Origin: Clostridiaceae bacterium
GTDB taxonomy: Bacteria > Bacillota > Clostridia > Peptostreptococcales > Tindalliaceae
Reading direction: 5' to 3'
Length of the DNA stretch: 64,000 bases
Assembly: GCA_024635995.1 (NCBI GenBank)
Contig: JAGXHW010000022.1
Coordinates: 1 to 64,000 of the forward strand
The number at the start of each line of letters is the position of its first letter. Position 1 is the first letter of the stretch. The notes under the pieces were generated by a model. That model made no database searches. It was not told the DNA's origin and worked only from the letters and a program-made list of their open reading frames with translations. This document shows, piece by piece, positions 1 to 64,000 of this stretch. Both the position numbers and the translations under genes were made by a program.

Positions 1-115
1 CGAGTTGACCACATCTTCACAACCTCTACGACGATCTTTTTGTTTTAAAGTACGTTTTAAAAGAGCAAAGAACCAAACACCCGCTACATGTTTTGATGTA
101 TAACTACATCATACC

Positions 116-141
116 GGGGACGGTTCTCCTGCCTCTTTTTG
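116..141 (+). repeat. REP-like repeat, copy 1 (half)
   Basis: A 26-base sequence beginning GGGGACGGTTCTCC and ending GCCTCTTTTTG recurs exactly at 52588-52613. At the second site it forms the loop and right arm of a hairpin. Here the left arm (AAAAAGAGGCA) is missing, so this copy cannot fold the same way. GGGGACGG-type phrases resemble repeats dispersed in clostridial genomes, which are often linked to IS200-like (RAYT) transposases. That link is recalled family knowledge and no transposase is visible here. Confidence 0.55.
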
Positions 142-230
142 CAATGAGTGCAAAACAAAAAAGATCATCAATGTAAGTATGAGAGATATAGTTTTAATGA
201 AGAGGTATGATGTTCGATAAATAAACCTTA

Positions 231-1127
231 TTAATCTGATTTAAGCTCAATCGGTGGGGCGCTTACCACCTCGAAAGTTGTAGAAGCCAGATGCACCTGA
301 CCAGTACTGCTTTCCACTTTTTTGAGGATTTTCGTAAAGAGTTCATCTTTTATGAGCACTCTCTTTTTGTAGTCTGTCACATAGCGCAGTGTAAACTCCA
401 CCCAGTTATCATTGGCAACAATGGTCACCATGGGTTTTATCGTGGCATCTTCAATCATAAACTTACGAACCATTGTTTTCCAGTGTATTTCGGCTTCAGT
501 AGAATAATAACCCACCACATCGTAGGCTACTTCATAAAACAGTTGTCGGGCAAGGTCATAGTTACTACCGTATTTAATGGGAATTTTAATCTCGTCCCAC
601 AAAAAAGGAAAATCAGCAGAATAGTTATAAACCGGTTCCTTAAAGACAAAACTGTTGGCGATTCTGACGATTCTTCCGTTATACAAATCTCCTTCAACCC
701 ATCCACCGATTTCCATAATGGTGGTTCTTATAACACCGACGTCAATGACATCCCCTTTGATGCCTCCCAATTGTACCCGGTCTCCGGATTTATAAATGTC
801 GCTGAACAAAATGGCCATCCACCCTGCGATGCTGACAATCACTTCTTGCAAGGCAAAGGCAATTCCCGCTCCGGCGATTCCGAAGAAAACCGTCAAAGAA
901 CCTAAGCGATCACGGTAAATGACGGAGATCAACAGCACGATAAGAAAATACCCTACAGTGTTTATGGCTTTTTTACTTCGGTAGAAGTTGCTTTGGTCTT
1001 TGATGTATTTGTGGATCCGAGACCGGGTCAACTTAATGGCCGCTAAAATGATCACAACACCCACCACAGCTACAATCAGGCGTATTACGTAAGGTTTCTG
1101 TAGTATTCGTATTATATATTCATCCAT
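231..1127 (-). CDS. MscS-family mechanosensitive ion channel
   Basis: Small-conductance mechanosensitive channel, a membrane valve that opens under tension and releases solutes after osmotic downshock. Three hydrophobic segments are seen at about residues 13-31, 57-72 and 77-108. The third is Gly/Ala-rich (FFGIAGAGIAFALQE), as in the pore-lining helix of the family. It is followed by the beta-domain stretch GDRVQLGGIKGDVIDVG and an alpha/beta C-terminal half. The length of 298 residues is normal for a short MscS protein. The ATG at 1127 is preceded by AAAGGAG at good spacing. It stands alone, divergent from the next gene, with no operon partner. Family assignment is firm; the exact physiological role is inferred. 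Confidence 0.9.
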   Translation of the reverse strand: MDEYIIRILQKPYVIRLIVAVVGVVIILAAIKLTRSRIHKYIKDQSNFYRSKKAINTVGYFLIVLLISVIYRDRLGSLTVFFGIAGAGIAFALQEVIVSIAGWMAILFSDIYKSGDRVQLGGIKGDVIDVGVIRTTIMEIGGWVEGDLYNGRIVRIANSFVFKEPVYNYSADFPFLWDEIKIPIKYGSNYDLARQLFYEVAYDVVGYYSTEAEIHWKTMVRKFMIEDATIKPMVTIVANDNWVEFTLRYVTDYKKRVLIKDELFTKILKKVESSTGQVHLASTTFEVVSAPPIELKSD

Positions 1128-1345
1128 GGTATGCTCCTTTAAATTTTTGTATTCTCATAGTTTATATTACCTATATACTCCAATATACCCAATTATTACG
1201 TCAACTTAAACAAGCCTATATCTGCGAATAGCCAAATCTGTGTTAGCAGGTGGTTTAGAAATTTATTGACATACTGTGAAAATTATGAGATCAATGATAT
1301 GCCATGCAATTTTCTTTGAAACCCTAAATACGAGGAGGCATGCCA

Positions 1346-1999
1346 ATGATAATAGCAAAAGAAAGACCATTAATGGAAAAACCGTTGAAACTTGTGGATT
1401 ACAAAAAAGATTTCAAGGCACTTTACGGTACTAAATCGAAACCTGAAGTGGTGAAGGTGCCACCCATTCGGTTTGTCATGGCACAGGGTCAGGGTGACCC
1501 CAACGAAGAACCTTTTTCGCAGTTGACAACGGCCCTGTACGGCTTCAGTTATGCAGTCAAAATGTCTTATAAAAGCCGAAATGTGCCTGAGGATTACTAT
1601 GAATACAAAGTGTTTCCCTTGGAAGGTGTATGGGACCTTATCGATTACGAAATGGGCAGTGCAGACAAGTCCAACTACAAATACACCTTGATGATTCGAC
1701 AACCAGATTTTTTGACACCCAGTCTCTTTAAGCGATTTCTGGAGGAAACAAAAAAGAAAAAGCCAAACGACATGCTGGACAGACTAGTCTTGGAAGAGAT
1801 GGAAGAAGGACTCTGCTGCCAGATGCTTCATGTGGGTTCATACGACGATGAGCCGGCTACTTTTGATCAGATGACGGACTTTTGCAGACGGGAAGGGTAT
1901 GAGCGCGTGTCCATGTTGCATCGGGAGATCTACTTATCAGATCCCCGTAAAACTTCAACAGAGAAACTAAAAACCATCCTACGGTTTCAGATTGAATAA
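1346..1999 (+). CDS. GyrI-like small-molecule-binding domain protein
   Basis: Single-domain protein of about 217 residues resembling the GyrI-like (SbmC/Rob effector-binding) family. These bind small hydrophobic or cationic molecules and are often found alone or fused to AraC/MerR regulators. Seen: the N-terminal LVDYKKDFKALYG, then VPPIRFVMAQGQGDPN, and a second half with GLCCQMLHVGSYDDEPATF, the usual motif layout of free-standing members. There is no HTH domain, so it is not itself a DNA-binding regulator. The ATG at 1340 abuts GAGGAGG, so the ATG at 1346 with a 7-base spacer is preferred. TTGACA at 1266-1271 may be a -35 element, but I see no convincing -10. Its ligand is unknown. Confidence 0.75.
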   Translation: MIIAKERPLMEKPLKLVDYKKDFKALYGTKSKPEVVKVPPIRFVMAQGQGDPNEEPFSQLTTALYGFSYAVKMSYKSRNVPEDYYEYKVFPLEGVWDLIDYEMGSADKSNYKYTLMIRQPDFLTPSLFKRFLEETKKKKPNDMLDRLVLEEMEEGLCCQMLHVGSYDDEPATFDQMTDFCRREGYERVSMLHREIYLSDPRKTSTEKLKTILRFQIE

Positions 2000-2075
2000 G
2001 TAGGTTAAAATAATGAGAGAAGAACGGCCAGAGCCAGTAAATCACAAGCAATCGAATCAAGTGAATGATAGACAA

Positions 2076-2119
2076 AATGCGTAGTTTCAGTTGGAGTTCT
2101 CCAAGTGAAGCTACGCATT
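2076..2119. terminator. Long imperfect hairpin, likely bidirectional terminator
   Basis: AATGCGTAG (2076-2084) pairs with CTACGCATT (2111-2119). The inner TTCA/TGAA and TTGGAG/CTCCAA pairs leave only two non-Watson-Crick positions over 44 bases. It lies between two convergent genes. On the minus strand it is followed by a T-rich stretch. Confidence 0.6.
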
Positions 2120-2122
2120 ATT

Positions 2123-2743
2123 TCATGACAAAATAAAATCCCGAAACGTGGCAACCTTCTCAAAATAATAATCCCCATGCTTCCGCATATAGCTGGCGAT
2201 TTCCGCAATGTTGTGGGACCAGCCCGCTCCGGCAAAATCAACACCGCTGCTCCTGGCCATGTCCAGCCCTGGCTTCAGGTCATCCACCACCAGCATTTCA
2301 GATGGGTTCAGGGTGAAGGTGCTCATAATCTTTTCCAGGGGATAGGGGCTTGGTTTACGCTTTGATGCTTCCAGCTCCCAGCCAAATACCATGTCGGGCT
2401 CTACATTACAGTGGTTACGGTAATCCCTGAGAATCTGCCGACTTTCAGAATGAGAGACCACACAGATCAGACCGTCCTGGTGCTTATAGTCAGTAATCAG
2501 CTCCGGCATTCCGGCAAAAAAACGGGGTGTCTGTGATTCCACATAATTAAGCCAAATTTGATATTGTACAGCCTGTTCTTCTTGACTGAACCCCATGATG
2601 TCAGAACACAAAGCTGAAAACCCGGGGCTAAAACAGTATTGCACAAATTCTTCCAGACTAATAGGTTCTGTTTCAGGACGGAGTGTACTCATGGCCTCTA
2701 TAAATGAAATCATAAACAAAACAGTGGATGAAATGACAGTCAT
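2123..2743 (-). pseudogene. HAD-superfamily hydrolase lacking its N-terminal catalytic motif
   Basis: The frame encodes the C-terminal three quarters of a HAD-type phosphohydrolase: cap region (ISLEEFVQYCF), motif II (ICVVSHSE), the motif III lysine region (ASKRKPSPYPLEK) and the acidic motif IV (MLVVDDLKPG). Motif I, the DxD nucleophile expected within the first 15-20 residues, is absent. Similarity begins only near FIEAMSTL. The sequence just upstream encodes, on the other strand, the end of an unrelated metallo-hydrolase (2700-2861), so the 5' end was probably lost by rearrangement. The present product should be catalytically dead. HAD identity is well supported; substrate unknown. Confidence 0.7.
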
Positions 2744-2861
2744 ATCACCAGCAGTTATTTATGCAGGGCATTGTACAGGCTTTAAAGCCATGAATCTGTT
2801 AACAGAAAAGCTGCGTGATGTCTTTCAACCATTGGGTGTCGGAATGGATATAATGTTTTAG
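2700..2861 (+). pseudogene. C-terminal remnant of an MBL-fold hydrolase (COG1237-like)
   Basis: The plus strand reads EIINKTVDEM, VIYAGHCTGFKAMNLL and QPLGVGMDIMF before a stop at 2861. This matches the C-terminal end of the COG1237 metallo-beta-lactamase-fold family, where a HCTG-type motif and a closing LGVG segment are characteristic. Nothing of the N-terminal HxHxDH part is present upstream; that space is the antisense of the broken HAD gene. It is therefore a fragment left at a recombination junction near position 2700. The remnant call rests on motif recognition only. Confidence 0.6.
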
Positions 2862-2902
2862 CGGTAGAAAAAATGATTTTTTTGATGCAGCATTAAAGAT
2901 GA

Positions 2903-3736
2903 TCAGATTCCCAGGTTATAGGTAACGTCATAGACTTCAAATTTGTACCAGGTAAAAGTTTCCTCTTTCATAAGCCAAGCAGCTTCAAGCCTGGTGGGTA
3001 TTCTGATGCCGTTGATTGATTGAGTTTCCTTCACAGTGGCAACCCAGTCTGTTGGCGCTTCATCGTTTATGTCTTTGTACCGGGGCGCTACAAATTTTTC
3101 CAGGTCGCCCTGGTCATTGAAATGAAACACTGCAGATCCGGTGGTGCCTTCGTAAGACATAGTGGCTTTTGCGCTGTGCTCATTTACGGGTTCCCATTGA
3201 ATATAAGGGCTGAGTGCTGCCGATGGAAACCAGACGATTTCACCAAGATAACGCTGAATGGTGGATTCGTTGATTTTTTTGTGGTTGGAAACTTTGACGA
3301 CGGGGATGGTACCAGCCAACCTAATTTCCATTGAACCCTTGCCATTTGAAAATAGGTCCCGGCCAATGACAGGTACTCCTACCATGGTGGTTCTGACCCG
3401 CCACATAAACCCGGGCTTGTCAACAGTAAAGATCTGTTCGGCCTCTGCGTCCGTCCAAAGTTGCTGGTCCGGTTGTAATTTCATAAGACCTCTTTGCTTC
3501 AAATGAACGGTATGTATTTTCTCATTGTCGATGATGCCGCTGTTTTCAATCCACCTTTTCACAGGGGAAGGAAGGTCTCTGGTCATCTCTTCTGTAATGA
3601 CTTCTTTCATCACAGTGTTGTTAGAAAAAAGTTCCTTTGTCTCCCGGTTGATCCTTGCGTTAAAACGCCAATGGGAGAAGCTTACAATGCCAACAACCAG
3701 CGCAAACAAAACCCCCATGAACAACAATGCTTTCAT
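2903..3736 (-). CDS. Membrane-anchored protein of the DUF6544/DUF6920 type
   Basis: A 277-residue protein of unknown function. One N-terminal hydrophobic segment (about residues 3-21, LLFMGVLFALVVGIVSF) acts as an uncleaved anchor or signal. The remainder is a beta-rich domain with DLPSPVKRWIENSG, LKQRGLMKL and a C-terminal IRIPTRLEAAWLMKEETFTWYKFEV, which resembles the DUF6544 (formerly DUF6920) family. There is no catalytic motif I can name. The ATG at 3736 is preceded at a distance by an AAAGG stretch. It is a single gene, divergent from the lysine exporter. The family number is from memory and should be treated as tentative. Confidence 0.6.
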   Translation of the reverse strand: MKALLFMGVLFALVVGIVSFSHWRFNARINRETKELFSNNTVMKEVITEEMTRDLPSPVKRWIENSGIIDNEKIHTVHLKQRGLMKLQPDQQLWTDAEAEQIFTVDKPGFMWRVRTTMVGVPVIGRDLFSNGKGSMEIRLAGTIPVVKVSNHKKINESTIQRYLGEIVWFPSAALSPYIQWEPVNEHSAKATMSYEGTTGSAVFHFNDQGDLEKFVAPRYKDINDEAPTDWVATVKETQSINGIRIPTRLEAAWLMKEETFTWYKFEVYDVTYNLGI

Positions 3737-4058
3737 TTACATCGCACCTTTCTACAATAGAGTGACTTCACATATCAGATATAATAGGCTGTAACACTTT
3801 GAAGCTACTCAACAGTTTACCATACCTAACATGTTTTGACAGCTCTCAGATTTCCACATATCTGGTACAGTAACGGAGACTTCTGTTAATAATGTTTTTT
3901 GTCCGCTAAGAATCCTGAATAGAGGCAGTGTATGTAATGTAATGGTGGTGGTAGAAGAAGAGTTGAGGTATAATACCTTTTAAGGTATACCTTATAATAC
4001 GATACATTTAATACGATACATTCACCATGAAAATGTTTGAATGACAGGAGGCATTGCC
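3737..4058. other. Intergenic region with palindrome and tandem 13-bp repeats before lysO
   Basis: Non-coding stretch between divergent genes. It contains a perfect 12-base palindrome AAGGTATACCTT (3982-3993) directly followed by two copies of AATACGATACATT (3996-4008 and 4010-4022). Two TATAAT-like hexamers lie at 3969-3974 and 3993-3998. No convincing lysine riboswitch core was found. The repeats are reasonable candidates for an operator controlling the exporter genes. Confidence 0.5.
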
Positions 4059-4349
4059 GTGACAATTTTACTTTACATTGCAGTGCTGCTGACGGGCGGT
4101 TTCATCAGTGCCCGGGGTTTTTTAAAACCCGGGGTTGAGAAACAGGCAGATTGGTTGTTAACCGGGTCTGTGTTTGCATTGATTTTTATGATGGGCATTA
4201 AGATTGGCATGGACGAGTATGTGCTCAACAGTTTTCGCACCATTGGTATCCAAGCCCTTGTACTGGCGGTGTCATCCGTTGCTTTCAGCATTGGCGGGGT
4301 CAGACTGGTGGCAAAATACGTCCTTCGATGGAAGGAGGATGTACAATGA
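4059..4349 (+). CDS. lysO: LysO-type lysine exporter, N-terminal subunit
   Basis: First half of a split LysO (DUF340) transporter, the family that exports L-lysine across the cytoplasmic membrane. About 96 residues with three hydrophobic helices: VTILLYIAVLLTGGFISA, LLTGSVFALIFMMGIKIGM and IQALVLAVSSVAFSIGGV. In E. coli LysO is one chain of about 300 residues. Here it is divided into two genes that overlap by ATGA (4346-4349), which suggests translational coupling and a two-part transporter. An upstream ATG at 4041 lies before AGGAGG (4046-4051), so the GTG at 4059 with a 7-base spacer is preferred. Family knowledge gives the substrate; it is not proved by the sequence. Confidence 0.75.
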   Translation: MTILLYIAVLLTGGFISARGFLKPGVEKQADWLLTGSVFALIFMMGIKIGMDEYVLNSFRTIGIQALVLAVSSVAFSIGGVRLVAKYVLRWKEDVQ

Positions 4350-4948
4350 CCAAGTGGATTTTAATGGTGTTGGTACTGGGCATTCTTATGGGTATTTTTT
4401 TTATGCCGGCTTCTTTTGTGGACGCCCTGGACACACTGATCAGTGCAGGATTGATGGTGGTGCTTTTTCTGGTGGGCATTGGTGTAGGCCGGCAGAAAGG
4501 GTTGTTTAGCCATCTGCGGCGTTTGGGGCCAAGGATCCTGTTGGTGCCTTTGATGGCTGCCCTGGGCAGCGTTTGCGGCGCCATTCTTGCAGGTGTGCTG
4601 ATTCTAAGAATGCCTTGGTACCAGGCAGGTGCAGTGGGCGCCGGCTTTGGCTGGTATTCCTTTGTGGGGGTGGAACTGACCCGTCACAGTGCTTATCTGG
4701 GTACGTTAGCCTTCATTACCAACATCACACGGGAAATGGCCGCTTTAGTATTGATTCCCTTGGTGGTGAAAACATTGGGAGGGCTGGAAGCCGCCGGCAT
4801 GTCCGGCGCTTCTGCCATGAGCATTGCGCTGCCGGTGATTTCCAGGGAGACAGACGCTAACATCACAATCATTGCCTTTATCAGTGGTATGACCCTGGCA
4901 CTGTTGGTGCCTCTGGTGGTGCCTCTGATCATGAGGTGGGGTGGATAA
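4346..4948 (+). CDS. lysO: LysO-type lysine exporter, C-terminal subunit
   Basis: Second half of the split LysO exporter, 200 residues and strongly hydrophobic with about six predicted helices. The family-typical GAVGAGFGWYSFVGVELT and FITNITREMAALVLIPLVVK segments are seen, as is SIALPVISRETDANITIIAF near the end. AAGGAGG at 4332-4338 sets the ATG at 4346, which overlaps the stop of the first subunit gene. The two products should assemble in the membrane. Its last bases overlap the end of the convergent M28 peptidase fragment by 20 bp, with no visible terminator between them. Confidence 0.85.
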   Translation: MTKWILMVLVLGILMGIFFMPASFVDALDTLISAGLMVVLFLVGIGVGRQKGLFSHLRRLGPRILLVPLMAALGSVCGAILAGVLILRMPWYQAGAVGAGFGWYSFVGVELTRHSAYLGTLAFITNITREMAALVLIPLVVKTLGGLEAAGMSGASAMSIALPVISRETDANITIIAFISGMTLALLVPLVVPLIMRWGG

Positions 4949-5564
4949 TCATACGGTATAGAAAATCAACCAGGTCTTCCAAGAGGACCTGGTTTACTTT
5001 ATCCAAGGTGTCCTCGGGTGTATGGGAAATATTCATTACCGTCTCATGTAAATTTGATGAGGTGACAGCCATGCAGGGAATGCCCTGTTGCAGGAACATG
5101 GAATGGTCGCCCTCGTACCATTCTTCACCTTGGACGATGGTGTCAAATTCGCCGGCGGTTGTTAGTAGTTCTGTGGTGTTGTGCTCCGCCAGGTTGTAGA
5201 ATGAAAGAGATGTGTTGGAGTCAATATAACCGGCACCATCGATGTTGATCACCATCTGAATGTCCTCAAACGTTCCCTCATTTTGCTGAAGATATAGCAT
5301 CTGACCCGGAATGGCGTAATAGTCTTCTCCATTGAAAGCAACCAGTTCAAGGTCAGGAGCACCAGTATACTGTTGAAACCTTTCCGCAAGTGACAGAAGT
5401 ACAGCCACTCCGGTAGCGTTATCGAGAGCGCCTGGTGTGTTTTTCTTGGCATCGATGTGGGCACACCAAATGAGGCGGCCTTTATTGCTTCCATTGCCAC
5501 TTTTTCGCGCCACCAGGTTATGAGCGGTGGCTGGGATGCGATGGGATTTGCTGATGAAGGTCAC
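4929..5564 (-). pseudogene. M28-type zinc aminopeptidase, N-terminally truncated
   Basis: Encodes the catalytic half of an M28 metallopeptidase: first zinc ligands in WCAHIDAKK, bridging Asp in GALDNATGVAVLL, Glu region in VAFNGEDYY, Asp in NIDGAG and a late His in SHTPEDTLDKV. Related M28 proteins carry about 150 more N-terminal residues before the SHRIPATAHNLVARK segment with which this frame begins. The only start in frame is a GTG at 5564, with AGGA touching it, and an in-frame TAG lies four codons upstream. The metal site looks intact, so a short active product cannot be excluded, but a 5'-deleted gene is more likely. Confidence 0.6.
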
Positions 5565-5688
5565 TCCTGACGGCTATACATGGTCGTGGAAAGAGGTTCA
5601 TTCTGGGTATAAGAATAACAGTGGTCTGAAGGGCCTGTAAAGTTTATAAAGGTTAACTGTATCATACTAAAAAAAGGAAGGTGAAACC

Positions 5689-6294
5689 ATGGTAAATCTT
5701 AAAATATTTTATGACTTTATTTGACCCTATTGTTATCTTGGCAAGGGTCTTGTCAAAGAATTGAAAAAAGAATATCCTCTTGAAATGGAATGGATTCCCT
5801 TTGAACTGCATCCCGGGACATCGGAAGAAGGGTTGCTGCTGGCAGAAAAGTTTGGGGCCAATGATTTCAGGATGAAATTAGTTGACTTGAAGGAACGGGG
5901 CCGCCGCTTTGGTTATGAATACGCTGGTATGGAACGGATGGCCAATTCCCATAAAGCCCTGCTGGCAGAGCTATATGCAGTTGAGCAACAACACGGGGAG
6001 GTTTTCCGCGATGAAGTCTACCATGCTTATTTTGAGGATGGACAGAACATTGGCCAATTAGAGGTGCTACTGGACATTGGAGAAAAAGTCGGCCTGAACC
6101 GTAAAGAGCTCCAGGCTTCTATCCAGGAGACAAACAATGAAATTTTCAAACCCTGCCTGGAACTGATTGATAAATATGAAGTGAACAGCGTGCCAACTTT
6201 TGTGGTGGCAGATCACTATAAGGTAATGGGGTCAGACAAGGAAGACGCTCTTCGTAAGGCCATTGAAAAAGCCATGAAGGAACAATCATCATAA
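5689..6294 (+). CDS. DsbA/FrnE-like thiol oxidoreductase, selenoprotein (UGA = Sec12)
   Basis: DsbA-family protein of the FrnE/2-hydroxychromene-carboxylate isomerase branch, 201 residues if the UGA at 5722-5724 is read through. The frame starts at ATG 5689 after AAGGAAG and gives MVNLKIFYDFI-U-PYCYLGK, so UGA sits exactly where the first Cys of the family CPYC active site belongs. The second Cys (codon 15) is kept. The rest is a normal thioredoxin fold with helical insert and the cis-Pro region NSVPTFVVADHYKVMGS. A stable hairpin (5738-5756) lies where a bacterial SECIS element is required. Without read-through only 11 residues, or an internal start lacking the active site, would be made. 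Selenocysteine is the best explanation. Confidence 0.88.
5738..5756 (+). promoter_or_regulatory. Candidate bacterial SECIS hairpin (DsbA-like gene)
   Basis: TTGGCAAG (5738-5745) pairs with CTTGTCAA (5749-5756), eight pairs including one G-U, closed by the triloop GGU. The loop begins 22 bases after the last base of the UGA. The known bSECIS pattern is a hairpin whose apical loop lies about 16-37 bases after UGA with a G in its first two positions, and this fits. Confidence 0.8.
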
Positions 6295-6303
6295 AGTAGA
6301 ACA

Positions 6304-6342
6304 ACAGCCTCTGTATGACTTATAGAGGCTGTAGTTATGTTT
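6304..6342 (+). terminator. Rho-independent terminator after DsbA-like gene
   Basis: ACAGCCTCT (6304-6312) pairs with AGAGGCTGT (6324-6332). A weakly T-rich tail follows (AGTTATGTTTT). It closes the single-gene DsbA unit. Confidence 0.6.
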
Positions 6343-6545
6343 TCAAATGGATCACTCTGATTGAAACATCAGTGCATTAGATTCGTCATATCTGTTGAAG
6401 CACAAGGAAAAACGAAGAGTAAAAGGCACTTGAATGGACAACCTTACTAAATTCAAAGGTTGTTTAAGGCAAAGGATTGAGTTCACAATTCTTAATTTCC
6501 TAAAAGTGTTGGTCAATCTAAAGCATAAAGAGAGGCGGACCAGAT

Positions 6546-7061
6546 ATGAAGAAAAAGAAAGGCGTTTCAATGTCCATCATTGGAAAAGAAATAAGAAGGT
6601 TGATGTGGGGAATTATTGTTATCAGTTTAATTCTGCCAGGGTGCAGCCTGCTACCCAGGGAAGAAGCACCTCAACCTGCTCCTGAACCTCCGGCACAACC
6701 CAAGGATGTGCAAGTGAAGGAAACCCTTGGCTGGGTTTCTGAAATAAACTTAGAAACTGGACTACTTGCCTTTGACGATCTGGAATGGATAACCTCGGAG
6801 GATACAGAGCGTATTGAGGAATTGGGATTGGCTGGTGATTTTCCCAACGATTTTTACTTGCATAATGAGGTGGAACTGGTGGAATGGCTGCCTGTGGCAG
6901 AGCAGGCCACCGTGTGGCTCTTGGACTGGGACGATTTAGCCAATCCGGTTAACACAGATGTGCAGGGGCTGGCGGATTTCCTTGAGGAGCGAGGCTCACT
7001 GTTCCGTTTGACGACAGAAAATGATGTGATTGTGGATGTGTTTGAAGTATATACGCCATAA
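6546..7061 (+). CDS. Lipoprotein of unknown function
   Basis: A 171-residue secreted lipoprotein. The basic start MKKKKG is followed by a hydrophobic stretch (LMWGIIVISLI) and a lipobox LPGC, so Cys33 should be lipid-modified. A proline-rich linker (EEAPQPAPEPPAQPK) leads to a small acidic domain with LGWVSEINLETGLLAFDDLEWI, YLHNEVELVEWL and a C-terminal LTTENDVIVDVFEVY. The layout looks like a small beta domain, but I do not recognise the family. GAGAGG lies about 10 bases before the ATG. The gene is convergent with the penicillin-binding protein downstream, and no terminator is visible in the 48-base gap. Confidence 0.75.
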   Translation: MKKKKGVSMSIIGKEIRRLMWGIIVISLILPGCSLLPREEAPQPAPEPPAQPKDVQVKETLGWVSEINLETGLLAFDDLEWITSEDTERIEELGLAGDFPNDFYLHNEVELVEWLPVAEQATVWLLDWDDLANPVNTDVQGLADFLEERGSLFRLTTENDVIVDVFEVYTP

Positions 7062-7109
7062 CGCAGTCTGCTGGATTTTTTTAACGACACGGATGACTTG
7101 TGGATCTGA

Positions 7110-9548
7110 TTATTGCCACGGGTCATCATTCCAGTTTGAGTTACCTTCGTTCGATGGAGATGGAGGTTCACGCCAGTCGGATTCTTCCGGTTCTTCCGGT
7201 TCAGTTGGTTCAGTTGGTTCAGTTGGTTCAGTTGTCAAATTCTTTGTCCAGTCACTGGTTTCTGTAGGCTGGTATCCTTCAGCATACCGGGCAGAGACAC
7301 CACTCGCACTTGATCCTGCCAGTTTACTGTCATTGGGGTTCACCGTGACTTGCATGATGTCGTTGGCTTCTTCAAATTGGCGGGGTGCATACCCTTCATG
7401 AAGTTGTTTCATTACATCTGACCAGATTTGTGCTGCCATGGCACTTCCCTGAACCAGGTCTTCATTTTGGTCATGCCCCACCCAGACGGTGGCGGTGAAA
7501 TAAGGTGTGTAACCAACAAACCAAGCGTCCCGCTGGTTTGTTGTGGTGCCTGTTTTTCCAGCCACGGGTATGTCCTGGTTACCGGTGGTGATGGCAGCCC
7601 GTCGGCCGGTTCCGTTATCAACCGCAGCTTTAAGCATGCCTGTCATCAGGTATGCGATACCTGGCGAGGTGACACGGATTTGATTGCCTCCACGGTAGAT
7701 GATTTTACCAGTGGAATCTTCGATTTTTTGGATCACTGTAGGTTGTTGACGGAGGCCACCGTTGGCAAAGGTGCCAAAGGCAGAAGACATTTCCAGGGGA
7801 GAAACTCCATAAGTCATGCCACCCAGTACGGTGGAATAAACTTCATCGTGGAGGAGCTTCGTGCCCAGTTGCAAAGGGGATGATTTAGACACGAAGGTAG
7901 TGATGCCCAGACGTTTGAGGCTTTCTCCCATGATGGCCAGGTTTTCTTCATGGCTGTCGGTTAGTCGTGCCAGTTGGGTCACCCCCGCTACGTTGCTGGA
8001 TTGGGCCAAAGCTTCCGTAAGGGTCATGAGGCCCCGGTGTCCATCGTACCAGTTTGTGGGCCAGACCCGTTCAGGATCCTCCAGGTCAAAATGAGTAGGT
8101 TCGTCCATGATAAACCCATCCGGGCTATAGCCATGCTCCAGTGCCGGAAAATAAGCAGCGATGGCCTTCATTGCTGACCCGGGCTGGCGGGGCTCGGCTG
8201 CCCGGTTAAATAAATTCCGCCCTTCGTCAATGTGCCTGCCGCCGATGATGGCAGATACTTCACCGGTGTGGTGGTCAAAAAGCACAAAAGCGCTTTGGGG
8301 TTGGTTGGTTTCTGGGTTGTAGCCGGGGAAGTGGCTGTCTTCGTTGTAATAAGCTTCCACTATCTGCTGTTTTGCCGGATCTAAAGTGGTGAACACCTTA
8401 AACCCATTGTGAAGAAACATGTCCAGGGCTTCCTGGCTGTTAACCTGATAATGATTTTGGATGGCTTCCACAGCCTCTTGCTGTACCATGTCCATGAAGA
8501 ACCAGGAATATTCGTATTCAAAAATATAGGTGGGCATGAGCAGTGATTCCAAAGCTGTCTGCCGTGCTTCGGTGTATTCGTCTGGGGTGATGAGGTTATT
8601 CCTCAACATAGCCGTTAACACTAACCCCTGCCTGAAATAGGCGTTTTGGTTGGGCACCAGTACACGGTCATTGTCCAGTTTTCTAACCACAATTTCGTCG
8701 GTGGCCAGGGTTTCCATCGTTTTTTCGGTGGTTAACGCATAGCGTGTAGGATTGCGGGGAATGGTGGCCAGGTAAGCTGCCTCAGCAAGAGTCAGTTCAC
8801 TGGCATTTTTATTGAAATAGACCTCTGCCGCTGCCTGCACACCATAAGCGCCACGGCCCAGGTAGACATGGTTCAGGTAGGCTTCCAGAATCTGGTGTTT
8901 GGACAATTGGCGTTGCAGTTCCACACCGTAATAGATGTCTTTCAGCTTTCGTTCATAGGTTTGTTCCTTGGTTAAAAACAGGTTTTTCACCAATTGCTGG
9001 TTCAGCGTGCTGCCCCCCTGTCGTGTGCCTTCACTGAAGTTGATCCAAATTACGCCTATGAGGCGCTTGAAATCCACGCCTGGATGTTCCCAGTAGCGCT
9101 CGTCTTCAATGGCAATAAAGGCGTTACGTACCACTGCCGGAATTTCATTATAGGGGATGATCTTTCGGTGGATGGGTGTCTCGATGGTGATCAGATAGTT
9201 GTTTTCACTGTCATACACCAGGGAAGACTGTTCCATATATTGGTAGATGTTATCAGCGGAGAGAGGAGGGGTATCCTGTAGCACAGAAATAACCCAACCC
9301 ATGAAAATAAGGCCACCGGTAAGTCCGGTAACAATGACCAGGGAGAGAAATATAATCAGCGTCCTGACAACCCAGTTCAGGGTTGTTTTACCTTTATGAG
9401 ATCCTTTCTGCTGAAGTGCCCTGTTCTGATGAGAGGCACTCTTGTTATTGGGTACCCATACCTCATTGGCATAGTTGGAGGCGTGGCTCAGCAAGGTGTT
9501 TTTTGAATGAATAGCGGCATGTGACTGTCGTATGTCGTAACGCATCAT
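7110..9548 (-). CDS. Class A penicillin-binding protein (PBP1a-type)
   Basis: Bifunctional cell-wall synthase of 812 residues. After a cytoplasmic tail and one membrane helix (about 66-92) comes the glycosyltransferase 51 domain, with FIAIEDERYWEHPGVD, RQGGSTLNQQLVKNL and LEAYLNHVYLGRGAYGVQ. The transpeptidase domain follows, with the active-site motif EPRQPGSAMKAIA (SxxK), SSN in LAQSSNVAG and KTGTT. The tail carries TEP repeats (TEPTEPTEPTEPEEPEE) encoded by a 9-base tandem repeat. It polymerises and cross-links peptidoglycan outside the membrane. AAAGGAGG precedes the ATG. It is a single gene. Confidence 0.95.
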   Translation of the reverse strand: MMRYDIRQSHAAIHSKNTLLSHASNYANEVWVPNNKSASHQNRALQQKGSHKGKTTLNWVVRTLIIFLSLVIVTGLTGGLIFMGWVISVLQDTPPLSADNIYQYMEQSSLVYDSENNYLITIETPIHRKIIPYNEIPAVVRNAFIAIEDERYWEHPGVDFKRLIGVIWINFSEGTRQGGSTLNQQLVKNLFLTKEQTYERKLKDIYYGVELQRQLSKHQILEAYLNHVYLGRGAYGVQAAAEVYFNKNASELTLAEAAYLATIPRNPTRYALTTEKTMETLATDEIVVRKLDNDRVLVPNQNAYFRQGLVLTAMLRNNLITPDEYTEARQTALESLLMPTYIFEYEYSWFFMDMVQQEAVEAIQNHYQVNSQEALDMFLHNGFKVFTTLDPAKQQIVEAYYNEDSHFPGYNPETNQPQSAFVLFDHHTGEVSAIIGGRHIDEGRNLFNRAAEPRQPGSAMKAIAAYFPALEHGYSPDGFIMDEPTHFDLEDPERVWPTNWYDGHRGLMTLTEALAQSSNVAGVTQLARLTDSHEENLAIMGESLKRLGITTFVSKSSPLQLGTKLLHDEVYSTVLGGMTYGVSPLEMSSAFGTFANGGLRQQPTVIQKIEDSTGKIIYRGGNQIRVTSPGIAYLMTGMLKAAVDNGTGRRAAITTGNQDIPVAGKTGTTTNQRDAWFVGYTPYFTATVWVGHDQNEDLVQGSAMAAQIWSDVMKQLHEGYAPRQFEEANDIMQVTVNPNDSKLAGSSASGVSARYAEGYQPTETSDWTKNLTTEPTEPTEPTEPEEPEESDWREPPSPSNEGNSNWNDDPWQ
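7195..7233 (+). repeat. 9-base tandem repeat inside the PBP gene
   Basis: Near-identical GGTTCAGTT units in tandem encode, on the minus strand, the Thr-Glu-Pro repeats of the PBP tail. Such in-frame 9-base arrays can change copy number by slippage without shifting the frame. Confidence 0.75.
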
Positions 9549-9948
9549 GAAACCTCCTTTGTTTATTGCCTATGTAATAACAGGAGAAGACCGACATAAA
9601 AACGACACTAGTCACCTTTATGAGACGATATCCGTTATAGTATATATGCCCATTTTAGGGCATAAATCAACATTTTCAGTAGAACATCCCAGTTTGTACA
9701 GGGAATGGGCTCCCTAAATACAATAATGGATCTTGTTTTACCCAGTTCGAAGGACTGCGCTTCAGTTTTTCTGTTTCTTTGAGGATAAGGGGGATACTTT
9801 ATTCTTTGGATTAGATTTTGTATAAATGTCATATTTTTGTATACATTTTTTGCAGAGGGGTATTATATAACTGTTGGTCATGAAGAATAAACTTTCAGCG
9901 TCATTCTCAGAAATCACATAATAAAAAGAGCAGATTGGAATGATGACC
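9549..9948. other. Non-coding region with short inverted repeat
   Basis: About 400 bases between the PBP gene and the broken ZIP gene with no supportable coding frame. The only clear structure is TATGCCC-ATTTTA-GGGCATA at 9645-9664, a 7-bp inverted repeat that could be an operator or a weak hairpin about 100 bases upstream of the PBP start. No clear promoter was recognised. Confidence 0.5.
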
Positions 9949-10324
9949 ATGGATTTTACCAGAAACCAGGTATTGTTTGCCTTTGCATTAACGTTATTTG
10001 CCGGGTTGTCGACAGGTGTTGGTTCTGTTTTGGCGTTTTATACCAAACAGACAGACAAACGCTTTTTATCAGCGGCCCTTGGGTTTTCAGCAGGGGTGAT
10101 GATATACGTCTCAATGGTTGAAATATTTTTTAAAGCCAGGGAATCTTTGGGAGAAGTGTATGGCGATACCCGGGGTGTTTGCCATGGTGGCAGGAATTAT
10201 GATGTACATTTCATTGGATGAACTGCTGCCCACGGCCGAGTAGTATGGAGAACATCATATTGCTATCTATGGCATGATTCTGGGGATGGTTGTTATGGCT
10301 GTGAGCCTGCTAATGTTTGCCTGA
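9949..10324 (+). pseudogene. ZIP-family metal transporter, internally deleted
   Basis: The N-terminal part reads as a ZupT-like ZIP transporter (FALTLFAGLSTGVGSVLAF, then SAALGFSAGVMIYVSMVEIF). After SLGEVYGD the homology jumps, in a different frame, to the C-terminal part (GVFAMVAGIMMYISLDELLP). This is broken by a TAG and continues YGEHHIAIYGMILGMVVMAVS to the stop at 10324. Intact members have about 260 residues; roughly the middle 100-130, including metal-binding helices, are gone. A frame change plus a stop means no working transporter can be made. No convincing ribosome-binding site precedes it. Confidence 0.8.
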
Positions 10325-10377
10325 GCACAATTATCAAGTAAATGTAAGATTATTATGTATATGTAAACATTGTCGTG

Positions 10378-10392
10378 TTATAATTATTACAA
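10378..10392. promoter_or_regulatory. PerR-like box overlapping the katG promoter
   Basis: TTATAATTATTACAA matches the 15-base PerR operator consensus TTATAATNATTATAA at all but one defined position. It overlaps a perfect -10 hexamer TATAAT (10379-10384). PerR is the peroxide-sensing repressor of Firmicutes and katA/katG-type genes are classic targets. No perR gene is in the window. Confidence 0.75.
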
Positions 10393-10419
10393 TAATATTG
10401 TAGCAATAGTGTGTTATAA

Positions 10420-12636
<2,217 letters not shown>

Positions 12637-12670
12637 CCCTTTCGGTATTACAGTGAATAACAGTATAATA

Positions 12671-12705
12671 AAAACAGCCCTGATCATTATTTTCAGGGCT
12701 GTTTT
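12671..12705. terminator. Bidirectional terminator after katG
   Basis: AAAACAGCCCTGA (12671-12683) pairs perfectly with TCAGGGCTGTTTT (12693-12705), with A and T tracts on both sides. It lies between convergent genes. Its right arm overlaps the stop end of the DUF1475 gene. Confidence 0.9.
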
Positions 12706-13058
12706 ACTTGATGTAAAGATTTCAATACCTTGTCTTTCTGATCTTTTAGGAAGAAAGTGGCCCAGTCACCTTTGCTCTGGTACAGAGCGATGAGAACGTA
12801 GAGTGCACCGGTGAAGAAACCCAGGGTCATCATTAGAATAATCCACAACGTTACCATCAGTCGGTTACTTTCCCGGAAGGCAATCCATAGGGAAAAAAGA
12901 GTAAACCCGACGTACAGGTCCACCAGGGATACGATTCCCCAGGGGTTTGTCAGCAGCTCTGAGCCATCGGCACCGAAATCACCAACGATAAAACCATTGC
13001 CGATGGCCAGGGTCATGGCAATAACCCCGATCCAGGCAAGCAATTTTGCAATTTTCAT
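12693..13058 (-). CDS. DUF1475 family membrane protein
   Basis: Small integral membrane protein of 121 residues with four hydrophobic segments (about 5-25, 42-61, 67-90 and the adjoining ALYVLIALY). The family-typical NPWGIVSLVDLYVGFTLFS and WIILMMTLGFFTGALYVLIA are seen. The family has no known function; members are found scattered in bacteria and plants. The gene stands alone, convergent with katG, and shares its terminator. The ATG at 13058 follows a short GAGGGATAC stretch on the minus strand, a usable ribosome-binding site. Confidence 0.8.
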   Translation of the reverse strand: MKIAKLLAWIGVIAMTLAIGNGFIVGDFGADGSELLTNPWGIVSLVDLYVGFTLFSLWIAFRESNRLMVTLWIILMMTLGFFTGALYVLIALYQSKGDWATFFLKDQKDKVLKSLHQVKQP

Positions 13059-13617
13059 GAGTATCCCTCATTTCAGGTTTTTGAATGAATTTATATATCT
13101 ACTTATACCATCTGTGGAAAGTCGCTGGCAAAATAAGCAAAGACAGCCACTGCTATTCTCCCAGGCCACTATTACCAGTCGGGCCAAGGTTTTGTTCAAT
13201 ACAATGAAGTAGTTCCAGCCAAGGATAAAATTGCCTCAGACGATGAAAGTCAACAAAAGTGATCCATGATGTGCGACGATTGGTAAGACAATCTGTTCAT
13301 CTCTCCCTGAAAGGTGACTTTGCTGGGCGGTATTGTTCGGGATGTCACAGGTACCTATGGTCTGAGCTATGTACTGTCTAGCGTACTCAGTGCAAGAGGC
13401 GCGATTCTCACTCTTTTCACAAAGGCACCTGCGCTGATCATGCATAAAAATCCGATGAAGATGAATACTGCAACAGAAAGTGAGGAGTATTCATTTAGTA
13501 GAACTCTCAGATATTATGGATTTCTCCAGCTCAACTATCTTTAATTTGATCCAAAACTGCCAAGCTACAAATCACGATCGTGTTTTGTAGTTTTGGTAGT
13601 GAAGGAGATTATTTTAG
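13059..13617. other. Degenerate intergenic region
   Basis: About 560 bases without an intact gene. It holds a fragment of an MFS transporter (13314-13434). The rest I cannot assign. It forms the left border of the AT-rich catabolic island, and the fragment suggests past gene loss or replacement here. Confidence 0.5.
13314..13434 (+). pseudogene. C-terminal remnant of an MFS transporter
   Basis: The frame reads LLGGIVRDVTGTYGLSYVLS followed by a short hydrophobic stretch and FTKAP. This resembles the last two helices of oxalate/formate-type major facilitator proteins, where a GG-x-xRDxTGxY loop precedes the final helix. Nothing upstream continues the protein. Recognition rests on one motif, so the call is moderate. 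Confidence 0.45.
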
Positions 13618-15315
13618 TTATTTACCCTTCAATAAATTATTATCTTTTGTTACAAGAAACTTCTTGAGCTTTTGAGATGCAGAGGGTTGACTTATGCCTA
13701 AAACTTCAGCTACTTTGGTAGTTGTTCTGTATTTATTATAACAATCCATTAAAATTTGCTTTTCTACATCCAATAATACGTCTTTAAGTTTTTTATTATC
13801 TGTGATATACAATCGATCAGAATTTTTATTAACAACATAGTCAGGGAGAATGTCTTCAGTAATAATATAATCTTCAGAAGTTATGATCATTCTTTCGACG
13901 ACATTCTCTAATTCACGAATGTTTCCAGGCCAAGAGAAAGATTCAAGTAAATCTATGGCTTTATTTGAAAATGCTCGTTTTACTCCATACAAATCATTAT
14001 ATTTTTCTGTGAATCGATTTATCAAAAAGAAAATATCCTCTTTTCGTTCTCTCAGGGGTGGAATGTTGATTGACACAACATTTATTCTGTAATACAAATC
14101 ATCTCTAAATTTTCCGCTTTCAATTAGTTTTGAAAGATTTTGATTACTTGCAGAAATCAGCCTAAAATCAACAGTCTTTTCTTTGACACCTCCTACTCGG
14201 GTAATCTTCTTATCTTGTATTACTTTTAATAACTTAACTTGCATGTGAAGAGGTAAATCGCCAATCTCATCCAAAAATATAATTCCTTTATGTGCCAACT
14301 CAATCAGGCCTGGCTTACCTTCAATACTCGCTCCGGTAAAAGCTCCTTTTTCATAGCCAAAAAGCTCAGTTTCAAGCAAATTTTCAGGTATTGCCCCACA
14401 ATTTATTGTGATGAATGGGTAATTTCTTCGCTTGCTTTCTTCGTGAATCGCTTGTGCAAACATTGTTTTTCCTACCCCTGACTCGCCTGTGAGCAAAACA
14501 CTTGCATCAAATTTTGCTATTCTTTCTACCATAGAAATGATATTAAGAGTGGTGGGGCTGTTACCTACAATTTTAGTGTTCTTTTTGTATGTCTGTTTTA
14601 GTTGTTCGATTTGCATACTATACAATTCAACAGTTTCCTTTAAATTCCGATATTCTTCCTTCATCATTTCATATTTAGAAACATCATATGTGTAACTGAT
14701 GATTCTTTGCAAAGCGCCATTTTTATCCATTACTGGTATTGCGGTGCACATTAAATATTTTCCTGCGCCAGTTAATTGTAACAAGGTTTCACGCTTCAAT
14801 GATTTCATAACCCTTACAGCAATAGATGGATTGAATATCTTTCTTTCTTCCATTTCATATACTGATTTTCCGACTGCTTCTTCAGCAGAAAGACCATAAA
14901 TCTCTTCAAAATTTGGCAACACCTTTGTTATAATTCCATTGCTATCAATGATAACAAAATCGTCATGCATGGTTTCCAGCATGTCGAAAAAATCCTGTTC
15001 TATTCTCTTTTGATGTTTGGTTTTGCTAAGTGTGTTAGAGAGTGCTTGGGTCTCTAGTAGCATTATTAAATCAAAATCATCTTGTGGTTGATAGTTAATA
15101 ATTAAGATGTATTCAACTCCATCTAATTCAAACACATCACTTTCATATTCTGTTGAATGATTAAGTGATTTGAAATGGTTGATAATATTAATGACTGATT
15201 CTAGGTGTCTTGATTCATTTAAGATCATGTTGAAAGAACTATTTCCTTTTAATTTCTGTAATGAATTGTCATAAAATGCGATTGGTAATGTTGAATTTTT
15301 AATATTAAATGACAT
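13618..15315 (-). CDS. Sigma-54-dependent PAS/AAA+ transcriptional activator
   Basis: Enhancer-binding protein of about 565 residues. The N-terminal region holds two PAS-like sensory segments (the second about residues 95-215, with DDFVIIDSNGIITKVLPNFE). The AAA+ domain carries Walker A GESGVGKT, the sigma-54 contact loop GAFTGA and Walker B GIIFLDEIGD. A Fis-type helix-turn-helix closes the protein (VAEVLGISQPSASQKLKKFL). It is divergent from a TRAP-transporter and catabolic gene run whose first gene has a -24/-12 promoter, so it is the likely activator of that run, probably sensing the substrate through PAS. The ATG at 15315 with AGGAG seven bases upstream is preferred over the ATG at 15348. 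Confidence 0.93.
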   Translation of the reverse strand: MSFNIKNSTLPIAFYDNSLQKLKGNSSFNMILNESRHLESVINIINHFKSLNHSTEYESDVFELDGVEYILIINYQPQDDFDLIMLLETQALSNTLSKTKHQKRIEQDFFDMLETMHDDFVIIDSNGIITKVLPNFEEIYGLSAEEAVGKSVYEMEERKIFNPSIAVRVMKSLKRETLLQLTGAGKYLMCTAIPVMDKNGALQRIISYTYDVSKYEMMKEEYRNLKETVELYSMQIEQLKQTYKKNTKIVGNSPTTLNIISMVERIAKFDASVLLTGESGVGKTMFAQAIHEESKRRNYPFITINCGAIPENLLETELFGYEKGAFTGASIEGKPGLIELAHKGIIFLDEIGDLPLHMQVKLLKVIQDKKITRVGGVKEKTVDFRLISASNQNLSKLIESGKFRDDLYYRINVVSINIPPLRERKEDIFFLINRFTEKYNDLYGVKRAFSNKAIDLLESFSWPGNIRELENVVERMIITSEDYIITEDILPDYVVNKNSDRLYITDNKKLKDVLLDVEKQILMDCYNKYRTTTKVAEVLGISQPSASQKLKKFLVTKDNNLLKGK

Positions 15316-15316
15316 A

Positions 15317-15340
15317 GTAACACTCCTAAAATTAGAATTA
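15317..15340 (-). repeat. 24-base site shared with 15482-15505 (inverted), in regulator leader
   Basis: On the minus strand these 24 bases begin TAATTCTAA and end GAGTGTTAC. They match the plus-strand copy at 15482-15505 at 20 of 24 positions. This copy covers the ribosome-binding site of the activator gene, so binding here could repress its synthesis. It may be an activator or repressor site; no protein is assigned. Confidence 0.55.
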
Positions 15341-15438
15341 AGAAACAACTATTGAATATATTATAACATTATTGAAAAACTAATAGAAATGAATTATTTT
15401 TTGAGATTTAATCCAGCATTTATAAACCCATTTTTATC

Positions 15439-15456
15439 CAATAAATAGTTTTATTG
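15439..15456. promoter_or_regulatory. Inverted repeat, candidate upstream activator site
   Basis: CAATAAA-TAGT-TTTATTG is a perfect 7-bp dyad with a 4-base spacer. It lies about 80-95 bases upstream of the -24 element, the distance at which enhancer-binding proteins usually bind. The AT-only sequence makes chance occurrence possible. Confidence 0.4.
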
Positions 15457-15481
15457 TAGTATTTGCAGCCAATAGATCTAC

Positions 15482-15505
15482 TAATTCTAAAAATAGAAGT
15501 GTTAC
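15482..15505 (+). repeat. 24-base site shared with 15317-15340, upstream of sigma-54 promoter
   Basis: Starts TAATTCTAA and ends AAGTGTTAC, matching the inverted copy in the activator leader at 20 of 24 positions. It ends about 30 bases before the -24 element. A partial third match (AAGTGTTA) is at 15566-15573, downstream of the promoter. Confidence 0.55.
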
Positions 15506-15534
15506 AAGTAATATTGAAAATTTAGAATTTATAT

Positions 15535-15550
15535 TGGCACACTATATGCA
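15535..15550 (+). promoter_or_regulatory. Sigma-54 (-24/-12) promoter of the catabolic island
   Basis: TGGCACACTATATGCA fits the consensus TGGCACG-N4-TTGCW: invariant GG and GC are 11 bases apart with only two mismatches outside them. It drives the TRAP and catabolic genes starting at 15662, leaving about 100 bases of leader. The divergent gene encodes a matching GAFTGA activator. Confidence 0.85.
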
Positions 15551-15661
15551 AGTATAATTACGTGTAAGTGTTATTATGATATCTGATTACAAAAGGGAGG
15601 TGCTAATTTACGGTCAGTATTGTGTTGAAACAAGAAAAACAACAAAGGGAGGAACAAAGAA

Positions 15662-16756
15662 ATGATGAAATCTTGGAAGAAAACAGCATTACTAGTTCTG
15701 GTTTTGATTTTAGCATTGAGTTTGTTCGGATGTGGTGGCGGAGAGCAAGCAGTTGAAGAAACACCAGAACCTGCAGGTGGGGAAGAGACACCAGAAGCTG
15801 CAGAAGGAGAAGAGACACCAGAACCAAGCAGTGGAGAACCAATAAAACTAGTGGCAAGCCATGTTTTAGGCCCCACACATCCATACCAGCCTGGTTTTGA
15901 ATTGATGGCAGAAATTGTTAATGAAAGATCAAACGGTCAAATGGAAATAGAGATTTTTCATAGTGCAAGCTTAGCTGAAGAAGGAGATGCAATAGAAGCG
16001 TTGCAGATGGGAACTATTGACATTACAACAGTATCAGCAGCGCCAATGACAGGATTTGTAAAGGAATATATGGCGAGCGACCTTCCCTTTATTTTTGCAT
16101 CTCCAGAAGAAGCGTTTGCTTTCTATGATGGTAAAGTAGGGGATAGATTATTTGAACTGACGGAACCGATCGGATTAGTTGGACTTGCATGGTGGGAAAA
16201 CGGCTTTAGAAACTTCACAACACAAGACACAGCTATTCACATGCCTGCTGATATGGAAGGTCTTAAAATGAGAACAATGAGCAGCCCAGTTCATATGGCC
16301 TCCATAAGAGCTTTGGGAGGAAATGCTGTTCCAATTCCTTTTGGAGAGCTTTACAGTGCACTGCAACAAGGAGTGGTTGATGGTCAGGAAAACCCGATCG
16401 CTAATATTCATGCAATGAGATTTTATGAGGTTCAAGATTATGTCATCTTATCACGACATTTCCATGATCCGTCTCCACTGTTTATAAGTCAAATCACCTG
16501 GGATAAACTTAATGATGAGCAGAAGCAAATTATTCAAGATGCTGCCATTGAAGCAAGAGATTATATGAGGCAATTAGGAATTGATCAAGAAGCCGGATTG
16601 ATAGAGGAGATTAAAGCAACTGGTACAGAAGTTGTTGAGTTAACACCTGAACAAGTGGAAATGTTCCAAGAAGCCACCAAAGATGTTTATAAGGAATTTG
16701 AAGATCAAATTGGTGAAGAGTATATGCAGTTATTCTTTGAGGAGTTAGGAAGATAG
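15662..16756 (+). CDS. dctP: TRAP transporter solute-binding lipoprotein (DctP)
   Basis: Extracytoplasmic binding protein that captures a carboxylate and delivers it to the DctQM membrane part. There are 364 residues: signal peptide with lipobox LFGC, an acidic linker with repeated EETPEPA/EETPEAA units (about 35-58), then the DctP fold. Seen: ASHVLGPTHPYQPGFELMAE, the conserved central region WENGFRNFTT, the family Arg in LKMRTMSSP that binds the substrate carboxylate, and VVDGQENPIANI. First gene behind the sigma-54 promoter; GGGAGG precedes the ATG. A stable stem-loop follows. The ligand cannot be read from sequence, but the neighbouring enzymes suggest a hydroxy- or amino-acid. Confidence 0.93.
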   Translation: MMKSWKKTALLVLVLILALSLFGCGGGEQAVEETPEPAGGEETPEAAEGEETPEPSSGEPIKLVASHVLGPTHPYQPGFELMAEIVNERSNGQMEIEIFHSASLAEEGDAIEALQMGTIDITTVSAAPMTGFVKEYMASDLPFIFASPEEAFAFYDGKVGDRLFELTEPIGLVGLAWWENGFRNFTTQDTAIHMPADMEGLKMRTMSSPVHMASIRALGGNAVPIPFGELYSALQQGVVDGQENPIANIHAMRFYEVQDYVILSRHFHDPSPLFISQITWDKLNDEQKQIIQDAAIEARDYMRQLGIDQEAGLIEEIKATGTEVVELTPEQVEMFQEATKDVYKEFEDQIGEEYMQLFFEELGR

Positions 16757-16770
16757 AAGAAATAGATTGT

Positions 16771-16811
16771 AATGGCAGATTTGGTAATTTTTCTTTACCA
16801 AATCTGCCATT
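16771..16811 (+). terminator. 17-bp perfect hairpin between dctP and dctQ (attenuator or mRNA stabiliser)
   Basis: AATGGCAGATTTGGTAA (16771-16787) pairs without mismatch with 16795-16811. The loop is TTTTTCT. The T tract comes only about 10 bases later, so it may be a partial terminator or a 3'-end stabiliser that leaves the binding-protein message in excess over the downstream genes. Confidence 0.8.
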
Positions 16812-16885
16812 TAATTGACTCTTTTTTATGTATTGAACTTACATGATTGGCTATAAGGTTGAAATTATTCCTGAGGGGGTTGTTT

Positions 16886-17410
16886 ATGGAACACCAGGTT
16901 TCAAATAAAGAACCAAAGGGCAAAATTCGGTTACTCTGGGAAAACTTAGAAGTAAGTATTTGTATGATTACCATGACATTGATGGTAGTAATCGTGTTTG
17001 CGCAAGTAGTAGGTAGATATGTCTTTAATTATTCTTTTAGCTGGTCAGAAGAGATTGCCCGGTTCTTAATGGTGTGGATTACATTTGCGGGTTCGGCATA
17101 TGCTTTTCGTATGGGAGCACATATTGGAGTTACTGTGATCGTTGACAGGTTACCTCCTGGAATGGCCTTGTATGTAAAGTTGCTGGCGCGTGTTTTAACT
17201 ATAGTTTTCTTTATGGTGCTTGGTTATTATGGATGGCATCATACCATGGAACAATATTTAATGGGTCAACTAGCACCAGCTACAAGAATACCTGTAGCGA
17301 TCCCATATTCTGCAGTTCCTATTGGTTCGTTATTAGTTATCATTAGATTGATTGATCAAGCCATCCAAGATTTTAAAAATCGACACGTATTGGAGGTTGA
17401 CTACAAATGA
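16886..17410 (+). CDS. dctQ: TRAP transporter small membrane subunit (DctQ)
   Basis: Four-helix small permease subunit that partners DctM. About 174 residues with hydrophobic segments near 24-44, 57-75, 93-113 and 134-154. The conserved motif SFSWSEEIARFLMVWITFAG, typical of DctQ, follows the first helix. The ATG at 16886 is set by GAGGGGG a few bases upstream; an earlier ATG at 16847 has no site. The stop overlaps the start of dctM by ATGA (17407-17410), so the two are translationally coupled and made in equal amounts. Confidence 0.93.
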   Translation: MEHQVSNKEPKGKIRLLWENLEVSICMITMTLMVVIVFAQVVGRYVFNYSFSWSEEIARFLMVWITFAGSAYAFRMGAHIGVTVIVDRLPPGMALYVKLLARVLTIVFFMVLGYYGWHHTMEQYLMGQLAPATRIPVAIPYSAVPIGSLLVIIRLIDQAIQDFKNRHVLEVDYK

Positions 17411-18693
17411 CTGTAGCAGCTGTATTATTTGGTTCTTTAGTGGTGGCTTTGATACTTGGAGTACCTATTGCAGTATCGATTGGATTATCAGTGGTGGTTT
17501 CTTTTTTGTTTGTCGATATGCCTTTAGCTGCAATGGCACAGAGGATGTATGCTGGTGTTAGTACCTTCACATTGATGGCAATACCGTTTTTTATGCTTGC
17601 AGGAGCACTGATGGAAACAGGGGGAATGTCAAAACGACTGGTACGTTTTGCAAATTCTCTCATTGGAATGTTAGCTGGAGGTTTGGCGCATGTTCAAATA
17701 TTGGCTTCAATGTTTTTTGGAGCTCTTTCAGGTTCAGCTCCGGCTACTACAGCTGCAATAGGTTCAGCATTGATTCCTGAAATGAGCAGAAGAGGATACC
17801 CCAGGGAATTTTCGGCTGCGGTACAAGCTGTGGCGGGTACGGTGGGTACGATTATTCCCCCAAGTATACCAATGGTGGTTTATGGAGTAGTTGCCGGCCA
17901 ATCAATCGGAAAACTGTTTGCAGCTGGCATGGTACCAGGTGTTTTATATGGTCTTGGATTGATGACGGTAGTCTACTTCGTTGCTAAGAAAAAGGATTAT
18001 GGTAGTGCAACAGTGTTTTCTCTAAAAGAATGCTGGCTGTCATTTAAAGATGCGATATGGGCACTATTAGTGCCAGTCATTATTTTGGGAGGTATTTACT
18101 CTGGAATATTCACACCGACTGAAGCGGGAGCAGTTGCTGTGGTGTATGGGTTAATAGCAGGGATATTTATTTACAAAGAGTTGAATTTTAGTAAAACCGT
18201 AGAGGTTATGGCAAAGGCGTCAACAAACACAGCGATGGTGTTGCTAATTATTTCTGCCGCTGCTGCATTTTCGTGGCTTCTCAATATCAAAGGTGTCGCA
18301 GCACTTGTGGGCAGTTGGTTTGCTACCGCAGCAGGTGGTGGACCATTCATATTCATGACTCTGGTTGTTTTACTGTTGTTATTTATGGGATGTTTTATGG
18401 AAACAGTTGCAAGTGTGTTAATCGTTACACCAATTCTACTTCCAGTTGCAGTTTCTTTGGGTATTGACCCAATACATTTTGGCATCGTGATCGTTATGAC
18501 GCTTTCGCTTGGAATGAGTACACCGCCTGTCGGAGAAAATCTTTACATTGCTGCAAGTATAGCAGGGATTTCCTTTGAAAAACTTATTGGAAACATATGG
18601 CCATTCTTTTTGGTTGCGATTGCTGTGATTTTATTAGTCGCTTTTGTACCATTCATATCATTAATGCTGCCTAATTTTATGTACAATTTTTAA
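17407..18693 (+). CDS. dctM: TRAP transporter large membrane subunit (DctM)
   Basis: Large permease subunit that carries the transport path and couples solute uptake to a sodium or proton gradient. 428 residues with about a dozen hydrophobic segments. Family motifs are seen: FTLMAIPFFMLAGALMETGG, GALSGSAPATTAAIGS, VAGTVGTIIPPSIPMVVYGV and IFTPTEAGAVAVVYGL. With DctP and DctQ it makes a complete TRAP system. It overlaps dctQ and is followed by about 100 bases before the first enzyme gene, which remains in the same orientation and probably on the same transcript. Confidence 0.95.
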   Translation: MTVAAVLFGSLVVALILGVPIAVSIGLSVVVSFLFVDMPLAAMAQRMYAGVSTFTLMAIPFFMLAGALMETGGMSKRLVRFANSLIGMLAGGLAHVQILASMFFGALSGSAPATTAAIGSALIPEMSRRGYPREFSAAVQAVAGTVGTIIPPSIPMVVYGVVAGQSIGKLFAAGMVPGVLYGLGLMTVVYFVAKKKDYGSATVFSLKECWLSFKDAIWALLVPVIILGGIYSGIFTPTEAGAVAVVYGLIAGIFIYKELNFSKTVEVMAKASTNTAMVLLIISAAAAFSWLLNIKGVAALVGSWFATAAGGGPFIFMTLVVLLLLFMGCFMETVASVLIVTPILLPVAVSLGIDPIHFGIVIVMTLSLGMSTPPVGENLYIAASIAGISFEKLIGNIWPFFLVAIAVILLVAFVPFISLMLPNFMYNF

Positions 18694-18795
18694 CTCTCAC
18701 TGAACTCTGGAAAAATTCAACTGTGATAAATTCACCAAGATTATCGGGTTTTACGTGACCAGCAATATGTTTCAATATAGGAAGAGGTGGATCCT

Positions 18796-20061
18796 GTGGC
18801 TTGCTTACCAAAGATGTATAAGATCCAGCAAAACGTTCCTTCTCATGAGATTGAAGACATTGATAGTGAAATTAGATCAATTATTGCAAGCCTGATGATC
18901 TCAGACGGTATCAAAGGCCTTAAAATTGGTATCGCAGTGGGTAGCAGAGGTATTGATAATCTCACAACCATTTTGACAAGTCTAATAAATATCATTACAG
19001 AAAATGGAGGAGAAACAGTTATTATACCTGCGATGGGTAGTCATGGTGGTGGTACGGAACACGGTCAGCTTGAGGTTCTTGAAAGTCTTGGAATAACTGA
19101 GCAATCAATGAAAATTCCAATTTTAAGCTGTTCTACCAGCTCTCTCCTGGGTTACACAGATGGAGGTATTCCCGTATATTGCAGTAATGCAGTATTTCAA
19201 GTCGATAGAATTGTTCCTGTGAACAGAATTAAATCACACACTGATTTTTCGGGTAAAATTGAAAGCGGGATATGTAAGATGCTTGCAGTGGGTTTAGGAA
19301 ATCAGGATGGAGCTATGACCGTACATGCCCACTCATTGGTAAAAGGATATGAAACGGTTATTTATTCAGTAGCATCCTATCTAATTACAAAAATTCCGAT
19401 ACTCTTTGCTGTAGGCATTCTTGAAAATTGGAAAAGCAGAACGACTGAAATTAATGCTTTTTTATCCCAAGACATCATTACAACGGAGCCCAGGTTACTG
19501 GCCAGAATGAAAGCTTCTTCCATTAAACTACCGTTTAAAGAGATCGATGTTCTTATTATCGAAAATATTGGTAAGAACATTTCTGGTACTGGCATGGATA
19601 CAAAGGTGATTGGAAGGATCATGGTTAGAGGTCAGAAAGAACCGGAAGTTCCAGTGATCAAGCGGATCGTTGTCTTGAATTTAACACCAGAATCTCATGG
19701 GAATGCTACGGGTATTGGACTAGCTGATATAACAACGATGGATGTTTTTAAATCCATAGATATAAAAACCACCTCAATTAACAGCATATCGTCTATGTCC
19801 CCTGAGCAAGGTAAGCTTCCATGCATTTTAGAAAATGATCTTGAAGCAATAAAAGCAGGAATTTTCACTCTGGGAATTGCAGACGTGAAAAATATTAAAA
19901 TGGTCTATCTTAAAGACACACTGTCGCTGGAATATTTGTCTGTTTCTGATGCTTTGCTAAGCGAAGTAAATACGAACTCAAGCTTGGTAAGACTGGATGA
20001 AGGAGAAGAATTGTGTTTTGAAAACGGAGGCAAGATCATAAGTGTTTGGGGGAATGAATAA
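18796..20061 (+). CDS. LarA-like nickel-pincer isomerase family protein (DUF2088 type)
   Basis: About 421 residues resembling the LarA superfamily, in which a nickel-pincer nucleotide cofactor catalyses racemisation or epimerisation of 2-hydroxy acids. It belongs to the branch with IGIAVGSRGI, VIIPAMGSHGGGTEHGQLEV and VNRIKSHTDFSGKIESGICK, the last carrying the Lys and His expected around the cofactor. It differs clearly from the second LarA-type gene in this run (26036-27313). The GTG at 18796 is preferred because AGAGGTGG sits seven bases before it. The next gene starts immediately after the stop. Substrate unknown; a C3-C6 hydroxy-acid is inferred from context. Confidence 0.8.
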   Translation: MACLPKMYKIQQNVPSHEIEDIDSEIRSIIASLMISDGIKGLKIGIAVGSRGIDNLTTILTSLINIITENGGETVIIPAMGSHGGGTEHGQLEVLESLGITEQSMKIPILSCSTSSLLGYTDGGIPVYCSNAVFQVDRIVPVNRIKSHTDFSGKIESGICKMLAVGLGNQDGAMTVHAHSLVKGYETVIYSVASYLITKIPILFAVGILENWKSRTTEINAFLSQDIITTEPRLLARMKASSIKLPFKEIDVLIIENIGKNISGTGMDTKVIGRIMVRGQKEPEVPVIKRIVVLNLTPESHGNATGIGLADITTMDVFKSIDIKTTSINSISSMSPEQGKLPCILENDLEAIKAGIFTLGIADVKNIKMVYLKDTLSLEYLSVSDALLSEVNTNSSLVRLDEGEELCFENGGKIISVWGNE

Positions 20062-20367
20062 ATGACACAGATAATTGCACTCCAAATTCACCAAGATGAT
20101 GATGTTGCAACCATATTCATGAAAACTAAGCCAGGATGCGAAATCTGTGTTCAAGGTTTGGATGGGCAAACCAACTTATGTGTTGATGCGATTGAGAGTA
20201 TACCAATTGGGCACAAGATTGCATTAAGAAACATTGAAATCGGTCAAAAAGTTAAAAAGTATGGAGCAACAATAGGAAGGGCTACTTATTTTATTAAGAA
20301 AGGTGCGCTTGTCGATGTAAATAACCTGGAGAGTCAAAGGGGCAGAGGTGATCAAATTGTTGGATAA
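20062..20367 (+). CDS. UxaA-type hydro-lyase, small SAF-domain subunit
   Basis: 101-residue SAF domain equivalent to the N-terminal domain of altronate/galactarate dehydratases (UxaA) or to SuyA of sulfolactate sulfo-lyase. The fold is recognised by IPIGHKIALRNIEIGQKVKKYG and IGRATYFIKKGALVDVNNL. In most relatives the last segment is GxHVHxHN; here the histidines are replaced (GALVDVNNL), which is unusual and may reflect a different substrate. It overlaps the next gene, the large subunit, by 20 bases. Together they form one lyase that eliminates water (or another leaving group) from a hydroxy-acid. Confidence 0.85.
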   Translation: MTQIIALQIHQDDDVATIFMKTKPGCEICVQGLDGQTNLCVDAIESIPIGHKIALRNIEIGQKVKKYGATIGRATYFIKKGALVDVNNLESQRGRGDQIVG

Positions 20368-21529
20368 TCCTCTGTCCATTAATGCATATCAACGAAAAGA
20401 TGGATCTGTAGGTATTCGAAATCATCTTGTTATTATATCCACTGTTGCCTGTGCCAATTCAGTCGCTGAAAAAATTTCGCAGAAAATAGAGGAAGCGGTT
20501 GCCTGCACACATCCTTATGGTTGTGATCAACTTGGATTAGATGCACAGCTGACATATCGTACTCTCAGTAGTATCGGAAAGCATCCAAATGTGGGAGCAG
20601 TACTCGTTGTCGGACTTGGCTGTGAAGAGATAAGTGCCGAGGAACTCGCGGAAGAAATTGAAAAATCAGGAAAAACTGTGGAATTTATCAACATTCAAGA
20701 ATCAGGTGGATCAGAGGGAGCTGTTAACAGAGGTGTTTCTATCTGTCAGAGGCTTTTGATTGAACTCGAGAAAATGAGAACCACACATGTCAATCTGAGT
20801 GAATTAATCATTGGTTTGGAATGTGGGGGATCAGATTATACTTCTGGAATTGCCTCTAACCCAGCTTTAGGTATTGTGACAGATATCTTAACAGAAATTG
20901 GTGGTAAAGTTATATTTGGAGAAACAACTGAATTGTTAGGTGCAGAACATATTTTAGTTAAAAGAGCTTCTTCACCTATTGTTAAAGACTACATTCTGGA
21001 TAAAGTGGATTCAATAGAACAGGAAGCTAAAAAGATGAAAGTGGATATTAGAGGAGCGCAACCGTCTCCGGGGAATATTGCTGGCGGCATTAGCACAATT
21101 GAAGAGAAGTCATTAGGAGCCATTTGTAAAACAGGAAAAAGCCAAATAATGAGTGCGTTAGATTTTGGAGTTGCACCAACTGTTTCGGGACTTAGTTTTA
21201 TGGATACACCTGGAAATGATTTGCTATGTACGTGTGGTTTGGTAGCTGGTGGAGCAAACTTGGTTTTATTTACAACTGGGCGTGGAACACCAATGGGCTT
21301 TCCCATAGCACCTGTGGTCAAAATAACTGCTAATAAAAAAACAGCAATGAACATGAGCGGGAATATTGATATCGATATCTCTGGGATATTGGAAGGGACA
21401 GTAAGTGTTCAAGATGCAGGGCAGAAGATTTATCAGGCGATTTCAGATATTGCAAATGGTCAATTGGTTAGAGCTGAATTGCTGGATCATAGGGAATTTG
21501 GTATACCAAGAATAGGTCCTACTCTTTAA
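20348..21529 (+). CDS. UxaA-type hydro-lyase, large subunit
   Basis: Catalytic subunit of the altronate/galactarate dehydratase family, 393 residues, also the fold of SuyB. Motifs in order: YQRKDGSVGIRNHLVII, THPYGCDQLG, VVGLGCEEI, LIIGLECGGSDYTSGIASNP, EKSLGAICKTG, SFMDTPGNDLL and LFTTGRGTPMGFP. The cysteines in GCDQ, GCEE and ECGG are those thought to hold iron in the family. The GTG start at 20348 overlaps the small-subunit gene. Whether it removes water from a sugar acid or sulfite from a sulfonate cannot be decided from sequence alone; dehydratase is the default. Confidence 0.88.
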   Translation: MIKLLDNPLSINAYQRKDGSVGIRNHLVIISTVACANSVAEKISQKIEEAVACTHPYGCDQLGLDAQLTYRTLSSIGKHPNVGAVLVVGLGCEEISAEELAEEIEKSGKTVEFINIQESGGSEGAVNRGVSICQRLLIELEKMRTTHVNLSELIIGLECGGSDYTSGIASNPALGIVTDILTEIGGKVIFGETTELLGAEHILVKRASSPIVKDYILDKVDSIEQEAKKMKVDIRGAQPSPGNIAGGISTIEEKSLGAICKTGKSQIMSALDFGVAPTVSGLSFMDTPGNDLLCTCGLVAGGANLVLFTTGRGTPMGFPIAPVVKITANKKTAMNMSGNIDIDISGILEGTVSVQDAGQKIYQAISDIANGQLVRAELLDHREFGIPRIGPTL

Positions 21530-21557
21530 TATTGTAGACATTAAAGGAGTGAAAGGG

Positions 21558-23270
21558 TTGAACAGCCAAAAAAGCAGGAAAGCTGGTCCCGAAATAGATC
21601 CATTGTGGCTTGGTAGCGGATGGTCGTCGGAGGATCTACAAAAACCACAGATATTACTGGATACAGCATATGGAGACAGCCATCCGGAAAGCATGCACCT
21701 TAAAAATCTCGCTATCGATGCGAAAATTGGTGTGTACAAATCTGGTGGAAAGCCATCAATCTATACTGTTAGTGATATATGTGATGGGGTGGCGACAGGT
21801 CATGGTGGCATGAGTTATTCACTGGTTTCTCGGGACATTATTGCAGCGATGGTTGAAATTCATGCGAAATCAGTGCCTTTTGATGCTATGATCACTTTTT
21901 CTTCCTGTGATAAGTCAACACCCGCGCATTTAATGGCGTTAGGATTACTGGATATTCCATCAATACACTTTTGTGGCGGTTCAATGTTACCAGGCCCGGA
22001 TAATACCTCAGCTGAAAAATGTTATGAAACCAGAGACTTAGTTGCTCAGGGAAAAATGGGCGAAAAAGAGCAAACGTTTTACAAGCTTAACGCTTGTCCA
22101 TCGTATGGTGCATGTCAGTATATGGGAACAGCAAGTACCATGCAAGTTATGGCTGAATCTCTTGGCATGTCACTTCCTGGCAATGCATTAATGCCTGCTG
22201 GTACAAATATGATGAATCGTCTTGCACAATTGGCTGGAAATCAGATTATGGAACTATTTAAAAAGAACATAACTCCAAAGAAAATTTTGACCAAAAAAGC
22301 ATTTGAAAACGCTATGATAATTCATGCTGCAGTATCTGGTTCAACTAATGCAGTGCTTCATCTGCCAGCTATTGCAAAAAAAGTGGGGATCACAATATCA
22401 CCTGAAGAATTTGATTACTACAACAGAAAAATTCCGGTCTTAGTAGGGTTAAAAACATCAGGCCCTTGGCCGACCCAGATGCTTTGGTATGCAGGCGGAG
22501 TTCCAGGAATTATGTTGGTATTGAAAGATATGCTACACATGGATGCACTAACAGTCACTGGAAAGACAGTTGGTGAAAACCTGGAAGATTTGGAAAAAGA
22601 AGGGTTTTTCAAAATGACCCATTCATTTTTGAGCAACTATGGCAGGGTCCCAGAAGAAATAATTCAGCCATTATCAAGACCCTATAATACCAGTGGAGGA
22701 CTATCAATATTAAAAGGCAATATTGCTCCAGAAGGTGCTGTTGTTAAACATTCTGCTGTATCTTCTGAGATGCACCATCACATTGGACCAGCTAAGACCT
22801 ACAACTGTGAAGAAGATGCGATCGATGCAATTGTATCCGGTGGGATAAATCCAGGAGACATAATAATTATCCGTTATGTGGGTCCTAGAGGAGCTGGTAT
22901 GCCTGAGATGCTTAAGACAACTGAAGCTATTTTTAACCGTCCCGATTTATGCGCCACAACAGCATTAATAACTGATGGCCGGTTCTCTGGAGCCACTCGC
23001 GGCCCAGCAATAGGACATGTTACTCCAGAGGCAGCTTGTGGGGGGCCCATAGCCATTATTGAAAATGGAGATTTAATCAGCATCAATATACCTGATAGAA
23101 GAATTGACATAGTAGGCCACGGTGGAGAACAAAAAAGCAATGAAGAAATTGATTTACTAATTAAAGTAAGAACTGAAAAATGGCGCTGTCCTGCAAACAA
23201 AAAAGAAGGAATACTTGACTTATACAGTCGAGTGGCTGGGTTGACAATGGAGGGAGGTGCTATGTTTTAG
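21558..23270 (+). CDS. IlvD/Edd-family dehydratase
   Basis: Iron-sulfur dehydratase of the dihydroxy-acid/6-phosphogluconate dehydratase family, about 570 residues. It turns a 2,3-dihydroxy-acid into a 2-keto-3-deoxy acid. Cluster ligands are visible in FSSCDKSTPAHLMA and ACPSYGACQYMGTASTMQ. The C-terminal swivel domain shows RYVGPRGAGMPEM and ITDGRFSGATRGPAIGHVTPEA. It is not in a branched-chain amino-acid operon, so a sugar-acid or similar substrate is more likely than valine-pathway DHAD. AAAGGAG lies 8 bases before the TTG at 21558; the GTG at 21549 overlaps that site. It is the second dehydratase of this gene run. Confidence 0.9.
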   Translation: MNSQKSRKAGPEIDPLWLGSGWSSEDLQKPQILLDTAYGDSHPESMHLKNLAIDAKIGVYKSGGKPSIYTVSDICDGVATGHGGMSYSLVSRDIIAAMVEIHAKSVPFDAMITFSSCDKSTPAHLMALGLLDIPSIHFCGGSMLPGPDNTSAEKCYETRDLVAQGKMGEKEQTFYKLNACPSYGACQYMGTASTMQVMAESLGMSLPGNALMPAGTNMMNRLAQLAGNQIMELFKKNITPKKILTKKAFENAMIIHAAVSGSTNAVLHLPAIAKKVGITISPEEFDYYNRKIPVLVGLKTSGPWPTQMLWYAGGVPGIMLVLKDMLHMDALTVTGKTVGENLEDLEKEGFFKMTHSFLSNYGRVPEEIIQPLSRPYNTSGGLSILKGNIAPEGAVVKHSAVSSEMHHHIGPAKTYNCEEDAIDAIVSGGINPGDIIIIRYVGPRGAGMPEMLKTTEAIFNRPDLCATTALITDGRFSGATRGPAIGHVTPEAACGGPIAIIENGDLISINIPDRRIDIVGHGGEQKSNEEIDLLIKVRTEKWRCPANKKEGILDLYSRVAGLTMEGGAMF

Positions 23271-23369
23271 AGTTTGATTAGTAATTATATGTGAAGTTCA
23301 GGAGATCTGTTTACTAATAAATGGTGGAAATGAAAAGTTCATAAAATATAATAATGGGAGGAAATGAAA

Positions 23370-24719
23370 ATGTTAAGAGAGTCTCTACCCAAAGTAATAA
23401 CTGAACTGCCAGGTCCTAAGTCAAAAGAGGTAATTGAAAGACGATTAAACGCTATACCTTCAGCAATTAGTTGTGCCACTCCGTGTGTAATTGATCGTGG
23501 TGAAGGCGCCATGATTCAAGATTTAGACGGTAATATTTTTGTTGACTGGGTGGGTGGTATTGGTGTATTAAATATTGGCTATAGTCATCCTGAGGTAATT
23601 GAAGCAGTCAAACACCAAGTTGATAGATATTTTCATCCCCAAATCAACACGATTCATTACTCAGAGTATATTGAGCTGGCAGAATTGGTGAACAAAATAA
23701 CGCCGGGAGATTTTAAAAAACGTACCGCTTTTTTCAATAGTGGAGCAGAAGCTGTGGAAAATTCGATAAAAATCGCAAGAAAATATTCAAAAAGAACAGA
23801 GATAATTACGTTCACAGGTGGGTTTCATGGCAGAACCTACATGGCAATGACTTTGACAAGTACAGTAAAACCATATAAAAATGGATTTGCTCCACTGGTA
23901 CCTGGTGTGCATCGTGCACCCTATCCTTATACTTACCGAACAGATGACAATATTCCAAAGGAAGAAGTGCCGGATTATTGTATTGAGCAGCTTGAAAAAA
24001 TTCTTGTGGATGATGTTGCACCTGAAACAGTAGCAGCAATCATCATTGAACCGGTACAAGGCGATGGTGGGTTTGTCATTGCTCCTGATGAATACATTAA
24101 AAAACTTCGAGCTATTTGTGACAAATATGGTATCTTGTTAATTGCCGATGAAATTCAAACTGGTTACTGTAGAACCGGCAGATTGTTTGCCACAGATTAT
24201 TGGGCAGATTACGGTGTTTATCCTGATATCCTCATTACAGCCAAATCCATGGCAGGTGGACTTCCGATCAGTGCAGTTACCGGTAGAGATGAAATTATGG
24301 AAGCCTGTGCATCCGGAGAGCTTGGAGGCACTTATGGAGGGAATCCGGTTGCTTGTGCATCAGCACTTAAGGTCATTGAAGTGTTGCAAAGGGACAACTA
24401 TGCGGAAAAAGCAGTAAAAATTGGCGAAGTGTGCATGAAAAGATTTGAAGCATGGTATGAGAAGTATGAATTTATTGGGGAAATCCGTGGCAAAGGCGCA
24501 ATGCTTGCATTTGAAATTGTGAAAGATCGTGGAACAAAAGAACCAGATGCAGAGAGAGTGAACCGGATTATGACAGCTTGTAAGCAAAAAGGGTTAATCC
24601 TAAAAAATGCAGGTCCTTTTGGACAAGTAATAAGAGCCTTAATGCCACTGAACATAACAGCGGAGCAATTGGAAGCGGGCTTAAGCATTCTTGAAGAAGT
24701 ACTTGAACAAGAAGTGTAG
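23370..24719 (+). CDS. Class III PLP aminotransferase (omega-amino acid type)
   Basis: About 449 residues of the acetylornithine/4-aminobutyrate aminotransferase family, which moves the amino group between an omega-amine (GABA, beta-alanine, taurine and others) and a keto acid. Seen: FFNSGAEAVENSIKIARKY, TGGFHGRTYMAMTLT, LLIADEIQTGYCRTGRLFA and the PLP lysine in ILITAKSMAGGLPISAV. The closing IRALMPLNI fits GabT relatives. GGGAGG with an 8-base spacer supports ATG 23370. Next to an acylating aldehyde dehydrogenase and CoA ligase, it could generate the aldehyde they consume. The precise amine is unknown. Confidence 0.9.
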   Translation: MLRESLPKVITELPGPKSKEVIERRLNAIPSAISCATPCVIDRGEGAMIQDLDGNIFVDWVGGIGVLNIGYSHPEVIEAVKHQVDRYFHPQINTIHYSEYIELAELVNKITPGDFKKRTAFFNSGAEAVENSIKIARKYSKRTEIITFTGGFHGRTYMAMTLTSTVKPYKNGFAPLVPGVHRAPYPYTYRTDDNIPKEEVPDYCIEQLEKILVDDVAPETVAAIIIEPVQGDGGFVIAPDEYIKKLRAICDKYGILLIADEIQTGYCRTGRLFATDYWADYGVYPDILITAKSMAGGLPISAVTGRDEIMEACASGELGGTYGGNPVACASALKVIEVLQRDNYAEKAVKIGEVCMKRFEAWYEKYEFIGEIRGKGAMLAFEIVKDRGTKEPDAERVNRIMTACKQKGLILKNAGPFGQVIRALMPLNITAEQLEAGLSILEEVLEQEV

Positions 24720-24791
24720 CTAGACAAAAAGTCGGTTCAATTTGAAATGTAAGGCATTTTGAAAGAAAAATAATTGAATGGAGGATTTGTG

Positions 24792-26021
24792 GTGAATTTA
24801 CGTGACGAGACATTAAAAATCCATCGTGATAATAAAGGTAAAATTAGTGTGACCAGCAAACTTGAGCTTAAAACAAGACACGATCTTTCATTGGCGTATA
24901 CTCCTGGAGTGGCTGAACCATGTAAGGATATTCATATAGACAAGGAAAAAGCCTATGAGTATACGTCTAAAGGCAACCTCGTTGCCGTGGTATCTGACGG
25001 AACGGCAGTTTTAGGTTTGGGAAATATTGGGCCTGAGGCGGCGATGCCTGTTATGGAAGGTAAATCAATTTTGTTTAAAGCGTTTGCAGGGATTGATGCA
25101 TTTCCTATATGCCTTGGAACAACAAATGTTGATAAAATTATTGAACACGTAAAATTATTAGAACCGACATTTGGCGGTATTAATTTGGAAGACATAGCTG
25201 CACCTGCCTGCTTCGAAATTGAGAAGAAGCTTGTTGAATCAATGAATATCCCGGTATTTCATGACGATCAACATGGTACAGCTATTGTAGTGCTGGCAGG
25301 ACTTATTAATGCAACAAAGCTCACCGGGAAAAAAATTGAAGATCTGCAAGTGGTGGTAAATGGCGCTGGCGCTGCGGCTGTGGCTGTGGTCAAACTTCTA
25401 ATGAGTAAAGGGTTAAAGAATGTCATTATGTGTGATCGTCAAGGTATTATTTACGAAGGACGACCTGGGAAATCCGATCATTCGAAGCAAGAGATGGCAA
25501 AAATGACAAATCGAAATATACTCAAGGGAAATTTAGAAGATGCTATCAAAGGTGCTGATGTTTTTATTGGATTATCGTCAGGTAACGTGGTGACTAAGCA
25601 AATGGTTAGCAGTATGGCGCCAGACCCAATAATATTCGCCATGGCAAACCCAACGCCTGAAATAATGCCTGAAGACGCTTATGAAGGAGGCGCTAAAGTA
25701 GTTGCCACAGGCAGATCTGATTTTGACAATCAAATCAATAACGTATTGGCTTTTCCTGGTGTATTTAGAGGGGCACTTGACACTCGTGCAAAGGTAATTA
25801 ATGAGGAAATGAAAATTGCGGCGGCGTATGCAATCGCAGGAATTGCATCTGAAAAAGGACTTCGAAACAATTATATAATACCAGATCCATTAGATGTATT
25901 AGTTGCACCTAAGGTGGCCGCGGCTGTTGCTAAGGCTGCAATGGAAACGAAAGTCGCCAGGGTTACTGTAAATGTTGAGGAGATCGAGAAAAAAACTCAA
26001 ATGATGGCATCCATTAAGTAG
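24792..26021 (+). CDS. NAD(P)-dependent malic enzyme (short form)
   Basis: Oxidative decarboxylation of L-malate to pyruvate, CO2 and NAD(P)H in the cytoplasm. 409 residues, the short bacterial form without the phosphotransacetylase domain. Motifs: LAYTPGVAEPCKDI, FHDDQHGTAIVVLAGLINA (metal and substrate binding), the nucleotide site VVNGAGAAAVAVVKLL and IIFAMANPTPEIMPEDA. GGAGG seven bases upstream selects the second of two adjacent GTG codons (24792). The LarA gene follows 14 bases after the stop, which suggests conversion of D-malate to L-malate ahead of this step. Confidence 0.93.
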   Translation: MNLRDETLKIHRDNKGKISVTSKLELKTRHDLSLAYTPGVAEPCKDIHIDKEKAYEYTSKGNLVAVVSDGTAVLGLGNIGPEAAMPVMEGKSILFKAFAGIDAFPICLGTTNVDKIIEHVKLLEPTFGGINLEDIAAPACFEIEKKLVESMNIPVFHDDQHGTAIVVLAGLINATKLTGKKIEDLQVVVNGAGAAAVAVVKLLMSKGLKNVIMCDRQGIIYEGRPGKSDHSKQEMAKMTNRNILKGNLEDAIKGADVFIGLSSGNVVTKQMVSSMAPDPIIFAMANPTPEIMPEDAYEGGAKVVATGRSDFDNQINNVLAFPGVFRGALDTRAKVINEEMKIAAAYAIAGIASEKGLRNNYIIPDPLDVLVAPKVAAAVAKAAMETKVARVTVNVEEIEKKTQMMASIK

Positions 26022-26035
26022 GAAAGGATTATAAT

Positions 26036-27313
26036 ATGAGAACGATAGAATTAAAATATGGTAAGAATACCATGAGTTTTCAAATTTCAGATGAAAATTT
26101 GATGGGAATTCTCGAAGCAAACGCTTCAACAAGCATAAATGACAATAAAATAAATGAAACCGCTGAGATTAAAAGAGCCTTGTTAAACCCACTCGGCACA
26201 CCTCGGCTGTCGGAGTTGGTGAAGAAGAGGCAAAAAGTGGTTATCATGGCGAGTGATATTACCAGACCGTCACCATCTTATAAGTTGCTTCCCCCTTTGT
26301 TGGATGAGTTGTCTCAGGTGGGTGTCCTGGACCAAGATATTAAAATAATCTTTGGTATGGGCATCCATCGGAGACACTCAGAAGACGAAAAACGGCGTTT
26401 GGTGGGAAATGATATTTATGAAAGAATTGAATGTATAGACAGTAATGAGGAAAGCTACATTGATTTAGGTTATACTTCACGCGGCACACCTGTTCATCTA
26501 TGCAAATCTATTGTAGAAGCGGATATCAGGATATGTACAGGTAACATAGAATATCACTATTTTGCAGGCTATTCCGGTGGGGCAAAAGCAATCATGCCTG
26601 GAGCTGCAAACTATGAAACGATTCGTCATAACCATAAGCTTCAGCTCAATGATAAAGCCAAATCGGGTGTTTTAACGGGAAATCCTGTACGGGAAGATAT
26701 CGATGAAATTGGTGAAATGCTTGGAATTAGTTTTATACTCAATGTTGTATTAAATGAAAAGAAGGAAGTCTCTAAAGCATTCGCTGGAGATTATTTAGAG
26801 GCTCACCGTGCTGGATGCGCTTACCTGGATACATTGAATAGTGTCAGTATTGATACACATGCAGATATTGTCGTTGTTTCTGCTGGAGGTTCTCCCAAAG
26901 ATATCAACATGTACCAGACACAAAAAGCATTGGATAACGCAAGCCATGCAATAAAAAATGGTGGAGTGATTATTCTGTTAGGGGAGTGTCCTGAAGGTTT
27001 TGGTGAAGACACATTTGAGGAATGGATTAATGAGGCATCAAAACCTGATGACCTTATCAACAGATTGAGAAAAGAGTTTGTTTTAGGAGGACATAAAGCT
27101 GCTGCTATAGCAAAAGTGGTTAATAAAGCCAACGTCTTGTTTGTCTCTGCAATGCCAAAAGAAGACGTCGCACAGTTATATTTTTCTCCATTTGAAAATC
27201 TGCAGAAGGCGCTTGATAAAGCTTTCAATCTTCAGGGAAACAATGCACGTGTATTAGTAATTCCTCAAGGTGGATCAATCTTACCCTGCGTAAGAGAAGA
27301 TTCTCAAACTTAA
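26036..27313 (+). CDS. larA: LarA-family nickel-dependent 2-hydroxy-acid racemase
   Basis: 425-residue LarA homologue, an enzyme that uses the nickel-pincer nucleotide cofactor to racemise lactate or related 2-hydroxy acids. Signature segments: IMASDITRPSPSYKLLPPLL, IIFGMGIHRRHSEDE and YHYFAGYSGGAKAIMPG, whose Lys is the cofactor attachment residue in LarA. LarA relatives include malate racemases, and the position directly after malic enzyme makes malate the favoured but unproven substrate. The maturation genes larB, larC and larE are not in the window and must be elsewhere. AGGA lies just before the ATG. Confidence 0.88.
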   Translation: MRTIELKYGKNTMSFQISDENLMGILEANASTSINDNKINETAEIKRALLNPLGTPRLSELVKKRQKVVIMASDITRPSPSYKLLPPLLDELSQVGVLDQDIKIIFGMGIHRRHSEDEKRRLVGNDIYERIECIDSNEESYIDLGYTSRGTPVHLCKSIVEADIRICTGNIEYHYFAGYSGGAKAIMPGAANYETIRHNHKLQLNDKAKSGVLTGNPVREDIDEIGEMLGISFILNVVLNEKKEVSKAFAGDYLEAHRAGCAYLDTLNSVSIDTHADIVVVSAGGSPKDINMYQTQKALDNASHAIKNGGVIILLGECPEGFGEDTFEEWINEASKPDDLINRLRKEFVLGGHKAAAIAKVVNKANVLFVSAMPKEDVAQLYFSPFENLQKALDKAFNLQGNNARVLVIPQGGSILPCVREDSQT

Positions 27314-27358
27314 ACAATGTCAACAGTGGCTATTAATAAATTAAAAAGGAGAATGAAT

Positions 27359-28738
27359 ATGACAGATACAAATAATAATATTAGCGTAATTGATACGATG
27401 ATATCGAATGCAAAAGTTGCTCAAAAAGAATGCGAGCTTTACAATCAACAACAGGTTGATCGGTTAGTGATGGAATTAGCTAAAGTTGTTTTTGATAATG
27501 CGGTGGAATTAGCCCAGATGGCTGTTGATGAAACCCAAATGGGTCTTGTTGAGGATAAAATTAAGAAGAATCAAGGGAAAGCTAAAATTATATGGCATAG
27601 TTTAAAAGGGAAAAAATCGGTAGGCATTATCAGTAAAAATGAAGAAACAGGTATTGTTGAAATTGCAAAACCTGTAGGGGTTGTAGCAGCGGTAATACCT
27701 ACGACAAATCCTATTGTAACCGCAATGAGTAATGCCATGTTTGCTATTAAAGGCCGAAATGCTGTCATTATCGCACCTCACCCCAGAGCAAAAAAATGTA
27801 CGAATAAAACGATTGAACTCATAAAAAAAGCGATAGCAGAACTTGGAGCACCAGAGAATTTGATACAAATCATAGAAGAACCTACAATCGAATTGACAGG
27901 TGAGCTTATGAAAAAAGCAGATGTAGTCGTTGCCACCGGTGGTATGGGTATGGTTAAAGCCGCGTATAGCAGCGGAAAGCCTTCATTTGGTGTTGGAGCA
28001 GGTAATGTTCAGTGTATCATTGATCGTGGGGTAGATCTCCAGGATGCAGTAGCAAAAATTATTACTGGACGTATTTTTGACAATGGAATTATTTGTGCAG
28101 GAGAACAAACGGTGATTGCACCTATAGATGAATATGAAGAAGTTATGAAGGAATTTATAAACCAGGGTGCATACTACACGGAAGATGAGAATGAAAGTAA
28201 TGCTTTAAGAAATATTATATTTGCAAATGGCCTAATGAACAAAGACATAGTCGGATTACCTGCAAAAGATATTGCAAAGCTTGCTGGTATAAAAGTTCCT
28301 GAGGAGACAAAACTTATTCTGATTAAAGCGAATGGACCTGGCAAAATGGATTTATTGAGTAAAGAAAAAATGTGCCCTGTTATGGCAACTTACGCTTACA
28401 ATGAATTCACAGAAGCAATTGAAATTGCTAAAATAAATTTGGAGTTGGAAGGCAAGGGGCACACAACTTCAATTCATTCCAACAATGATAAGCATATTGA
28501 AATGGCTGGTGAGAACCTGGCGGTATGTCGTCTGGTGGTAAATCAAACAAGTGCAACAACTGCAGGAGGAAGCTTTTATAACGGATTTGCTCCGACAAAT
28601 ACACTTGGTTGTGGTTCCTGGGGGAATAATAGTATCTCTGAAAACTTTACCTACAAGCATTTACTTAACATTTCCAGAATAGGATACTTCATGAAAGATG
28701 CGAGTGTCCCGACGGATGAAGAGCTCTGGGAGGTGTAG
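27359..28738 (+). CDS. CoA-acylating aldehyde dehydrogenase (SucD/SauS-like)
   Basis: About 459 residues of the acylating aldehyde dehydrogenase family (acetaldehyde, succinate-semialdehyde or sulfoacetaldehyde dehydrogenases), interconverting an aldehyde plus CoA and acyl-CoA with NAD(P). Seen: the cofactor region VVAAVIPTTNPIVTAMSNAM, GGMGMVKAAYSSGKPSFGVGAGN and the catalytic Cys in FDNGIICAGEQTVIAP. There is no iron-alcohol dehydrogenase domain, so it is not AdhE. AAGGAG with a 7-base spacer supports ATG 27359. The two CoA-ligase genes follow at once, which suggests aldehyde to acyl-CoA to acid plus ATP. Confidence 0.9.
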   Translation: MTDTNNNISVIDTMISNAKVAQKECELYNQQQVDRLVMELAKVVFDNAVELAQMAVDETQMGLVEDKIKKNQGKAKIIWHSLKGKKSVGIISKNEETGIVEIAKPVGVVAAVIPTTNPIVTAMSNAMFAIKGRNAVIIAPHPRAKKCTNKTIELIKKAIAELGAPENLIQIIEEPTIELTGELMKKADVVVATGGMGMVKAAYSSGKPSFGVGAGNVQCIIDRGVDLQDAVAKIITGRIFDNGIICAGEQTVIAPIDEYEEVMKEFINQGAYYTEDENESNALRNIIFANGLMNKDIVGLPAKDIAKLAGIKVPEETKLILIKANGPGKMDLLSKEKMCPVMATYAYNEFTEAIEIAKINLELEGKGHTTSIHSNNDKHIEMAGENLAVCRLVVNQTSATTAGGSFYNGFAPTNTLGCGSWGNNSISENFTYKHLLNISRIGYFMKDASVPTDEELWEV

Positions 28739-28741
28739 TTA

Positions 28742-29950
28742 TTGAAGTTATTGGAATACAAAGCCAAAGAACTTTTTGATAAGTATGGCATTCGGACACC
28801 TGCGGGTATAGTGATTGACAAGTTGGATAAGACCAATCATGCATTGGAATCACGGGAAGATTCTGATTTAGAAGGTTTGAGCCAAAAATTAGAGAATCTA
28901 GACTATCCTGTAGTCGTTAAAGCCCAGGTACAAGTGGGTGGACGAGGTAAAGCAGGTGGTGTCCGTTTTGCTGATACGCCAGAAGAAGCAAGAAACATTT
29001 GTATTCAATTACTTCATAGCAATTTAAAAGGTTTTATAGTAAAAGAATTGCTCATTGTTAAGAAAGTAAGTGGCATTAAAGAATGGTATGTTAGCATAAC
29101 ACTTGATAGAGGTAATAAGGTACCTATGATCATATTTAGCTCGCATGGTGGTGTAGATATTGAAGAAACAGCTATTACTGATCCTGATAAAATCGTTAAG
29201 ATAGGAATAGATCCCTTTATAGGCATTGAAGACCATATTGTTCATTACATTATTGATAAAAGTGACATTGGTATGGCCTATTTTGATGAGATGAATGATC
29301 TGTTAAAAAAATTGTACAGAGTATTTATAGAGTCAGATTGTTTGTTAGCCGAAATAAACCCTTTGATTGTTACCGAAGATCATCAAATTATTGCTGCAGA
29401 CGGTAAAGTGGATATTGATGATAGCGCACTTTTCCGTCAACAGGACATTCTTGCGTTTCGCGACAAGCTACAGGAAGATCCGTTGATTTTAGATGCTCGC
29501 AAATTTAGGTTGCTTTATATTCCCATCAATCCAGAAGGTGATATTGCTGTTATGAGCAACGGATCAGGTATGATTATGTCCTGTATTGATTTAATTACAA
29601 AAAAATCCATGAGCGTAGGAGCTGCACTGGATCTTGGCGGAGGATGTACAGCTGACAGAATATATGAAGGCATTCGAATTCTTTTATCAAATCCTCGGAT
29701 AAAGACCCTTTTTATCAGCATATTTGGTGGCATTACCCGATGTGACGAAGTGGCTAATGGTGTGAGTCAAGCTGTAAAACACCTTGATAGCAGTAAAACC
29801 ATTGTTATTAGGATTGAAGGGACTAACAAGGAAGAAGGTCTTAAAATTATTGAAGGTATTCAAGGGAATATTATAAGTGTTGACAGCATTCGCGAAGGTG
29901 TTAAGGTTCTATACGATCTGCAGATTAGCAATAATTCGTCTGTTTCGTAA
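28742..29950 (+). CDS. Acyl-CoA ligase (ADP-forming type), beta subunit, SucC-like
   Basis: ATP-grasp subunit related to succinyl-CoA synthetase beta, 402 residues. Seen: LLEYKAKELFDKYGI, YPVVVKAQVQVGGRGKAGGV (nucleotide binding), CLLAEINPLIV, and in the ligase part DLGGGCTADRIYEGI and SIFGGITRCDEVANG. TTG at 28742 is the start, supported by GGGAGG upstream. With the next gene it forms a heteromeric enzyme coupling acyl-CoA hydrolysis to ATP formation, or the reverse. The neighbours (no TCA genes) argue against ordinary succinyl-CoA synthetase; malate-CoA or sulfoacetate-CoA ligases are related alternatives. Confidence 0.88.
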   Translation: MKLLEYKAKELFDKYGIRTPAGIVIDKLDKTNHALESREDSDLEGLSQKLENLDYPVVVKAQVQVGGRGKAGGVRFADTPEEARNICIQLLHSNLKGFIVKELLIVKKVSGIKEWYVSITLDRGNKVPMIIFSSHGGVDIEETAITDPDKIVKIGIDPFIGIEDHIVHYIIDKSDIGMAYFDEMNDLLKKLYRVFIESDCLLAEINPLIVTEDHQIIAADGKVDIDDSALFRQQDILAFRDKLQEDPLILDARKFRLLYIPINPEGDIAVMSNGSGMIMSCIDLITKKSMSVGAALDLGGGCTADRIYEGIRILLSNPRIKTLFISIFGGITRCDEVANGVSQAVKHLDSSKTIVIRIEGTNKEEGLKIIEGIQGNIISVDSIREGVKVLYDLQISNNSSVS

Positions 29951-29973
29951 AAGAAGGAAGGAGATTTATTTTC

Positions 29974-30843
29974 ATGAGCATTCTCATTGATCAAAATACC
30001 AGACTGATCGTACAGGGAATAACAGGGCGCGAAGGCACCTTCCATACCGAGCAAATGTTGGCGTATGGTACAAATGTTGTTGCTGGAGTGACACCAGGGA
30101 GAAGTGGGCAAAATGTGTTTGGTGTTCCAGTCTATAATACTGTAAAGGAAGCAGTTGAAGAGACAAACGCAAATGCAACAGTTTTGTTTGTGCCGGCAAA
30201 ATATACCGCCCAGGGTGTAATGGAAGCGATGCAAGCAGGATTAAAACTCATTTTAACAATCTCTGAACATGTACCCGTTCAAGATATGATGAAGATCCAT
30301 CACTTTGCAAGAAAGTATCAATGTCGTGTTATTGGGCCTAACTCTTTTGGAATAATTTCTCCAGGAAAAGCAAAGGCAGGGTTTATGGCACACAAAATAT
30401 TTACACCAGGATCAGTTGCGGTTATGTCAAGAAGTGCAACCAACTGTTATGAAACTGTATTTATGATGACAAATAAAGGAATCGGCCAATCTACATGTAT
30501 CGGTAATGGAGGGGATATGATACCTGGATCTTCTTTTGTCGATCTCCTGCCTCTTCTGGAAGAAGACGTAGATACGAAGGTCATTGTATTGATTGGAGAA
30601 ATTGGTGGCAGTGAGGAAGAATTAGCAGCTGAATATATTAAACAGCATGTAACAAAACCAGTAATTACCTTAATCGCTGGTAAAAATGCGCCAAAAGATA
30701 CAAGTATGGGTCATGCAGGTGCGATTATTTCTCCAGATGGTACGGGCAGTGCTGAGATAAAGGAGCAAAGGATGCAAGAAGCGGGGGCGCTAATTGCTGA
30801 GAGCACTCAACATATTGTGGAATTATTGGAAGAAATTTTATAG
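29974..30843 (+). CDS. Acyl-CoA ligase (ADP-forming type), alpha subunit, SucD-like
   Basis: 289 residues, related to succinyl-CoA synthetase alpha. CoA-binding Rossmann domain: [40 protein letters not shown] and [18 protein letters not shown]. The phosphohistidine loop is kept in [10 protein letters not shown]. The segment usually GVMSRSGTLTYE reads [13 protein letters not shown], a variation that may tune acyl specificity. AAGGAAGGAG precedes the ATG. It is the last gene of the catabolic run and is followed by a strong terminator. Confidence 0.88.
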
Positions 30844-30874
30844 TTTTCTGAGTAGTTTATGCATTAGAACATTG

Positions 30875-30914
30875 AACAGAGAAAGATGGGTTTTTGATCT
30901 TTCTCTGTTTTTTT
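30875..30914 (+). terminator. Rho-independent terminator of the catabolic island
   Basis: AACAGAGAAAGAT pairs perfectly with ATCTTTCTCTGTT around a 9-base loop and runs into seven T residues. It marks the end of the 15-kb co-oriented gene run. Confidence 0.92.
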
Positions 30915-31161
30915 GCTGTTCGGAAAGATATATGATCTGTCTTTCGGCAGTCTACACCGAGTTTACATGAAAAGGATAAGAAGGTAGAATAGTGATAGAC
31001 ACCATGTACAGCAGATGCACAGTGAGTGTGAGTGAATCAATCGTCGTTGAAAATGGCAGCGTGCTCGGTTTGTGGGGTGGTTTATTTGGTGATGAAGAAG
31101 GAAGATCTCTAAAAGGTCATTGGGTTAGTGGTCAGGAACAATTTTGTGGGAGGGATCAATC

Positions 31162-31509
31162 ATGAGTATTCAGCGATACGAAGGAAATGGACGAATGAGT
31201 AAGGCAGTGGTACACAACGGCATCATCTACCTGTGTGGACAAGTAGGAAATGGTGAGGTAGACATTAAGGAACAGACCAGGGAAACACTGGAAAAGGTGG
31301 AAAGTTTGCTAAAGCAACACGGGTCGGATAAAAATCATATGCTTTCAGCGGTAATTCATCTCAAAGACATAGACCTCTTCAGTGACATGAATGAGGTGTG
31401 GGACCATTGGATTCAGGATGGTGCAGAACCGGCACGTACTTGTGTGGAGGCAAGGCTGGCCAGTGAAAAGTTACTGGTGGAAGTTACCGTGATCGCAGCT
31501 GTAAAATAA
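31162..31509 (+). CDS. RidA/YjgF-family enamine/imine deaminase
   Basis: 115-residue Rid-family protein. RidA hydrolyses reactive enamines and imines released by PLP enzymes. The conserved Arg that binds the substrate carboxylate is in EPARTCVEARL; SKAVVHNGIIYLCGQVG and the final LVEVTVIAAVK complete the fold. GGGAGGG about 9 bases upstream selects ATG 31162. It is a single gene between two terminators. Family membership is clear; it may be a Rid subtype other than archetypal RidA. Confidence 0.88.
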   Translation: MSIQRYEGNGRMSKAVVHNGIIYLCGQVGNGEVDIKEQTRETLEKVESLLKQHGSDKNHMLSAVIHLKDIDLFSDMNEVWDHWIQDGAEPARTCVEARLASEKLLVEVTVIAAVK

Positions 31510-31544
31510 GCAGGCTTGTTATCCTGTTTATAACCTACCGTCTA

Positions 31545-31577
31545 AAATGCTGGCTTCCAACGGAAGCCAGCATTTTT
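31545..31577 (+). terminator. Rho-independent terminator after RidA gene
   Basis: AAATGCTGGCTTCC pairs perfectly with GGAAGCCAGCATTT around an AAC loop, ending in a T run. Confidence 0.92.
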
Positions 31578-31633
31578 CCTCTTATATGCACAGATTATGA
31601 TGTGCAGATGAATCTGAGAGTAGTCGGGTCACA

Positions 31634-32071
31634 TTAGATTTCGCACTGGCGCACGACCAGAATGTTGCAGCAAACGTGGTTTAATACCTTTGAGGCGGTG
31701 CTTCCAAGAATCAATCGTTTAAAACCGCCCATACCCCGGCTTCCCATGACAAGCAGTTCCGGGTTATCCTTCTCAACCTGCTCAATGATCATGCTGGCTG
31801 CATCACCGTGAACCCTGATGCTTTCCACTTTACCAGGATAATCTTTAAACACCTGCTCAGCTTCCTCCAGAACAGCTTTCGCATTTTTCACAGATTCCTC
31901 TTCAAAAGATTTGTTTAGTGCTGGTGTGTAGGAATAGGCATAAGATGACCCATGTGTCACCACTGTCAATATTTTAACCTCAGCCTGTTCCTTTTCAGCC
32001 ACTTCTCTGGCTTCCTGAAGGGCCTGTTTAGAAGTGGGAGATCCGTCTACGGCTACCAATATTTTTTTCAT
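31634..32071 (-). CDS. Universal stress protein (UspA family)
   Basis: 145-residue Usp domain of the ATP-binding type. Seen: ILVAVDGSPTSKQALQEA at the start, ELLVMGSRGMGGFKRLILGS (the G-2x-G-9x-G(S/T) ATP-binding motif) and a closing CNILVVRQC. AAAGGAGG precedes the ATG on the minus strand. It is a single gene; such proteins accumulate in stationary phase and stress, and often act by sensing adenine nucleotides. Confidence 0.93.
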   Translation of the reverse strand: MKKILVAVDGSPTSKQALQEAREVAEKEQAEVKILTVVTHGSSYAYSYTPALNKSFEEESVKNAKAVLEEAEQVFKDYPGKVESIRVHGDAASMIIEQVEKDNPELLVMGSRGMGGFKRLILGSTASKVLNHVCCNILVVRQCEI

Positions 32072-32255
32072 GATTTGCCTCCTTTGTTCCGCTTATAATG
32101 TTCCATTTTTCAACGTCTATCCAACATTCTCCGCATTGGGTTGGGTGAATAACCTCTATTATTAACATACCCGAAAGATTGAAAAATATACATTTTGAAT
32201 GGGAATTCTTCTGTTATTTTCGAGAGGACTGCTGGGAAGAAACTGATCCCGCATT

Positions 32256-33341
32256 TTATGGAAGTGATTGGATCAAAGGCTTGATTTTTGAATAGAGCAT
32301 ACCAGCAATCAGCACCAGGCCCAGGTAACCCACTGCTGGGTACACAATGGCCACCATGGTAGAAAACTGGAGTTGTCCCCCGAAGAACGCCAGAATGGTC
32401 ATCAGCAGAGCTGCAACCCGGTAACGGGTGGTCCGGTCATTGCTTTCAATTCTGTTTACAGCTGTCCACAACATGGAGACGGAGGCGGTATAGATGCCTG
32501 TCAGCATGAGTAGGGCAAAGAAGGTGGCTGCTAATGGAAGGTTTGCAGAGGCAATGACCAAAGACGGGATTTGCTTGTCATACACCTGACCGATATTAAC
32601 CAGGAGACCTGTGCTGAGAATCATGGCCCCTGTCAGGAAAAAGATACCGGCAAAAAGACCGCCCAGCATGGTGTCCTTTCTGTTTTTTGCCTGTTTTCCA
32701 ATACCAGTGGCGAAAGGCATAAAGCCAACCATGAGGAAGGAAGCGTACATGACTCCTGAAAAAAACCAATTGCCATAAGCGCCACGTACCTGAATGGTTT
32801 TCATAACTTGTGCAGAAGCGGCAATACCGCCAGGGTTTCGAATAATGCCGGTAATACCAATAAGCATGGTGAAGGCAATTAAGGCTGGTGCAATGGCACC
32901 AACGATGTTTGTCAGCTTTTTCAGGCCAAGAAGTACAGTAGCCAATGTGGCCAGTCCCAGTATTGCACGCCCTATGAAAGGTTTTAACCCATAATGTTCG
33001 TACACAGTGGCCCCTGCGGCCGAGATCATAATGGAAAAAGCCAGCAGCATCAGGGTAGGCACAAACCATTCAAAAAAAACACCCACCTTTTTTCCACAAT
33101 AATAAGCAAATATATCATTTACATGATTAAACTGCTGGGTACGGCCGTCTTCCAAAATGGTCATAGAAACCCAGGCAAGTGTCAGCATGCCTACAAGACC
33201 GGCACCCATGCTGCCGGCAAAGCCCAGGTGGGTAAAAAACTGCATCACTTCCTGGCCGGAAGCAAAGCCAGCGCCCACCACTGACCCCATGATGGCACCG
33301 CCAAAAATAAAAACATCATGCCAATGAACTTTGCTAGTCAC
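32256..33341 (-). CDS. YkvI-family membrane transporter
   Basis: Integral membrane protein of 361 residues with about ten hydrophobic helices, resembling the YkvI family, a branch of the amino-acid/cation symporter fold (LeuT-like). Seen: FIFGGAIMGSVVGAGFASGQEVMQF in the first helix (with the unwound GAGFASGQE motif), then VGVFFEWFVPTLMLLAFSIM and GVMYASFLMVGFMPFA. The GTG at 33341, 8 bases after GGGAGG, is preferred over an ATG at 33380. Substrate unknown, probably an amino acid or organic cation. It is a single gene. Confidence 0.82.
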   Translation of the reverse strand: MTSKVHWHDVFIFGGAIMGSVVGAGFASGQEVMQFFTHLGFAGSMGAGLVGMLTLAWVSMTILEDGRTQQFNHVNDIFAYYCGKKVGVFFEWFVPTLMLLAFSIMISAAGATVYEHYGLKPFIGRAILGLATLATVLLGLKKLTNIVGAIAPALIAFTMLIGITGIIRNPGGIAASAQVMKTIQVRGAYGNWFFSGVMYASFLMVGFMPFATGIGKQAKNRKDTMLGGLFAGIFFLTGAMILSTGLLVNIGQVYDKQIPSLVIASANLPLAATFFALLMLTGIYTASVSMLWTAVNRIESNDRTTRYRVAALLMTILAFFGGQLQFSTMVAIVYPAVGYLGLVLIAGMLYSKIKPLIQSLP

Positions 33342-33616
33342 ATTGGTTACCTCCCGGATTATGTCATATGATAAAAGCATTTGCCACGATGGCTAAAATA
33401 TACTATAGCACATATGGCAAATGTATAGTAGATATGTTATCTCAACTGTTTGAACCCCAAATTGGTTTGAATATGTTATGGGAAAGCAAAGATAAGCGGT
33501 ATTTCAATTTTGAAAGGAAAGTATGTAATGATCTTAGTTGATTGATGACCTGTTGAGCATTATAATGGAACTGAACGCAATTAGAAGATTTCAGTTGATG
33601 ATACAAGGAGGCAGAA

Positions 33617-34879
33617 ATGGCACATATAACGGCAAAAAACGCACATGTTAACCTGCAAAAACGTCTCAATCGTTTCCCTCAGGGAGCTCCTCCTTCAGAA
33701 ACCCTTTATAAAATTTTAAATGTACTTTTCAGTGAGGAAGAGGCGGCACTAATTTCCCAACTACCCATCAAACCTTTCACTGCAAAAATCGCAGCTCTAA
33801 ACTGGAAAATGAGTGAAGGAGAAGCAGAGCGGCGTTTGCAGCAGATGGCTGGGAAAGCATTGCTCCTTGATCTGGAGAGCAATGGTAAGCGTCAGTACGT
33901 ATTGCCTCCGCCGATGGCAGGATTTTTTGAATTTTCCATGATGCGCACCCGTCAGGATCTGGACCAGAAGCTGCTGGCAGAACTTTTTTACCAGTACCTG
34001 AACGTGGAAGAAGATTTTGTGAGAGAGGTGTTTGTTGGCAGCGAGACACCGATCGTGCGAACCTATGTGAATGAAGCGGTGTTGGACGATGACCAGAAAA
34101 TTACCATTCTGGACTACGAAAAAGCTACGCATATTATGGAAAGTGCCAGCCACATTGGCATCAGCCTATGTTATTGCCGGCATAAAATGGAACATTTGGG
34201 AAAAAACTGTAACGCCTCCATGGATATTTGCATGACCTTCAATGGTACGGCTGATTCTTTGATACGACATGGCCACGCCCGTGCCGTGGAAGTGAATGAA
34301 TGCAAAGAACTGCTTTACAGAGCCTATGAAGAAAACCTGGTGCAGTGTGGTGAAAACGTACAACAGAAACCGGCGTTTATCTGTAACTGTTGTGGATGCT
34401 GTTGTGAAGCACTACTGGCTGCGAAAAAACTGGGGATATTACAGCCGGTTCAGACAACCCGTTATTTACCGGTGATTTTACATGACACATGCAATGGCTG
34501 TGGAAAATGTGTAAGAACCTGTCCTATTGACGTTATCCGGCAGGCATCGCACAAGACTAATGGGCAGCCATCCGTTCCAGAAATTGATGAGAGCCTTTGT
34601 CTGGGATGTGGTCTTTGTGTCAAAGCCTGTCCTTCGGACTCTATAAAACTTAAAGACCGGGAAGAGGCTATCATTACCCCAGTAAATTCTGCACACCGTG
34701 CGGTGGTCATGGCCATTGAGAAGGGGATGCTTCAGGAACTGATTTTTGATAACCAGGCCCTGAAAAGTCACCGGGCAATGTCGGCCATACTTGGAGTAAT
34801 CCTTAAACTCCCACCAGTGAAACAGACCATGGCCAGTCAGCAAATGAAGTCAGTGTATTTAGCCAAATTATTATCCTGA
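33617..34879 (+). CDS. Cysteine-rich protein with C-terminal 2[4Fe-4S] ferredoxin domain
   Basis: 420 residues. The first half is helical (winged-helix-like, about 20-100) and leads to a Cys-rich central part (ISLCYCRHKMEHLGKNC, then FICNCCGCCCEALLAAKK). The C-terminal ferredoxin domain binds two 4Fe-4S clusters through CNGCGKCVRTCP and CLGCGLCVKACP. Similar proteins occur widely in anaerobes as uncharacterised 4Fe-4S proteins, with a presumed electron-transfer or metal-handling role. AAGGAGG is 8 bases before the ATG. Function is not assigned. Confidence 0.82.
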   Translation: MAHITAKNAHVNLQKRLNRFPQGAPPSETLYKILNVLFSEEEAALISQLPIKPFTAKIAALNWKMSEGEAERRLQQMAGKALLLDLESNGKRQYVLPPPMAGFFEFSMMRTRQDLDQKLLAELFYQYLNVEEDFVREVFVGSETPIVRTYVNEAVLDDDQKITILDYEKATHIMESASHIGISLCYCRHKMEHLGKNCNASMDICMTFNGTADSLIRHGHARAVEVNECKELLYRAYEENLVQCGENVQQKPAFICNCCGCCCEALLAAKKLGILQPVQTTRYLPVILHDTCNGCGKCVRTCPIDVIRQASHKTNGQPSVPEIDESLCLGCGLCVKACPSDSIKLKDREEAIITPVNSAHRAVVMAIEKGMLQELIFDNQALKSHRAMSAILGVILKLPPVKQTMASQQMKSVYLAKLLS

Positions 34880-35120
34880 TATTAGACAGTCATGCTAGGA
34901 ATAGCTGAGTGCAAGTAGTTTATTGGACTATACACACTTTTGTATCTAACATAGCCGAGATGAAGGATAAAGACTTAAAATTCAAAAAAAGTGAAATAAA
35001 TAACATTGTATGATAGAATTAAATGAGCCTATAAACAACCTTGTTGTTTTTTTAGCAGTACAATATTCAGTCTGGTGCAAATTGAAAGCAGTTGAGTTTA
35101 AAATGAAGAGGAGAGTGGAT

Positions 35121-36437
35121 ATGAGTAAGCCTTTATTATCAGCCCATTTCGAATCAAGAGAACCTTCCGATGTTCGTCTGGCCCAAATGAAGTATGATGA
35201 ACGCGAGGTAAAACCTGAAGCAGTGATCAATGTTGGTATCGGTAATGTGTCGCTGCCCACCAATCCTGCCATGATGGAAAGAATGTTTAACCTGGACGCA
35301 CCGGAAAGCCCCTTCAACAAAGGTGTGATTCGATACACAGGTACAGCTGGAACACCAGAAGCACAGGACGCTTTCAGGAACATCATGAAGGCGGAAGGGT
35401 TTGACACTAGTAAGCTGTTTGTGCAAGTGACCGATGGCGGATCCGCTGGTATGGAACTGGTCATTCTTGGTGTTTGCGGTCCTGCAGGTACTGGTGAAAA
35501 GCCATTGATGATGATTGACCCTGCTTATACCAACTATATTTCCTTTTCACAAAGAGTAGGACGAAAAACCATTACCCTGAAACGTTACCTGGACGAAAGT
35601 GGTAAGTTCGAATTACCAGAAATCAGCAAAATTGAAGAAACCATCAAATCCAGCAATCCGGGAGCCTTGTTGGTCATTCCCTATGACAATCCCACGGGTC
35701 AAATGTATTCCCATAAAACCATGGTTGAATTGGCTAAGTTGTGTGTAAAACACAACATGTGGATGATCAGTGACGAAGCCTACAGAGGACTTTACTATGA
35801 TGAAAACAAAAAATTGGTCAGCATCTGGGGTATTGACGACGAAGAAGTGCCGGGAATTGAAGGAAGAAGGATCAGTATTGAAACAGCTTCTAAGGTTTGG
35901 AATGCCTGCGGCCTGAGAATTGGTGCAGTTGTTACAGACAACAAGGAGTTTTATACCCGTTCAGTGGCTGAATACACTGCCAACTTATGTGCCAATGCCA
36001 TTGGTCAATATATATTTGGTGCTTTGGCCAAGGAAAGCAAAGAGGATCTGATGGGTTGGTGCAAAAGCCTACGGGAATACTACAAAGAGCAGATTTTCAT
36101 GGTGAACAACACCCTGAAGGAATTGGAGCCCGGTCTGATCGTTTCCAACCCGGACGCCTCCATTTACTCAGTTATTGATGTTCGCAATGTGGTAAAACCT
36201 GGCTTCGATTGTATTGACTTCGTGCTGTATTGTGCCGGCAAAGGTTCAGCGGTTATTGACGGGGTAGAGACCACCCTCCTGGTGGCCCCCATGAAAGGCT
36301 TCTACGACATTGCTCCGGGACAGCCAAACCCAGGCAGCACCCAGTTTCGTATTTCCTTCGTAGAATCCATTGAAAACATGGCCAAGGTGCCGGAACTGTT
36401 TGTGAAACTTCTAAGACAGTTTGAAGAACAAAGGTAA
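35121..36437 (+). CDS. Class I/II PLP aminotransferase
   Basis: 438-residue fold-type I aminotransferase. The PLP lysine is in SIETASKVWNACGLRIG; the Asp and Tyr that contact PLP are in WMISDEAYRGLYYDE; the family NPTG motif is in IPYDNPTGQMYS; the closing Arg is in TQFRISFV. It resembles the aspartate/aromatic branch but has no clear substrate marker. The ATG at 35121 follows GAGGAGAG; earlier in-frame starts lack a site. Single gene with its own terminator. Confidence 0.88.
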   Translation: MSKPLLSAHFESREPSDVRLAQMKYDEREVKPEAVINVGIGNVSLPTNPAMMERMFNLDAPESPFNKGVIRYTGTAGTPEAQDAFRNIMKAEGFDTSKLFVQVTDGGSAGMELVILGVCGPAGTGEKPLMMIDPAYTNYISFSQRVGRKTITLKRYLDESGKFELPEISKIEETIKSSNPGALLVIPYDNPTGQMYSHKTMVELAKLCVKHNMWMISDEAYRGLYYDENKKLVSIWGIDDEEVPGIEGRRISIETASKVWNACGLRIGAVVTDNKEFYTRSVAEYTANLCANAIGQYIFGALAKESKEDLMGWCKSLREYYKEQIFMVNNTLKELEPGLIVSNPDASIYSVIDVRNVVKPGFDCIDFVLYCAGKGSAVIDGVETTLLVAPMKGFYDIAPGQPNPGSTQFRISFVESIENMAKVPELFVKLLRQFEEQR

Positions 36438-36450
36438 ACATCGTAAACAG

Positions 36451-36491
36451 AAAACTGACAACTGAGAGAATCCTCAGTTGTCAGTTTTTTT
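36451..36491 (+). terminator. Rho-independent terminator after aminotransferase
   Basis: AAAACTGACAACTGAG (36451-36466) pairs perfectly with CTCAGTTGTCAGTTTT (36473-36488), followed by T residues. Confidence 0.93.
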
Positions 36492-36672
36492 TATTGTAAA
36501 GAAAACACTTTGTTATCATCCACAGGTGATCTTAAGTTAAATTGGGTATTCATAATACAATGATCCAACCATATACAAAACGGAAGTGGCAGCACATTAA
36601 AGGTCATTGATGATTGCATTCTATCCGATGACTAGGTGAACAAAGCCTCAATGTTATGAGGGAGGGTAAAAT

Positions 36673-37422
36673 ATGAAATTAACTGTACTGGGTAGCGGTG
36701 GATGGATTCCAACCAATGAAAACGAGACAGCCTGTTACATGATTGAAACCGACGAGGATCTGATTTTACTGGATGCAGGAACGGGGCTGAGTAACCTAAG
36801 CAAGTACCAGCATGTGATCCAGCACTATGAAACTCTGCACATCGTACTGAGTCACTATCATTTTGATCATATCATTGGGTTGTCGTATCTGCCCATGATG
36901 TTCAATAATCACAAGATTCGAATTTACGGACCGGGAGAACCAGCTTACTCCCAAGGAGTTAAGCAAATCCTGCACCGCTTTTTTAGTGAACCCTTTTCTG
37001 GCAGCTCAGCAGAAGAACTGACACCGAATATTAGCTTTATAGATTATAGGGAAGGAATGTTTAATGTTGGAAACGTGGAATTTGAAGCCTTTCAACAGCA
37101 TCATTCCCACGTTTCCTATGGGTTGAAGCTGGATGGCGCCCTGTATTATGCTTCCGACACTTCCCTGCTTCCTGAAACATTCCAGCGGGCAGAGGGGGTA
37201 AAGATGCTGCTCCACGATTGCTGGGAGTTAGAACCTGTTGAGGAATCCTTCCATTCATCCCTTGGCGAAATTTTGGAAGCCATTCCGGCCAAAGCAACAT
37301 ATCAGGTGGGTCTGGTGCACAGAAACCCCCGGTGGGGCTTGAATGAACTGGCGGCAGCCCAGGAAAAAATAGGCAGTCGATATGTAGTATTCATGGAAGA
37401 TTACCAGCATTATGAGTTATAA
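36673..37422 (+). CDS. MBL-fold metallo-hydrolase (RNase Z-like)
   Basis: 249-residue metallo-beta-lactamase-fold enzyme. The metal motif HxHxDH is in LSHYHFDHIIGL. Further ligands are in QHHSHVSYGLKLDG, YYASDTS and LLHDCWEL. The N-terminal VLGSGGWIPTNENETACYM, with its glycine loop, resembles the RNase Z/phosphodiesterase branch. It is too short and lacks the exosite arm to be called RNase Z. It lies 61 bases before gnd in the same direction and may share its transcript. Substrate unknown. Confidence 0.85.
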   Translation: MKLTVLGSGGWIPTNENETACYMIETDEDLILLDAGTGLSNLSKYQHVIQHYETLHIVLSHYHFDHIIGLSYLPMMFNNHKIRIYGPGEPAYSQGVKQILHRFFSEPFSGSSAEELTPNISFIDYREGMFNVGNVEFEAFQQHHSHVSYGLKLDGALYYASDTSLLPETFQRAEGVKMLLHDCWELEPVEESFHSSLGEILEAIPAKATYQVGLVHRNPRWGLNELAAAQEKIGSRYVVFMEDYQHYEL

Positions 37423-37483
37423 AGTCCAATTAGCTGACCTGACAAGATGGAATCATTCATAAGATTCGTAAGGAGGAAAAAAA

Positions 37484-38392
37484 ATGCAAATTGGAATAAT
37501 TGGCTTAGGTAAAATGGGATTACAACTGGCATTAAACATGAGGGAACAAGGCCAGGATGTTATTGGGTACAACCGAAGTCGGGATAAAGTAGTGGACCTT
37601 CTTGCAGAAGAAATTCAAGGGACAGATTCTTTGGAGGAACTGGTAAAGAGGCTGGAGTCTCCCCGGCATTTTTGGATCATGGTAACAGCAGGCCCGGCGG
37701 TTGATGCGGTGCTGAAAAATTTGTTGCCTTTACTGTCAGCTGGAGACTTGGTAATTGACGGGGGAAATTCCCATTATCGTGACACACTAAAACGGGCAAA
37801 AGTATTGGACGAAAGAGGCATTCATCTAATGGACATTGGTACCAGCGGAGGTATTGAAGGAGCACGCTACGGTGCCTGCATGATGGTGGGCGGCAGCCAA
37901 GAGCTTTTCAAAGACATGGAACCAGTACTTGCACCCCTTTGTGTACCCGGTGGCCTGGCTCATGTTGGACCAACCGGTGCAGGTCATTACGTGAAGATGA
38001 TACACAATGGTATAGAGTATGGCATGATGCAAGCCATTGGAGAGGGGTTTGAAATTCTGCATGAAAGTCCTTTCGAAGTGAACTACGCCCAAGTGGCCAA
38101 TGTGTGGCGACATGGTTCGGTGATTCGCGGATGGCTCATGGATTTGACGCACCAGGCATTTTTGGAGGATCCTAAGCTGGATTCCATCAGAGGGGTGGTC
38201 CATGCTTCCGGTGAGGGATTGTGGAGCGTTCAGGAAGCCCTTGACTTGTCAGTGCCGGTACCTGTCATCTCAGCTTCCCTATTTACACGGTATCGCTCCC
38301 AGCAGGAAGATACCTTTTCGGGCAAGGTGGTAGCAGGCTTACGAAATCAGTTTGGTGGTCACGCCACGGTGAAAAAGGAGGAAATTAAATGA
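37484..38392 (+). CDS. gnd: 6-phosphogluconate dehydrogenase, decarboxylating (short, GndA/YqeC-like)
   Basis: Oxidises 6-phosphogluconate to ribulose 5-phosphate, CO2 and NAD(P)H. 302 residues, the short tetrameric form. Seen: Rossmann GIIGLGKMG at the start, IDGGNSHYRDTLKRA, DIGTSGGIEGARYGACMMVGG, the catalytic GAGHYVKMIHNGIEYGMMQAI and a closing QFGGHAT. AAGGAGG precedes the ATG. Its stop overlaps the start of zwf (ATGA at 38389-38392), giving coupled synthesis of two oxidative pentose-phosphate enzymes. Confidence 0.95.
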   Translation: MQIGIIGLGKMGLQLALNMREQGQDVIGYNRSRDKVVDLLAEEIQGTDSLEELVKRLESPRHFWIMVTAGPAVDAVLKNLLPLLSAGDLVIDGGNSHYRDTLKRAKVLDERGIHLMDIGTSGGIEGARYGACMMVGGSQELFKDMEPVLAPLCVPGGLAHVGPTGAGHYVKMIHNGIEYGMMQAIGEGFEILHESPFEVNYAQVANVWRHGSVIRGWLMDLTHQAFLEDPKLDSIRGVVHASGEGLWSVQEALDLSVPVPVISASLFTRYRSQQEDTFSGKVVAGLRNQFGGHATVKKEEIK

Positions 38393-39849
38393 GTCCGGAA
38401 GACAGAGCCAGGGATTGTTTGTTGGTTGTTTTCGGCGCCACTGGTGATCTGACAAGACGCAAGCTGATTCCAGCCTTGTACCAGATGGAAAAGCAGCGTC
38501 AGCTACCTGATTCATTTGCTGTCATGGCCGTTGCACGGCGGCCTTATTCAATTGAGCAGTATTTGGCAGAAATCAGTGATACGGTAAAAGCGCATATTCA
38601 GGGCGGCATTGATAAAAATACCTGGAAAAAAATCACAGGACGGATTCATTACCAGCCCCTTCAGTTCGACCGGCCAGAAGATTATGAAAAACTTAAGGAA
38701 AAATTAGGCCACCTGGATGAGAAGCTGAATACCCGGGGAAATCGTCTATTTTACATGGCTGTTTCACCCCAGCATTTTGGCCCCATCGTTAACCAAATTG
38801 AAGAAAACAAATTGATCAGTCGAAGCCATGGCTGGCAACGGGTGATGATTGAGAAACCCTTTGGCCATGATGCCATTACTGCTGCTGAATTGAATAGGAC
38901 CCTGCGACAGTTCTTCGAAGAAGAAGAGATTTACCGCATTGATCATTACCTGGTAAAAGAAATGGTGCAAAACCTGATGACCATTCGGGCGGCAAACCAG
39001 ATTTTTGAGCCCACTTTGAACGCCGAACACATTGATCATGTGCAGATTATCTCCACAGAGGCGGATGGAGTGGGTATCCGTGGAGATTATTATGACAAAG
39101 CAGGAGCCCTCCGGGATATGGTGCAGAATCATATGTTGCAAATGCTGGCATTGACTGCGATGGATATGCCCAGCCTTTTAACTGCAGAAAAGCTGCGGGC
39201 AGAAAAGGTGCGTATTTTAAAAAGCCTGGTACCTTTGAAGCCTGAGCAAATGAAACACCATCTTGTGTTGGGCCAATACCAAGGTTATAGAAGCGAAGAA
39301 AATGTGTTTCCAGACTCGTCCACCGAAACCTTTGCGGCTCTTAAGATTTACATAAACAACTCGAGATGGCAGGGTGTGCCCTTTTACCTGAAAACGGGCA
39401 AGGGATTGTCAGAAAAGGCGGCACGCATCGTTATCCAGTACCGCTTGCCCCTAGGCTCCTGGAGTTTGGTGGAAACTACCCAGACATTAAAGCCAAACCG
39501 TCTAACCATCAACATTCAACCCCAGGAAGGTGTTGTACTTTCCTTCAACACCAAAGAACCGGGAACAGTGGACACCCTGCTGACTGTTAACATGGATTTT
39601 TGTCAGAACTGCCTGGCAGGCACCAACACACCGGAAGCCTATGAAAAACTGCTGGCAGATGCGATGAAGGGGGACCTGGCCTCTTTTACCCATTGGGATG
39701 AAGTAGAAGCTTCCTGGCAATGGATTGATGGGATCATCGACTGGGCAGAAAACCACCCTGAAGCGGTCAAGGATTATGCCCAGGGCTCACAGGGACCTGT
39801 GGAAGCAGATGGTCTGCTGAATCAGGATGATGGTTGTGAGTGGCTGTAA
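38389..39849 (+). CDS. zwf: Glucose-6-phosphate 1-dehydrogenase
   Basis: First enzyme of the oxidative pentose-phosphate path, 486 residues. Seen: the coenzyme loop VFGATGDLTRRKLIPALYQM and the active-site motif RIDHYLVKEMVQNL. The usual RIDHYLGKE carries Val in place of Gly here, but the catalytic His and both flanking residues are kept. EKPFGHD and the substrate-binding VPFYLKTGKGL are also present. It overlaps gnd by four bases. 6-phosphogluconolactonase is not adjacent. Confidence 0.95.
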   Translation: MSPEDRARDCLLVVFGATGDLTRRKLIPALYQMEKQRQLPDSFAVMAVARRPYSIEQYLAEISDTVKAHIQGGIDKNTWKKITGRIHYQPLQFDRPEDYEKLKEKLGHLDEKLNTRGNRLFYMAVSPQHFGPIVNQIEENKLISRSHGWQRVMIEKPFGHDAITAAELNRTLRQFFEEEEIYRIDHYLVKEMVQNLMTIRAANQIFEPTLNAEHIDHVQIISTEADGVGIRGDYYDKAGALRDMVQNHMLQMLALTAMDMPSLLTAEKLRAEKVRILKSLVPLKPEQMKHHLVLGQYQGYRSEENVFPDSSTETFAALKIYINNSRWQGVPFYLKTGKGLSEKAARIVIQYRLPLGSWSLVETTQTLKPNRLTINIQPQEGVVLSFNTKEPGTVDTLLTVNMDFCQNCLAGTNTPEAYEKLLADAMKGDLASFTHWDEVEASWQWIDGIIDWAENHPEAVKDYAQGSQGPVEADGLLNQDDGCEWL

Positions 39850-39868
39850 TGTTGAAAGGAGGGGAACA

Positions 39869-40504
39869 ATGAAACTGACGGGAGAAATCATCGACATCAG
39901 CATGGAAATATCTGAAGACATGATGGTATATAAAAACCGGGAAGAAAACCGGCCCAGCATCAGGATAACCCGTGATTTTGAGAAAAGCACAGCCTTTGAA
40001 ACAGAAGTGACCATGGGCATGCACACGGGCACTCATCTGGACATGCCGTTGCATATGATACCGGAGGGTGAGACATTAGACAACCTTCAACTGAAACAAG
40101 TGGTCACACCTTGCAGGGTGTTGGATTTGACTGAGGTGGAAGGTGGCATCTCAGATCAGGATCTGAAGAATAAAGAAATACCAGAAGGAAAATTTATTCT
40201 ACTGAAAACCCGAAATTCTGACCAGGATTTCTTTGACTTTTCTTTTGTATACCTGGCTGCTTCAGGGGCTGTTTGGTTGAATAACCTGGGAGTGACCGGG
40301 GTGGGTATTGACGCTTTAGGCATCGAACGGGACCAGCCGGAAAGGGAAACACACAAAACACTGCTGGGGAACGGGATTCTTATTATTGAAGGACTCCGTC
40401 TTTCAGAGGTAGTCGAAGGAGAGTATCTCTTGGTGGCTGCTCCGCTGAAAATTAAAGGTGCAGAAGCGGCACCGGTACGGGCATTTTTGATGCCTTTTGC
40501 ATAG
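39869..40504 (+). CDS. Cyclase-family protein (kynurenine formamidase-like)
   Basis: 211 residues of the metal-dependent cyclase/KynB family (PF04199), which hydrolyse N-formyl or lactam-type amides. The signature metal motif HTGTHLDMPLHM is present, and the N-terminal IIDISMEISEDM and C-terminal LLGNGILIIEGLRLSEV match. AAAGGAGG fixes the ATG at 39869. It follows zwf by 19 bases and is probably co-transcribed, although the functional link is unclear. Members outside tryptophan breakdown have diverse or unknown substrates. Confidence 0.87.
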   Translation: MKLTGEIIDISMEISEDMMVYKNREENRPSIRITRDFEKSTAFETEVTMGMHTGTHLDMPLHMIPEGETLDNLQLKQVVTPCRVLDLTEVEGGISDQDLKNKEIPEGKFILLKTRNSDQDFFDFSFVYLAASGAVWLNNLGVTGVGIDALGIERDQPERETHKTLLGNGILIIEGLRLSEVVEGEYLLVAAPLKIKGAEAAPVRAFLMPFA

Positions 40505-40518
40505 CGCTTTCTTTTCGC

Positions 40519-41427
40519 TTAATACGCTAATGATTCAAGGTAAACCTGCACCTGTTCCAGCTCAGGAATAGAGGTGCGGGCACCGGGTTGCTGCACCGAC
40601 AGGGCGGAAGATGCAGATGAGAATTTAAGGTTTTCGGATAAGCTGAAACCCTTCAGTAAACCGAAGGCAAAAGCACCGTGGAATACATCCCCTGCACCGG
40701 TTGTATCAACAGCTTTTACAGTGTAGGCAGATAATCGTACTGTCTTCCCATCATCCAGATAAAGAAGACCCTGTTCTCCAAGGGTGACCACCACTTGGGC
40801 TTTTCCCAGTTGCTGAAGTTTTTGAAGGCATGAATTAGCAGCACTGTCACTGTTCAGGGACTCGGTCTGACAATAATTTAAGGCAAAAGATTTAGATGTG
40901 ATCAGGTAATCAACCTTGCCAGCCAACTCCAGCGTAGCTGGCTTAACAGAGCCTGCATCCAGTACGGACAGTGCTTTCGGGTACATTTCCAGTGCTTTCA
41001 GAGAAGCTCCCAGTTCATGACCGTCCATGAGCAGCACCTGGGGATTCAATGCATCGTTTAATTTCTCTACATTTGCCATGGGCATTGGGGATTTGCGCAC
41101 ATTAAGAATGGTGCGGCTGCCGTTTTGAACATTCACCAGAATGGCAGAATAGGGGGTGGGGTTGTCGTCATTTACCTGCAACAGATGAAGATCAACACCA
41201 ATTTCTTTCAACTCCTGAACAATACGGCTGCCATATACGTCCTGACCAACCTGTCCCATGAAACCTGTTGAAACCCTCCACTTGGCCAATAAGTAGGAGG
41301 CATTTGCGGCAGGGCCGCCACCGCATTCTGTTTTTTCTTCCAGGACAAATTTATGATCTTCCTCAGGAAACTGAGGCAGTGACAGCACGACGTCATAGGA
41401 AGCATGTCCAATACAGAGTACATCCAT
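40519..41427 (-). CDS. PfkB-family carbohydrate kinase
   Basis: 302-residue ribokinase-like sugar or nucleoside kinase. Seen: the N-terminal GHASYDVVLSLPQFPEED, the glycine pair in ECGGGPAANASYLLAKW, and the C-terminal ATP and anion-hole motif VDTTGAGDVFHGAFAFGLL with the catalytic Asp. AAGGAGAA precedes the ATG on the minus strand. It is convergent with the cyclase-family gene at a 14-base gap. Substrate not determinable; ribokinase, fructokinase or sulfofructose kinase relatives are all possible. Confidence 0.9.
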   Translation of the reverse strand: MDVLCIGHASYDVVLSLPQFPEEDHKFVLEEKTECGGGPAANASYLLAKWRVSTGFMGQVGQDVYGSRIVQELKEIGVDLHLLQVNDDNPTPYSAILVNVQNGSRTILNVRKSPMPMANVEKLNDALNPQVLLMDGHELGASLKALEMYPKALSVLDAGSVKPATLELAGKVDYLITSKSFALNYCQTESLNSDSAANSCLQKLQQLGKAQVVVTLGEQGLLYLDDGKTVRLSAYTVKAVDTTGAGDVFHGAFAFGLLKGFSLSENLKFSSASSALSVQQPGARTSIPELEQVQVYLESLAY

Positions 41428-41545
41428 GATAATTTCTCCTTATGTCCTGATTTATTATACGAACCATGACTGTATTCTTCATACATACCCCAATGACCTT
41501 CAATATTAAACCGGAACCGAAAGTGTGAAAAGAGGTGAGATGGTA

Positions 41546-42283
41546 ATGAGTGAGAACCTGGAAATAATAAAGCAGAAAATCAAGAAAGCCAAAGCCATTG
41601 TGTATTTTGGAGGTGCGGGGACATCAACAGAAAGTGATATCCCGGATTTTAGGACAGAGAGTGGGTTATATAACCAACCGGAGTTTGCAGGGCGTGATCC
41701 ACAGGCGTTGCTTAGCATCCGCACGCTCTACAACGAACCGGAACTGTTTTACGCCTATTATCGAACCCACAGGCTGTTTCCCAAAGCTAAACCCAATAAA
41801 GCGCACCAGGTGTTGGCCAGGTGGGAGCAGGAGGAGAAGCTGAAGGCTGTTATCACCCAGAACATAGACGGACTCCATCAAATGGCCGGCAGTCAAAAGG
41901 TGTTGGAACTGCACGGCTCTGTTCATCATAACTATTGCACAGAATGCCAGCGTGAAGCCACACTGGAAGAAATGACCGATCCTGGACGCCAGGTGCCTGT
42001 GTGTCGTTATTGTGAGGGAATGCTACGTCCCGGTGTGGTGTTTTTTGGGGAACCCCTTGACCAAAAAATCCTGCACCAGGCAGTGGAAGCTCTGAAGGCA
42101 GCTGATTTTTTAATTGTAGGAGGCACTTCACTGGTGGTGTATCCGGCCGCTGGGTTAATCGACTACTTTACAGGAGAAGATATGTTGCTTATTAATCGAG
42201 ACACAACCCCCTTCGATAACCGGGCCACCTGGGTGATTCACGATTCCATCGGGGAGGTTTTGTGGCAGTTGGCAAAGACATAA
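41546..42283 (+). CDS. NAD-dependent protein deacylase, sirtuin (CobB-like)
   Basis: Sir2-family lysine deacylase, about 245 residues. Seen: NAD motif FGGAGTSTESDIPDFR (the bacterial GAGxSxxSGIPDFR with Asp in place of Gly), TQNIDGLHQMAG, the catalytic His in LELHGSVHHNY and the zinc-ribbon pairs CTEC and CRYC. RPGVVFFGEPL fits class U/III sirtuins. GAGGTGA with a 7-base spacer supports ATG 41546. It regulates metabolic enzymes by removing acyl groups. Single gene with terminator. Confidence 0.94.
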   Translation: MSENLEIIKQKIKKAKAIVYFGGAGTSTESDIPDFRTESGLYNQPEFAGRDPQALLSIRTLYNEPELFYAYYRTHRLFPKAKPNKAHQVLARWEQEEKLKAVITQNIDGLHQMAGSQKVLELHGSVHHNYCTECQREATLEEMTDPGRQVPVCRYCEGMLRPGVVFFGEPLDQKILHQAVEALKAADFLIVGGTSLVVYPAAGLIDYFTGEDMLLINRDTTPFDNRATWVIHDSIGEVLWQLAKT

Positions 42284-42312
42284 AACCTGAAAAACGATAA
42301 TAATTAATGAAT

Positions 42313-42347
42313 ATGCAACCGCCTTGACTGTAACGGTTGCATTTTTA
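42313..42347 (+). terminator. Rho-independent terminator after sirtuin gene
   Basis: ATGCAACCG (42313-42321) pairs with CGGTTGCAT (42334-42342), followed by TTTT. Confidence 0.85.
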
Positions 42348-42420
42348 TATTGATTAGTATATGACTTGATCCTTCTAATCTGGTATTATGTTAGTATATG
42401 AAAAAAAGCAGGGGTTCTTT

Positions 42421-42651
42421 ATGAAAAAAAATAGGATCACACAAAAAATCATATGGACTATGATCATACTTGGTTTTGCCGTCATTGAATTTCCAGGGAT
42501 ACTTTTTATCAACCGTATAGAACCGTATCTAATTGGCATGCCTTTTTTATATGGGTTTGTGCTGGTGGTGTGGGTGAATATGTGCCTGGTATTAGGCGTG
42601 GCTTATTATTATAACTGGGGAAAAAAGCCTAAACAGCGGGGTGACCAGTAA
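42421..42651 (+). CDS. Small two-helix membrane protein (symporter small-subunit type)
   Basis: 76 residues with two hydrophobic helices (about 10-30 and 40-64) separated by NRIEPYLIGMPFLYGF. This resembles the small companion subunits (DUF3311/YhdT-like) encoded directly before sodium:solute symporters. That context is kept here only as a remnant: a 21-residue frame starting MDTIALPLLVIGGY follows one base after its stop and then ends. With its partner lost the protein may have no function. GCAGGGG lies 10 bases before the ATG. Confidence 0.6.
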   Translation: MKKNRITQKIIWTMIILGFAVIEFPGILFINRIEPYLIGMPFLYGFVLVVWVNMCLVLGVAYYYNWGKKPKQRGDQ

Positions 42652-42652
42652 A

Positions 42653-42718
42653 ATGGATACCATTGCATTGCCTCTACTTGTCATTGGGGGATACATGTTT
42701 ATACCACATCGTTTTTAA
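42653..42718 (+). pseudogene. Truncated start of a sodium:solute symporter
   Basis: ATG at 42653 opens a frame reading MDTIALPLLVIGGYMFIP, then stops at 42718. The sequence and position (directly after a small two-helix subunit) match the first half-helix of sodium:solute symporters, which are about 480 residues long. The remainder is deleted; about 70 bases later the next gene begins. Confidence 0.5.
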
Positions 42719-42790
42719 AAAATGGAGAATATGATAGACCAGTATCAAATCGTATAGTTAATAACTTAGGAATAGAGCAGGAGGAGGCAA

Positions 42791-43930
42791 ATGGACAAAT
42801 TTAGTGTGATAAGACAAAAATATCCCGCAACGCAATCGCAGGCATACCTGGATACTTCAACTACCGGCCTTTTTTCAAAAGATACGTATGAAGCCATGAA
42901 AGCAGTGTTGGATAAGCGGCACATGGATGGGGTTTCCATCACAGAATACTGGGAAAGCTGGAAAGAGGCTGATGAATGGCGGACTGTTTTTGCAGGGATG
43001 ATTGGGGCTCAGGCTGACGAGGTGTTTTATGGTAAAGATAGCTCAGATATGCTCAATACCTTCATTTGCGGTGTGGACATACCAAAAGGCAGCAACGTAT
43101 TGGTGCCGGATATATCTTTTCCTTCCACAAGAAATGCTTGGCTGAACCGGGAAAAAGATGGTCTCCAGGTGCGGTACCTAAAAAATGAAAATGGTGTGGT
43201 GACCACTGACCAGATTATTGAAAACATGGACAAGAACACATTTGCTGTTTCTATATGTTCAGTGGAGCCTTCCTCCGGTTATCATTATGAAATTAAACGG
43301 CTGGGAGAACTCTGCAGAAAAAAAGGCATTTACCTGGTGGTGGATGCCACCCAAAGCCTTGGTGCCATGGACCTTGACGTGGTAGAGATGCAAATTGACG
43401 TGATGGTTACCTCCACCTATAAGTGGCTGAACAATTTGTTTGGTTTTGGAGTGGGGTACATGCGAAAGGCACTGCTCGACACCATTGAGCCCATGCATGT
43501 AGGTTGGACAGGGGTTCGTGACCGCATGAAGGATTTCACCAACCTGGAATTGGTGCTGCACCAAGGTGCACAAAAGTTTGAAACCGGGGGCTTAAACTGG
43601 ATAGGATTGAAAGGACTTCAGTCGTCAGTTGATACCTATATGAACCTTGGTAAGAAGGATGTGGAGACACATATCCTGAAGCTGGTTGATTTGTTATACG
43701 GGAAAATGGAGGAAGTGAAACAAGTCGAAATTTATCCGGTTCTTGCTGTTGAAAACCGCAGTGGCATTGTCTATCTGAAGCTACGGGAAGGATTCACATG
43801 GAACCAGGATTTTTTCGATGAGCGTGGAGTCAAGTTGAATATGTCAGGTAATAAAGTACGCGTGGGCATTCATTTTTATAACAATGAGTCAGATATTCTG
43901 GCGCTGATCGATGCATTAAAAGAACTGTAA
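42791..43930 (+). CDS. Class V PLP aminotransferase (cysteine desulfurase/kynureninase-like fold)
   Basis: 379-residue fold-type I enzyme. Seen: YLDTSTTGLFSKDTYEAM at the start, YLVVDATQSLGAMDLDV (the Asp that contacts the PLP ring), and the PLP lysine in VMVTSTYKWLNNLFGFG. The closing FDERGVKLNMSGNKVRVGIHFYNNESDI is typical of class V. No mobile Cys loop like that of IscS is evident, so a transaminase or lyase role is more likely than sulfur transfer. GGAGGAGG precedes the ATG. Substrate unknown. Confidence 0.88.
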   Translation: MDKFSVIRQKYPATQSQAYLDTSTTGLFSKDTYEAMKAVLDKRHMDGVSITEYWESWKEADEWRTVFAGMIGAQADEVFYGKDSSDMLNTFICGVDIPKGSNVLVPDISFPSTRNAWLNREKDGLQVRYLKNENGVVTTDQIIENMDKNTFAVSICSVEPSSGYHYEIKRLGELCRKKGIYLVVDATQSLGAMDLDVVEMQIDVMVTSTYKWLNNLFGFGVGYMRKALLDTIEPMHVGWTGVRDRMKDFTNLELVLHQGAQKFETGGLNWIGLKGLQSSVDTYMNLGKKDVETHILKLVDLLYGKMEEVKQVEIYPVLAVENRSGIVYLKLREGFTWNQDFFDERGVKLNMSGNKVRVGIHFYNNESDILALIDALKEL

Positions 43931-43989
43931 AGACTAGTTCCTTTCCTAAAGCATAGTTTTTCTTAATAGAACAGGTGTCATAAACCAAC

Positions 43990-44679
43990 TTACTCATCAG
44001 CAAACCGATAACCAACGCCAACTTCCGTTAATATAAACTGGGGGTTGGCGGTGTTTTTTTCGATTTTTCTCCGAAGGTTAGCCATGTAGACCCTTACATT
44101 TTTTGTATCGATACTTTCATAGCCCCATACCTGTTTAAATATATAGTTGTGAGTGAGTACTTTACCCTTGTTGGCAATGAGCAGAAGCAAAAGTTTATAT
44201 TCAATGGGTGTAAGGTGTATTTCCCGGTCATCGATGAGTACCCTTCTTTTATCGTAGTCAACTGTCAGAGATTTGCTGAAAAAGATGGATTCTTCAGGCT
44301 GCATCGATGATTTTGCCATGTTTCTTTCCACTACACGGATACGAGCCATCAGCTCGCCCATATAAAAGGGTTTTGTAACATAGTCATCGACCCCGAGATC
44401 CAGGGCTTCGATTTTTTCCTTTTCCTGACCACGGGCTGAAACCACCAGTATAGGCACTTCAGAGCAGGTGCGGAGCTCCTTAATAACGTCGATGCCATCC
44501 TTGTCAGGCAAACCCAGGTCCAACAGTATAACATCAGGGTTATGGGAAGAAAACATGAACAAACCCTCGGCAGCGCTACTGGCAGTCAGTACTTTATAAC
44601 CATCTTTTTCCAATGAGACTGCGATGAAATTTGATATGTATTTGTCGTCTTCTACGATGAGGATTGTTAGTTTATTCAT
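43990..44679 (-). CDS. kdpE: KdpE-type response regulator (OmpR family)
   Basis: 229-residue two-component regulator. The receiver domain has the acidic pair in LIVEDDKYI, phospho-acceptor Asp in VILLDLGLPDKDG, Thr/Ser in ILVVSARG and Lys in DDYVTKPF. The C-terminal winged helix ends GKVLTHNYIFKQVWG and ILTEVGVGYRF. The ATG at 44679 has AGGAGG upstream. It lies 25 bases after the sensor kinase gene on the same strand. KdpE controls high-affinity potassium uptake in other bacteria; here it sits with a TrkA-type protein instead of kdpFABC. Confidence 0.9.
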   Translation of the reverse strand: MNKLTILIVEDDKYISNFIAVSLEKDGYKVLTASSAAEGLFMFSSHNPDVILLDLGLPDKDGIDVIKELRTCSEVPILVVSARGQEKEKIEALDLGVDDYVTKPFYMGELMARIRVVERNMAKSSMQPEESIFFSKSLTVDYDKRRVLIDDREIHLTPIEYKLLLLLIANKGKVLTHNYIFKQVWGYESIDTKNVRVYMANLRRKIEKNTANPQFILTEVGVGYRFADE

Positions 44680-44704
44680 GGGTATCCTCCTGTTTGTTTT
44701 CGAA

Positions 44705-46147
44705 TTATGCTGAAACTGCCGGATTTTCCAAGGGTAATGTGAAAACAAACCGGGTACCCTGGGGATGATTTGCTTCAACCCATATAGACCCTCCGTGTGC
44801 CTCTACCAGCGCTTTGCAATTGGCAAGACCCAACCCAATACCCCTACGTCCGTCCGACACTATTTTGTCATGGGTTACAAACTTTTCAAAAAGTTTCTCA
44901 TATAATTCCTCTTTAATTCCCTGGCCGTTATCAGAAACCATTACTTCCAGATTGTCTTTATTGATAGTGGCTGATAGTTGGATTGCAGCCTCTGGTTGGG
45001 TATGGAGCACAGCGTTTTCAAGCAGATTGATAAGCACTCTGACGATGAGTCTGCCATCCATAGGTACCATGATGACATCTTCAGGTAGTTCCACAGAAAA
45101 GGTACGTTCTCTGAGCAGTCGTTCAACATGGGACACGGCTTCACTAACTACATCGTCCACAACTTCATTTTCTTTTTGGATAACCAGGTGAGATTCATTA
45201 ATGCGGGTCATATCCAGGATGTTTTCCACAAGATTTGTCAACCATATGATTTCCTCGCTAATGTCGGTGGCCAGTTTTTTTCGTTTATCATCCGACAGGT
45301 GTTCATAGTTATCGGCCAACAGGTTACCGGCACCCAGCAGCACTGTCAGCGGACTGCGCAAGTCATGGGCAACAGAGCGTAAAAGTGCGGCGCGGAGTTT
45401 CTCGCTTTCCATGGAGAGGCGGGTTTTTTCCTGTTTGTTATAAAGATCTTCCCGGTCCAGGGCGATGCCTAACTGTGTTACCACTGCCTGGATGATCAAC
45501 TGAGTCTGCTCATCCACCTCAATGCTGTGAGAGTATACCTGCATAATCCCTAAAAAACCGGGAGCGCTTTTAATAACATATTCTCCATGAAAATGAGGCG
45601 GCAAAGGGTGGAAACCGGTATAGATTTTTTGATCTTCATTCAGGGTGATGGTGCATTCGCATCCGCTGGTGTATTGATGGATGTACGAGATACTCCGCTG
45701 AATGATGTTGCTTTTTCCGTTAACAGATAAAAACCCTGAAGCAATTCTGTATAGAGTTTGAGCCGTACGTTCGTTTTTAGCAGCCAATTCCATTTGTTGT
45801 TGAAGGCGGGAAGTGACTACGCCAGATACGACGGCTGTGACAAGGAAAAATAACAAAAGAACAATATCATTTTCGTTGTAGATCACCAGGGTGAACCGTG
45901 GTTCTGTAAAAAGAAAATTCAGTACCATCAGACTGGCAAAGGATGTAATGATTCCGTAGACATAGCTGCTGGTAAAGATGGTGGTGAAAAGCACCCCCAA
46001 CAAAAAAACCATGACGATACTTTCTTTTCCAACACCCAGTAAACTAACAAGGAGAGAGCTGCCGGTTGTGATCAGAAAAATCAGGATGGTTTTAATGCTG
46101 CATGAAAAATACTGTTGGGTTTTCAATGAGTCTTTCTCTTTACTCAT
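44705..46147 (-). CDS. Short KdpD-like sensor histidine kinase
   Basis: About 480 residues. Four closely spaced helices form a DUF4118 (KdpD transmembrane) unit near residues 20-115. A GAF-like segment follows, then the DHp helix with the phospho-acceptor His in LLRSVAHDLRSPLTVLLGA and the ATPase motifs NLLENAVLHT, VSDNGQGI and GRRGIGLGLANCKALVEAHGG. The N-terminal KdpD and Usp domains of classical KdpD are absent, so potassium or c-di-AMP sensing must differ. GGGAG about 9 bases upstream supports ATG 46147 over ATG 46168. A TATAAT on the minus strand near 46180 may give an internal promoter. Confidence 0.9.
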   Translation of the reverse strand: MSKEKDSLKTQQYFSCSIKTILIFLITTGSSLLVSLLGVGKESIVMVFLLGVLFTTIFTSSYVYGIITSFASLMVLNFLFTEPRFTLVIYNENDIVLLLFFLVTAVVSGVVTSRLQQQMELAAKNERTAQTLYRIASGFLSVNGKSNIIQRSISYIHQYTSGCECTITLNEDQKIYTGFHPLPPHFHGEYVIKSAPGFLGIMQVYSHSIEVDEQTQLIIQAVVTQLGIALDREDLYNKQEKTRLSMESEKLRAALLRSVAHDLRSPLTVLLGAGNLLADNYEHLSDDKRKKLATDISEEIIWLTNLVENILDMTRINESHLVIQKENEVVDDVVSEAVSHVERLLRERTFSVELPEDVIMVPMDGRLIVRVLINLLENAVLHTQPEAAIQLSATINKDNLEVMVSDNGQGIKEELYEKLFEKFVTHDKIVSDGRRGIGLGLANCKALVEAHGGSIWVEANHPQGTRFVFTLPLENPAVSA

Positions 46148-46209
46148 GTACTTCAGCTCCCTGGTCATTGTCTATTCATATTATAACATTTGATCTGGGA
46201 ATTGGTGAA

Positions 46210-46860
46210 TTAAACTTTATTTTGAACCCTCTGCAGGCTTTCATTGGCACCGATCACTACCAACACATCGCCCCGATGGATGGTAACTTGTGCTCCTGGA
46301 GAGACGATGACTTCCTCACCATGTTTAATGGCCATAACACTGACACCGTATTTATTTCGTACATCTATTTCCCGAAGGTTTTTGCCAACCCATTTGTCAG
46401 GGGTTAGTACCTCCATGATGCTGTAATCAGGTGCAAGTTCAATGTAATCGAGAATATTGGTGGAGGTAAGATTATAAGCCAATCGAACCCCCATGTCCCG
46501 CTCTGGAAAAATTACCCGGTCGGCACCTGTTTTATAGAGTACTCTGGCGTGGAGTTCGTCCTGAGCCTTTACTACCACATATTTTACGCCAAGTTCCTTG
46601 ATAACGAGAGTAGCCATGATGGAAGCTTTAATTTCTGATCCGATGGCGATGATTGCCACATCTATGTTGCGCATGCCCACTTCACGAAGAGCAGTCTCAT
46701 CCCGTACATCTATGCTGGCAGAATGAGTAACGGAATCGGAGATATGCATTATTCTGTCTGTGTCCTGGTCTATTGCAAGCACATCGTAGCCATTCTTATA
46801 AAGGGTTCTAGCCACTGCAGATCCAAATCGGCCACAGCCAATGACAGCAAACTGCTTCAT
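46210..46860 (-). CDS. trkA: TrkA/KtrA-type potassium uptake regulatory subunit
   Basis: 216 residues: an RCK_N Rossmann domain (FAVIGCGRFGSAVARTLYKNG, with an acidic end to strand 2 in VLAIDQD) and an RCK_C domain (about 135-216, ending GDVLVVIGANESLQRVQ). Such cytosolic rings bind NAD(H)/ATP and gate a TrkH/KtrB channel. No channel gene is in the window. The gene lies between a membrane-anchored unknown upstream and the KdpD/KdpE pair downstream on the same strand. AGGGAGGAAAG precedes the ATG. Confidence 0.93.
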   Translation of the reverse strand: MKQFAVIGCGRFGSAVARTLYKNGYDVLAIDQDTDRIMHISDSVTHSASIDVRDETALREVGMRNIDVAIIAIGSEIKASIMATLVIKELGVKYVVVKAQDELHARVLYKTGADRVIFPERDMGVRLAYNLTSTNILDYIELAPDYSIMEVLTPDKWVGKNLREIDVRNKYGVSVMAIKHGEEVIVSPGAQVTIHRGDVLVVIGANESLQRVQNKV

Positions 46861-46876
46861 AATCTTTCCTCCCTCG

Positions 46877-47374
46877 TTAGCATACAGCTTGATTGTCTGA
46901 TGAATGAGTAACGGATTTCTGGTCCAGTAAACACTCTAACAATATCTTTTCTGGAAAATTTTGATAGAAAACTTGTTTGATGCCAGATTCTTTAAAAAGA
47001 TGGGTATACAATGCATCATTGCAGACAGCAACGGTGAATAGATCTGGATGAAGGTGCCTGGCTTCGTTGCACAGCAATAAGTTGTCCATGTCACTGTCAG
47101 AAAGGGCAGCCACCACCACAGGGATCATGTTTTCAGGCACATGAGGTTCAGTTATACATTGGAATCTGATTTGATGCTGCAGTAAGGATTTTTCCAATGC
47201 ATCCTGGTCCCGATGAGGGTCATAAATTAGCACCGTAGGCTCTATCAATGCTTCGGGGCCCTCAATAAATCCGCCGCTTTCTATAAAACTGTCCAAACGA
47301 ACCATCATCAAATAACCAAGCAAGGATATGCCAATTATTGTGATCAATAAAAGTGCAATCATAATGATCATCAC
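46877..47374 (-). CDS. Membrane-anchored protein of unknown function in the potassium cluster
   Basis: 165 residues. One N-terminal helix (about 2-24, IMIALLLITIIGISLLGYLM) is followed by a soluble domain. This has a beta-alpha pattern reminiscent of a degenerate TrkA-N fold: TVLIYDPHRDQDALEKSLLQ, IPVVVAALSDSDMDNLLLC and VAVCNDALYTHLFKESGI, the last part resembling the way RCK proteins handle neighbouring states. No glycine-rich nucleotide loop is seen. It starts the four-gene run and ends 16 bases before trkA, so it is probably co-expressed. I do not recognise a named family. Confidence 0.7.
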   Translation of the reverse strand: MMIIMIALLLITIIGISLLGYLMMVRLDSFIESGGFIEGPEALIEPTVLIYDPHRDQDALEKSLLQHQIRFQCITEPHVPENMIPVVVAALSDSDMDNLLLCNEARHLHPDLFTVAVCNDALYTHLFKESGIKQVFYQNFPEKILLECLLDQKSVTHSSDNQAVC

Positions 47375-47516
47375 TCTTTTCCATTGTTTTCAGCAGTGAT
47401 CAATTCTTCATGTTCAGTTTAATTCTTTTGGGATTAAGACAGTGTTAGGATTAGAATGGTTATGTTAATTTTTTGTTAAGGAAATATGCATAACAAAGCA
47501 AGTGTTGCAGTTCTCT

Positions 47517-47546
47517 ACCACCAATTAAGAAGGTTGGTGGTTTTTT
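47517..47546 (+). terminator. Orphan Rho-independent terminator
   Basis: ACCACCAA (47517-47524) pairs with TTGGTGGT (47534-47541) and runs into TTTTTT. No protein gene lies upstream on this strand for 3.5 kb, so it may end a small RNA or block read-through. Confidence 0.75.
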
Positions 47547-47599
47547 ATGGAAATTTTATCAGAATTTTCTTTTGTTGAGTGACGTTTTGTTGAATCCTC

Positions 47600-47628
47600 T
47601 TGACAAAGTATGAGTGATACGGTAGGAT
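47600..47628 (+). promoter_or_regulatory. Sigma-A promoter of the ferredoxin gene
   Basis: TTGACA (47600-47605), a 17-base spacer and TAGGAT (47623-47628). The -35 is perfect and the -10 has four of six consensus bases. Expected start near 47636. Confidence 0.75.
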
Positions 47629-47785
47629 AACAGATGTGCTAACCCGACCCATGGGGGAGGGGTAAACGAACGATATTTTCACCAAGGTTTATCAAAATCA
47701 AATCAGTTTGCATACTAAACCTATATGCAAATGTTATGTGATTTTGAGAATCCTTTAAGATTATCACAAGGGAGGAACGACATAT

Positions 47786-47974
47786 ATGAAAAAAGCCATC
47801 ATCAAAGAACTCGCATGTGACAAATCACCTTTTTGCCCAGCGAAAAGAGTATGTCCTGTGAATGCTATCCACCGCGAGGGATTCACAAAACCCTTTAAAG
47901 TTGATGCGGAAACATGTATTGGGTGCGGCAAATGCATTAAAGTATGCCCTCAACGGGCAATCATTATGAAGTAA
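47786..47974 (+). CDS. Small 4Fe-4S ferredoxin-like protein
   Basis: 62 residues. The second half has a full cluster motif CIGCGKCIKVCPQRAI. The first half has Cys residues spaced unlike a standard motif (ELACDKSPFCPAKRVCPVNAI), which with the last Cys of the second motif could hold a second, atypical cluster. It is therefore a small electron carrier or metal-binding protein. GGGAGG is 8 bases before the ATG. It is single, with its own promoter and an unusually long leader. Confidence 0.88.
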   Translation: MKKAIIKELACDKSPFCPAKRVCPVNAIHREGFTKPFKVDAETCIGCGKCIKVCPQRAIIMK

Positions 47975-48072
47975 ACAAAAGGAAGAGGTTCATTGCCTCC
48001 ATCAAAGACCTGAATGTTGATGTAAATGAATTGTTCGTAAGAAGTCATGAAACCAGGATAACGATTAACAAT

Positions 48073-48105
48073 AAAAAAAGCGGGAATTAGCTTCCCGCTT
48101 TTTTT
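48073..48105. terminator. Bidirectional terminator
   Basis: AAGCGGGAA pairs with TTCCCGCTT around TTAGC, with A7 before and T7 after. It serves the ferredoxin unit on one strand and the B12-binding protein gene on the other. Confidence 0.93.
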
Positions 48106-48745
48106 ATGCACAATTTTTTATTTGTTTAATTAACTGGTTTAAGGCTGATAGAGATGGAGAGTACTCATTTGCCCCCAGCTGTTGAAGGGCATGTTGTTTG
48201 TCGCGTATAGCACTTCCCCCTATCACTATTTTGGGCTGTTCAATTGCAGGCAGTGATTTGATGGCCGTAATCAGGTGTTCTGTACTGTTGAGATGCTTTT
48301 CCAAGGTGACTGACAGAACAAGCAGGTCCACTTTAATTTCCTTTAAAAATACCTCCAAACTGCTGATGGGAATACTCCTGCCCATGTAATAGGTTTTCCA
48401 GCCATTGGCTTTGAAAAGCTGTTCAGCCATTTTCAAGATTAATTGATGTTCCTCAGCACCTGGCGGCATAAACATGACTGAGCATTGGATGTTGGGAGAT
48501 TCGGGAAGTGATGATTCCAGGTTGGCAATGAGGTGGTCCACCACGTGGGAGATGAGATGTTCACGGGTAATGTCGATGATTCCTTTTTCCCAGAGATCAC
48601 CCACTTCTGTTAAGGTGGGAACAAATACTTCTGTGAACAGCGGTAGAAGTGAGTGTGGGCCTAAATGGTACTGCATAATTAATTTTTGGGCTTCTTCCTC
48701 TTCTTCCTGAAGCAGGTGTTGGAGAAATTGCTGCTGAATTTTCAT
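48104..48745 (-). CDS. Stand-alone cobalamin (B12)-binding domain protein
   Basis: 213 residues: a helical cap domain (about 1-80, with TEVGDLWEKGIIDITREHLIS, the W-x-EH pattern of CarH/MerR-type sensors and corrinoid proteins) and a Rossmann-like B12 domain. Its metal-ligand region reads PPGAEEHQLILKMAEQLF and is followed by YYMGRSIPISSLEVFLKE. The His is kept although the wider DxHxxG motif is altered. There is no HTH and no methyltransferase neighbour. It may act as a B12-dependent sensor passing a signal to an unknown partner. Start supported only weakly (no strong ribosome-binding site). Confidence 0.82.
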   Translation of the reverse strand: MKIQQQFLQHLLQEEEEEAQKLIMQYHLGPHSLLPLFTEVFVPTLTEVGDLWEKGIIDITREHLISHVVDHLIANLESSLPESPNIQCSVMFMPPGAEEHQLILKMAEQLFKANGWKTYYMGRSIPISSLEVFLKEIKVDLLVLSVTLEKHLNSTEHLITAIKSLPAIEQPKIVIGGSAIRDKQHALQQLGANEYSPSLSALNQLIKQIKNCA

Positions 48746-48827
48746 ATAATCAATTGATTGATGATGTTCAAATGAACCTGATGAGGTTTCATTCTTAGTA
48801 GCTTCGGTACGTCCCTATGTTAGAAGT

Positions 48828-49280
48828 ATGGACAACGAAGATTACCTGAACCGAGACTTTTATCGGCAGAAAAGTCCTTCTGGTGCGATTTTCATGGATT
48901 ATCGTAACCTGGGAAACTTTAATGACAACCACACTGTTCTGTATGGACACAATATGAAAAGTAAAACCATGTTTCACCAGTTGCACAACTATCAGGAAAG
49001 AGCCTTTTTTGAAGAAAACCAGATTATTGAGATTTCAGGTCTTTATGAAACCAAAACCTACCAGGTTTTTTCAGTGTATGAGGTGTCGGCCAATGACTAT
49101 GCTTTCCAGTTGAATTTCCAGGACCAGGAGGAATACCACCGTTATTTGGAATCAGTTGCCTCCCTATCCCTGCACCCGTCAGAATGGGTTTTGGACCCTG
49201 TTCATTCATTGCTGACACTGGCCACCTGCAGTTATGGTGTCGATAATGGCCGTTTTGTTGTGCATGCCCTGGAGATGTAG
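48828..49280 (+). pseudogene. Class B sortase lacking its N-terminal anchor
   Basis: 150 residues covering the sortase B core: DNEDYLNRDFYR, SGAIFMDYRNLGNF, the catalytic His in VLYGHNM, the catalytic Cys in LLTLATCSYG and the catalytic Arg in NGRFVVHAL. A normal SrtB has about 80-100 more N-terminal residues with a membrane anchor. Here an in-frame stop lies 11 codons upstream of the ATG and no good ribosome-binding site is present. No substrate with a sorting signal is nearby. The active-site triad is intact, so loss is recent or a soluble fragment is made; a 5'-deleted pseudogene is favoured. Confidence 0.65.
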
Positions 49281-49303
49281 AGTCACTCAGCTATTGCCAT
49301 CTT

Positions 49304-49312
49304 TGGTATAAT
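49304..49312 (+). promoter_or_regulatory. Extended -10 promoter of the UGA-containing secreted protein gene
   Basis: TGGTATAAT is a perfect extended -10 element (TGn-TATAAT). The expected start is near 49319, giving a short leader with GAGGAGG at 49321-49327 before the ATG at 49336. Confidence 0.65.
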
Positions 49313-49335
49313 AGAAGTAAGAGGAGGTGGATCAA

Positions 49336-50073
49336 ATGAAAAAGATCTATCCATTTTTAATCGTATTAGTTGTGTTCATTTTTGCGACCATAATGGGATC
49401 CAACAATCCCTTGATGCAGCAAGCAGAGGAAGACCCCAGGATCAAAACCGCTTACCGTGACCAGGCCCATGGCTGAGAAGTCACTTGGCCTACTCTGGAT
49501 GAGATTAGGAACAGTGGAAGTAAAGATGAATCGACACAGGTGGAAACAGAACAGGAAAGTATACCAGTTGATAACATGAAGGTGAAATCGATGACCTTAC
49601 CTCGTGACATTACCTCCTATGACCTTAGAAGACCATGGGACACAACAGTGGGAGATGACCAACACCCCCACCTGGCATGGTTGCCCACAAGGGAAGGAAC
49701 TTTGGAAATGAAAGAGATCGAAAGCTTTCCTGTAGCTATCATCAGTGAGGCCCATGTGAATGACTTGTACCTTCATTATGTCAGGGAAGTGAGAAAGGAG
49801 AAAATTATTTCGGATATGCCGGATGATCTGGCAATACTGGATATTGATATTGAGGACGTTCACACTGCCAAGCATTTCAACCGTACCTGGGTACTGGAAT
49901 TTGACCAGCGCATTTTTGACATACCTAATGAAGAACGCCAGTTATTCCTGGAAGGTTTCACCAAAACATTGCTGGAAGGCAACCCGATTCAGAAGCACCA
50001 GACCAACTTTACCGCCCTCAGGGGTATGACAGGCCAGGTGATTGTGGCAAATTTCAGTGTGTTCCACACCTGA
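49336..50073 (+). CDS. Secreted/membrane-anchored protein of unknown family with in-frame UGA (candidate selenoprotein)
   Basis: One continuous frame of 246 codons if UGA 49474-49476 (codon 47) is read. The N-terminus is a membrane anchor or signal (MKKIYPFLIVLVVFIFATIM) followed by an acidic segment. The UGA sits in YRDQAHG-U-EVTWPTLDEI. After a Ser/Glu-rich linker a domain of about 160 residues follows, with LRRPWDTTVGDDQHPHLAWL, VREVRKEKIISDMPDDLAI and TWVLEFDQRIFDIPNEERQ. Signals are good before the stop (extended -10, GAGGAGG, ATG), and a hairpin at 49489-49509 fits a SECIS element. No Cys is present, so a redox pair is absent. If UGA stops, only 46 residues are made. A TGG-to-TGA nonsense mutation is the main alternative. 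Confidence 0.6.
49489..49509 (+). promoter_or_regulatory. Candidate bacterial SECIS hairpin (secreted protein gene)
   Basis: CCTACTC (49489-49495) pairs with GAG (49501-49503) and, after a two-base bulge, TAGG (49506-49509): seven pairs with apical loop TGGAT. The loop starts 20 bases after the UGA and has a G in its second position, within the usual bSECIS limits. Confidence 0.6.
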
Positions 50074-50134
50074 TAGGGGCACAGGGGATTCGTGAAATCT
50101 CACTACATTATAAAGTTAAAAAGGAGAAACACCT

Positions 50135-52561
50135 ATGAATAAAGACCATGAAATCCTGGCACCCGCCGGCACCTTTGAAGCCCTGGTGGCAGCCGTTCAA
50201 AACGGTGCTGATGCTGTCTACCTATCTGGAAAAGACTTCGGAGCACGAATGTTTGCCGGTAACTTTGACCGGGATGAGTTGCAGGAAGCAGTCGTTTATT
50301 GCCATGTGAGAGGAGTCAGCCTGTACGTGACGGTGAACACATTGGTGTTTAACCACGAGATGGACAGTCTTGTGGAATACCTTGATTTTCTCTACACCAT
50401 AGGTATTGATGCAGTGATTGTGCAGGACATGGGAGTGTTGCAGGTTGTGCGGCGTTATTTTCCAGACCTGGACGTACACTGTTCCACACAGATGTCAGTA
50501 CAAACTATGGAAGACATTAAATACCTGGCATCATTGGGTGTGAAACGGGTGGTACTGGGGCGGGAAATGGACCTGCAGCAGATCCGACAGGCTAAAACAG
50601 AAACCGCCGTTCAGTTGGAGGTTTTTGTTCATGGGGCTCTGTGTATTTCCGTATCGGGCCAGTGTCTTATGAGCAGTATGATTGGCGGTAGAAGCGGTAA
50701 CCGGGGCCGGTGTGCCCAGCCTTGCCGTCAAAAATACAGACTTTACAATGAAGATAAGCAAGAAATGGTGGCTTCACTGCAGGGTGACTACCTGCTGAGT
50801 CCAAAGGATTTATCAACTTTAGCAGAAATCAGCCAAGTGGTGGAGGCAGGGGCCTATTCCCTGAAAATTGAAGGACGAATGAAAAAGCCGGAATACGTGG
50901 CTAAGGTGGTAAGAGCATACCGGCACGTATTGGAGGCTGCTGAACAGGGTAGTACGGCGGACATGGAAACCATGGATAAGGAGATGGCCATCTTTAACAG
51001 AGGTTTTACCAGGGGCAACCTATTTGGGGAAAAAGGCCTTGATTTCATGAGCATGGGAAGTTCGGGAAACCAGGGATATGCTGTGGGAATTGTAAAAAGC
51101 TACGATGCCAAAAACGCCAAGCTGACCCTCTTGTTATCCGATGACTTGAATCATAATGATGAAATACAGCTGCGCCGCAAGGATGAGACCGTTGGCGGCC
51201 GTGTGGAAAAGCTGGAGCTGGGAGGAAAAGTGGTAAAATCCTGCAGCAAAGGAGCTACTTGTCAGGTGAATTTTAAACATGCCTGCCAAATTGGTGAACA
51301 GGTGTACAAAACCTATGATGAAGTGATGATGAAAGAGGCACGGGATACCTACCACAAAGAGTTTTTAAAGATTCCTGTTACCATGGAAATCACCATCAAG
51401 CGAGGAATGCCTGTGACTGGCATTCTATCAGATGGTGACCGTCAGGTGCGGGAAGTGTCGGAAACAGTTCCCCAGGAAGCGGTAAAACGGGCGCTTACAG
51501 AAGCAGATGTGATTGGGCAGCTATCCAAAATGGGTGGTACTCCATATGAAGCCAGTCGGGTTCAGGTACACCTGGAAGATGGATTGGCATTGCCCATGAA
51601 AATGTTGAATGAAATCAGACGAAACCTGGTGGAACAACTGAGCATACAACGTGCCAATCGCTACCAACGGTCTTCTCAACAGGCCCGGTGTCAGATTCCG
51701 TTTAATACAGAGACTACTTCCACAAATAGAGTGGCTGATGAAATCTCGCTCACTTATAGTGTTACGAACCTTGAACAGCTTGAGAAGTTGATGGAGCTGC
51801 AGCCGGAGACGATTTATTACAGAGATTTGGATACACTGAAGGAAGCAGCCGCTTTGTTAAAGAAAAAAACCTTTCCTGGGCAGCTGGTACCTCAGGTTAA
51901 CCGCATGGCAACAAAAAACTCGCTAGAAAAATATTTAAATATTATTTCAGAAGCTGGCATAAAAACAGTGCTTATTCAAAACCTGGGACACCTTCATATG
52001 TTCCAGGATTTCAAGATTATTGGTGACTTTAACCTGAATGTGATCAATAATTTATCCTATGGTTATTATGAAGAACAAGGGATGCAGCGCATCACCCTGT
52101 CGCCGGAATTAACCCTGGCCCAAATAGCCGCCATGAACCTAACACCTCATCAGACCGAAATCATGGGTTATGGGTCGTTGCCAGTGATGGCCATGAAGCA
52201 CTGCGTGATTGCCACCGTCTTGGGGCAATCACACAATTGTCATTTGTGCCGTCAACAGCGTTACAGCCTGGTGGACCGGATGAATGAGCATTTCCCCATC
52301 CGAAAGAGCTCAGGCTGCAACACAGAGATCTACAATTCAAAAAAACTGATGTTTATTGAAGATCATGAAAAAGTAAGAAAAGCAGGAATCGGCTTTTTTC
52401 GCCTCAATTTTCTGGACGAAACGCCCCAAGAGATGGAACAGGCCGTGAGGTTTCACCGCAACATGTTGAAAGGAGTTCTGGGGGCTAAAGATGAAGAAGT
52501 GATCCGGAACATAAAAGCAAAAGGTGTTACCAACGGACACTTGTACCGTGGTATTGAATAA
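50135..52561 (+). CDS. U32-family peptidase/RNA hydroxylation-type protein
   Basis: 808 residues. The N-terminal U32 domain shows ILAPAGTFEALVAAVQNGADAVYL, VHCSTQMSVQTMEDIKYLA and the signature EVFVHGALCISVSGQCLMSS followed by GRSGNRGRCAQPCRQKY. The C-terminal region is a DUF3656-like collagenase extension with extra Cys (HNCHLCRQQRYSL). Family members are annotated as collagenase-like proteases; RlhA/TrhP-type relatives are linked to RNA hydroxylation, with conserved Cys residues thought to bind iron-sulfur. AAAGGAG precedes the ATG. It stands alone, and a REP-like hairpin follows. Confidence 0.92.
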   Translation: MNKDHEILAPAGTFEALVAAVQNGADAVYLSGKDFGARMFAGNFDRDELQEAVVYCHVRGVSLYVTVNTLVFNHEMDSLVEYLDFLYTIGIDAVIVQDMGVLQVVRRYFPDLDVHCSTQMSVQTMEDIKYLASLGVKRVVLGREMDLQQIRQAKTETAVQLEVFVHGALCISVSGQCLMSSMIGGRSGNRGRCAQPCRQKYRLYNEDKQEMVASLQGDYLLSPKDLSTLAEISQVVEAGAYSLKIEGRMKKPEYVAKVVRAYRHVLEAAEQGSTADMETMDKEMAIFNRGFTRGNLFGEKGLDFMSMGSSGNQGYAVGIVKSYDAKNAKLTLLLSDDLNHNDEIQLRRKDETVGGRVEKLELGGKVVKSCSKGATCQVNFKHACQIGEQVYKTYDEVMMKEARDTYHKEFLKIPVTMEITIKRGMPVTGILSDGDRQVREVSETVPQEAVKRALTEADVIGQLSKMGGTPYEASRVQVHLEDGLALPMKMLNEIRRNLVEQLSIQRANRYQRSSQQARCQIPFNTETTSTNRVADEISLTYSVTNLEQLEKLMELQPETIYYRDLDTLKEAAALLKKKTFPGQLVPQVNRMATKNSLEKYLNIISEAGIKTVLIQNLGHLHMFQDFKIIGDFNLNVINNLSYGYYEEQGMQRITLSPELTLAQIAAMNLTPHQTEIMGYGSLPVMAMKHCVIATVLGQSHNCHLCRQQRYSLVDRMNEHFPIRKSSGCNTEIYNSKKLMFIEDHEKVRKAGIGFFRLNFLDETPQEMEQAVRFHRNMLKGVLGAKDEEVIRNIKAKGVTNGHLYRGIE

Positions 52562-52575
52562 CCGGCCACCACTTC

Positions 52576-52613
52576 AAAAAGAGGCAAGGGGACGGTTCTC
52601 CTGCCTCTTTTTG
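52576..52613. repeat. REP-like hairpin, copy 2 (complete)
   Basis: AAAAAGAGGCA (52576-52586) pairs perfectly with TGCCTCTTTTT (52602-52612) around a 15-base loop AGGGGACGGTTCTCC. Loop plus right arm repeat exactly at 116-141. It lies between convergent genes and can also act as a bidirectional terminator because it ends in T5/A5. Confidence 0.75.
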
Positions 52614-52668
52614 GGAGTATGCCTGTGCACATAAAAGTATATATAGTGTTAAATATCATTGTTTAGTT

Positions 52669-53145
52669 TCACTCCTGATTGCTCAACGACACTTTACCAT
52701 ATTTCCCTGTCTTGTCCAATCTTCTAGACACTGCATAGGTCACCAACAAACCTGCTGCAACCCGTGCAACCAGTATGAGCCAGCCGTTGGCGCCAATGGC
52801 AGAAAAAATTAGTACATCCTCGAAAACAGCATGACAGGTTGCCAGAAAAACCGACAGCAACACCATGTCTTTTCGTGTCAGGTTGCCTTCCTTGGCACTT
52901 TGAACAATGACACCGGCACCATAGGCCAGGCCAAAGAGTAATCCCACCATCAGTGGAAATCCAGATTCTCTGGACATACCCAAAAAATCAGTAAGTGGTT
53001 TCAAATATTTGCTCAAGTGATCCAGTAAATGGTAATCTTTCGCCACTTGCATGACAATCATCAAGGGGATTACCACCTTGGCAATACTAAACACCGATGA
53101 CAGACTTCCAAACAATGCTTCTCGAAAAACAGCTGTTACATCCAT
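52669..53145 (-). CDS. Nucleoside-recognition (Gate) domain membrane protein, SpmB-like half
   Basis: 158 residues with about four helices: SIAKVVIPLMIVMQVA, a loop with LKPLTDFLGMSRESGFPLMVGLLFGLAYGAG, then VFLATCHAVFEDVLIFSAIG. This matches the Gate/nucleoside-recognition domain found in SpmA/SpmB and nucleoside transporters. It overlaps the partner gene (53136-53576) by 10 bases. The two probably form one membrane complex, with uptake or spore-maturation function uncertain. Confidence 0.82.
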   Translation of the reverse strand: MDVTAVFREALFGSLSSVFSIAKVVIPLMIVMQVAKDYHLLDHLSKYLKPLTDFLGMSRESGFPLMVGLLFGLAYGAGVIVQSAKEGNLTRKDMVLLSVFLATCHAVFEDVLIFSAIGANGWLILVARVAAGLLVTYAVSRRLDKTGKYGKVSLSNQE

Positions 53146-53576
53146 TGCGTTAGGACACCTCCTGCGAGAGTGCCAAAAACAAGTCCGGAGGCCAGCATGA
53201 GGCTCACCCGAAGAGCCATGATTTTACCGCCGCTGACTTTGAGTTTGGTGGAAACGGCAGTTTCAACAAAAAGAGAATGGGAAAAATTGAGCATAATGGC
53301 CAATAGTGTAATTTCAAACGTGCCAAGGGACAAGGCTTCCATGGCACCCACACCGGAGTACAGGCCTAGAAGGTTCCCCATGACCAGGATCAGCGCGGCT
53401 TCTCCAGGCAGATTAAAAAAATTCATTAGGGGTTCAAAAATCCTGGCAATAAAATTAATCACTGGTGTGTATCGCAAAAATGTAACAAAAAAATAAATGG
53501 GCACAATAATTTTACCCAGCATCAAAGTCGTCTCAATGCCATTACGCGCCCCTTGTTTCATCGATTGAAAAAGCAA
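53136..53576 (-). CDS. Nucleoside-recognition (Gate) domain membrane protein, SpmA-like half
   Basis: About 146 residues with four helices: TLMLGKIIVPIYFFVTFL, then RIFEPLMNFFNLPGEAALILVMGNLLGLYSGVGA and IMLNFSHSLFVETAVSTKL, the complementary half of a Gate-domain pair. The TTG at 53576 is preferred because GGGAGG lies 7 bases upstream on the minus strand; an ATG at 53561 is the alternative and more distant codons lack a site. Co-transcribed and overlapping with the next gene. Confidence 0.8.
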   Translation of the reverse strand: MLFQSMKQGARNGIETTLMLGKIIVPIYFFVTFLRYTPVINFIARIFEPLMNFFNLPGEAALILVMGNLLGLYSGVGAMEALSLGTFEITLLAIMLNFSHSLFVETAVSTKLKVSGGKIMALRVSLMLASGLVFGTLAGGVLTQWM

Positions 53577-53853
53577 TGTGATACCTCCCAACAGTAAATA
53601 ATGCCCCAGGAGCTTCGATTGCTCCTGACCTGTCACTATCTTACTCTTTTTTATGTAAAGAATCAATCCATGAGTACCTGTGCTATATTACCTCCAGTGA
53701 AAATAATACATCCAGGTTGACAATGTTATAAGTCTACTCCAATTTCCGGTATCGAATCAGCCACACAGCATTGGGATTGACACAGGAATTTTAGAAAGTC
53801 TTTCAGAAGAGAATAATGTGAGATTAAAAGCGATAAAGGGTTGCATAATTAAA

Positions 53854-53880
53854 GGAGAAGCCTGGTGGTACGGCTTCTCC
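53854..53880 (-). terminator. Terminator after the Fe-ADH gene
   Basis: On the minus strand GGAGAAGCC pairs with GGCTTCTCC around a 9-base loop and is followed by TTT. It lies 27 bases after the stop of the alcohol dehydrogenase gene. Confidence 0.75.
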
Positions 53881-53906
53881 CTATTTTGGGGCGAAAACAG
53901 GAAATG

Positions 53907-55076
53907 TTACAGTGCCAGTCGCATAATGGCGGCCACATCCTGGCTGGTCAGTTCTTTAAAATTGCCCAGCGTACGGCTGTCGTCGTTGGTGGCTTTTTTT
54001 GCCATTTCCTCGATGCGGGTGTCATCAATGTCTGCATCAGAAAGACGGATGGGCATACCAATTTTTTGGTAGAATTTTTCCAGAGCAGTAATCCCTTCCA
54101 GGGCAGTTTCCTTAAAGTCATAAGGATTAATCTCGATGTCAAACACCCGGTTCGCGAACTGAGCCATTCGTGCCACATCTTCTTCCATCACATATTTCAT
54201 CCAAGCGGGGAAGACTATGGACAGTCCTGCACCGTGGGCAATGTCGTAAATACCACTTATTTCATGTTCAATGTTATGGGTAGCCCAATCCTGTTCCCTG
54301 CCGGTGCCGATCAGGTCATTATGGGCAAGGGTGCTGGCCCACATGATTTCAGCTCGAATGTCGTAGTCATAAGGGTTTTTCAACGCCTTTGGGGCATTAT
54401 GAATGATTGTTTTCATGATGCCTTCACTCATCCGGTCTGTTAATTCAACATGGCGGGTTTTGGTGAAATAGCGCTCCATCACGTGAGCCATAATGTCCGT
54501 GGCTCCGCAAGCTGTTTGGTAAGGAGGCAATGTAAAGGTACGTTCTGGATTCATGATTGCAAACAGTGGTCGAATTCGAGGATGGCCAATGTCACGTTTC
54601 AGCCAACCATCTTCATTGGTGAGCACTGATCCAAGGCTTGATTCTGAGCCTGCTGCAGGTATGGTCAGGATAACGCCCACTGGCATTAAATCGCCAACCT
54701 GTGCCTTACCCTCATACAGATCCCATACATCTCCCTCATAAAACCGACCGGCAGAAATTCCCTTGGCAGAGTCAATGACACTACCGCCACCTACGGCTAA
54801 AATGCCTTCGATGTTTTCCCGGCGGCATAATTCGATGCCTTCCCTTACTAAAGACACTCTGGGATTAGGCTTAACCCCGCCCAATTCAACAAACTCCACA
54901 CCGGCTTCCCTTAATTTTTCTTTAATGATATGAAAAAAACCGGTCTTTTTAATACTGCCTCCACCGTAATGCAAAAGCACTTTCTTGCCCAGTCTCTGGC
55001 TTAAAGAACCTATTCGCTCATCAGCGTTTCTTCCAAAATAAATCTCTGTTTTATTATGAAATACAAAATCCAACAT
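53907..55076 (-). CDS. Iron-containing alcohol dehydrogenase (butanol dehydrogenase/YqhD type)
   Basis: 389 residues of the group III alcohol dehydrogenases, reducing aldehydes with NAD(P)H. Seen: the N-terminal FHNKTEIYFGRNADERIG, nucleotide binding GILAVGGGSVIDSAKGIS, and metal ligands in CGATDIMAHVMERYF, NIEHEISGIYDIAHGAGLSIVFPAW (two His and the later His). It resembles BdhA/YqhD rather than AdhE. It may remove toxic aldehydes or serve alcohol formation. The ATG is preceded by GAGGATG and the gene is single. Confidence 0.95.
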   Translation of the reverse strand: MLDFVFHNKTEIYFGRNADERIGSLSQRLGKKVLLHYGGGSIKKTGFFHIIKEKLREAGVEFVELGGVKPNPRVSLVREGIELCRRENIEGILAVGGGSVIDSAKGISAGRFYEGDVWDLYEGKAQVGDLMPVGVILTIPAAGSESSLGSVLTNEDGWLKRDIGHPRIRPLFAIMNPERTFTLPPYQTACGATDIMAHVMERYFTKTRHVELTDRMSEGIMKTIIHNAPKALKNPYDYDIRAEIMWASTLAHNDLIGTGREQDWATHNIEHEISGIYDIAHGAGLSIVFPAWMKYVMEEDVARMAQFANRVFDIEINPYDFKETALEGITALEKFYQKIGMPIRLSDADIDDTRIEEMAKKATNDDSRTLGNFKELTSQDVAAIMRLAL

Positions 55077-55240
55077 GGTTTCATCCTCCTCTATATGATG
55101 GGTAGCTTGATTTAATCATACCCTAAAATAGTCCAGATTAGTCAAAAGGTATCTCAACTTGCCTTCTTATGCACAGATTGATAAAATGATATGATAAATG
55201 ACTGTTAGCAATTAACGATCAGAACAGGAGCGTGACATCG

Positions 55241-55963
55241 ATGAATTTAATCATTTGGGGAAAAAGCGGTGGGATGAGCAATAGTTTAAAAAAACTGGCT
55301 AAGGAAGATCCCTATTGGAACGAAATCCTGTGCATTGGATCCCATGACGACATCGACGGAAAATATTTAAAGGGCGACGTGTCTGTTGATTTTACCCATC
55401 CAAATTCATTGAGTCGGGTGCTTGATTTTTCCCTGGAACGAAAATGCCCTTTGGTCATTGGCACAACCGGTTATTCAGAGGAACAGATGGAACAAATAAT
55501 AAAGACTTCAAAACATATTCCCATTGTTTATTCTGCCAATATGTCCCTGGGGATGAATTTGCTCTTTTCTCTGGTTAAAAAAGCATCGACTGTGTTTAAG
55601 GACACGGTGGACATTGAAGTGCTGGAAGCCCACCATAATCGAAAGCTGGATGCCCCTTCTGGTACTGCTTTAAGCATCGTTAAAGCCATCGAAGAAGGAC
55701 TGGGAGAAGAACGACATAAGGTGTATGGACGTGTGGGTGAAATGCCCAGAAAAAAAGGAGAAATAGGCATTCACAGCCTTCGGGGCGGCAACATTATCAG
55801 CCATCATGAAGCATGGTTTATTCATGAAATGGAAAAAGTGACCCTGATTCATGAAGCCTTTGACAATGATGTCTTTTCAAAAGGTGCCCTTGAAGCAGCA
55901 AAATTTGTGAACCAGGCAGCCCCCGGCATTTATGACATGAACCATGTGCTGGGATTGAAGTAA
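55241..55963 (+). CDS. dapB: 4-hydroxy-tetrahydrodipicolinate reductase
   Basis: Lysine/diaminopimelate-path enzyme, about 240 residues. Seen: an N-terminal coenzyme loop IIWGKSGGMSNSLKKL, VSVDFTHPNS, LVIGTTGYSEEQ and the catalytic motif EVLEAHHNRKLDAPSGTALSI (His and Lys). The late HSLRGGNIISHHEAWFIHE is also typical. Other dap genes are not adjacent. AGGAG about 10 bases upstream supports ATG 55241. It feeds cell-wall diaminopimelate and lysine, the latter being the export substrate of LysO earlier in the window. Confidence 0.95.
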   Translation: MNLIIWGKSGGMSNSLKKLAKEDPYWNEILCIGSHDDIDGKYLKGDVSVDFTHPNSLSRVLDFSLERKCPLVIGTTGYSEEQMEQIIKTSKHIPIVYSANMSLGMNLLFSLVKKASTVFKDTVDIEVLEAHHNRKLDAPSGTALSIVKAIEEGLGEERHKVYGRVGEMPRKKGEIGIHSLRGGNIISHHEAWFIHEMEKVTLIHEAFDNDVFSKGALEAAKFVNQAAPGIYDMNHVLGLK

Positions 55964-56044
55964 AACCCATCACGAGGTTAGGAATCCTGTTTATGAAAAT
56001 GCATAGAAAATATAATTATTACGTTGGAAAGGGGCTTGGAGAAC

Positions 56045-56794
56045 ATGAAAGCCTACAAAAGTTTGGCTTGGACAGAGAGATTGTTAGCACCACCTGGAGA
56101 CTATGAAGAAGAGGTTCGCATTTACGTGGGAGCTATCAATAAATTGTCTCACCACAAAGCCAAGTCAATGCTTCATCTTGGGTGCGGCGCTGGTGGCCAA
56201 GATCTTTTTCTGAAGGCAGATTTTGAACTTACTGGGGTTGACCTGAACGAAGAGATGTTATCAATGGCACGTAAGGCTAACCCTGAAGTTATCTATTTAC
56301 AGTGAGACATGAGAACGGTGCGCCTGGACCAGCAGTTTGACGTGGTTATTGTTCCCGATTCCATTGCCTACATGAACACTGAAACTGATTTAGAAAAAGC
56401 CTTGGAAACAGCAACGGTTCATTTGAAGCCGGGAGGTATTTTCCTGGTGGTCACTCACATACGGGAAGAATTTCGTAACAATAATTTTGTGTATACCGGC
56501 AATGATGGACAAACACACCTTACTTTGTTTGAAAATAACCACATCATTGGCGAAAATCAGTATGAAGCCACAATGGTTTACTTGATTCGGCAATATGGAA
56601 AACTGTCTGTGGATCACGATGTGCATACCCTGGGAATGTATTCCCATGAGACATGGCTTCGTATTCTTGAACAGAATGGTTTGGTGGTTAAAGAAACGTT
56701 TAACATGGACCATTTGTATGATGAATTTGTGATGGACGGCGGAGAATACAAGCTAAAGGTGTACCTGTGCGAAAAGGAGACAGCGATTAAGTAA
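56045..56794 (+). CDS. Class I SAM methyltransferase interrupted by in-frame UGA (selenoprotein or pseudogene)
   Basis: 249 codons if UGA 56303-56305 (codon 87) is read. Seen: the SAM loop SMLHLGCGAGGQDLFLK, ELTGVDLNEEMLSMAR (acidic residue binding ribose), then NPEVIYLQ-U-DMRTVRLDQQFDVVIVPDSI, where the residue before DMR is usually Gly or a small residue. The rest of the domain continues uninterrupted to 56794 with HLKPGGIFLVVTH and a typical C-terminus. ATG 56045 follows GGAG. Hairpins after the UGA are weak (three to six pairs). Both selenocysteine and a Gly GGA-to-TGA nonsense change are possible. Next gene follows after 23 bases. Confidence 0.65.
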
Positions 56795-56817
56795 ACACCA
56801 TAAGGAGCGATTGTTGA

Positions 56818-57627
56818 ATGTTCATAAAAAAAATGATGGGAAGACTTGTCTATGGGTTGGCAACAGTAGTTGCAGCGGTCCTGGATTGGCTGGTGTATGC
56901 CACTGAAACACTGATTCTGATGGCAAAGAGCTTCATAAAAGGATGTGCCTTGCTCATCAGTATGGGAGGATGCTTCTTTTTTTTGCTGATCATAGGACCC
57001 TTTGGTGCGTGGCTTCTGAGTAATCCAGGAATATTTTTGCTGTTTCTGGTGATTTTATTCATTCCCATCACAGGGGCATTGTTTATTACATATCTTAAAT
57101 ACGTGAAGTTTATCACCACGGCCTATTTGTTTAACCTGGCCAATCATTGGATGGATGAGGAACACCATTCGTATAGAACTTTCAGCTATTTTAATGAGGC
57201 ATACCGCAAAGCTGAGGAAGAGCGCATTAACCGGGAACGCCGCCGTCGCTATGAAGAACAGAGGGCCTGGGAAGAACGGTTCAGACAATGGAACCAGTGG
57301 CAGCAGCAGGGAACATTTGGTGGACAGGGTGGATTTTATGGTGGTACTGGCGGACAAACTGGGTACGGCCAAAGAGGTTATGGACAGTCAACGGTTAACC
57401 CCTATGAAGAATTTAAGAGCAAATATCGGAAAAGCTGTCAGATGCTGGGTGTTTCTGAAGACACAGACCAATACAAGGTAAAGTTGGCTTATCGGAAAAT
57501 GGCGAAAGCTTATCACCCGGATGTCAACGAGGACCCCGGAGCAACGAAGAAATTTCAGGAAATCAATGACGCCTACGAGTTTCTTAACGAAGACAACATA
57601 CGTCGTTACCAGCAAATGAAACATTAA
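56818..57627 (+). CDS. Membrane-anchored DnaJ-domain protein
   Basis: 269 residues. Two or three hydrophobic helices at the N-terminus (about 12-30, 36-80 and a short one near 82-90), a charged coiled-coil-like stretch rich in Glu/Arg, a Gly/Gln linker (GGQGGFYGGTGGQTGYGQRG) and a C-terminal J domain. The HPD motif is in MAKAYHPDVNEDPGATKKF, needed to stimulate DnaK ATPase. Absence of the zinc-finger and substrate domains makes it a type III J protein, recruiting DnaK to the membrane. Terminator follows. Confidence 0.9.
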   Translation: MFIKKMMGRLVYGLATVVAAVLDWLVYATETLILMAKSFIKGCALLISMGGCFFFLLIIGPFGAWLLSNPGIFLLFLVILFIPITGALFITYLKYVKFITTAYLFNLANHWMDEEHHSYRTFSYFNEAYRKAEEERINRERRRRYEEQRAWEERFRQWNQWQQQGTFGGQGGFYGGTGGQTGYGQRGYGQSTVNPYEEFKSKYRKSCQMLGVSEDTDQYKVKLAYRKMAKAYHPDVNEDPGATKKFQEINDAYEFLNEDNIRRYQQMKH

Positions 57628-57631
57628 TGAT

Positions 57632-57665
57632 AAACGCCCACATTTTCTAAAAATGGGGGCGTTTT
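57632..57665. terminator. Bidirectional terminator
   Basis: AAACGCCC-A-CATTTT pairs with AAAATG-G-GGGCGTTT around a short loop, with flanking A/T tracts. It separates the convergent DnaJ-type and aminotransferase genes. Confidence 0.85.
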
Positions 57666-57706
57666 GGTGAGTAAGAGTTCATAGAGTTTATATCTTAAGA
57701 TCCGGT

Positions 57707-58864
57707 TTATGGCAACTTAATTTCTTCAATACGATCAAAAGCTTCGGCCAGTTTTTCCTTGCTGACAACGCAGGCGATCCGCAGGTAGCCTTCGCCGCAT
57801 TGACCAAAAGAATTTCCGGGAATGGTTAAGACTTTGGCCTGGTCCAGAATCATTTTACTGGCTTCTTCTGAGGAGAGGCCGGTTTTTTTGATATTCACAA
57901 AAAGGTAGAAGGTACCCTGGGGCTCCAGTACACTCATCCAGGGAATCTGGTTGGCACGGTTTGTGGCATAATGCAATCGTTCCCGGTAAAGCTCCCGGGT
58001 GTTTGACAACAGGGTTTTACGGTTGCGCAGGGCATACACGGCTGCCCGCTGGGAAATGGAAGGGGCTGTAAACACCACATTTTCATTAATCTGCTGGCAG
58101 ATACGGATAATCTCCCGGGGTGCAATGATGTTGCCTACACGCCATCCGGTCATTTTGTAATCCTTTGAGAAGCTGTTGACGATTACCAAACGGTCCCGGA
58201 TATCCTGAATGGTGATCATAGACTTGAATTCACCGTCATATACATAAGCCTGGTACACTTCATCAACAATGATCAGCAGGTCCTTTTTGATGGCTATGTC
58301 ACCAATGATCTGCATGGTTTCTTCACTGATCACAGCACCGGTTGGGTTCATGGGAGAACTGAGAACGATGGCACGGGTCCGTTCGTTGATGGACTCTTCC
58401 AGACGTTTTACGTCCACCTGGAAATTTTCTTCTTCATAAGTGGGCATTTCAACCGGCACCCCACCTGCCAGCTGAACTTGCTGGTAATAAGGGGTAAAAT
58501 AAGGTGCAGGCAATATGACCTCGTCACCTGGGTCCAACACAGCTTCCAATACCAGAAAAACCCCAAGGCAGGCGCTGGCAGTGACCATTACTTCCTGGTC
58601 ATGGACAACGGCACGGAATTCATCCCTGTAAAAATGACGGATTTCTTCCCGCAGTTCCGGATCGCCACGAAAATCTGTGTAATGGGTATGGCCCTTTTTG
58701 GCTTCCTGGAAGGCGAAATCGATGATACCTTCATTGGTGGTTTGGTCAGGTTCTCCCAAACTTAAGTTAATGACGTTGTTGAATAACTTAGCCCGGTCAT
58801 CCACAGCACCCATAGGGGTGGTTTGGTCTTTCCAGTATCTTTTAGAAATAAACTTATGTTTCAT
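57707..58864 (-). CDS. Class I PLP aminotransferase (aspartate/aromatic type)
   Basis: 385-residue aminotransferase. Seen: INLSLGEPDQTTNEGII, SSPMNPTGAVISEETM, DEVYQAYVYDG (PLP-contact Asp and Tyr) and the PLP lysine in VNSFSKDYKMTGWRVG. The closing YLRIACVVSKEKL has the substrate Arg. Of three consecutive ATG codons, the one at 58864 has a 6-base spacer from AGGAGG. It lies 16 bases after rocB on the same strand, suggesting a joint role in arginine/ornithine or related amino-acid breakdown. Confidence 0.92.
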   Translation of the reverse strand: MKHKFISKRYWKDQTTPMGAVDDRAKLFNNVINLSLGEPDQTTNEGIIDFAFQEAKKGHTHYTDFRGDPELREEIRHFYRDEFRAVVHDQEVMVTASACLGVFLVLEAVLDPGDEVILPAPYFTPYYQQVQLAGGVPVEMPTYEEENFQVDVKRLEESINERTRAIVLSSPMNPTGAVISEETMQIIGDIAIKKDLLIIVDEVYQAYVYDGEFKSMITIQDIRDRLVIVNSFSKDYKMTGWRVGNIIAPREIIRICQQINENVVFTAPSISQRAAVYALRNRKTLLSNTRELYRERLHYATNRANQIPWMSVLEPQGTFYLFVNIKKTGLSSEEASKMILDQAKVLTIPGNSFGQCGEGYLRIACVVSKEKLAEAFDRIEEIKLP

Positions 58865-58880
58865 CATCATCCTCCTGACT

Positions 58881-60563
58881 TTATTTTTCCAGCAGGTAAT
58901 TGACAGTTTCAAAGAGAAGTTCAGGCATTACATTAAAGGAGAAGGGCTTGTGAAGCCTTTCCGTAAACTGATGGGCGTCCTTACCAAAGGGGCCGATATT
59001 GGCCACGGGCACATCAAATTGTCGCATGTCATCAATGGGCAGTTCATATTTATCAGGCCATGCGGGCATGTTGGTGATTAGCTTTTCGATCGTGGCCTGG
59101 TTTTCTGTGATGCTGCAAAAACTTAAATCAGAGATGTAGGGATAGAATTTTCGCACTTTCAGAGGTTCACTGATTTTTGGCTGCACTTTTTCCGCACTGT
59201 ATTCCAGTGCATCCAGCAGCTTCTGTTCCCGCTCATCCTTTCCATTGATATACATATGGGGGTAATAAGGAGGTGCAAAATAGACAATGATCATGGGATC
59301 AGGGTCTTGGTTCATTTTTGCCACTTCCTCAACGATGGCCAGGCTGTAGGCTCTGCCATCCATGGTTTCAGGGTCAAGACGCCGTTTGAGTGCCGTAATC
59401 CGCTGGTGTAGCTTGTAGCCTGATTCTTCGGCGATTTTTCTGAACAATGTATCGAAGGTATATACCTTGGGTTTCCATGGCAGGGGCTGGAAGGGGATCT
59501 CGCTCATTTCGCAGTAAGCCTTATAATTTTTATTAAGACGCTCCACCACTGTGCCAAATGCTTTTTCTGCTTTTTCCACCAATTTCGCCATGACTTCATC
59601 AGGTTCACTGCCGTGGGTGGCATAGTTGAAATAAAGGTGAGCCGCCTTGGCGATCTGAACAGAATAATCGGTTTTAAGGTCTCGCTGTTTCAGGGTGATG
59701 GGAGGGACCGTTACTTCTCCGTCGGCCACATCACACAGGTCTTGGGACAGGTTGATTTCACGTACCAATTCTGAGGATAATTCGTTGGGGTCCAGTCCCC
59801 CAAAGCTCTGCCCCACATGGGTTTCTTTGCCAACAATGTAGAAAGTGGGAAGCAGTTTTCCAATGGTACCGACATAGATATAACGGTTTTCATCGCCTTC
59901 GTAACGGGAGGTCATATAATCAGTGTCCAAAACAGCTGTGTATTCCAATCCGTCTTTTTTTCTGATCTCATTTAGCAGTTTTAAGGAGCTTAGCATACCG
60001 GCAGAGTTACCTTCTTCGTCAGGGACCGCCAAAAAAATAATGTTTCCCTTAAACAACTCCGGATTTCGTGCAGCTTCCAGGGTATGAGACAAGTTAGCCG
60101 CAACACCGCACTTCATGTCAAAGATCCCCCGTCCAAAAACCCATTCACCGGATTCCAGGTCTTTTTTTGTTTCTGAAGGCAGCTCCATATGCTTAAAGGC
60201 TTCTTCCAACGCTGGAGGATTGTTGGCAATGTGCTGCAAATCCCGGTAGTCTTCAATGCCCACCGTGTCAATGTGGCCCAGTAATATGACAGTGTTCTTA
60301 TAGTGGCCATCTCCACCTTTCACGTATGCAATCACGTTATGGCGCTTGTCCAGCCCATCACATTTCTGGAAAAACAACTGGTCCGAATGTTCGACAAAAT
60401 AGGGTTCTTCCTTTAATTTGTTGAACAAATGCCAGGCGATTTCCAGTTCACCGTCGGATTCCACTGTACTGGGAATTCGTGTCAGTTCAAGGGTGTACTT
60501 TTCAGTATTGGCCTTGATTTGGTCAAGGTGTTCCTGAATATTTTTCTGCATTTCCAAAATCAT
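58881..60563 (-). CDS. rocB: RocB-like M20 family peptidase/deacylase
   Basis: 560 residues of the M20 zinc amidohydrolases, close to arginine-utilisation protein RocB. Seen: the metal ligands in VILLGHIDTVG and FGRGIFDMKCGVAANLSH, the Glu pair in AVPDEEGNSAG, and a long insert. The end reads GPFGKDAHQFTERLHKPFSFN with the final His ligand. ATG at 60563 touches GGGAGGG, so a TTG at 60557 (7-base spacer) could be the real start. Followed by an aminotransferase gene in one unit. RocB's exact substrate is not known. Confidence 0.88.
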   Translation of the reverse strand: MILEMQKNIQEHLDQIKANTEKYTLELTRIPSTVESDGELEIAWHLFNKLKEEPYFVEHSDQLFFQKCDGLDKRHNVIAYVKGGDGHYKNTVILLGHIDTVGIEDYRDLQHIANNPPALEEAFKHMELPSETKKDLESGEWVFGRGIFDMKCGVAANLSHTLEAARNPELFKGNIIFLAVPDEEGNSAGMLSSLKLLNEIRKKDGLEYTAVLDTDYMTSRYEGDENRYIYVGTIGKLLPTFYIVGKETHVGQSFGGLDPNELSSELVREINLSQDLCDVADGEVTVPPITLKQRDLKTDYSVQIAKAAHLYFNYATHGSEPDEVMAKLVEKAEKAFGTVVERLNKNYKAYCEMSEIPFQPLPWKPKVYTFDTLFRKIAEESGYKLHQRITALKRRLDPETMDGRAYSLAIVEEVAKMNQDPDPMIIVYFAPPYYPHMYINGKDEREQKLLDALEYSAEKVQPKISEPLKVRKFYPYISDLSFCSITENQATIEKLITNMPAWPDKYELPIDDMRQFDVPVANIGPFGKDAHQFTERLHKPFSFNVMPELLFETVNYLLEK

Positions 60564-60756
60564 TCCCTCCCTCTAAATAGTAAGTACGGCATTTTATTTA
60601 CGCATTCATGAAACGATCAAGCAACTCCTGCCGAACAACAAATATGGAAATTGAATGCCAGCATGTGAGAGGTGCTTCTTTTAGTATACATGAATGCATA
60701 GAAAAAGAACATGATTCTTGGCAGTTTTTTTAACAAAAGAAAGATACAATTTACCC

Positions 60757-60814
60757 TTGCAGTACCCAATAAGTGAGAGTATAATAGAATATAACATATG
60801 AACAGTTGCTCATA
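60757..60814 (+). promoter_or_regulatory. Promoter and operator of the CadC-type repressor operon
   Basis: TTGCAG (60757-60762), a 17-base spacer and TATAAT (60780-60785) form a good sigma-A promoter. Just downstream the imperfect palindrome TATGAACAGTTGCTCATA (60797-60814; 7 of 9 arm positions pair) matches the inverted repeats bound by SmtB/CadC repressors. Binding would block the start region, so the operon should be induced by metal. Confidence 0.78.
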
Positions 60815-60837
60815 CAATCAATTAAAGAGGTGAAAAC

Positions 60838-61209
60838 ATGTCTAACAAAGCTCAAACAGTGGAACGTTGTGATTGCACCGTTATACACGAAGAAGTGGTG
60901 AACAGGGTAATGGGCCGAATGCCGGAAGAAGAGAGGCTTTATGACCTGGCGGAGTTGTTCAAGGTTTTCGGTGACTCTACAAGAATTAAGATTTTGTGGG
61001 CACTTTTCGAATCTGAAATGTGCGTGTGTGATATTGCCTATTTGCTAAACATGACCCAGTCGGCCATCTCTCATCAATTGAGGGTTCTCAAACAGACTAA
61101 GCTGGTTAAAAACCGTAAGGAAGGCAAAATTGTGTTTTATTCACTGGAAGATGAACACATAAAACAGATCTTCGACCAGGGAATGATCCACATATCAGAA
61201 GACAAATGA
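60838..61209 (+). CDS. ArsR/SmtB-family metal-sensing repressor (CadC-like)
   Basis: 123 residues. The winged helix includes ELFKVFGDSTRIKILWALF and the recognition helix NMTQSAISHQLRVLKQTKLV. Four Cys residues stand where CadC-type sensors bind Cd/Pb/Zn: ERCDC near the N-terminus and EMCVCDI at the start of the DNA-binding helix region. It represses its own operon, releasing DNA when metal binds. GAGGTG precedes the ATG. The efflux ATPase follows after 18 bases. Confidence 0.93.
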   Translation: MSNKAQTVERCDCTVIHEEVVNRVMGRMPEEERLYDLAELFKVFGDSTRIKILWALFESEMCVCDIAYLLNMTQSAISHQLRVLKQTKLVKNRKEGKIVFYSLEDEHIKQIFDQGMIHISEDK

Positions 61210-61227
61210 CAAAGAGGAGAAATAAAC

Positions 61228-63369
61228 ATGGAGAAAAAAACACTTAAACTGGAAGGACTGGGCTGTGCCAACTGTGCTGCAAAAATGGAAGCAAAGATTG
61301 TGTCACTCCAAAGTGTATCCTTTGCTTCTGTTGATTTTGCTTCACAGCGACTGATCCTGGAAACAGACACCAGCAATATAAATGAATTATACAAAGATAT
61401 TGAAAAAATCATATTGGAAATTGAACCCCAGGTTATTGTGAAACATGAAGGGTTGCAACATTCCCTTCCCGTGGGAGAAGTTCACAGTCAAGATCATGAT
61501 CATGGATCCAGCCATTTTAAACAGGATGTAGCAAGACTGATTGTTGGCGGCTCAGTTTTTATGGTTGCATTGGTCTTATCATTGTCACCGACCCTGGAGT
61601 TAGTACTTTTTCTTACCAGTTATGTCATCGTGGGAGGCAGTGTGGTGAAAAGGGCCGTTAAAAACATTCTGCGGGGACACGTTTTTGACGAGCATTTTCT
61701 CATGGCAGTGGCCACCATTGGCGCCTTCCTCATCGGCGAATACCCGGAGGGCGTGGCTGTAATGCTTTTCTACCTGGTGGGAGAACTGTTCCAGGACCAG
61801 GCTGTTGGAAAGTCACGAAAATCCATCAGTGCACTCATGGACATCCGTCCTGACTATGCCAATTTGTTAACAGAAAAAGGAGATTCCAGCAGGGTGTCAC
61901 CTGAATCTGTCAATATCGGTGACCGGATTGTTGTTAAGCCTGGTGAGAAGATTCCGCTTGACGGTATTGTTAAGGATGGGCACTCGCTGGTTGATACCTC
62001 AGCCCTCACAGGAGAATCCATGCCCCGGGAACTGGCTCCGGGCGATGACGCCTTAAGTGGGTTTATAAACCAGAATGGTGTACTGGTCATTGAAGTCACC
62101 AAAGACTTTGGGCACTCAACGGTGTCAAAAATACTGGAACTGGTGCAGCATGCCAGCAGCCGGAAGGCACCTACAGAGAAATTCATTACCAAATTTGCCC
62201 GTTATTACACACCTGGGGTAGTGTTTTCAGCCTTGGCTATCGCATTGATACCTCCATTGGTGATTCAGGATGCCATTTTTTCCCAATGGGTGTACAGGGC
62301 CCTTGTCTTTTTGGTGATCTCCTGCCCCTGCGCCTTGGTCATTTCCATCCCACTGGGATTTTTCGGTGGAATAGGTGGTGCCTCACGTAGAGGCATTTTG
62401 GTGAAAGGAAGTAACTTCCTGGAAGCGTTAAACCAGGTGGAAACCGTCGTATTTGACAAAACCGGCACACTGACAAAAGGCGTTTTTCAGGTGACGGAGA
62501 TCCAACCTGAACCTGGCATTGATAAGGATCAGTTAGTGGAATACGCAGCTTATGGAGAAGTTCATTCCAATCATCCCATTGCAGATTCCATTAAAAAAAC
62601 GTATGGGAAAGAGCTGGACATGCAGCGGGTATCAGATTACGAAGAAGTGGCTGGACATGGGATCAAAGTCAGGATGGATGGTCATTGGATACTGGTGGGT
62701 AACAGAAGGTTGATGGACCGGGAACAGATACATTACCAGGCCGCCGCCGGATTGGGAACAATTGTCTATGTTGCTGTGGATCATGGGTATGCAGGTCACC
62801 TGGTGATCGACGACCAGATTAAGGAGGACGCTGCTGAGGCCATCAGGAAACTTAAATCACTGGGTATTGGGAAGATTGTTATGCTGACAGGTGATTTACA
62901 GCAGGTGGGTGAAGCCATTGGCAGGCAACTCGGCGTGGATGAGGTTTACGCCCAGCTTTTACCGGCTGAAAAAGTTGAAAAATTTGAAGAACTTGATGCA
63001 CAGAAATCAAAAGGGAAAAAAATTATTTTTGTCGGTGATGGGATCAACGATGCCCCTGTTCTCGCTCGGGCAGACATTGGTATGGCCATGGGAGGACTGG
63101 GGTCTGACGCAGCCATTGAAGCGGCTGATATTGTGATCATGACAGATGAACCCTCAAAAATTGTTACGGCACTGCAGGTAGCCAGGCGAACCAGGCGCAT
63201 TGTCTACCAGAACATCGCTTTTGCCATGGGTGTAAAAGGACTGTTTCTGGTACTGGGCGCCATAGGTGTGGCTTCCATGTGGGAGGCCGTATTTGCAGAC
63301 GTAGGGGTGGCACTGATCGCCATTCTCAACGCCATGCGAGTGATGAATACCGGGCACCTAACTCCCTGA
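61228..63369 (+). CDS. P1B-type heavy-metal exporting ATPase (CadA/ZntA-like)
   Basis: 713 residues. N-terminal HMA domain with GLGCANCAAKMEA, then a His-rich linker (EVHSQDHDHGSSH). Membrane metal site CPC in LVISCPCALVISIPLGF, actuator TGES in SALTGESMPREL, phosphorylation site FDKTGTLTKG, HP motif NHPIADSIK and hinge GDGINDAPVL. These fit P1B-2 pumps that remove Zn, Cd or Pb from the cytoplasm. It shares the operon with the CadC-like repressor, so it is induced by its substrates. AGAGGAG precedes the ATG. Confidence 0.95.
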   Translation: MEKKTLKLEGLGCANCAAKMEAKIVSLQSVSFASVDFASQRLILETDTSNINELYKDIEKIILEIEPQVIVKHEGLQHSLPVGEVHSQDHDHGSSHFKQDVARLIVGGSVFMVALVLSLSPTLELVLFLTSYVIVGGSVVKRAVKNILRGHVFDEHFLMAVATIGAFLIGEYPEGVAVMLFYLVGELFQDQAVGKSRKSISALMDIRPDYANLLTEKGDSSRVSPESVNIGDRIVVKPGEKIPLDGIVKDGHSLVDTSALTGESMPRELAPGDDALSGFINQNGVLVIEVTKDFGHSTVSKILELVQHASSRKAPTEKFITKFARYYTPGVVFSALAIALIPPLVIQDAIFSQWVYRALVFLVISCPCALVISIPLGFFGGIGGASRRGILVKGSNFLEALNQVETVVFDKTGTLTKGVFQVTEIQPEPGIDKDQLVEYAAYGEVHSNHPIADSIKKTYGKELDMQRVSDYEEVAGHGIKVRMDGHWILVGNRRLMDREQIHYQAAAGLGTIVYVAVDHGYAGHLVIDDQIKEDAAEAIRKLKSLGIGKIVMLTGDLQQVGEAIGRQLGVDEVYAQLLPAEKVEKFEELDAQKSKGKKIIFVGDGINDAPVLARADIGMAMGGLGSDAAIEAADIVIMTDEPSKIVTALQVARRTRRIVYQNIAFAMGVKGLFLVLGAIGVASMWEAVFADVGVALIAILNAMRVMNTGHLTP

Positions 63370-63407
63370 AGAACCAGATGTTTCTTTTTACAATTGCTGT
63401 CGTTTGG

Positions 63408-63437
63408 GGCTGTCCTGAAAGGAGGACAGCCTTTTTT
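63408..63437 (+). terminator. Rho-independent terminator after the metal ATPase
   Basis: GGCTGTCCT (63408-63416) pairs perfectly with AGGACAGCC (63423-63431) around GAAAGG, followed by six T residues. It isolates the next small gene from the metal operon. Confidence 0.92.
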
Positions 63438-63464
63438 ATGATGTTATGATGACGCAGGAAGGGA

Positions 63465-63493
63465 TGGTCAAATACTGTTTTATTGTATAGAAT
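63465..63493 (+). promoter_or_regulatory. Promoter of the 27-residue UGA-containing peptide
   Basis: TGGTCA (63465-63470), a 17-base spacer and TAGAAT (63488-63493). Expected start near 63500, followed by AAGGAGG at 63511-63517. Four of six bases match at -35 and five of six at -10. Confidence 0.55.
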
Positions 63494-63528
63494 GTAAGGT
63501 AAGATACAAAAAGGAGGTTGTGATCCAC

Positions 63529-63612
63529 ATGTTTTGAAACCCTAAAGTATCGTTATCGCTGTTAGCGATCGTCATTGTATACGTTATTGTTCGCAGTATG
63601 ACTGGACTGTAG
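63529..63612 (+). CDS. 27-residue single-helix membrane peptide with UGA at codon 3 (candidate mini-selenoprotein)
   Basis: ATG 63529 has its own promoter and AAGGAGG 11 bases upstream. Codons run M-F-UGA-N-P-K, then a hydrophobic helix VSLSLLAIVIVYVIV and a short tail RSMTGL ending in TAG at 63610-63612. If UGA (63535-63537) encodes selenocysteine, it is residue 3, just before the membrane helix. A perfect 6-bp hairpin with triloop GTT (63555-63569) lies 24 bases after the UGA, as in a bacterial SECIS element. No known family. If the UGA were a stop, only two residues would be made. A TGG-to-TGA change in a Trp-containing peptide is the main alternative. glgB follows after 43 bases. Confidence 0.55.
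63555..63569 (+). promoter_or_regulatory. Candidate bacterial SECIS hairpin (27-residue peptide)
   Basis: ATCGCT (63555-63560) pairs perfectly with AGCGAT (63564-63569), loop GTT. The apical loop begins 24 bases after the UGA and starts with G, fitting the bSECIS pattern. Confidence 0.6.
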
Positions 63613-63658
63613 AGCCAGATCCACATAAGCAGAAGAAAAAGGATGAGGGGGAATAATG

Positions 63659-64000
63659 ATGACTGACAAACATAAACAACTGAAAATCCTGGAAATTGAT
63701 CCCTGGCTGACACCTTTTGAAAATGATTTGAAGCTTCGCATGAACCGTTTCGAAAGTGTTAAGAAAGCCTTGTTGGGAAAGGAAACAAAGTTCGCAGATT
63801 TTGCCAATGGTCATCATTATTTTGGTTTTCACCTTGCAGAAGAAGGGTGGTACTACCGGGAATGGGCCCCTGCAGCCGATGGGTTATTTCTCATGGGCGA
63901 TTTTAATGACTGGAACCGTGGCTCCCATCCTTTGACGAAAAAAGAACATGGAGTGTGGGAAATTTTCCTGCCGGGACAAGATGCCCTGCTGCACGAATCC
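63659..64000 (+). CDS. glgB: 1,4-alpha-glucan branching enzyme, N-terminal part (runs off the window)
   Basis: The frame is open to the window edge for 114 codons. It begins MTDKHKQLKILEIDPWLTPFE and continues with a CBM48-type domain: HYFGFHLAEEGWYYREWAPA and LFLMGDFNDWNRGSHPLTKKE, the arrangement of branching enzymes of the eukaryote-like subfamily. GAGGGGG lies 7 bases before ATG 63659 (ATG 63656 also possible). The product forms alpha-1,6 branches in glycogen. Only the first part is visible, so downstream glg genes are not known. Confidence 0.85.
   Translation, partial: MTDKHKQLKILEIDPWLTPFENDLKLRMNRFESVKKALLGKETKFADFANGHHYFGFHLAEEGWYYREWAPAADGLFLMGDFNDWNRGSHPLTKKEHGVWEIFLPGQDALLHES

Follow-up and report, generated by a model that had tools for sequence, protein, structure and literature searches.

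A predicted DsbA/FrnE-like selenoprotein with UGA in place of the first active-site cysteine and a covarying SECIS-like hairpin in its coding region

The stretch of DNA analyzed here, referred to as the window, comprises 64,000 nucleotides and carries a DsbA/FrnE-like gene that, judged from sequence comparison, almost certainly encodes a selenoprotein, with selenocysteine (Sec) inserted at the UGA codon at 5722-5724. The product as a whole is very probably a cytoplasmic DsbA/FrnE-like thiol-disulfide oxidoreductase in which selenocysteine serves as the attacking residue. A selenoprotein had been proposed for this gene in an earlier note, and the proposal is supported by the presence of the sel genes, by conservation of the UGA, and by a hairpin that covaries in UGA forms only. 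The features of the gene and its surroundings are as follows.

5676-5681, + strand: Shine-Dalgarno-like sequence GGAAGG; GGAAGGTGA is retained 5' of the gene in both same-genus relatives
5689-6294, + strand: predicted DsbA/FrnE-like selenoprotein gene, 201 residues, Sec at residue 12, TAA stop; the UGA form is kept in same-genus and other phylum genomes
5722-5724, + strand: UGA codon predicted to specify selenocysteine at the start of UPYC (UxxC); Cys or UGA in relatives with a readable motif
5738-5756, + strand: SECIS-like hairpin of bacterial type, 8 bp and a GGU loop; conserved in UGA forms, where compensatory changes occur, and missing from Cys forms
6187-6201, + strand: SVPTF codons (residues 167-171), predicted cis-proline motif of the thioredoxin fold
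6304-6332, + strand: terminator-like hairpin directly past the gene, 12 pairs and a T-rich tail; a consensus match only (1 found, 0.6 expected)

Reading frame and selenocysteine machinery

The ATG at 5689 opens a frame of 201 codons, with GGAAGG located 8-13 bases 5' of it. The sole internal stop is the UGA at codon 12, and the frame ends with TAA at 6292-6294; direct translation (DFI-U-PYC) confirmed the in-frame UGA that the earlier note had placed at this codon. The surrounding residues read YDFI-U-PYCYLGKG, with the motif U12-P13-Y14-C15 closing the first strand. Read with the standard code, the longest open reading frame extends from the TTG at 5761 to 6294 (177 aa) and contains neither the first strand nor the active site; the warning that automatic annotation would begin at an internal TTG and lose the active site was therefore right. 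A gene that standard annotation would cut short past its active site is now corrected. A promoter scan found no convincing promoter 5' of the gene on the plus strand.

The source genome is a 1.88-Mb draft of 36 contigs with an estimated completeness of 75%. It had been argued that the organism must possess selA, selB, selC, and selD, and all four were recovered from contig C10, with selB, selA, and tRNA-Sec together and selD nearby. The selB gene scored 395 bits, above the curated cut-off, with selA immediately upstream and tRNA-Sec just downstream (tca anticodon by ARAGORN; Rfam RF01852, 73.4 bits), while selD lies approximately 2 kb past selA. Curated models were used to call selB and tRNA-Sec, and translations and position to call selA and selD. 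The selD gene (L023:6804-7800, minus strand) contains a UGA inside its own coding sequence (LTSLTKSAG-U-AAKIG), at the position occupied by Sec or Cys in SelD proteins. This selD is likely a second selenoprotein of the source genome, so that UGA seems to be used likewise in at least one other gene.

The hairpin downstream of the UGA

The 8-bp hairpin with loop GGU that had been described at 5738-5756 is present in the sequence, and is conserved and covarying in UGA forms. Its letters are TTGGCAAG-GGT-CTTGTCAA, forming eight pairs of which one is G-U; it is spaced 13 bases from the UGA, and the loop GGU falls approximately 21 bases past the UGA. Folded alone, the hairpin gave a z-score of -3.3 compared to shuffles (1/200).

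Conservation of the stem was evaluated over 39 bases beginning at the UGA, aligned without gaps in 15 UGA forms and 27 Cys forms; the resulting counts are inflated by relatedness, and the structure itself was suggested by these same sequences. Among the UGA forms, 94.9% of cells were paired between stem columns 17-23 and 29-35, and nine cells were changed on both sides, with such changes found at three stem pairs (C-G/U-A, C-G/U-A, and A-U/C-G/G-C). The covariation score was 0.300 compared to 0.131 in shuffles, and neither the observed stem score nor the pairing percentage was reached by any of 500 shuffles. Sliding the stem partner by one to three columns decreased pairing to 25-55%, and RNAalifold recovered the same stem unprompted. 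A G near the start of the loop was observed in nearly all UGA forms. In the 27 Cys forms, 46.6% of stem cells were paired, which was not above shuffles, and no consensus structure was found by RNAalifold. The Cys forms L059 and L061 (IGEGLVE) encode nearly the same peptide as the UGA form L060 (IGDGLVE); since some Cys forms have near-identical peptides, they represent a fair control for the hairpin.

By itself, a stretch of 45-54 bases prefers a different fold that pairs the CCC of the Pro codon. Relatives do not conserve the CCC arm of this alternative, but the 5738-5756 stem is both conserved and covarying; furthermore, the CCC arm would sit under the ribosome during UGA decoding. In the same-genus pairs, conservation of identical codons beneath the hairpin departed only slightly from expectation (p 0.09 and 0.03), and that part of the argument therefore rests on the wider alignment. 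An Rfam scan of the 64,000-nt window gave no match, a result that does not count against a bacterial SECIS. Because the hairpin is conserved and the sel gene set is complete, SelB carrying Sec-tRNA(Sec) would be expected to bind the hairpin at 5738-5756 and deliver Sec at the UGA at 5722-5724.

Distribution of UGA and cysteine forms

When 60 related genomes were searched, the UGA-form gene was detected in the two other species of the genus (78% and 60% identity) and in a single genome from a different family. Searches of 394 order genomes and 398 phylum genomes with a five-row alignment query yielded 55 proteins with a readable motif, of which 19 carry UGA and 36 carry TGC or TGT at the codon 12 position; the motif filter allowed only Cys or stop, so the absence of other residues is conditional on the motif. 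The alignment of homologues agrees with the claim that UGA replaces the first Cys of CPYC, as relatives carry either Cys or UGA there. The UGA is also kept in 12 further phylum homologues that share the hairpin alignment. A contig search with the single protein recovered nothing beyond L021, the same-genus relative, and one distant Cys form. A tRNA-Sec above 60 bits was present in 20/20 UGA-form genomes compared to 14/27 Cys-form genomes (Fisher p 1.7e-4, a guide only because the genomes are related).

Two incomplete copies were also observed. The match L014 in a genome of the same family (G006) retains only the C-terminal half, from about residue 97, near a contig end, and is a decayed or cut copy. 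Genome G432 contains a second, partial UGA-bearing match (G432:C4:68731-68931) besides its full gene.

Three other readings of the UGA were considered alongside selenocysteine insertion. That the gene is a pseudogene, or a CPYC gene whose UGA arose through faulty sequencing or assembly, draws some plausibility from a draft that is 75% complete in 36 contigs and from a methyltransferase gene of the same window that has UGA where its closest relative has GGA. It is nevertheless highly improbable and was rejected: recurrence of UGA at codon 12 in 14 other aligned genomes, and more, in practice refutes it, the frame is otherwise intact across 201 codons with 60-79% identity to relatives, and the hairpin covaries. 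Translation from the TTG at 5761, with the upstream part untranslated and no active site in the product, corresponds to the longest standard-code frame, but is scarcely credible given that protein-level conservation across species extends to the N-terminal 24 residues, which include the first strand and U-P-Y-C, and that the Shine-Dalgarno site stands before the ATG at 5689; this start was likewise discarded. No support was found for UGA as a general sense codon (e.g. Trp) in the source organism, and such a reading, rejected on account of the Sec gene set and the Cys at this site in relatives, is vanishingly improbable: tRNA-Sec, selA, selB, and selD are present, and other window genes end in UGA, e.g. 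the minus-strand ORFs ending near 2905 and 4931. Selenocysteine insertion at codon 12 is consequently the reading retained below.

The window was additionally scanned for frames interrupted by UGA only. The methyltransferase gene at 55997-56794 (+ strand; Pfam Methyltransf_25, 4.4e-14) contains an in-frame UGA at 56303-56305. A same-genus relative, 84% identical, has GGA at this position and no stop, no SECIS-like hairpin was found past the UGA, and the stretch folds no better than shuffles. Selenocysteine was therefore rejected at this codon, apparently a nonsense change or an error in the sequence; each test failed by the methyltransferase UGA was passed by the DsbA-like UGA. Elsewhere in the window, the M28-type peptidase gene at 4929-5569 (minus strand) is shortened relative to the same-genus relative L088. 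Approximately 1.4 kb present in L088, comprising the 5' part of the peptidase gene and a MerR-like regulator gene, is missing, and the junction near 5561-5569 is either a real deletion or an assembly join.

Placing the Sec label on the tree of homologues requires seven changes, at least four of which are forced by well-supported branches. The homologue L082 (from base 1531) is a UPFC form within an otherwise Cys-only clade, and its hairpin (6 bp, loop UGGAU, approximately 28 bases past the UGA; z -2.2) is in a register unlike that of the main group, making an independent gain of Sec possible. L070, L074, and L078 form a separate UGA subgroup (UPFCMIGKVPLDQ / UPFCFIGKIPLDQ) with downstream hairpins off the main group's register. 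The scattered Sec forms and the L082 hairpin in another register suggest repeated Cys/Sec exchange among FrnE-like proteins, including independent gains with a SECIS hairpin in a different register, a scenario for which the chances are evenly balanced. If true, this would be a family in which SECIS evolution inside a coding region can be traced step by step.

Predicted function and known relatives

Pfam DSBA (PF01323) spans the whole protein (3.4e-26, 92.6 bits compared to a cut-off of 25.6), and among solved structures the best sequence match is FrnE of Deinococcus radiodurans (4.9e-14 over residues 3-199), upholding the assignment to DsbA/FrnE-like proteins made in the earlier note. A cis-proline is expected in the V-P-T-F motif of the thioredoxin fold, and P169 and F171 are invariant among the aligned relatives. 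The only cysteines besides U12 are C15 and C156. A C-terminal CXXXXC, found in many but not all FrnE proteins and so not strictly defining, is absent from the protein. An AlphaFold2 model built from a three-sequence input had a mean pLDDT of 51, too low to use. Based upon the UPYC motif, the cis-Pro motif, and FrnE homology, the Sec12 selenolate would attack disulfides in partner proteins or in small molecules, and the resulting selenenylsulfide would be resolved by Cys15.

The protein begins at the first strand and no signal peptide was detected in it, so that cytoplasmic reduction or isomerisation is more likely than oxidative folding outside the cell. A role as cytoplasmic reductase/isomerase, rather than another redox role, is somewhat favored from the sequence. 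The gene stands alone and its neighbors differ between the relatives examined, with no shared gene neighbor seen outside the nearest species; no partner is therefore proposed. Disulfide oxidoreductases as a rule combine UxxC with V-P-T-F, which argues against a selenoprotein whose main role is metal or selenium/sulfur handling or peroxide reduction instead of disulfide exchange. Such a role is possible, if rather doubtful: no neighboring gene points to a partner, and D. radiodurans FrnE, a cytoplasmic disulfide reductase/isomerase, is induced by cadmium and confers protection against both cadmium and diamide (PMC8945050). Disulfide exchange remains the preferred role for the window protein.

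These findings enlarge the DsbA/FrnE-like family by genomes with well-supported Sec use, among them three species of one clostridial genus that share the gene. Furthermore, matched Sec and Cys homologues with the hairpin in the Sec ones only offer a clean natural comparison of Sec and Cys chemistry, and also allow SECIS gain and loss to be compared.

Earlier reports place DsbA-like UxxC selenoproteins (COG2761) in the Sargasso Sea (PMC1088965), in bacteria, the clostridial Desulfotomaculum reducens among them (PMC1794560), and in Global Ocean Sampling (GOS) data (PMC2398784), and a 2026 review lists DsbA-like protein form 1 (PF01323, UxxC) (PMC13188914). Such proteins have been in the literature since 2005, and the window protein adds a member to an established kind. 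Compared by description rather than by sequence, it shares with the DsbA-like selenoproteins (COG2761/PF01323; Zhang and Gladyshev 2005, 2006, 2008) the domain family, the UxxC motif, and a SECIS-like stem-loop after the UGA, and would represent a new, divergent member. Among proteins of solved structure, the putative DsbA oxidoreductase SCO1869 (PDB 3gl5; E 1.9e-5) belongs to a common fold family but is more distant by sequence. FrnE of D. radiodurans (PDB 5cnw, 5cp1), a cytoplasmic DsbA family member with a CPWC-type site, shows full-length homology to the window protein, but has 260 residues and carries Cys where the window protein is predicted to have Sec. The D. radiodurans protein also possesses a C-terminal CXXXXC proposed to take part in regeneration (PMC8945050), whereas the window protein is without it, and this regeneration step is for that reason not claimed for the predicted selenoprotein.

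Follow-up and report, generated by a model that had tools for sequence, protein, structure and literature searches.

A candidate gene for a 27-residue single-helix membrane selenopeptide with an in-frame UGA at codon 3, conserved in six genomes of one bacterial order

The window analysed here, a stretch of 64,000 nucleotides (contig JAGXHW010000022.1, positions 1 to 64,000), carries near its right end a short frame that opens with the codons ATG TTT TGA AAC CCT AAA and ends with CTG TAG. The upstream neighbour of the frame is a heavy-metal P-type ATPase gene, and glgB follows on the same strand. The elements listed in the original prediction, which read this locus as a small selenopeptide gene (terminator, promoter-like match, AAGGAGG, ATG-TTT-UGA, hairpin, TAG and glgB), were all located at their positions (Table 1). 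The hairpin had been described as a perfect 6-bp stem with a GTT loop 24 bases past the UGA and this is correct, with the loop starting after 23 nt, at the 24th base. For the promoter proposed as the gene's own, a match is present but weak, with a score of 9/12 and three such matches in 400 bp compared to 0.7 expected. An inverted repeat (TTGTAT...ATACAA, window 63484-63510) lies directly 5' of the Shine-Dalgarno sequence and is kept in both genomes of the window's genus.

Table 1. Features of the selenopeptide locus in the window.
Feature	Coordinates	Strand	Observations
Intrinsic terminator downstream of the P-type ATPase gene, left bound of the unit	63406-63433	+	11 pairs, T tail
Promoter-like match, weak (TGGTCA-17-TAGAAT)	63465-63493	+	Surrounding sequence well conserved in G002
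Shine-Dalgarno AAGGAGG	63511-63517	+	11 nt upstream of the ATG at 63529
Candidate selenopeptide gene	63529-63612	+	MFUNPKVSLSLLAIVIVYVIVRSMTGL, stop TAG 63610-63612; orthologues and coding test
In-frame UGA, codon 3	63535-63537	+	Putative Sec; kept in 6/6 members
Hydrophobic helix (predicted), codons 7-21	63547-63591	+	Mean Kyte-Doolittle 2.6 to 3.1 across members
SECIS-like hairpin ATCGCT-GTT-AGCGAT	63555-63569	+	6 bp stem, loop GTT 63561-63563
glgB start (glycogen branching enzyme)	63656-64000	+	Continues past the window end; probably cotranscribed with the selenopeptide gene

Taken alone, the frame of the window could be a product of chance, since the window holds four instances of the same crude pattern (Shine-Dalgarno sequence, ATG, TGA within five codons and 18-60 open codons), the match to a promoter is weak, and single-sequence folding of 63536-63600 is not unusual (z -0.29). 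Rfam at gathering scores and a tRNA scan gave no matches in the window; the Rfam model SECIS_1 (E. coli type) gave none in any genome, controls included, and is therefore uninformative. What raises the selenopeptide above chance is its conservation, seen in five orthologues that share the position of the TGA, in an in-frame coding signature and in two compensated hairpin pairs.

The orthologues were found in four other genomes of the same family and in one genome (G130, presumably Alkaliphilus metalliredigens) of another family of the same order; with the window genome (G000), the six members represent three genera of two families. In a six-frame search reading through stops, identity to the window peptide was 85% in G002, of the same genus, and 65, 46, and 38% in G006, G003, and G004, respectively, which belong to a neighboring genus of the same family. 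G130 was found by profile, with an E-value of 2e-10 for a six-row profile that includes it and of 4.6e-4 for an independent five-row profile. The records matching G002 and G006 are named Clostridiaceae bacterium S18.Bin088 and Tindallia sp. CSSed165cm_299, respectively, and on this basis the window is placed in the Tindallia family. The other five member peptides are MFUNPKVSLSLLAIVIVYVIVRNFIGL, MLUNPKVSLSLLAVLIVYMLVRRFIG, MLUNPKVRILLVAILIIYMSVKHYFGG, MLUNPKARILLVAIIIIYMLAKHYFGV and MLUKSKLMLPLLVVIIIYMVVRSMIG, so that length is constant at 26-27 residues without internal gaps, and M1, U3, K6, L11, I16, Y18, and G26 are invariant across the six. Each member has a purine-rich ribosome-binding sequence upstream of its ATG. 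Loci L012 and L011 (of G004 and G003, respectively) show two extra ATGs just upstream of the selenopeptide ATG in another frame (ATGATGAAATGCTT), which would yield a short competing peptide and are not conserved beyond these two genomes.

The gene is present in five of the seven genomes of the window's family and in one of the 20 of G130's family. Further members were found neither in the genome samples of the class (391), the phylum (398) and the larger order (394) nor among viral contigs and plasmids; weaker matches in the genome samples were rejected as fragments inside longer open frames, as lacking the TGA or as alignments to part of the model. The original prediction had proposed to look in relatives for UGA, Cys or Trp at codon 3 together with the hairpin. 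All six members keep both TGA and a hairpin with a GUU or GGU loop; a Trp codon (TGG) occurs in none of them and no Trp form was found, so that the check which the original prediction had named as its refutation, relatives with Trp at this codon and no hairpin, went the other way. A Cys form did not appear in a genome-wide contig scan with peptide alignment, whose first pattern spelled Cys and which found two of the relatives again.

The distance between the selenopeptide stop and the glgB ATG is 43 nt in the window, with no terminator match between them, and both genes probably share a transcript. The gene also lies 5' of glgB, on the same strand, in the other genome of the genus (G002). In G003, G004, and G006, it is located 3' of a gene encoding a glgX-type debranching enzyme, with a gap of one base in G006, and the next gene downstream encodes a protein kinase or a 113-aa protein. 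In G130, which has neither glgB nor glgX, it is found between an aminotransferase fragment and a downstream gene for a 128-residue protein. The proposed isolation of the unit is thus only half borne out: a terminator closes it on the left, but in the window it probably shares its transcript with glgB, and in three relatives it sits just behind glgX. Within the window's family the selenopeptide is present exactly where glgX is (five genomes with both, G001 and G005 with neither), a distribution expected once in 21 by chance among seven genomes if the two were independent; glgB alone is not predictive, as G001 has it. That the gene lies next to glycogen genes in two different ways suggests a link, but G130, with its other neighbors and neither gene, makes glycogen a hint and not a function, and a connection of the members in the window's family with glycogen metabolism appears doubtful. 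A functional link to the P-type ATPase was dropped, since the two genes are adjacent only in the window's genus and are separated by the terminator.

This arrangement bears on the possibility that the frame is a selenium-sensing regulatory element, in which read-through or stopping at the UGA would control the next gene (glgB in the window) and the peptide would be incidental. Small frames often act in this way, and the short distance to glgB without an intervening terminator would suit such a role. The downstream gene, however, is a different one in the three relatives behind glgX and again in G130, and residues are kept up to codon 26, which is more than a switch needs; we therefore consider this explanation improbable, although slightly less so than the rivals discussed below.

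Translation past the UGA was analyzed by reassigning each observed substitution at random to a site that carries the same base and comparing the BLOSUM62 sum with this shuffled null. For codons 4-26, two sets of independent pairs gave a sum that exceeded the null by 4.5-5 standard deviations, a value reached in none of 4000 shuffles, and for codons 16-26 only, which lie past the hairpin, it was 3.7 standard deviations above; frames +1 and +2 gave -0.5 to +1.3. The dN/dS ratio is below 1 in every pair of members, imprecisely given the short sequences. In G002 there is no ATG, GTG or TTG from codon 4 to the stop, and translation can thus enter its conserved frame only by way of the UGA. By these comparisons of sequences, the frame after the UGA is under protein-level selection. 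This is difficult to reconcile with the UGA being an ordinary stop of a dipeptide frame (ATG-TTT-TGA) and the conserved stretch being an RNA element such as a leader, an attenuator or a binding site. It is true that operons can be preceded by minimal frames, that the hairpin is itself conserved and that the window copy stands in front of glgB; however, an RNA element would not explain a protein-level constraint in only the frame that continues from the ATG, extending past the hairpin and without gaps over 26 codons, at a locus whose downstream gene varies among genomes, and it is very improbable here.

In all members, about 15 residues (7-21) form a hydrophobic stretch that is flanked immediately by a conserved Lys on its N-terminal side and by an Arg or Lys on its C-terminal side, and none of the six contains an acidic residue or a Cys. 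Judged from hydrophobicity, a membrane location is highly probable, and the positive-inside rule does not settle the topology. No helical periodicity of conservation was found across the members (p 0.86), so that no partner-facing side can be named. The size, the single hydrophobic helix and the sporadic distribution would also fit a toxin-like peptide of the type I kind, for which selenium-dependent translation would act as a brake; the absence of any likeness to curated toxin families and the syntenic places of the orthologues beside metabolic genes make this equally improbable as the RNA element.

The hairpin loop is GUU in four members and GGU in two and starts 23 nt past the UGA in each, on a stem of 5-6 bp. 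Two of the seven candidate pairs show a compensatory change, C-G to U-A in G003 and G004 and U-A to C-G in G130. Paired cells amount to 90.5%, compared to 17-69% when the alignment is slid, and a consensus fold recovers the same helix unaided; with six sequences the covariation is modest, and two of five measures (further pair types and both-side changes) are not clearly above shuffles. The bSECIS model requires a loop of 3-9 nt with G in the first two positions, a stem of 4-16 bp, a distance of 16-37 nt from the UGA and an energy of -7.5 kcal/mol or lower (PMC13188914). All six members agree with its geometry, G004 with a stem of 5 bp. As to energy, which depends on the stretch folded, G003 and G130 pass the cut-off, G006 is borderline (-7.4 at best), and G000, G002, and G004 do not reach it; the window hairpin has -5.5 to -6.1 kcal/mol and that of G004, which has lost one outer pair, -2.9 to -3.6. 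The Sec pathway gene selA is present in all eight genomes checked, including those of the six members. Codon 3 is thus very probably read as Sec, by a recoding mechanism that is apparently conventional. The weakest alternative is a real peptide in which the UGA is read as another amino acid (Trp, via suppression or near-cognate read-through): protein evidence alone does not name residue 3, but UGA ends the adjacent P-type ATPase (63367-63369) and ArsR-type regulator (61207-61209) genes as an ordinary stop, it is never replaced by TGG, and the SECIS-like hairpin stands at the right distance in genomes that all have selA, which leaves this reading very little probability.

Other in-frame UGAs lie in the same window, and the remark of the original prediction on two further genes with UGA and hairpin is partly supported. 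One such gene (5689-6291, + strand) encodes a DsbA-like protein with a UPYC motif, MVNLKIFYDFI-U-PYCYLGK, with the UGA at codon 12 (Pfam DSBA, E 3e-26) and a GGT-loop hairpin 21 nt past it; it is likely an ordinary selenoprotein of known kind. The local energy of its hairpin is also only -5.3, so weak hairpins may be normal here. It resembles the selenopeptide gene in its UGA near the start and in the form and local energy of its short hairpin, and differs from it in that the product is a 201-residue enzyme with thioredoxin fold. Two further in-frame UGAs mark candidates. The first, at 49474, is the single break in a 248-codon frame (49327-50070, + strand; RIKTAYRDQAHG-U-EVTWPTLDEIRNSG) that shows a GGATG-loop hairpin 20 nt past the UGA and no Pfam or NCBIfam match. 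The second, at 56303, interrupts a methyltransferase-fold frame (56024-56791, + strand; NPEVIYLQ-U-DMRTVRL), where a simple scan found no hairpin meeting the loop rule past the UGA; this frame could belong to a selenoprotein or result from a nonsense mutation or an error of assembly.

Altogether, the UGA and hairpin kept in six of six members, the protein-level selection after the UGA and the presence of selA in all of them support the selenopeptide reading, and we assign a probability of about 0.87 to 63529-63612 encoding a membrane selenopeptide of 27 residues with a single helix. The ribosome would start at the ATG preceded by AAGGAGG, SelB bound to the hairpin 18-32 nt downstream would deliver Sec-tRNA so that the UGA at codon 3 is read as selenocysteine, and translation would end at the UAG. 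In the absence of selenium, synthesis would stop at the dipeptide Met-Phe, which would make the peptide selenium-dependent by construction. In the membrane, residues 7-21 of the product are predicted to form a single short helix, and the selenol would lie at the membrane surface, on the N-terminal side of this helix. The selenol would have to react with a thiol or a metal of a partner, or with a diffusible thiol, because all members lack Cys.

The original prediction knew of no class of this kind, and we did not find one: three members used as queries gave no family match in NCBIfam 20.0 or Pfam-A up to E = 1, and a 2026 review that lists 119 families and subfamilies of selenoproteins does not include the selenopeptide (PMC13188914). 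Most characterized selenoproteins have a thioredoxin-like fold, and the known prokaryotic ones are mostly enzymes with Sec in a redox motif (PMC13188914). The selenopeptide shares with bSECIS selenoproteins the in-frame UGA, a small hairpin about 20 nt downstream and selA in the host, but it differs from them in its 26-27 residues, its one hydrophobic helix, the position of Sec at codon 3 and the lack of Cys and of any CxxU or UxxC motif (PMC13188914). It is most likely a new selenoprotein family of unusual build. A literature search of open-licence papers found no small or single-helix bacterial selenoproteins. In size and one-helix design the selenopeptide resembles CydX, KdpF, MgtS, and CioY, on which the action proposed here is modelled; to our knowledge, none of these has been described as containing Sec. 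CioY has 34 amino acids and, like CydX, binds a larger subunit of a membrane oxidase (PMC11955535). By analogy, the peptide would most likely serve a membrane protein as a small subunit that is redox-active or senses redox state, and a role in modulating a partner is suggested tentatively. It may also define a new class of selenoproteins, at slightly less than even odds: a free-standing, single-pass membrane peptide without Cys, 26-27 residues long and carrying Sec at codon 3, that acts as a small selenol-bearing subunit or sensor for a membrane partner, whose hosts need not share one pathway.

If the gene is real, it would bring selenium chemistry to the membrane on a minimal peptide and would offer a natural SECIS case in which recoding takes place two codons after initiation. 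Selenoproteomes would then be undercounted, since gene finders discard very short frames as well as those interrupted by a UGA.
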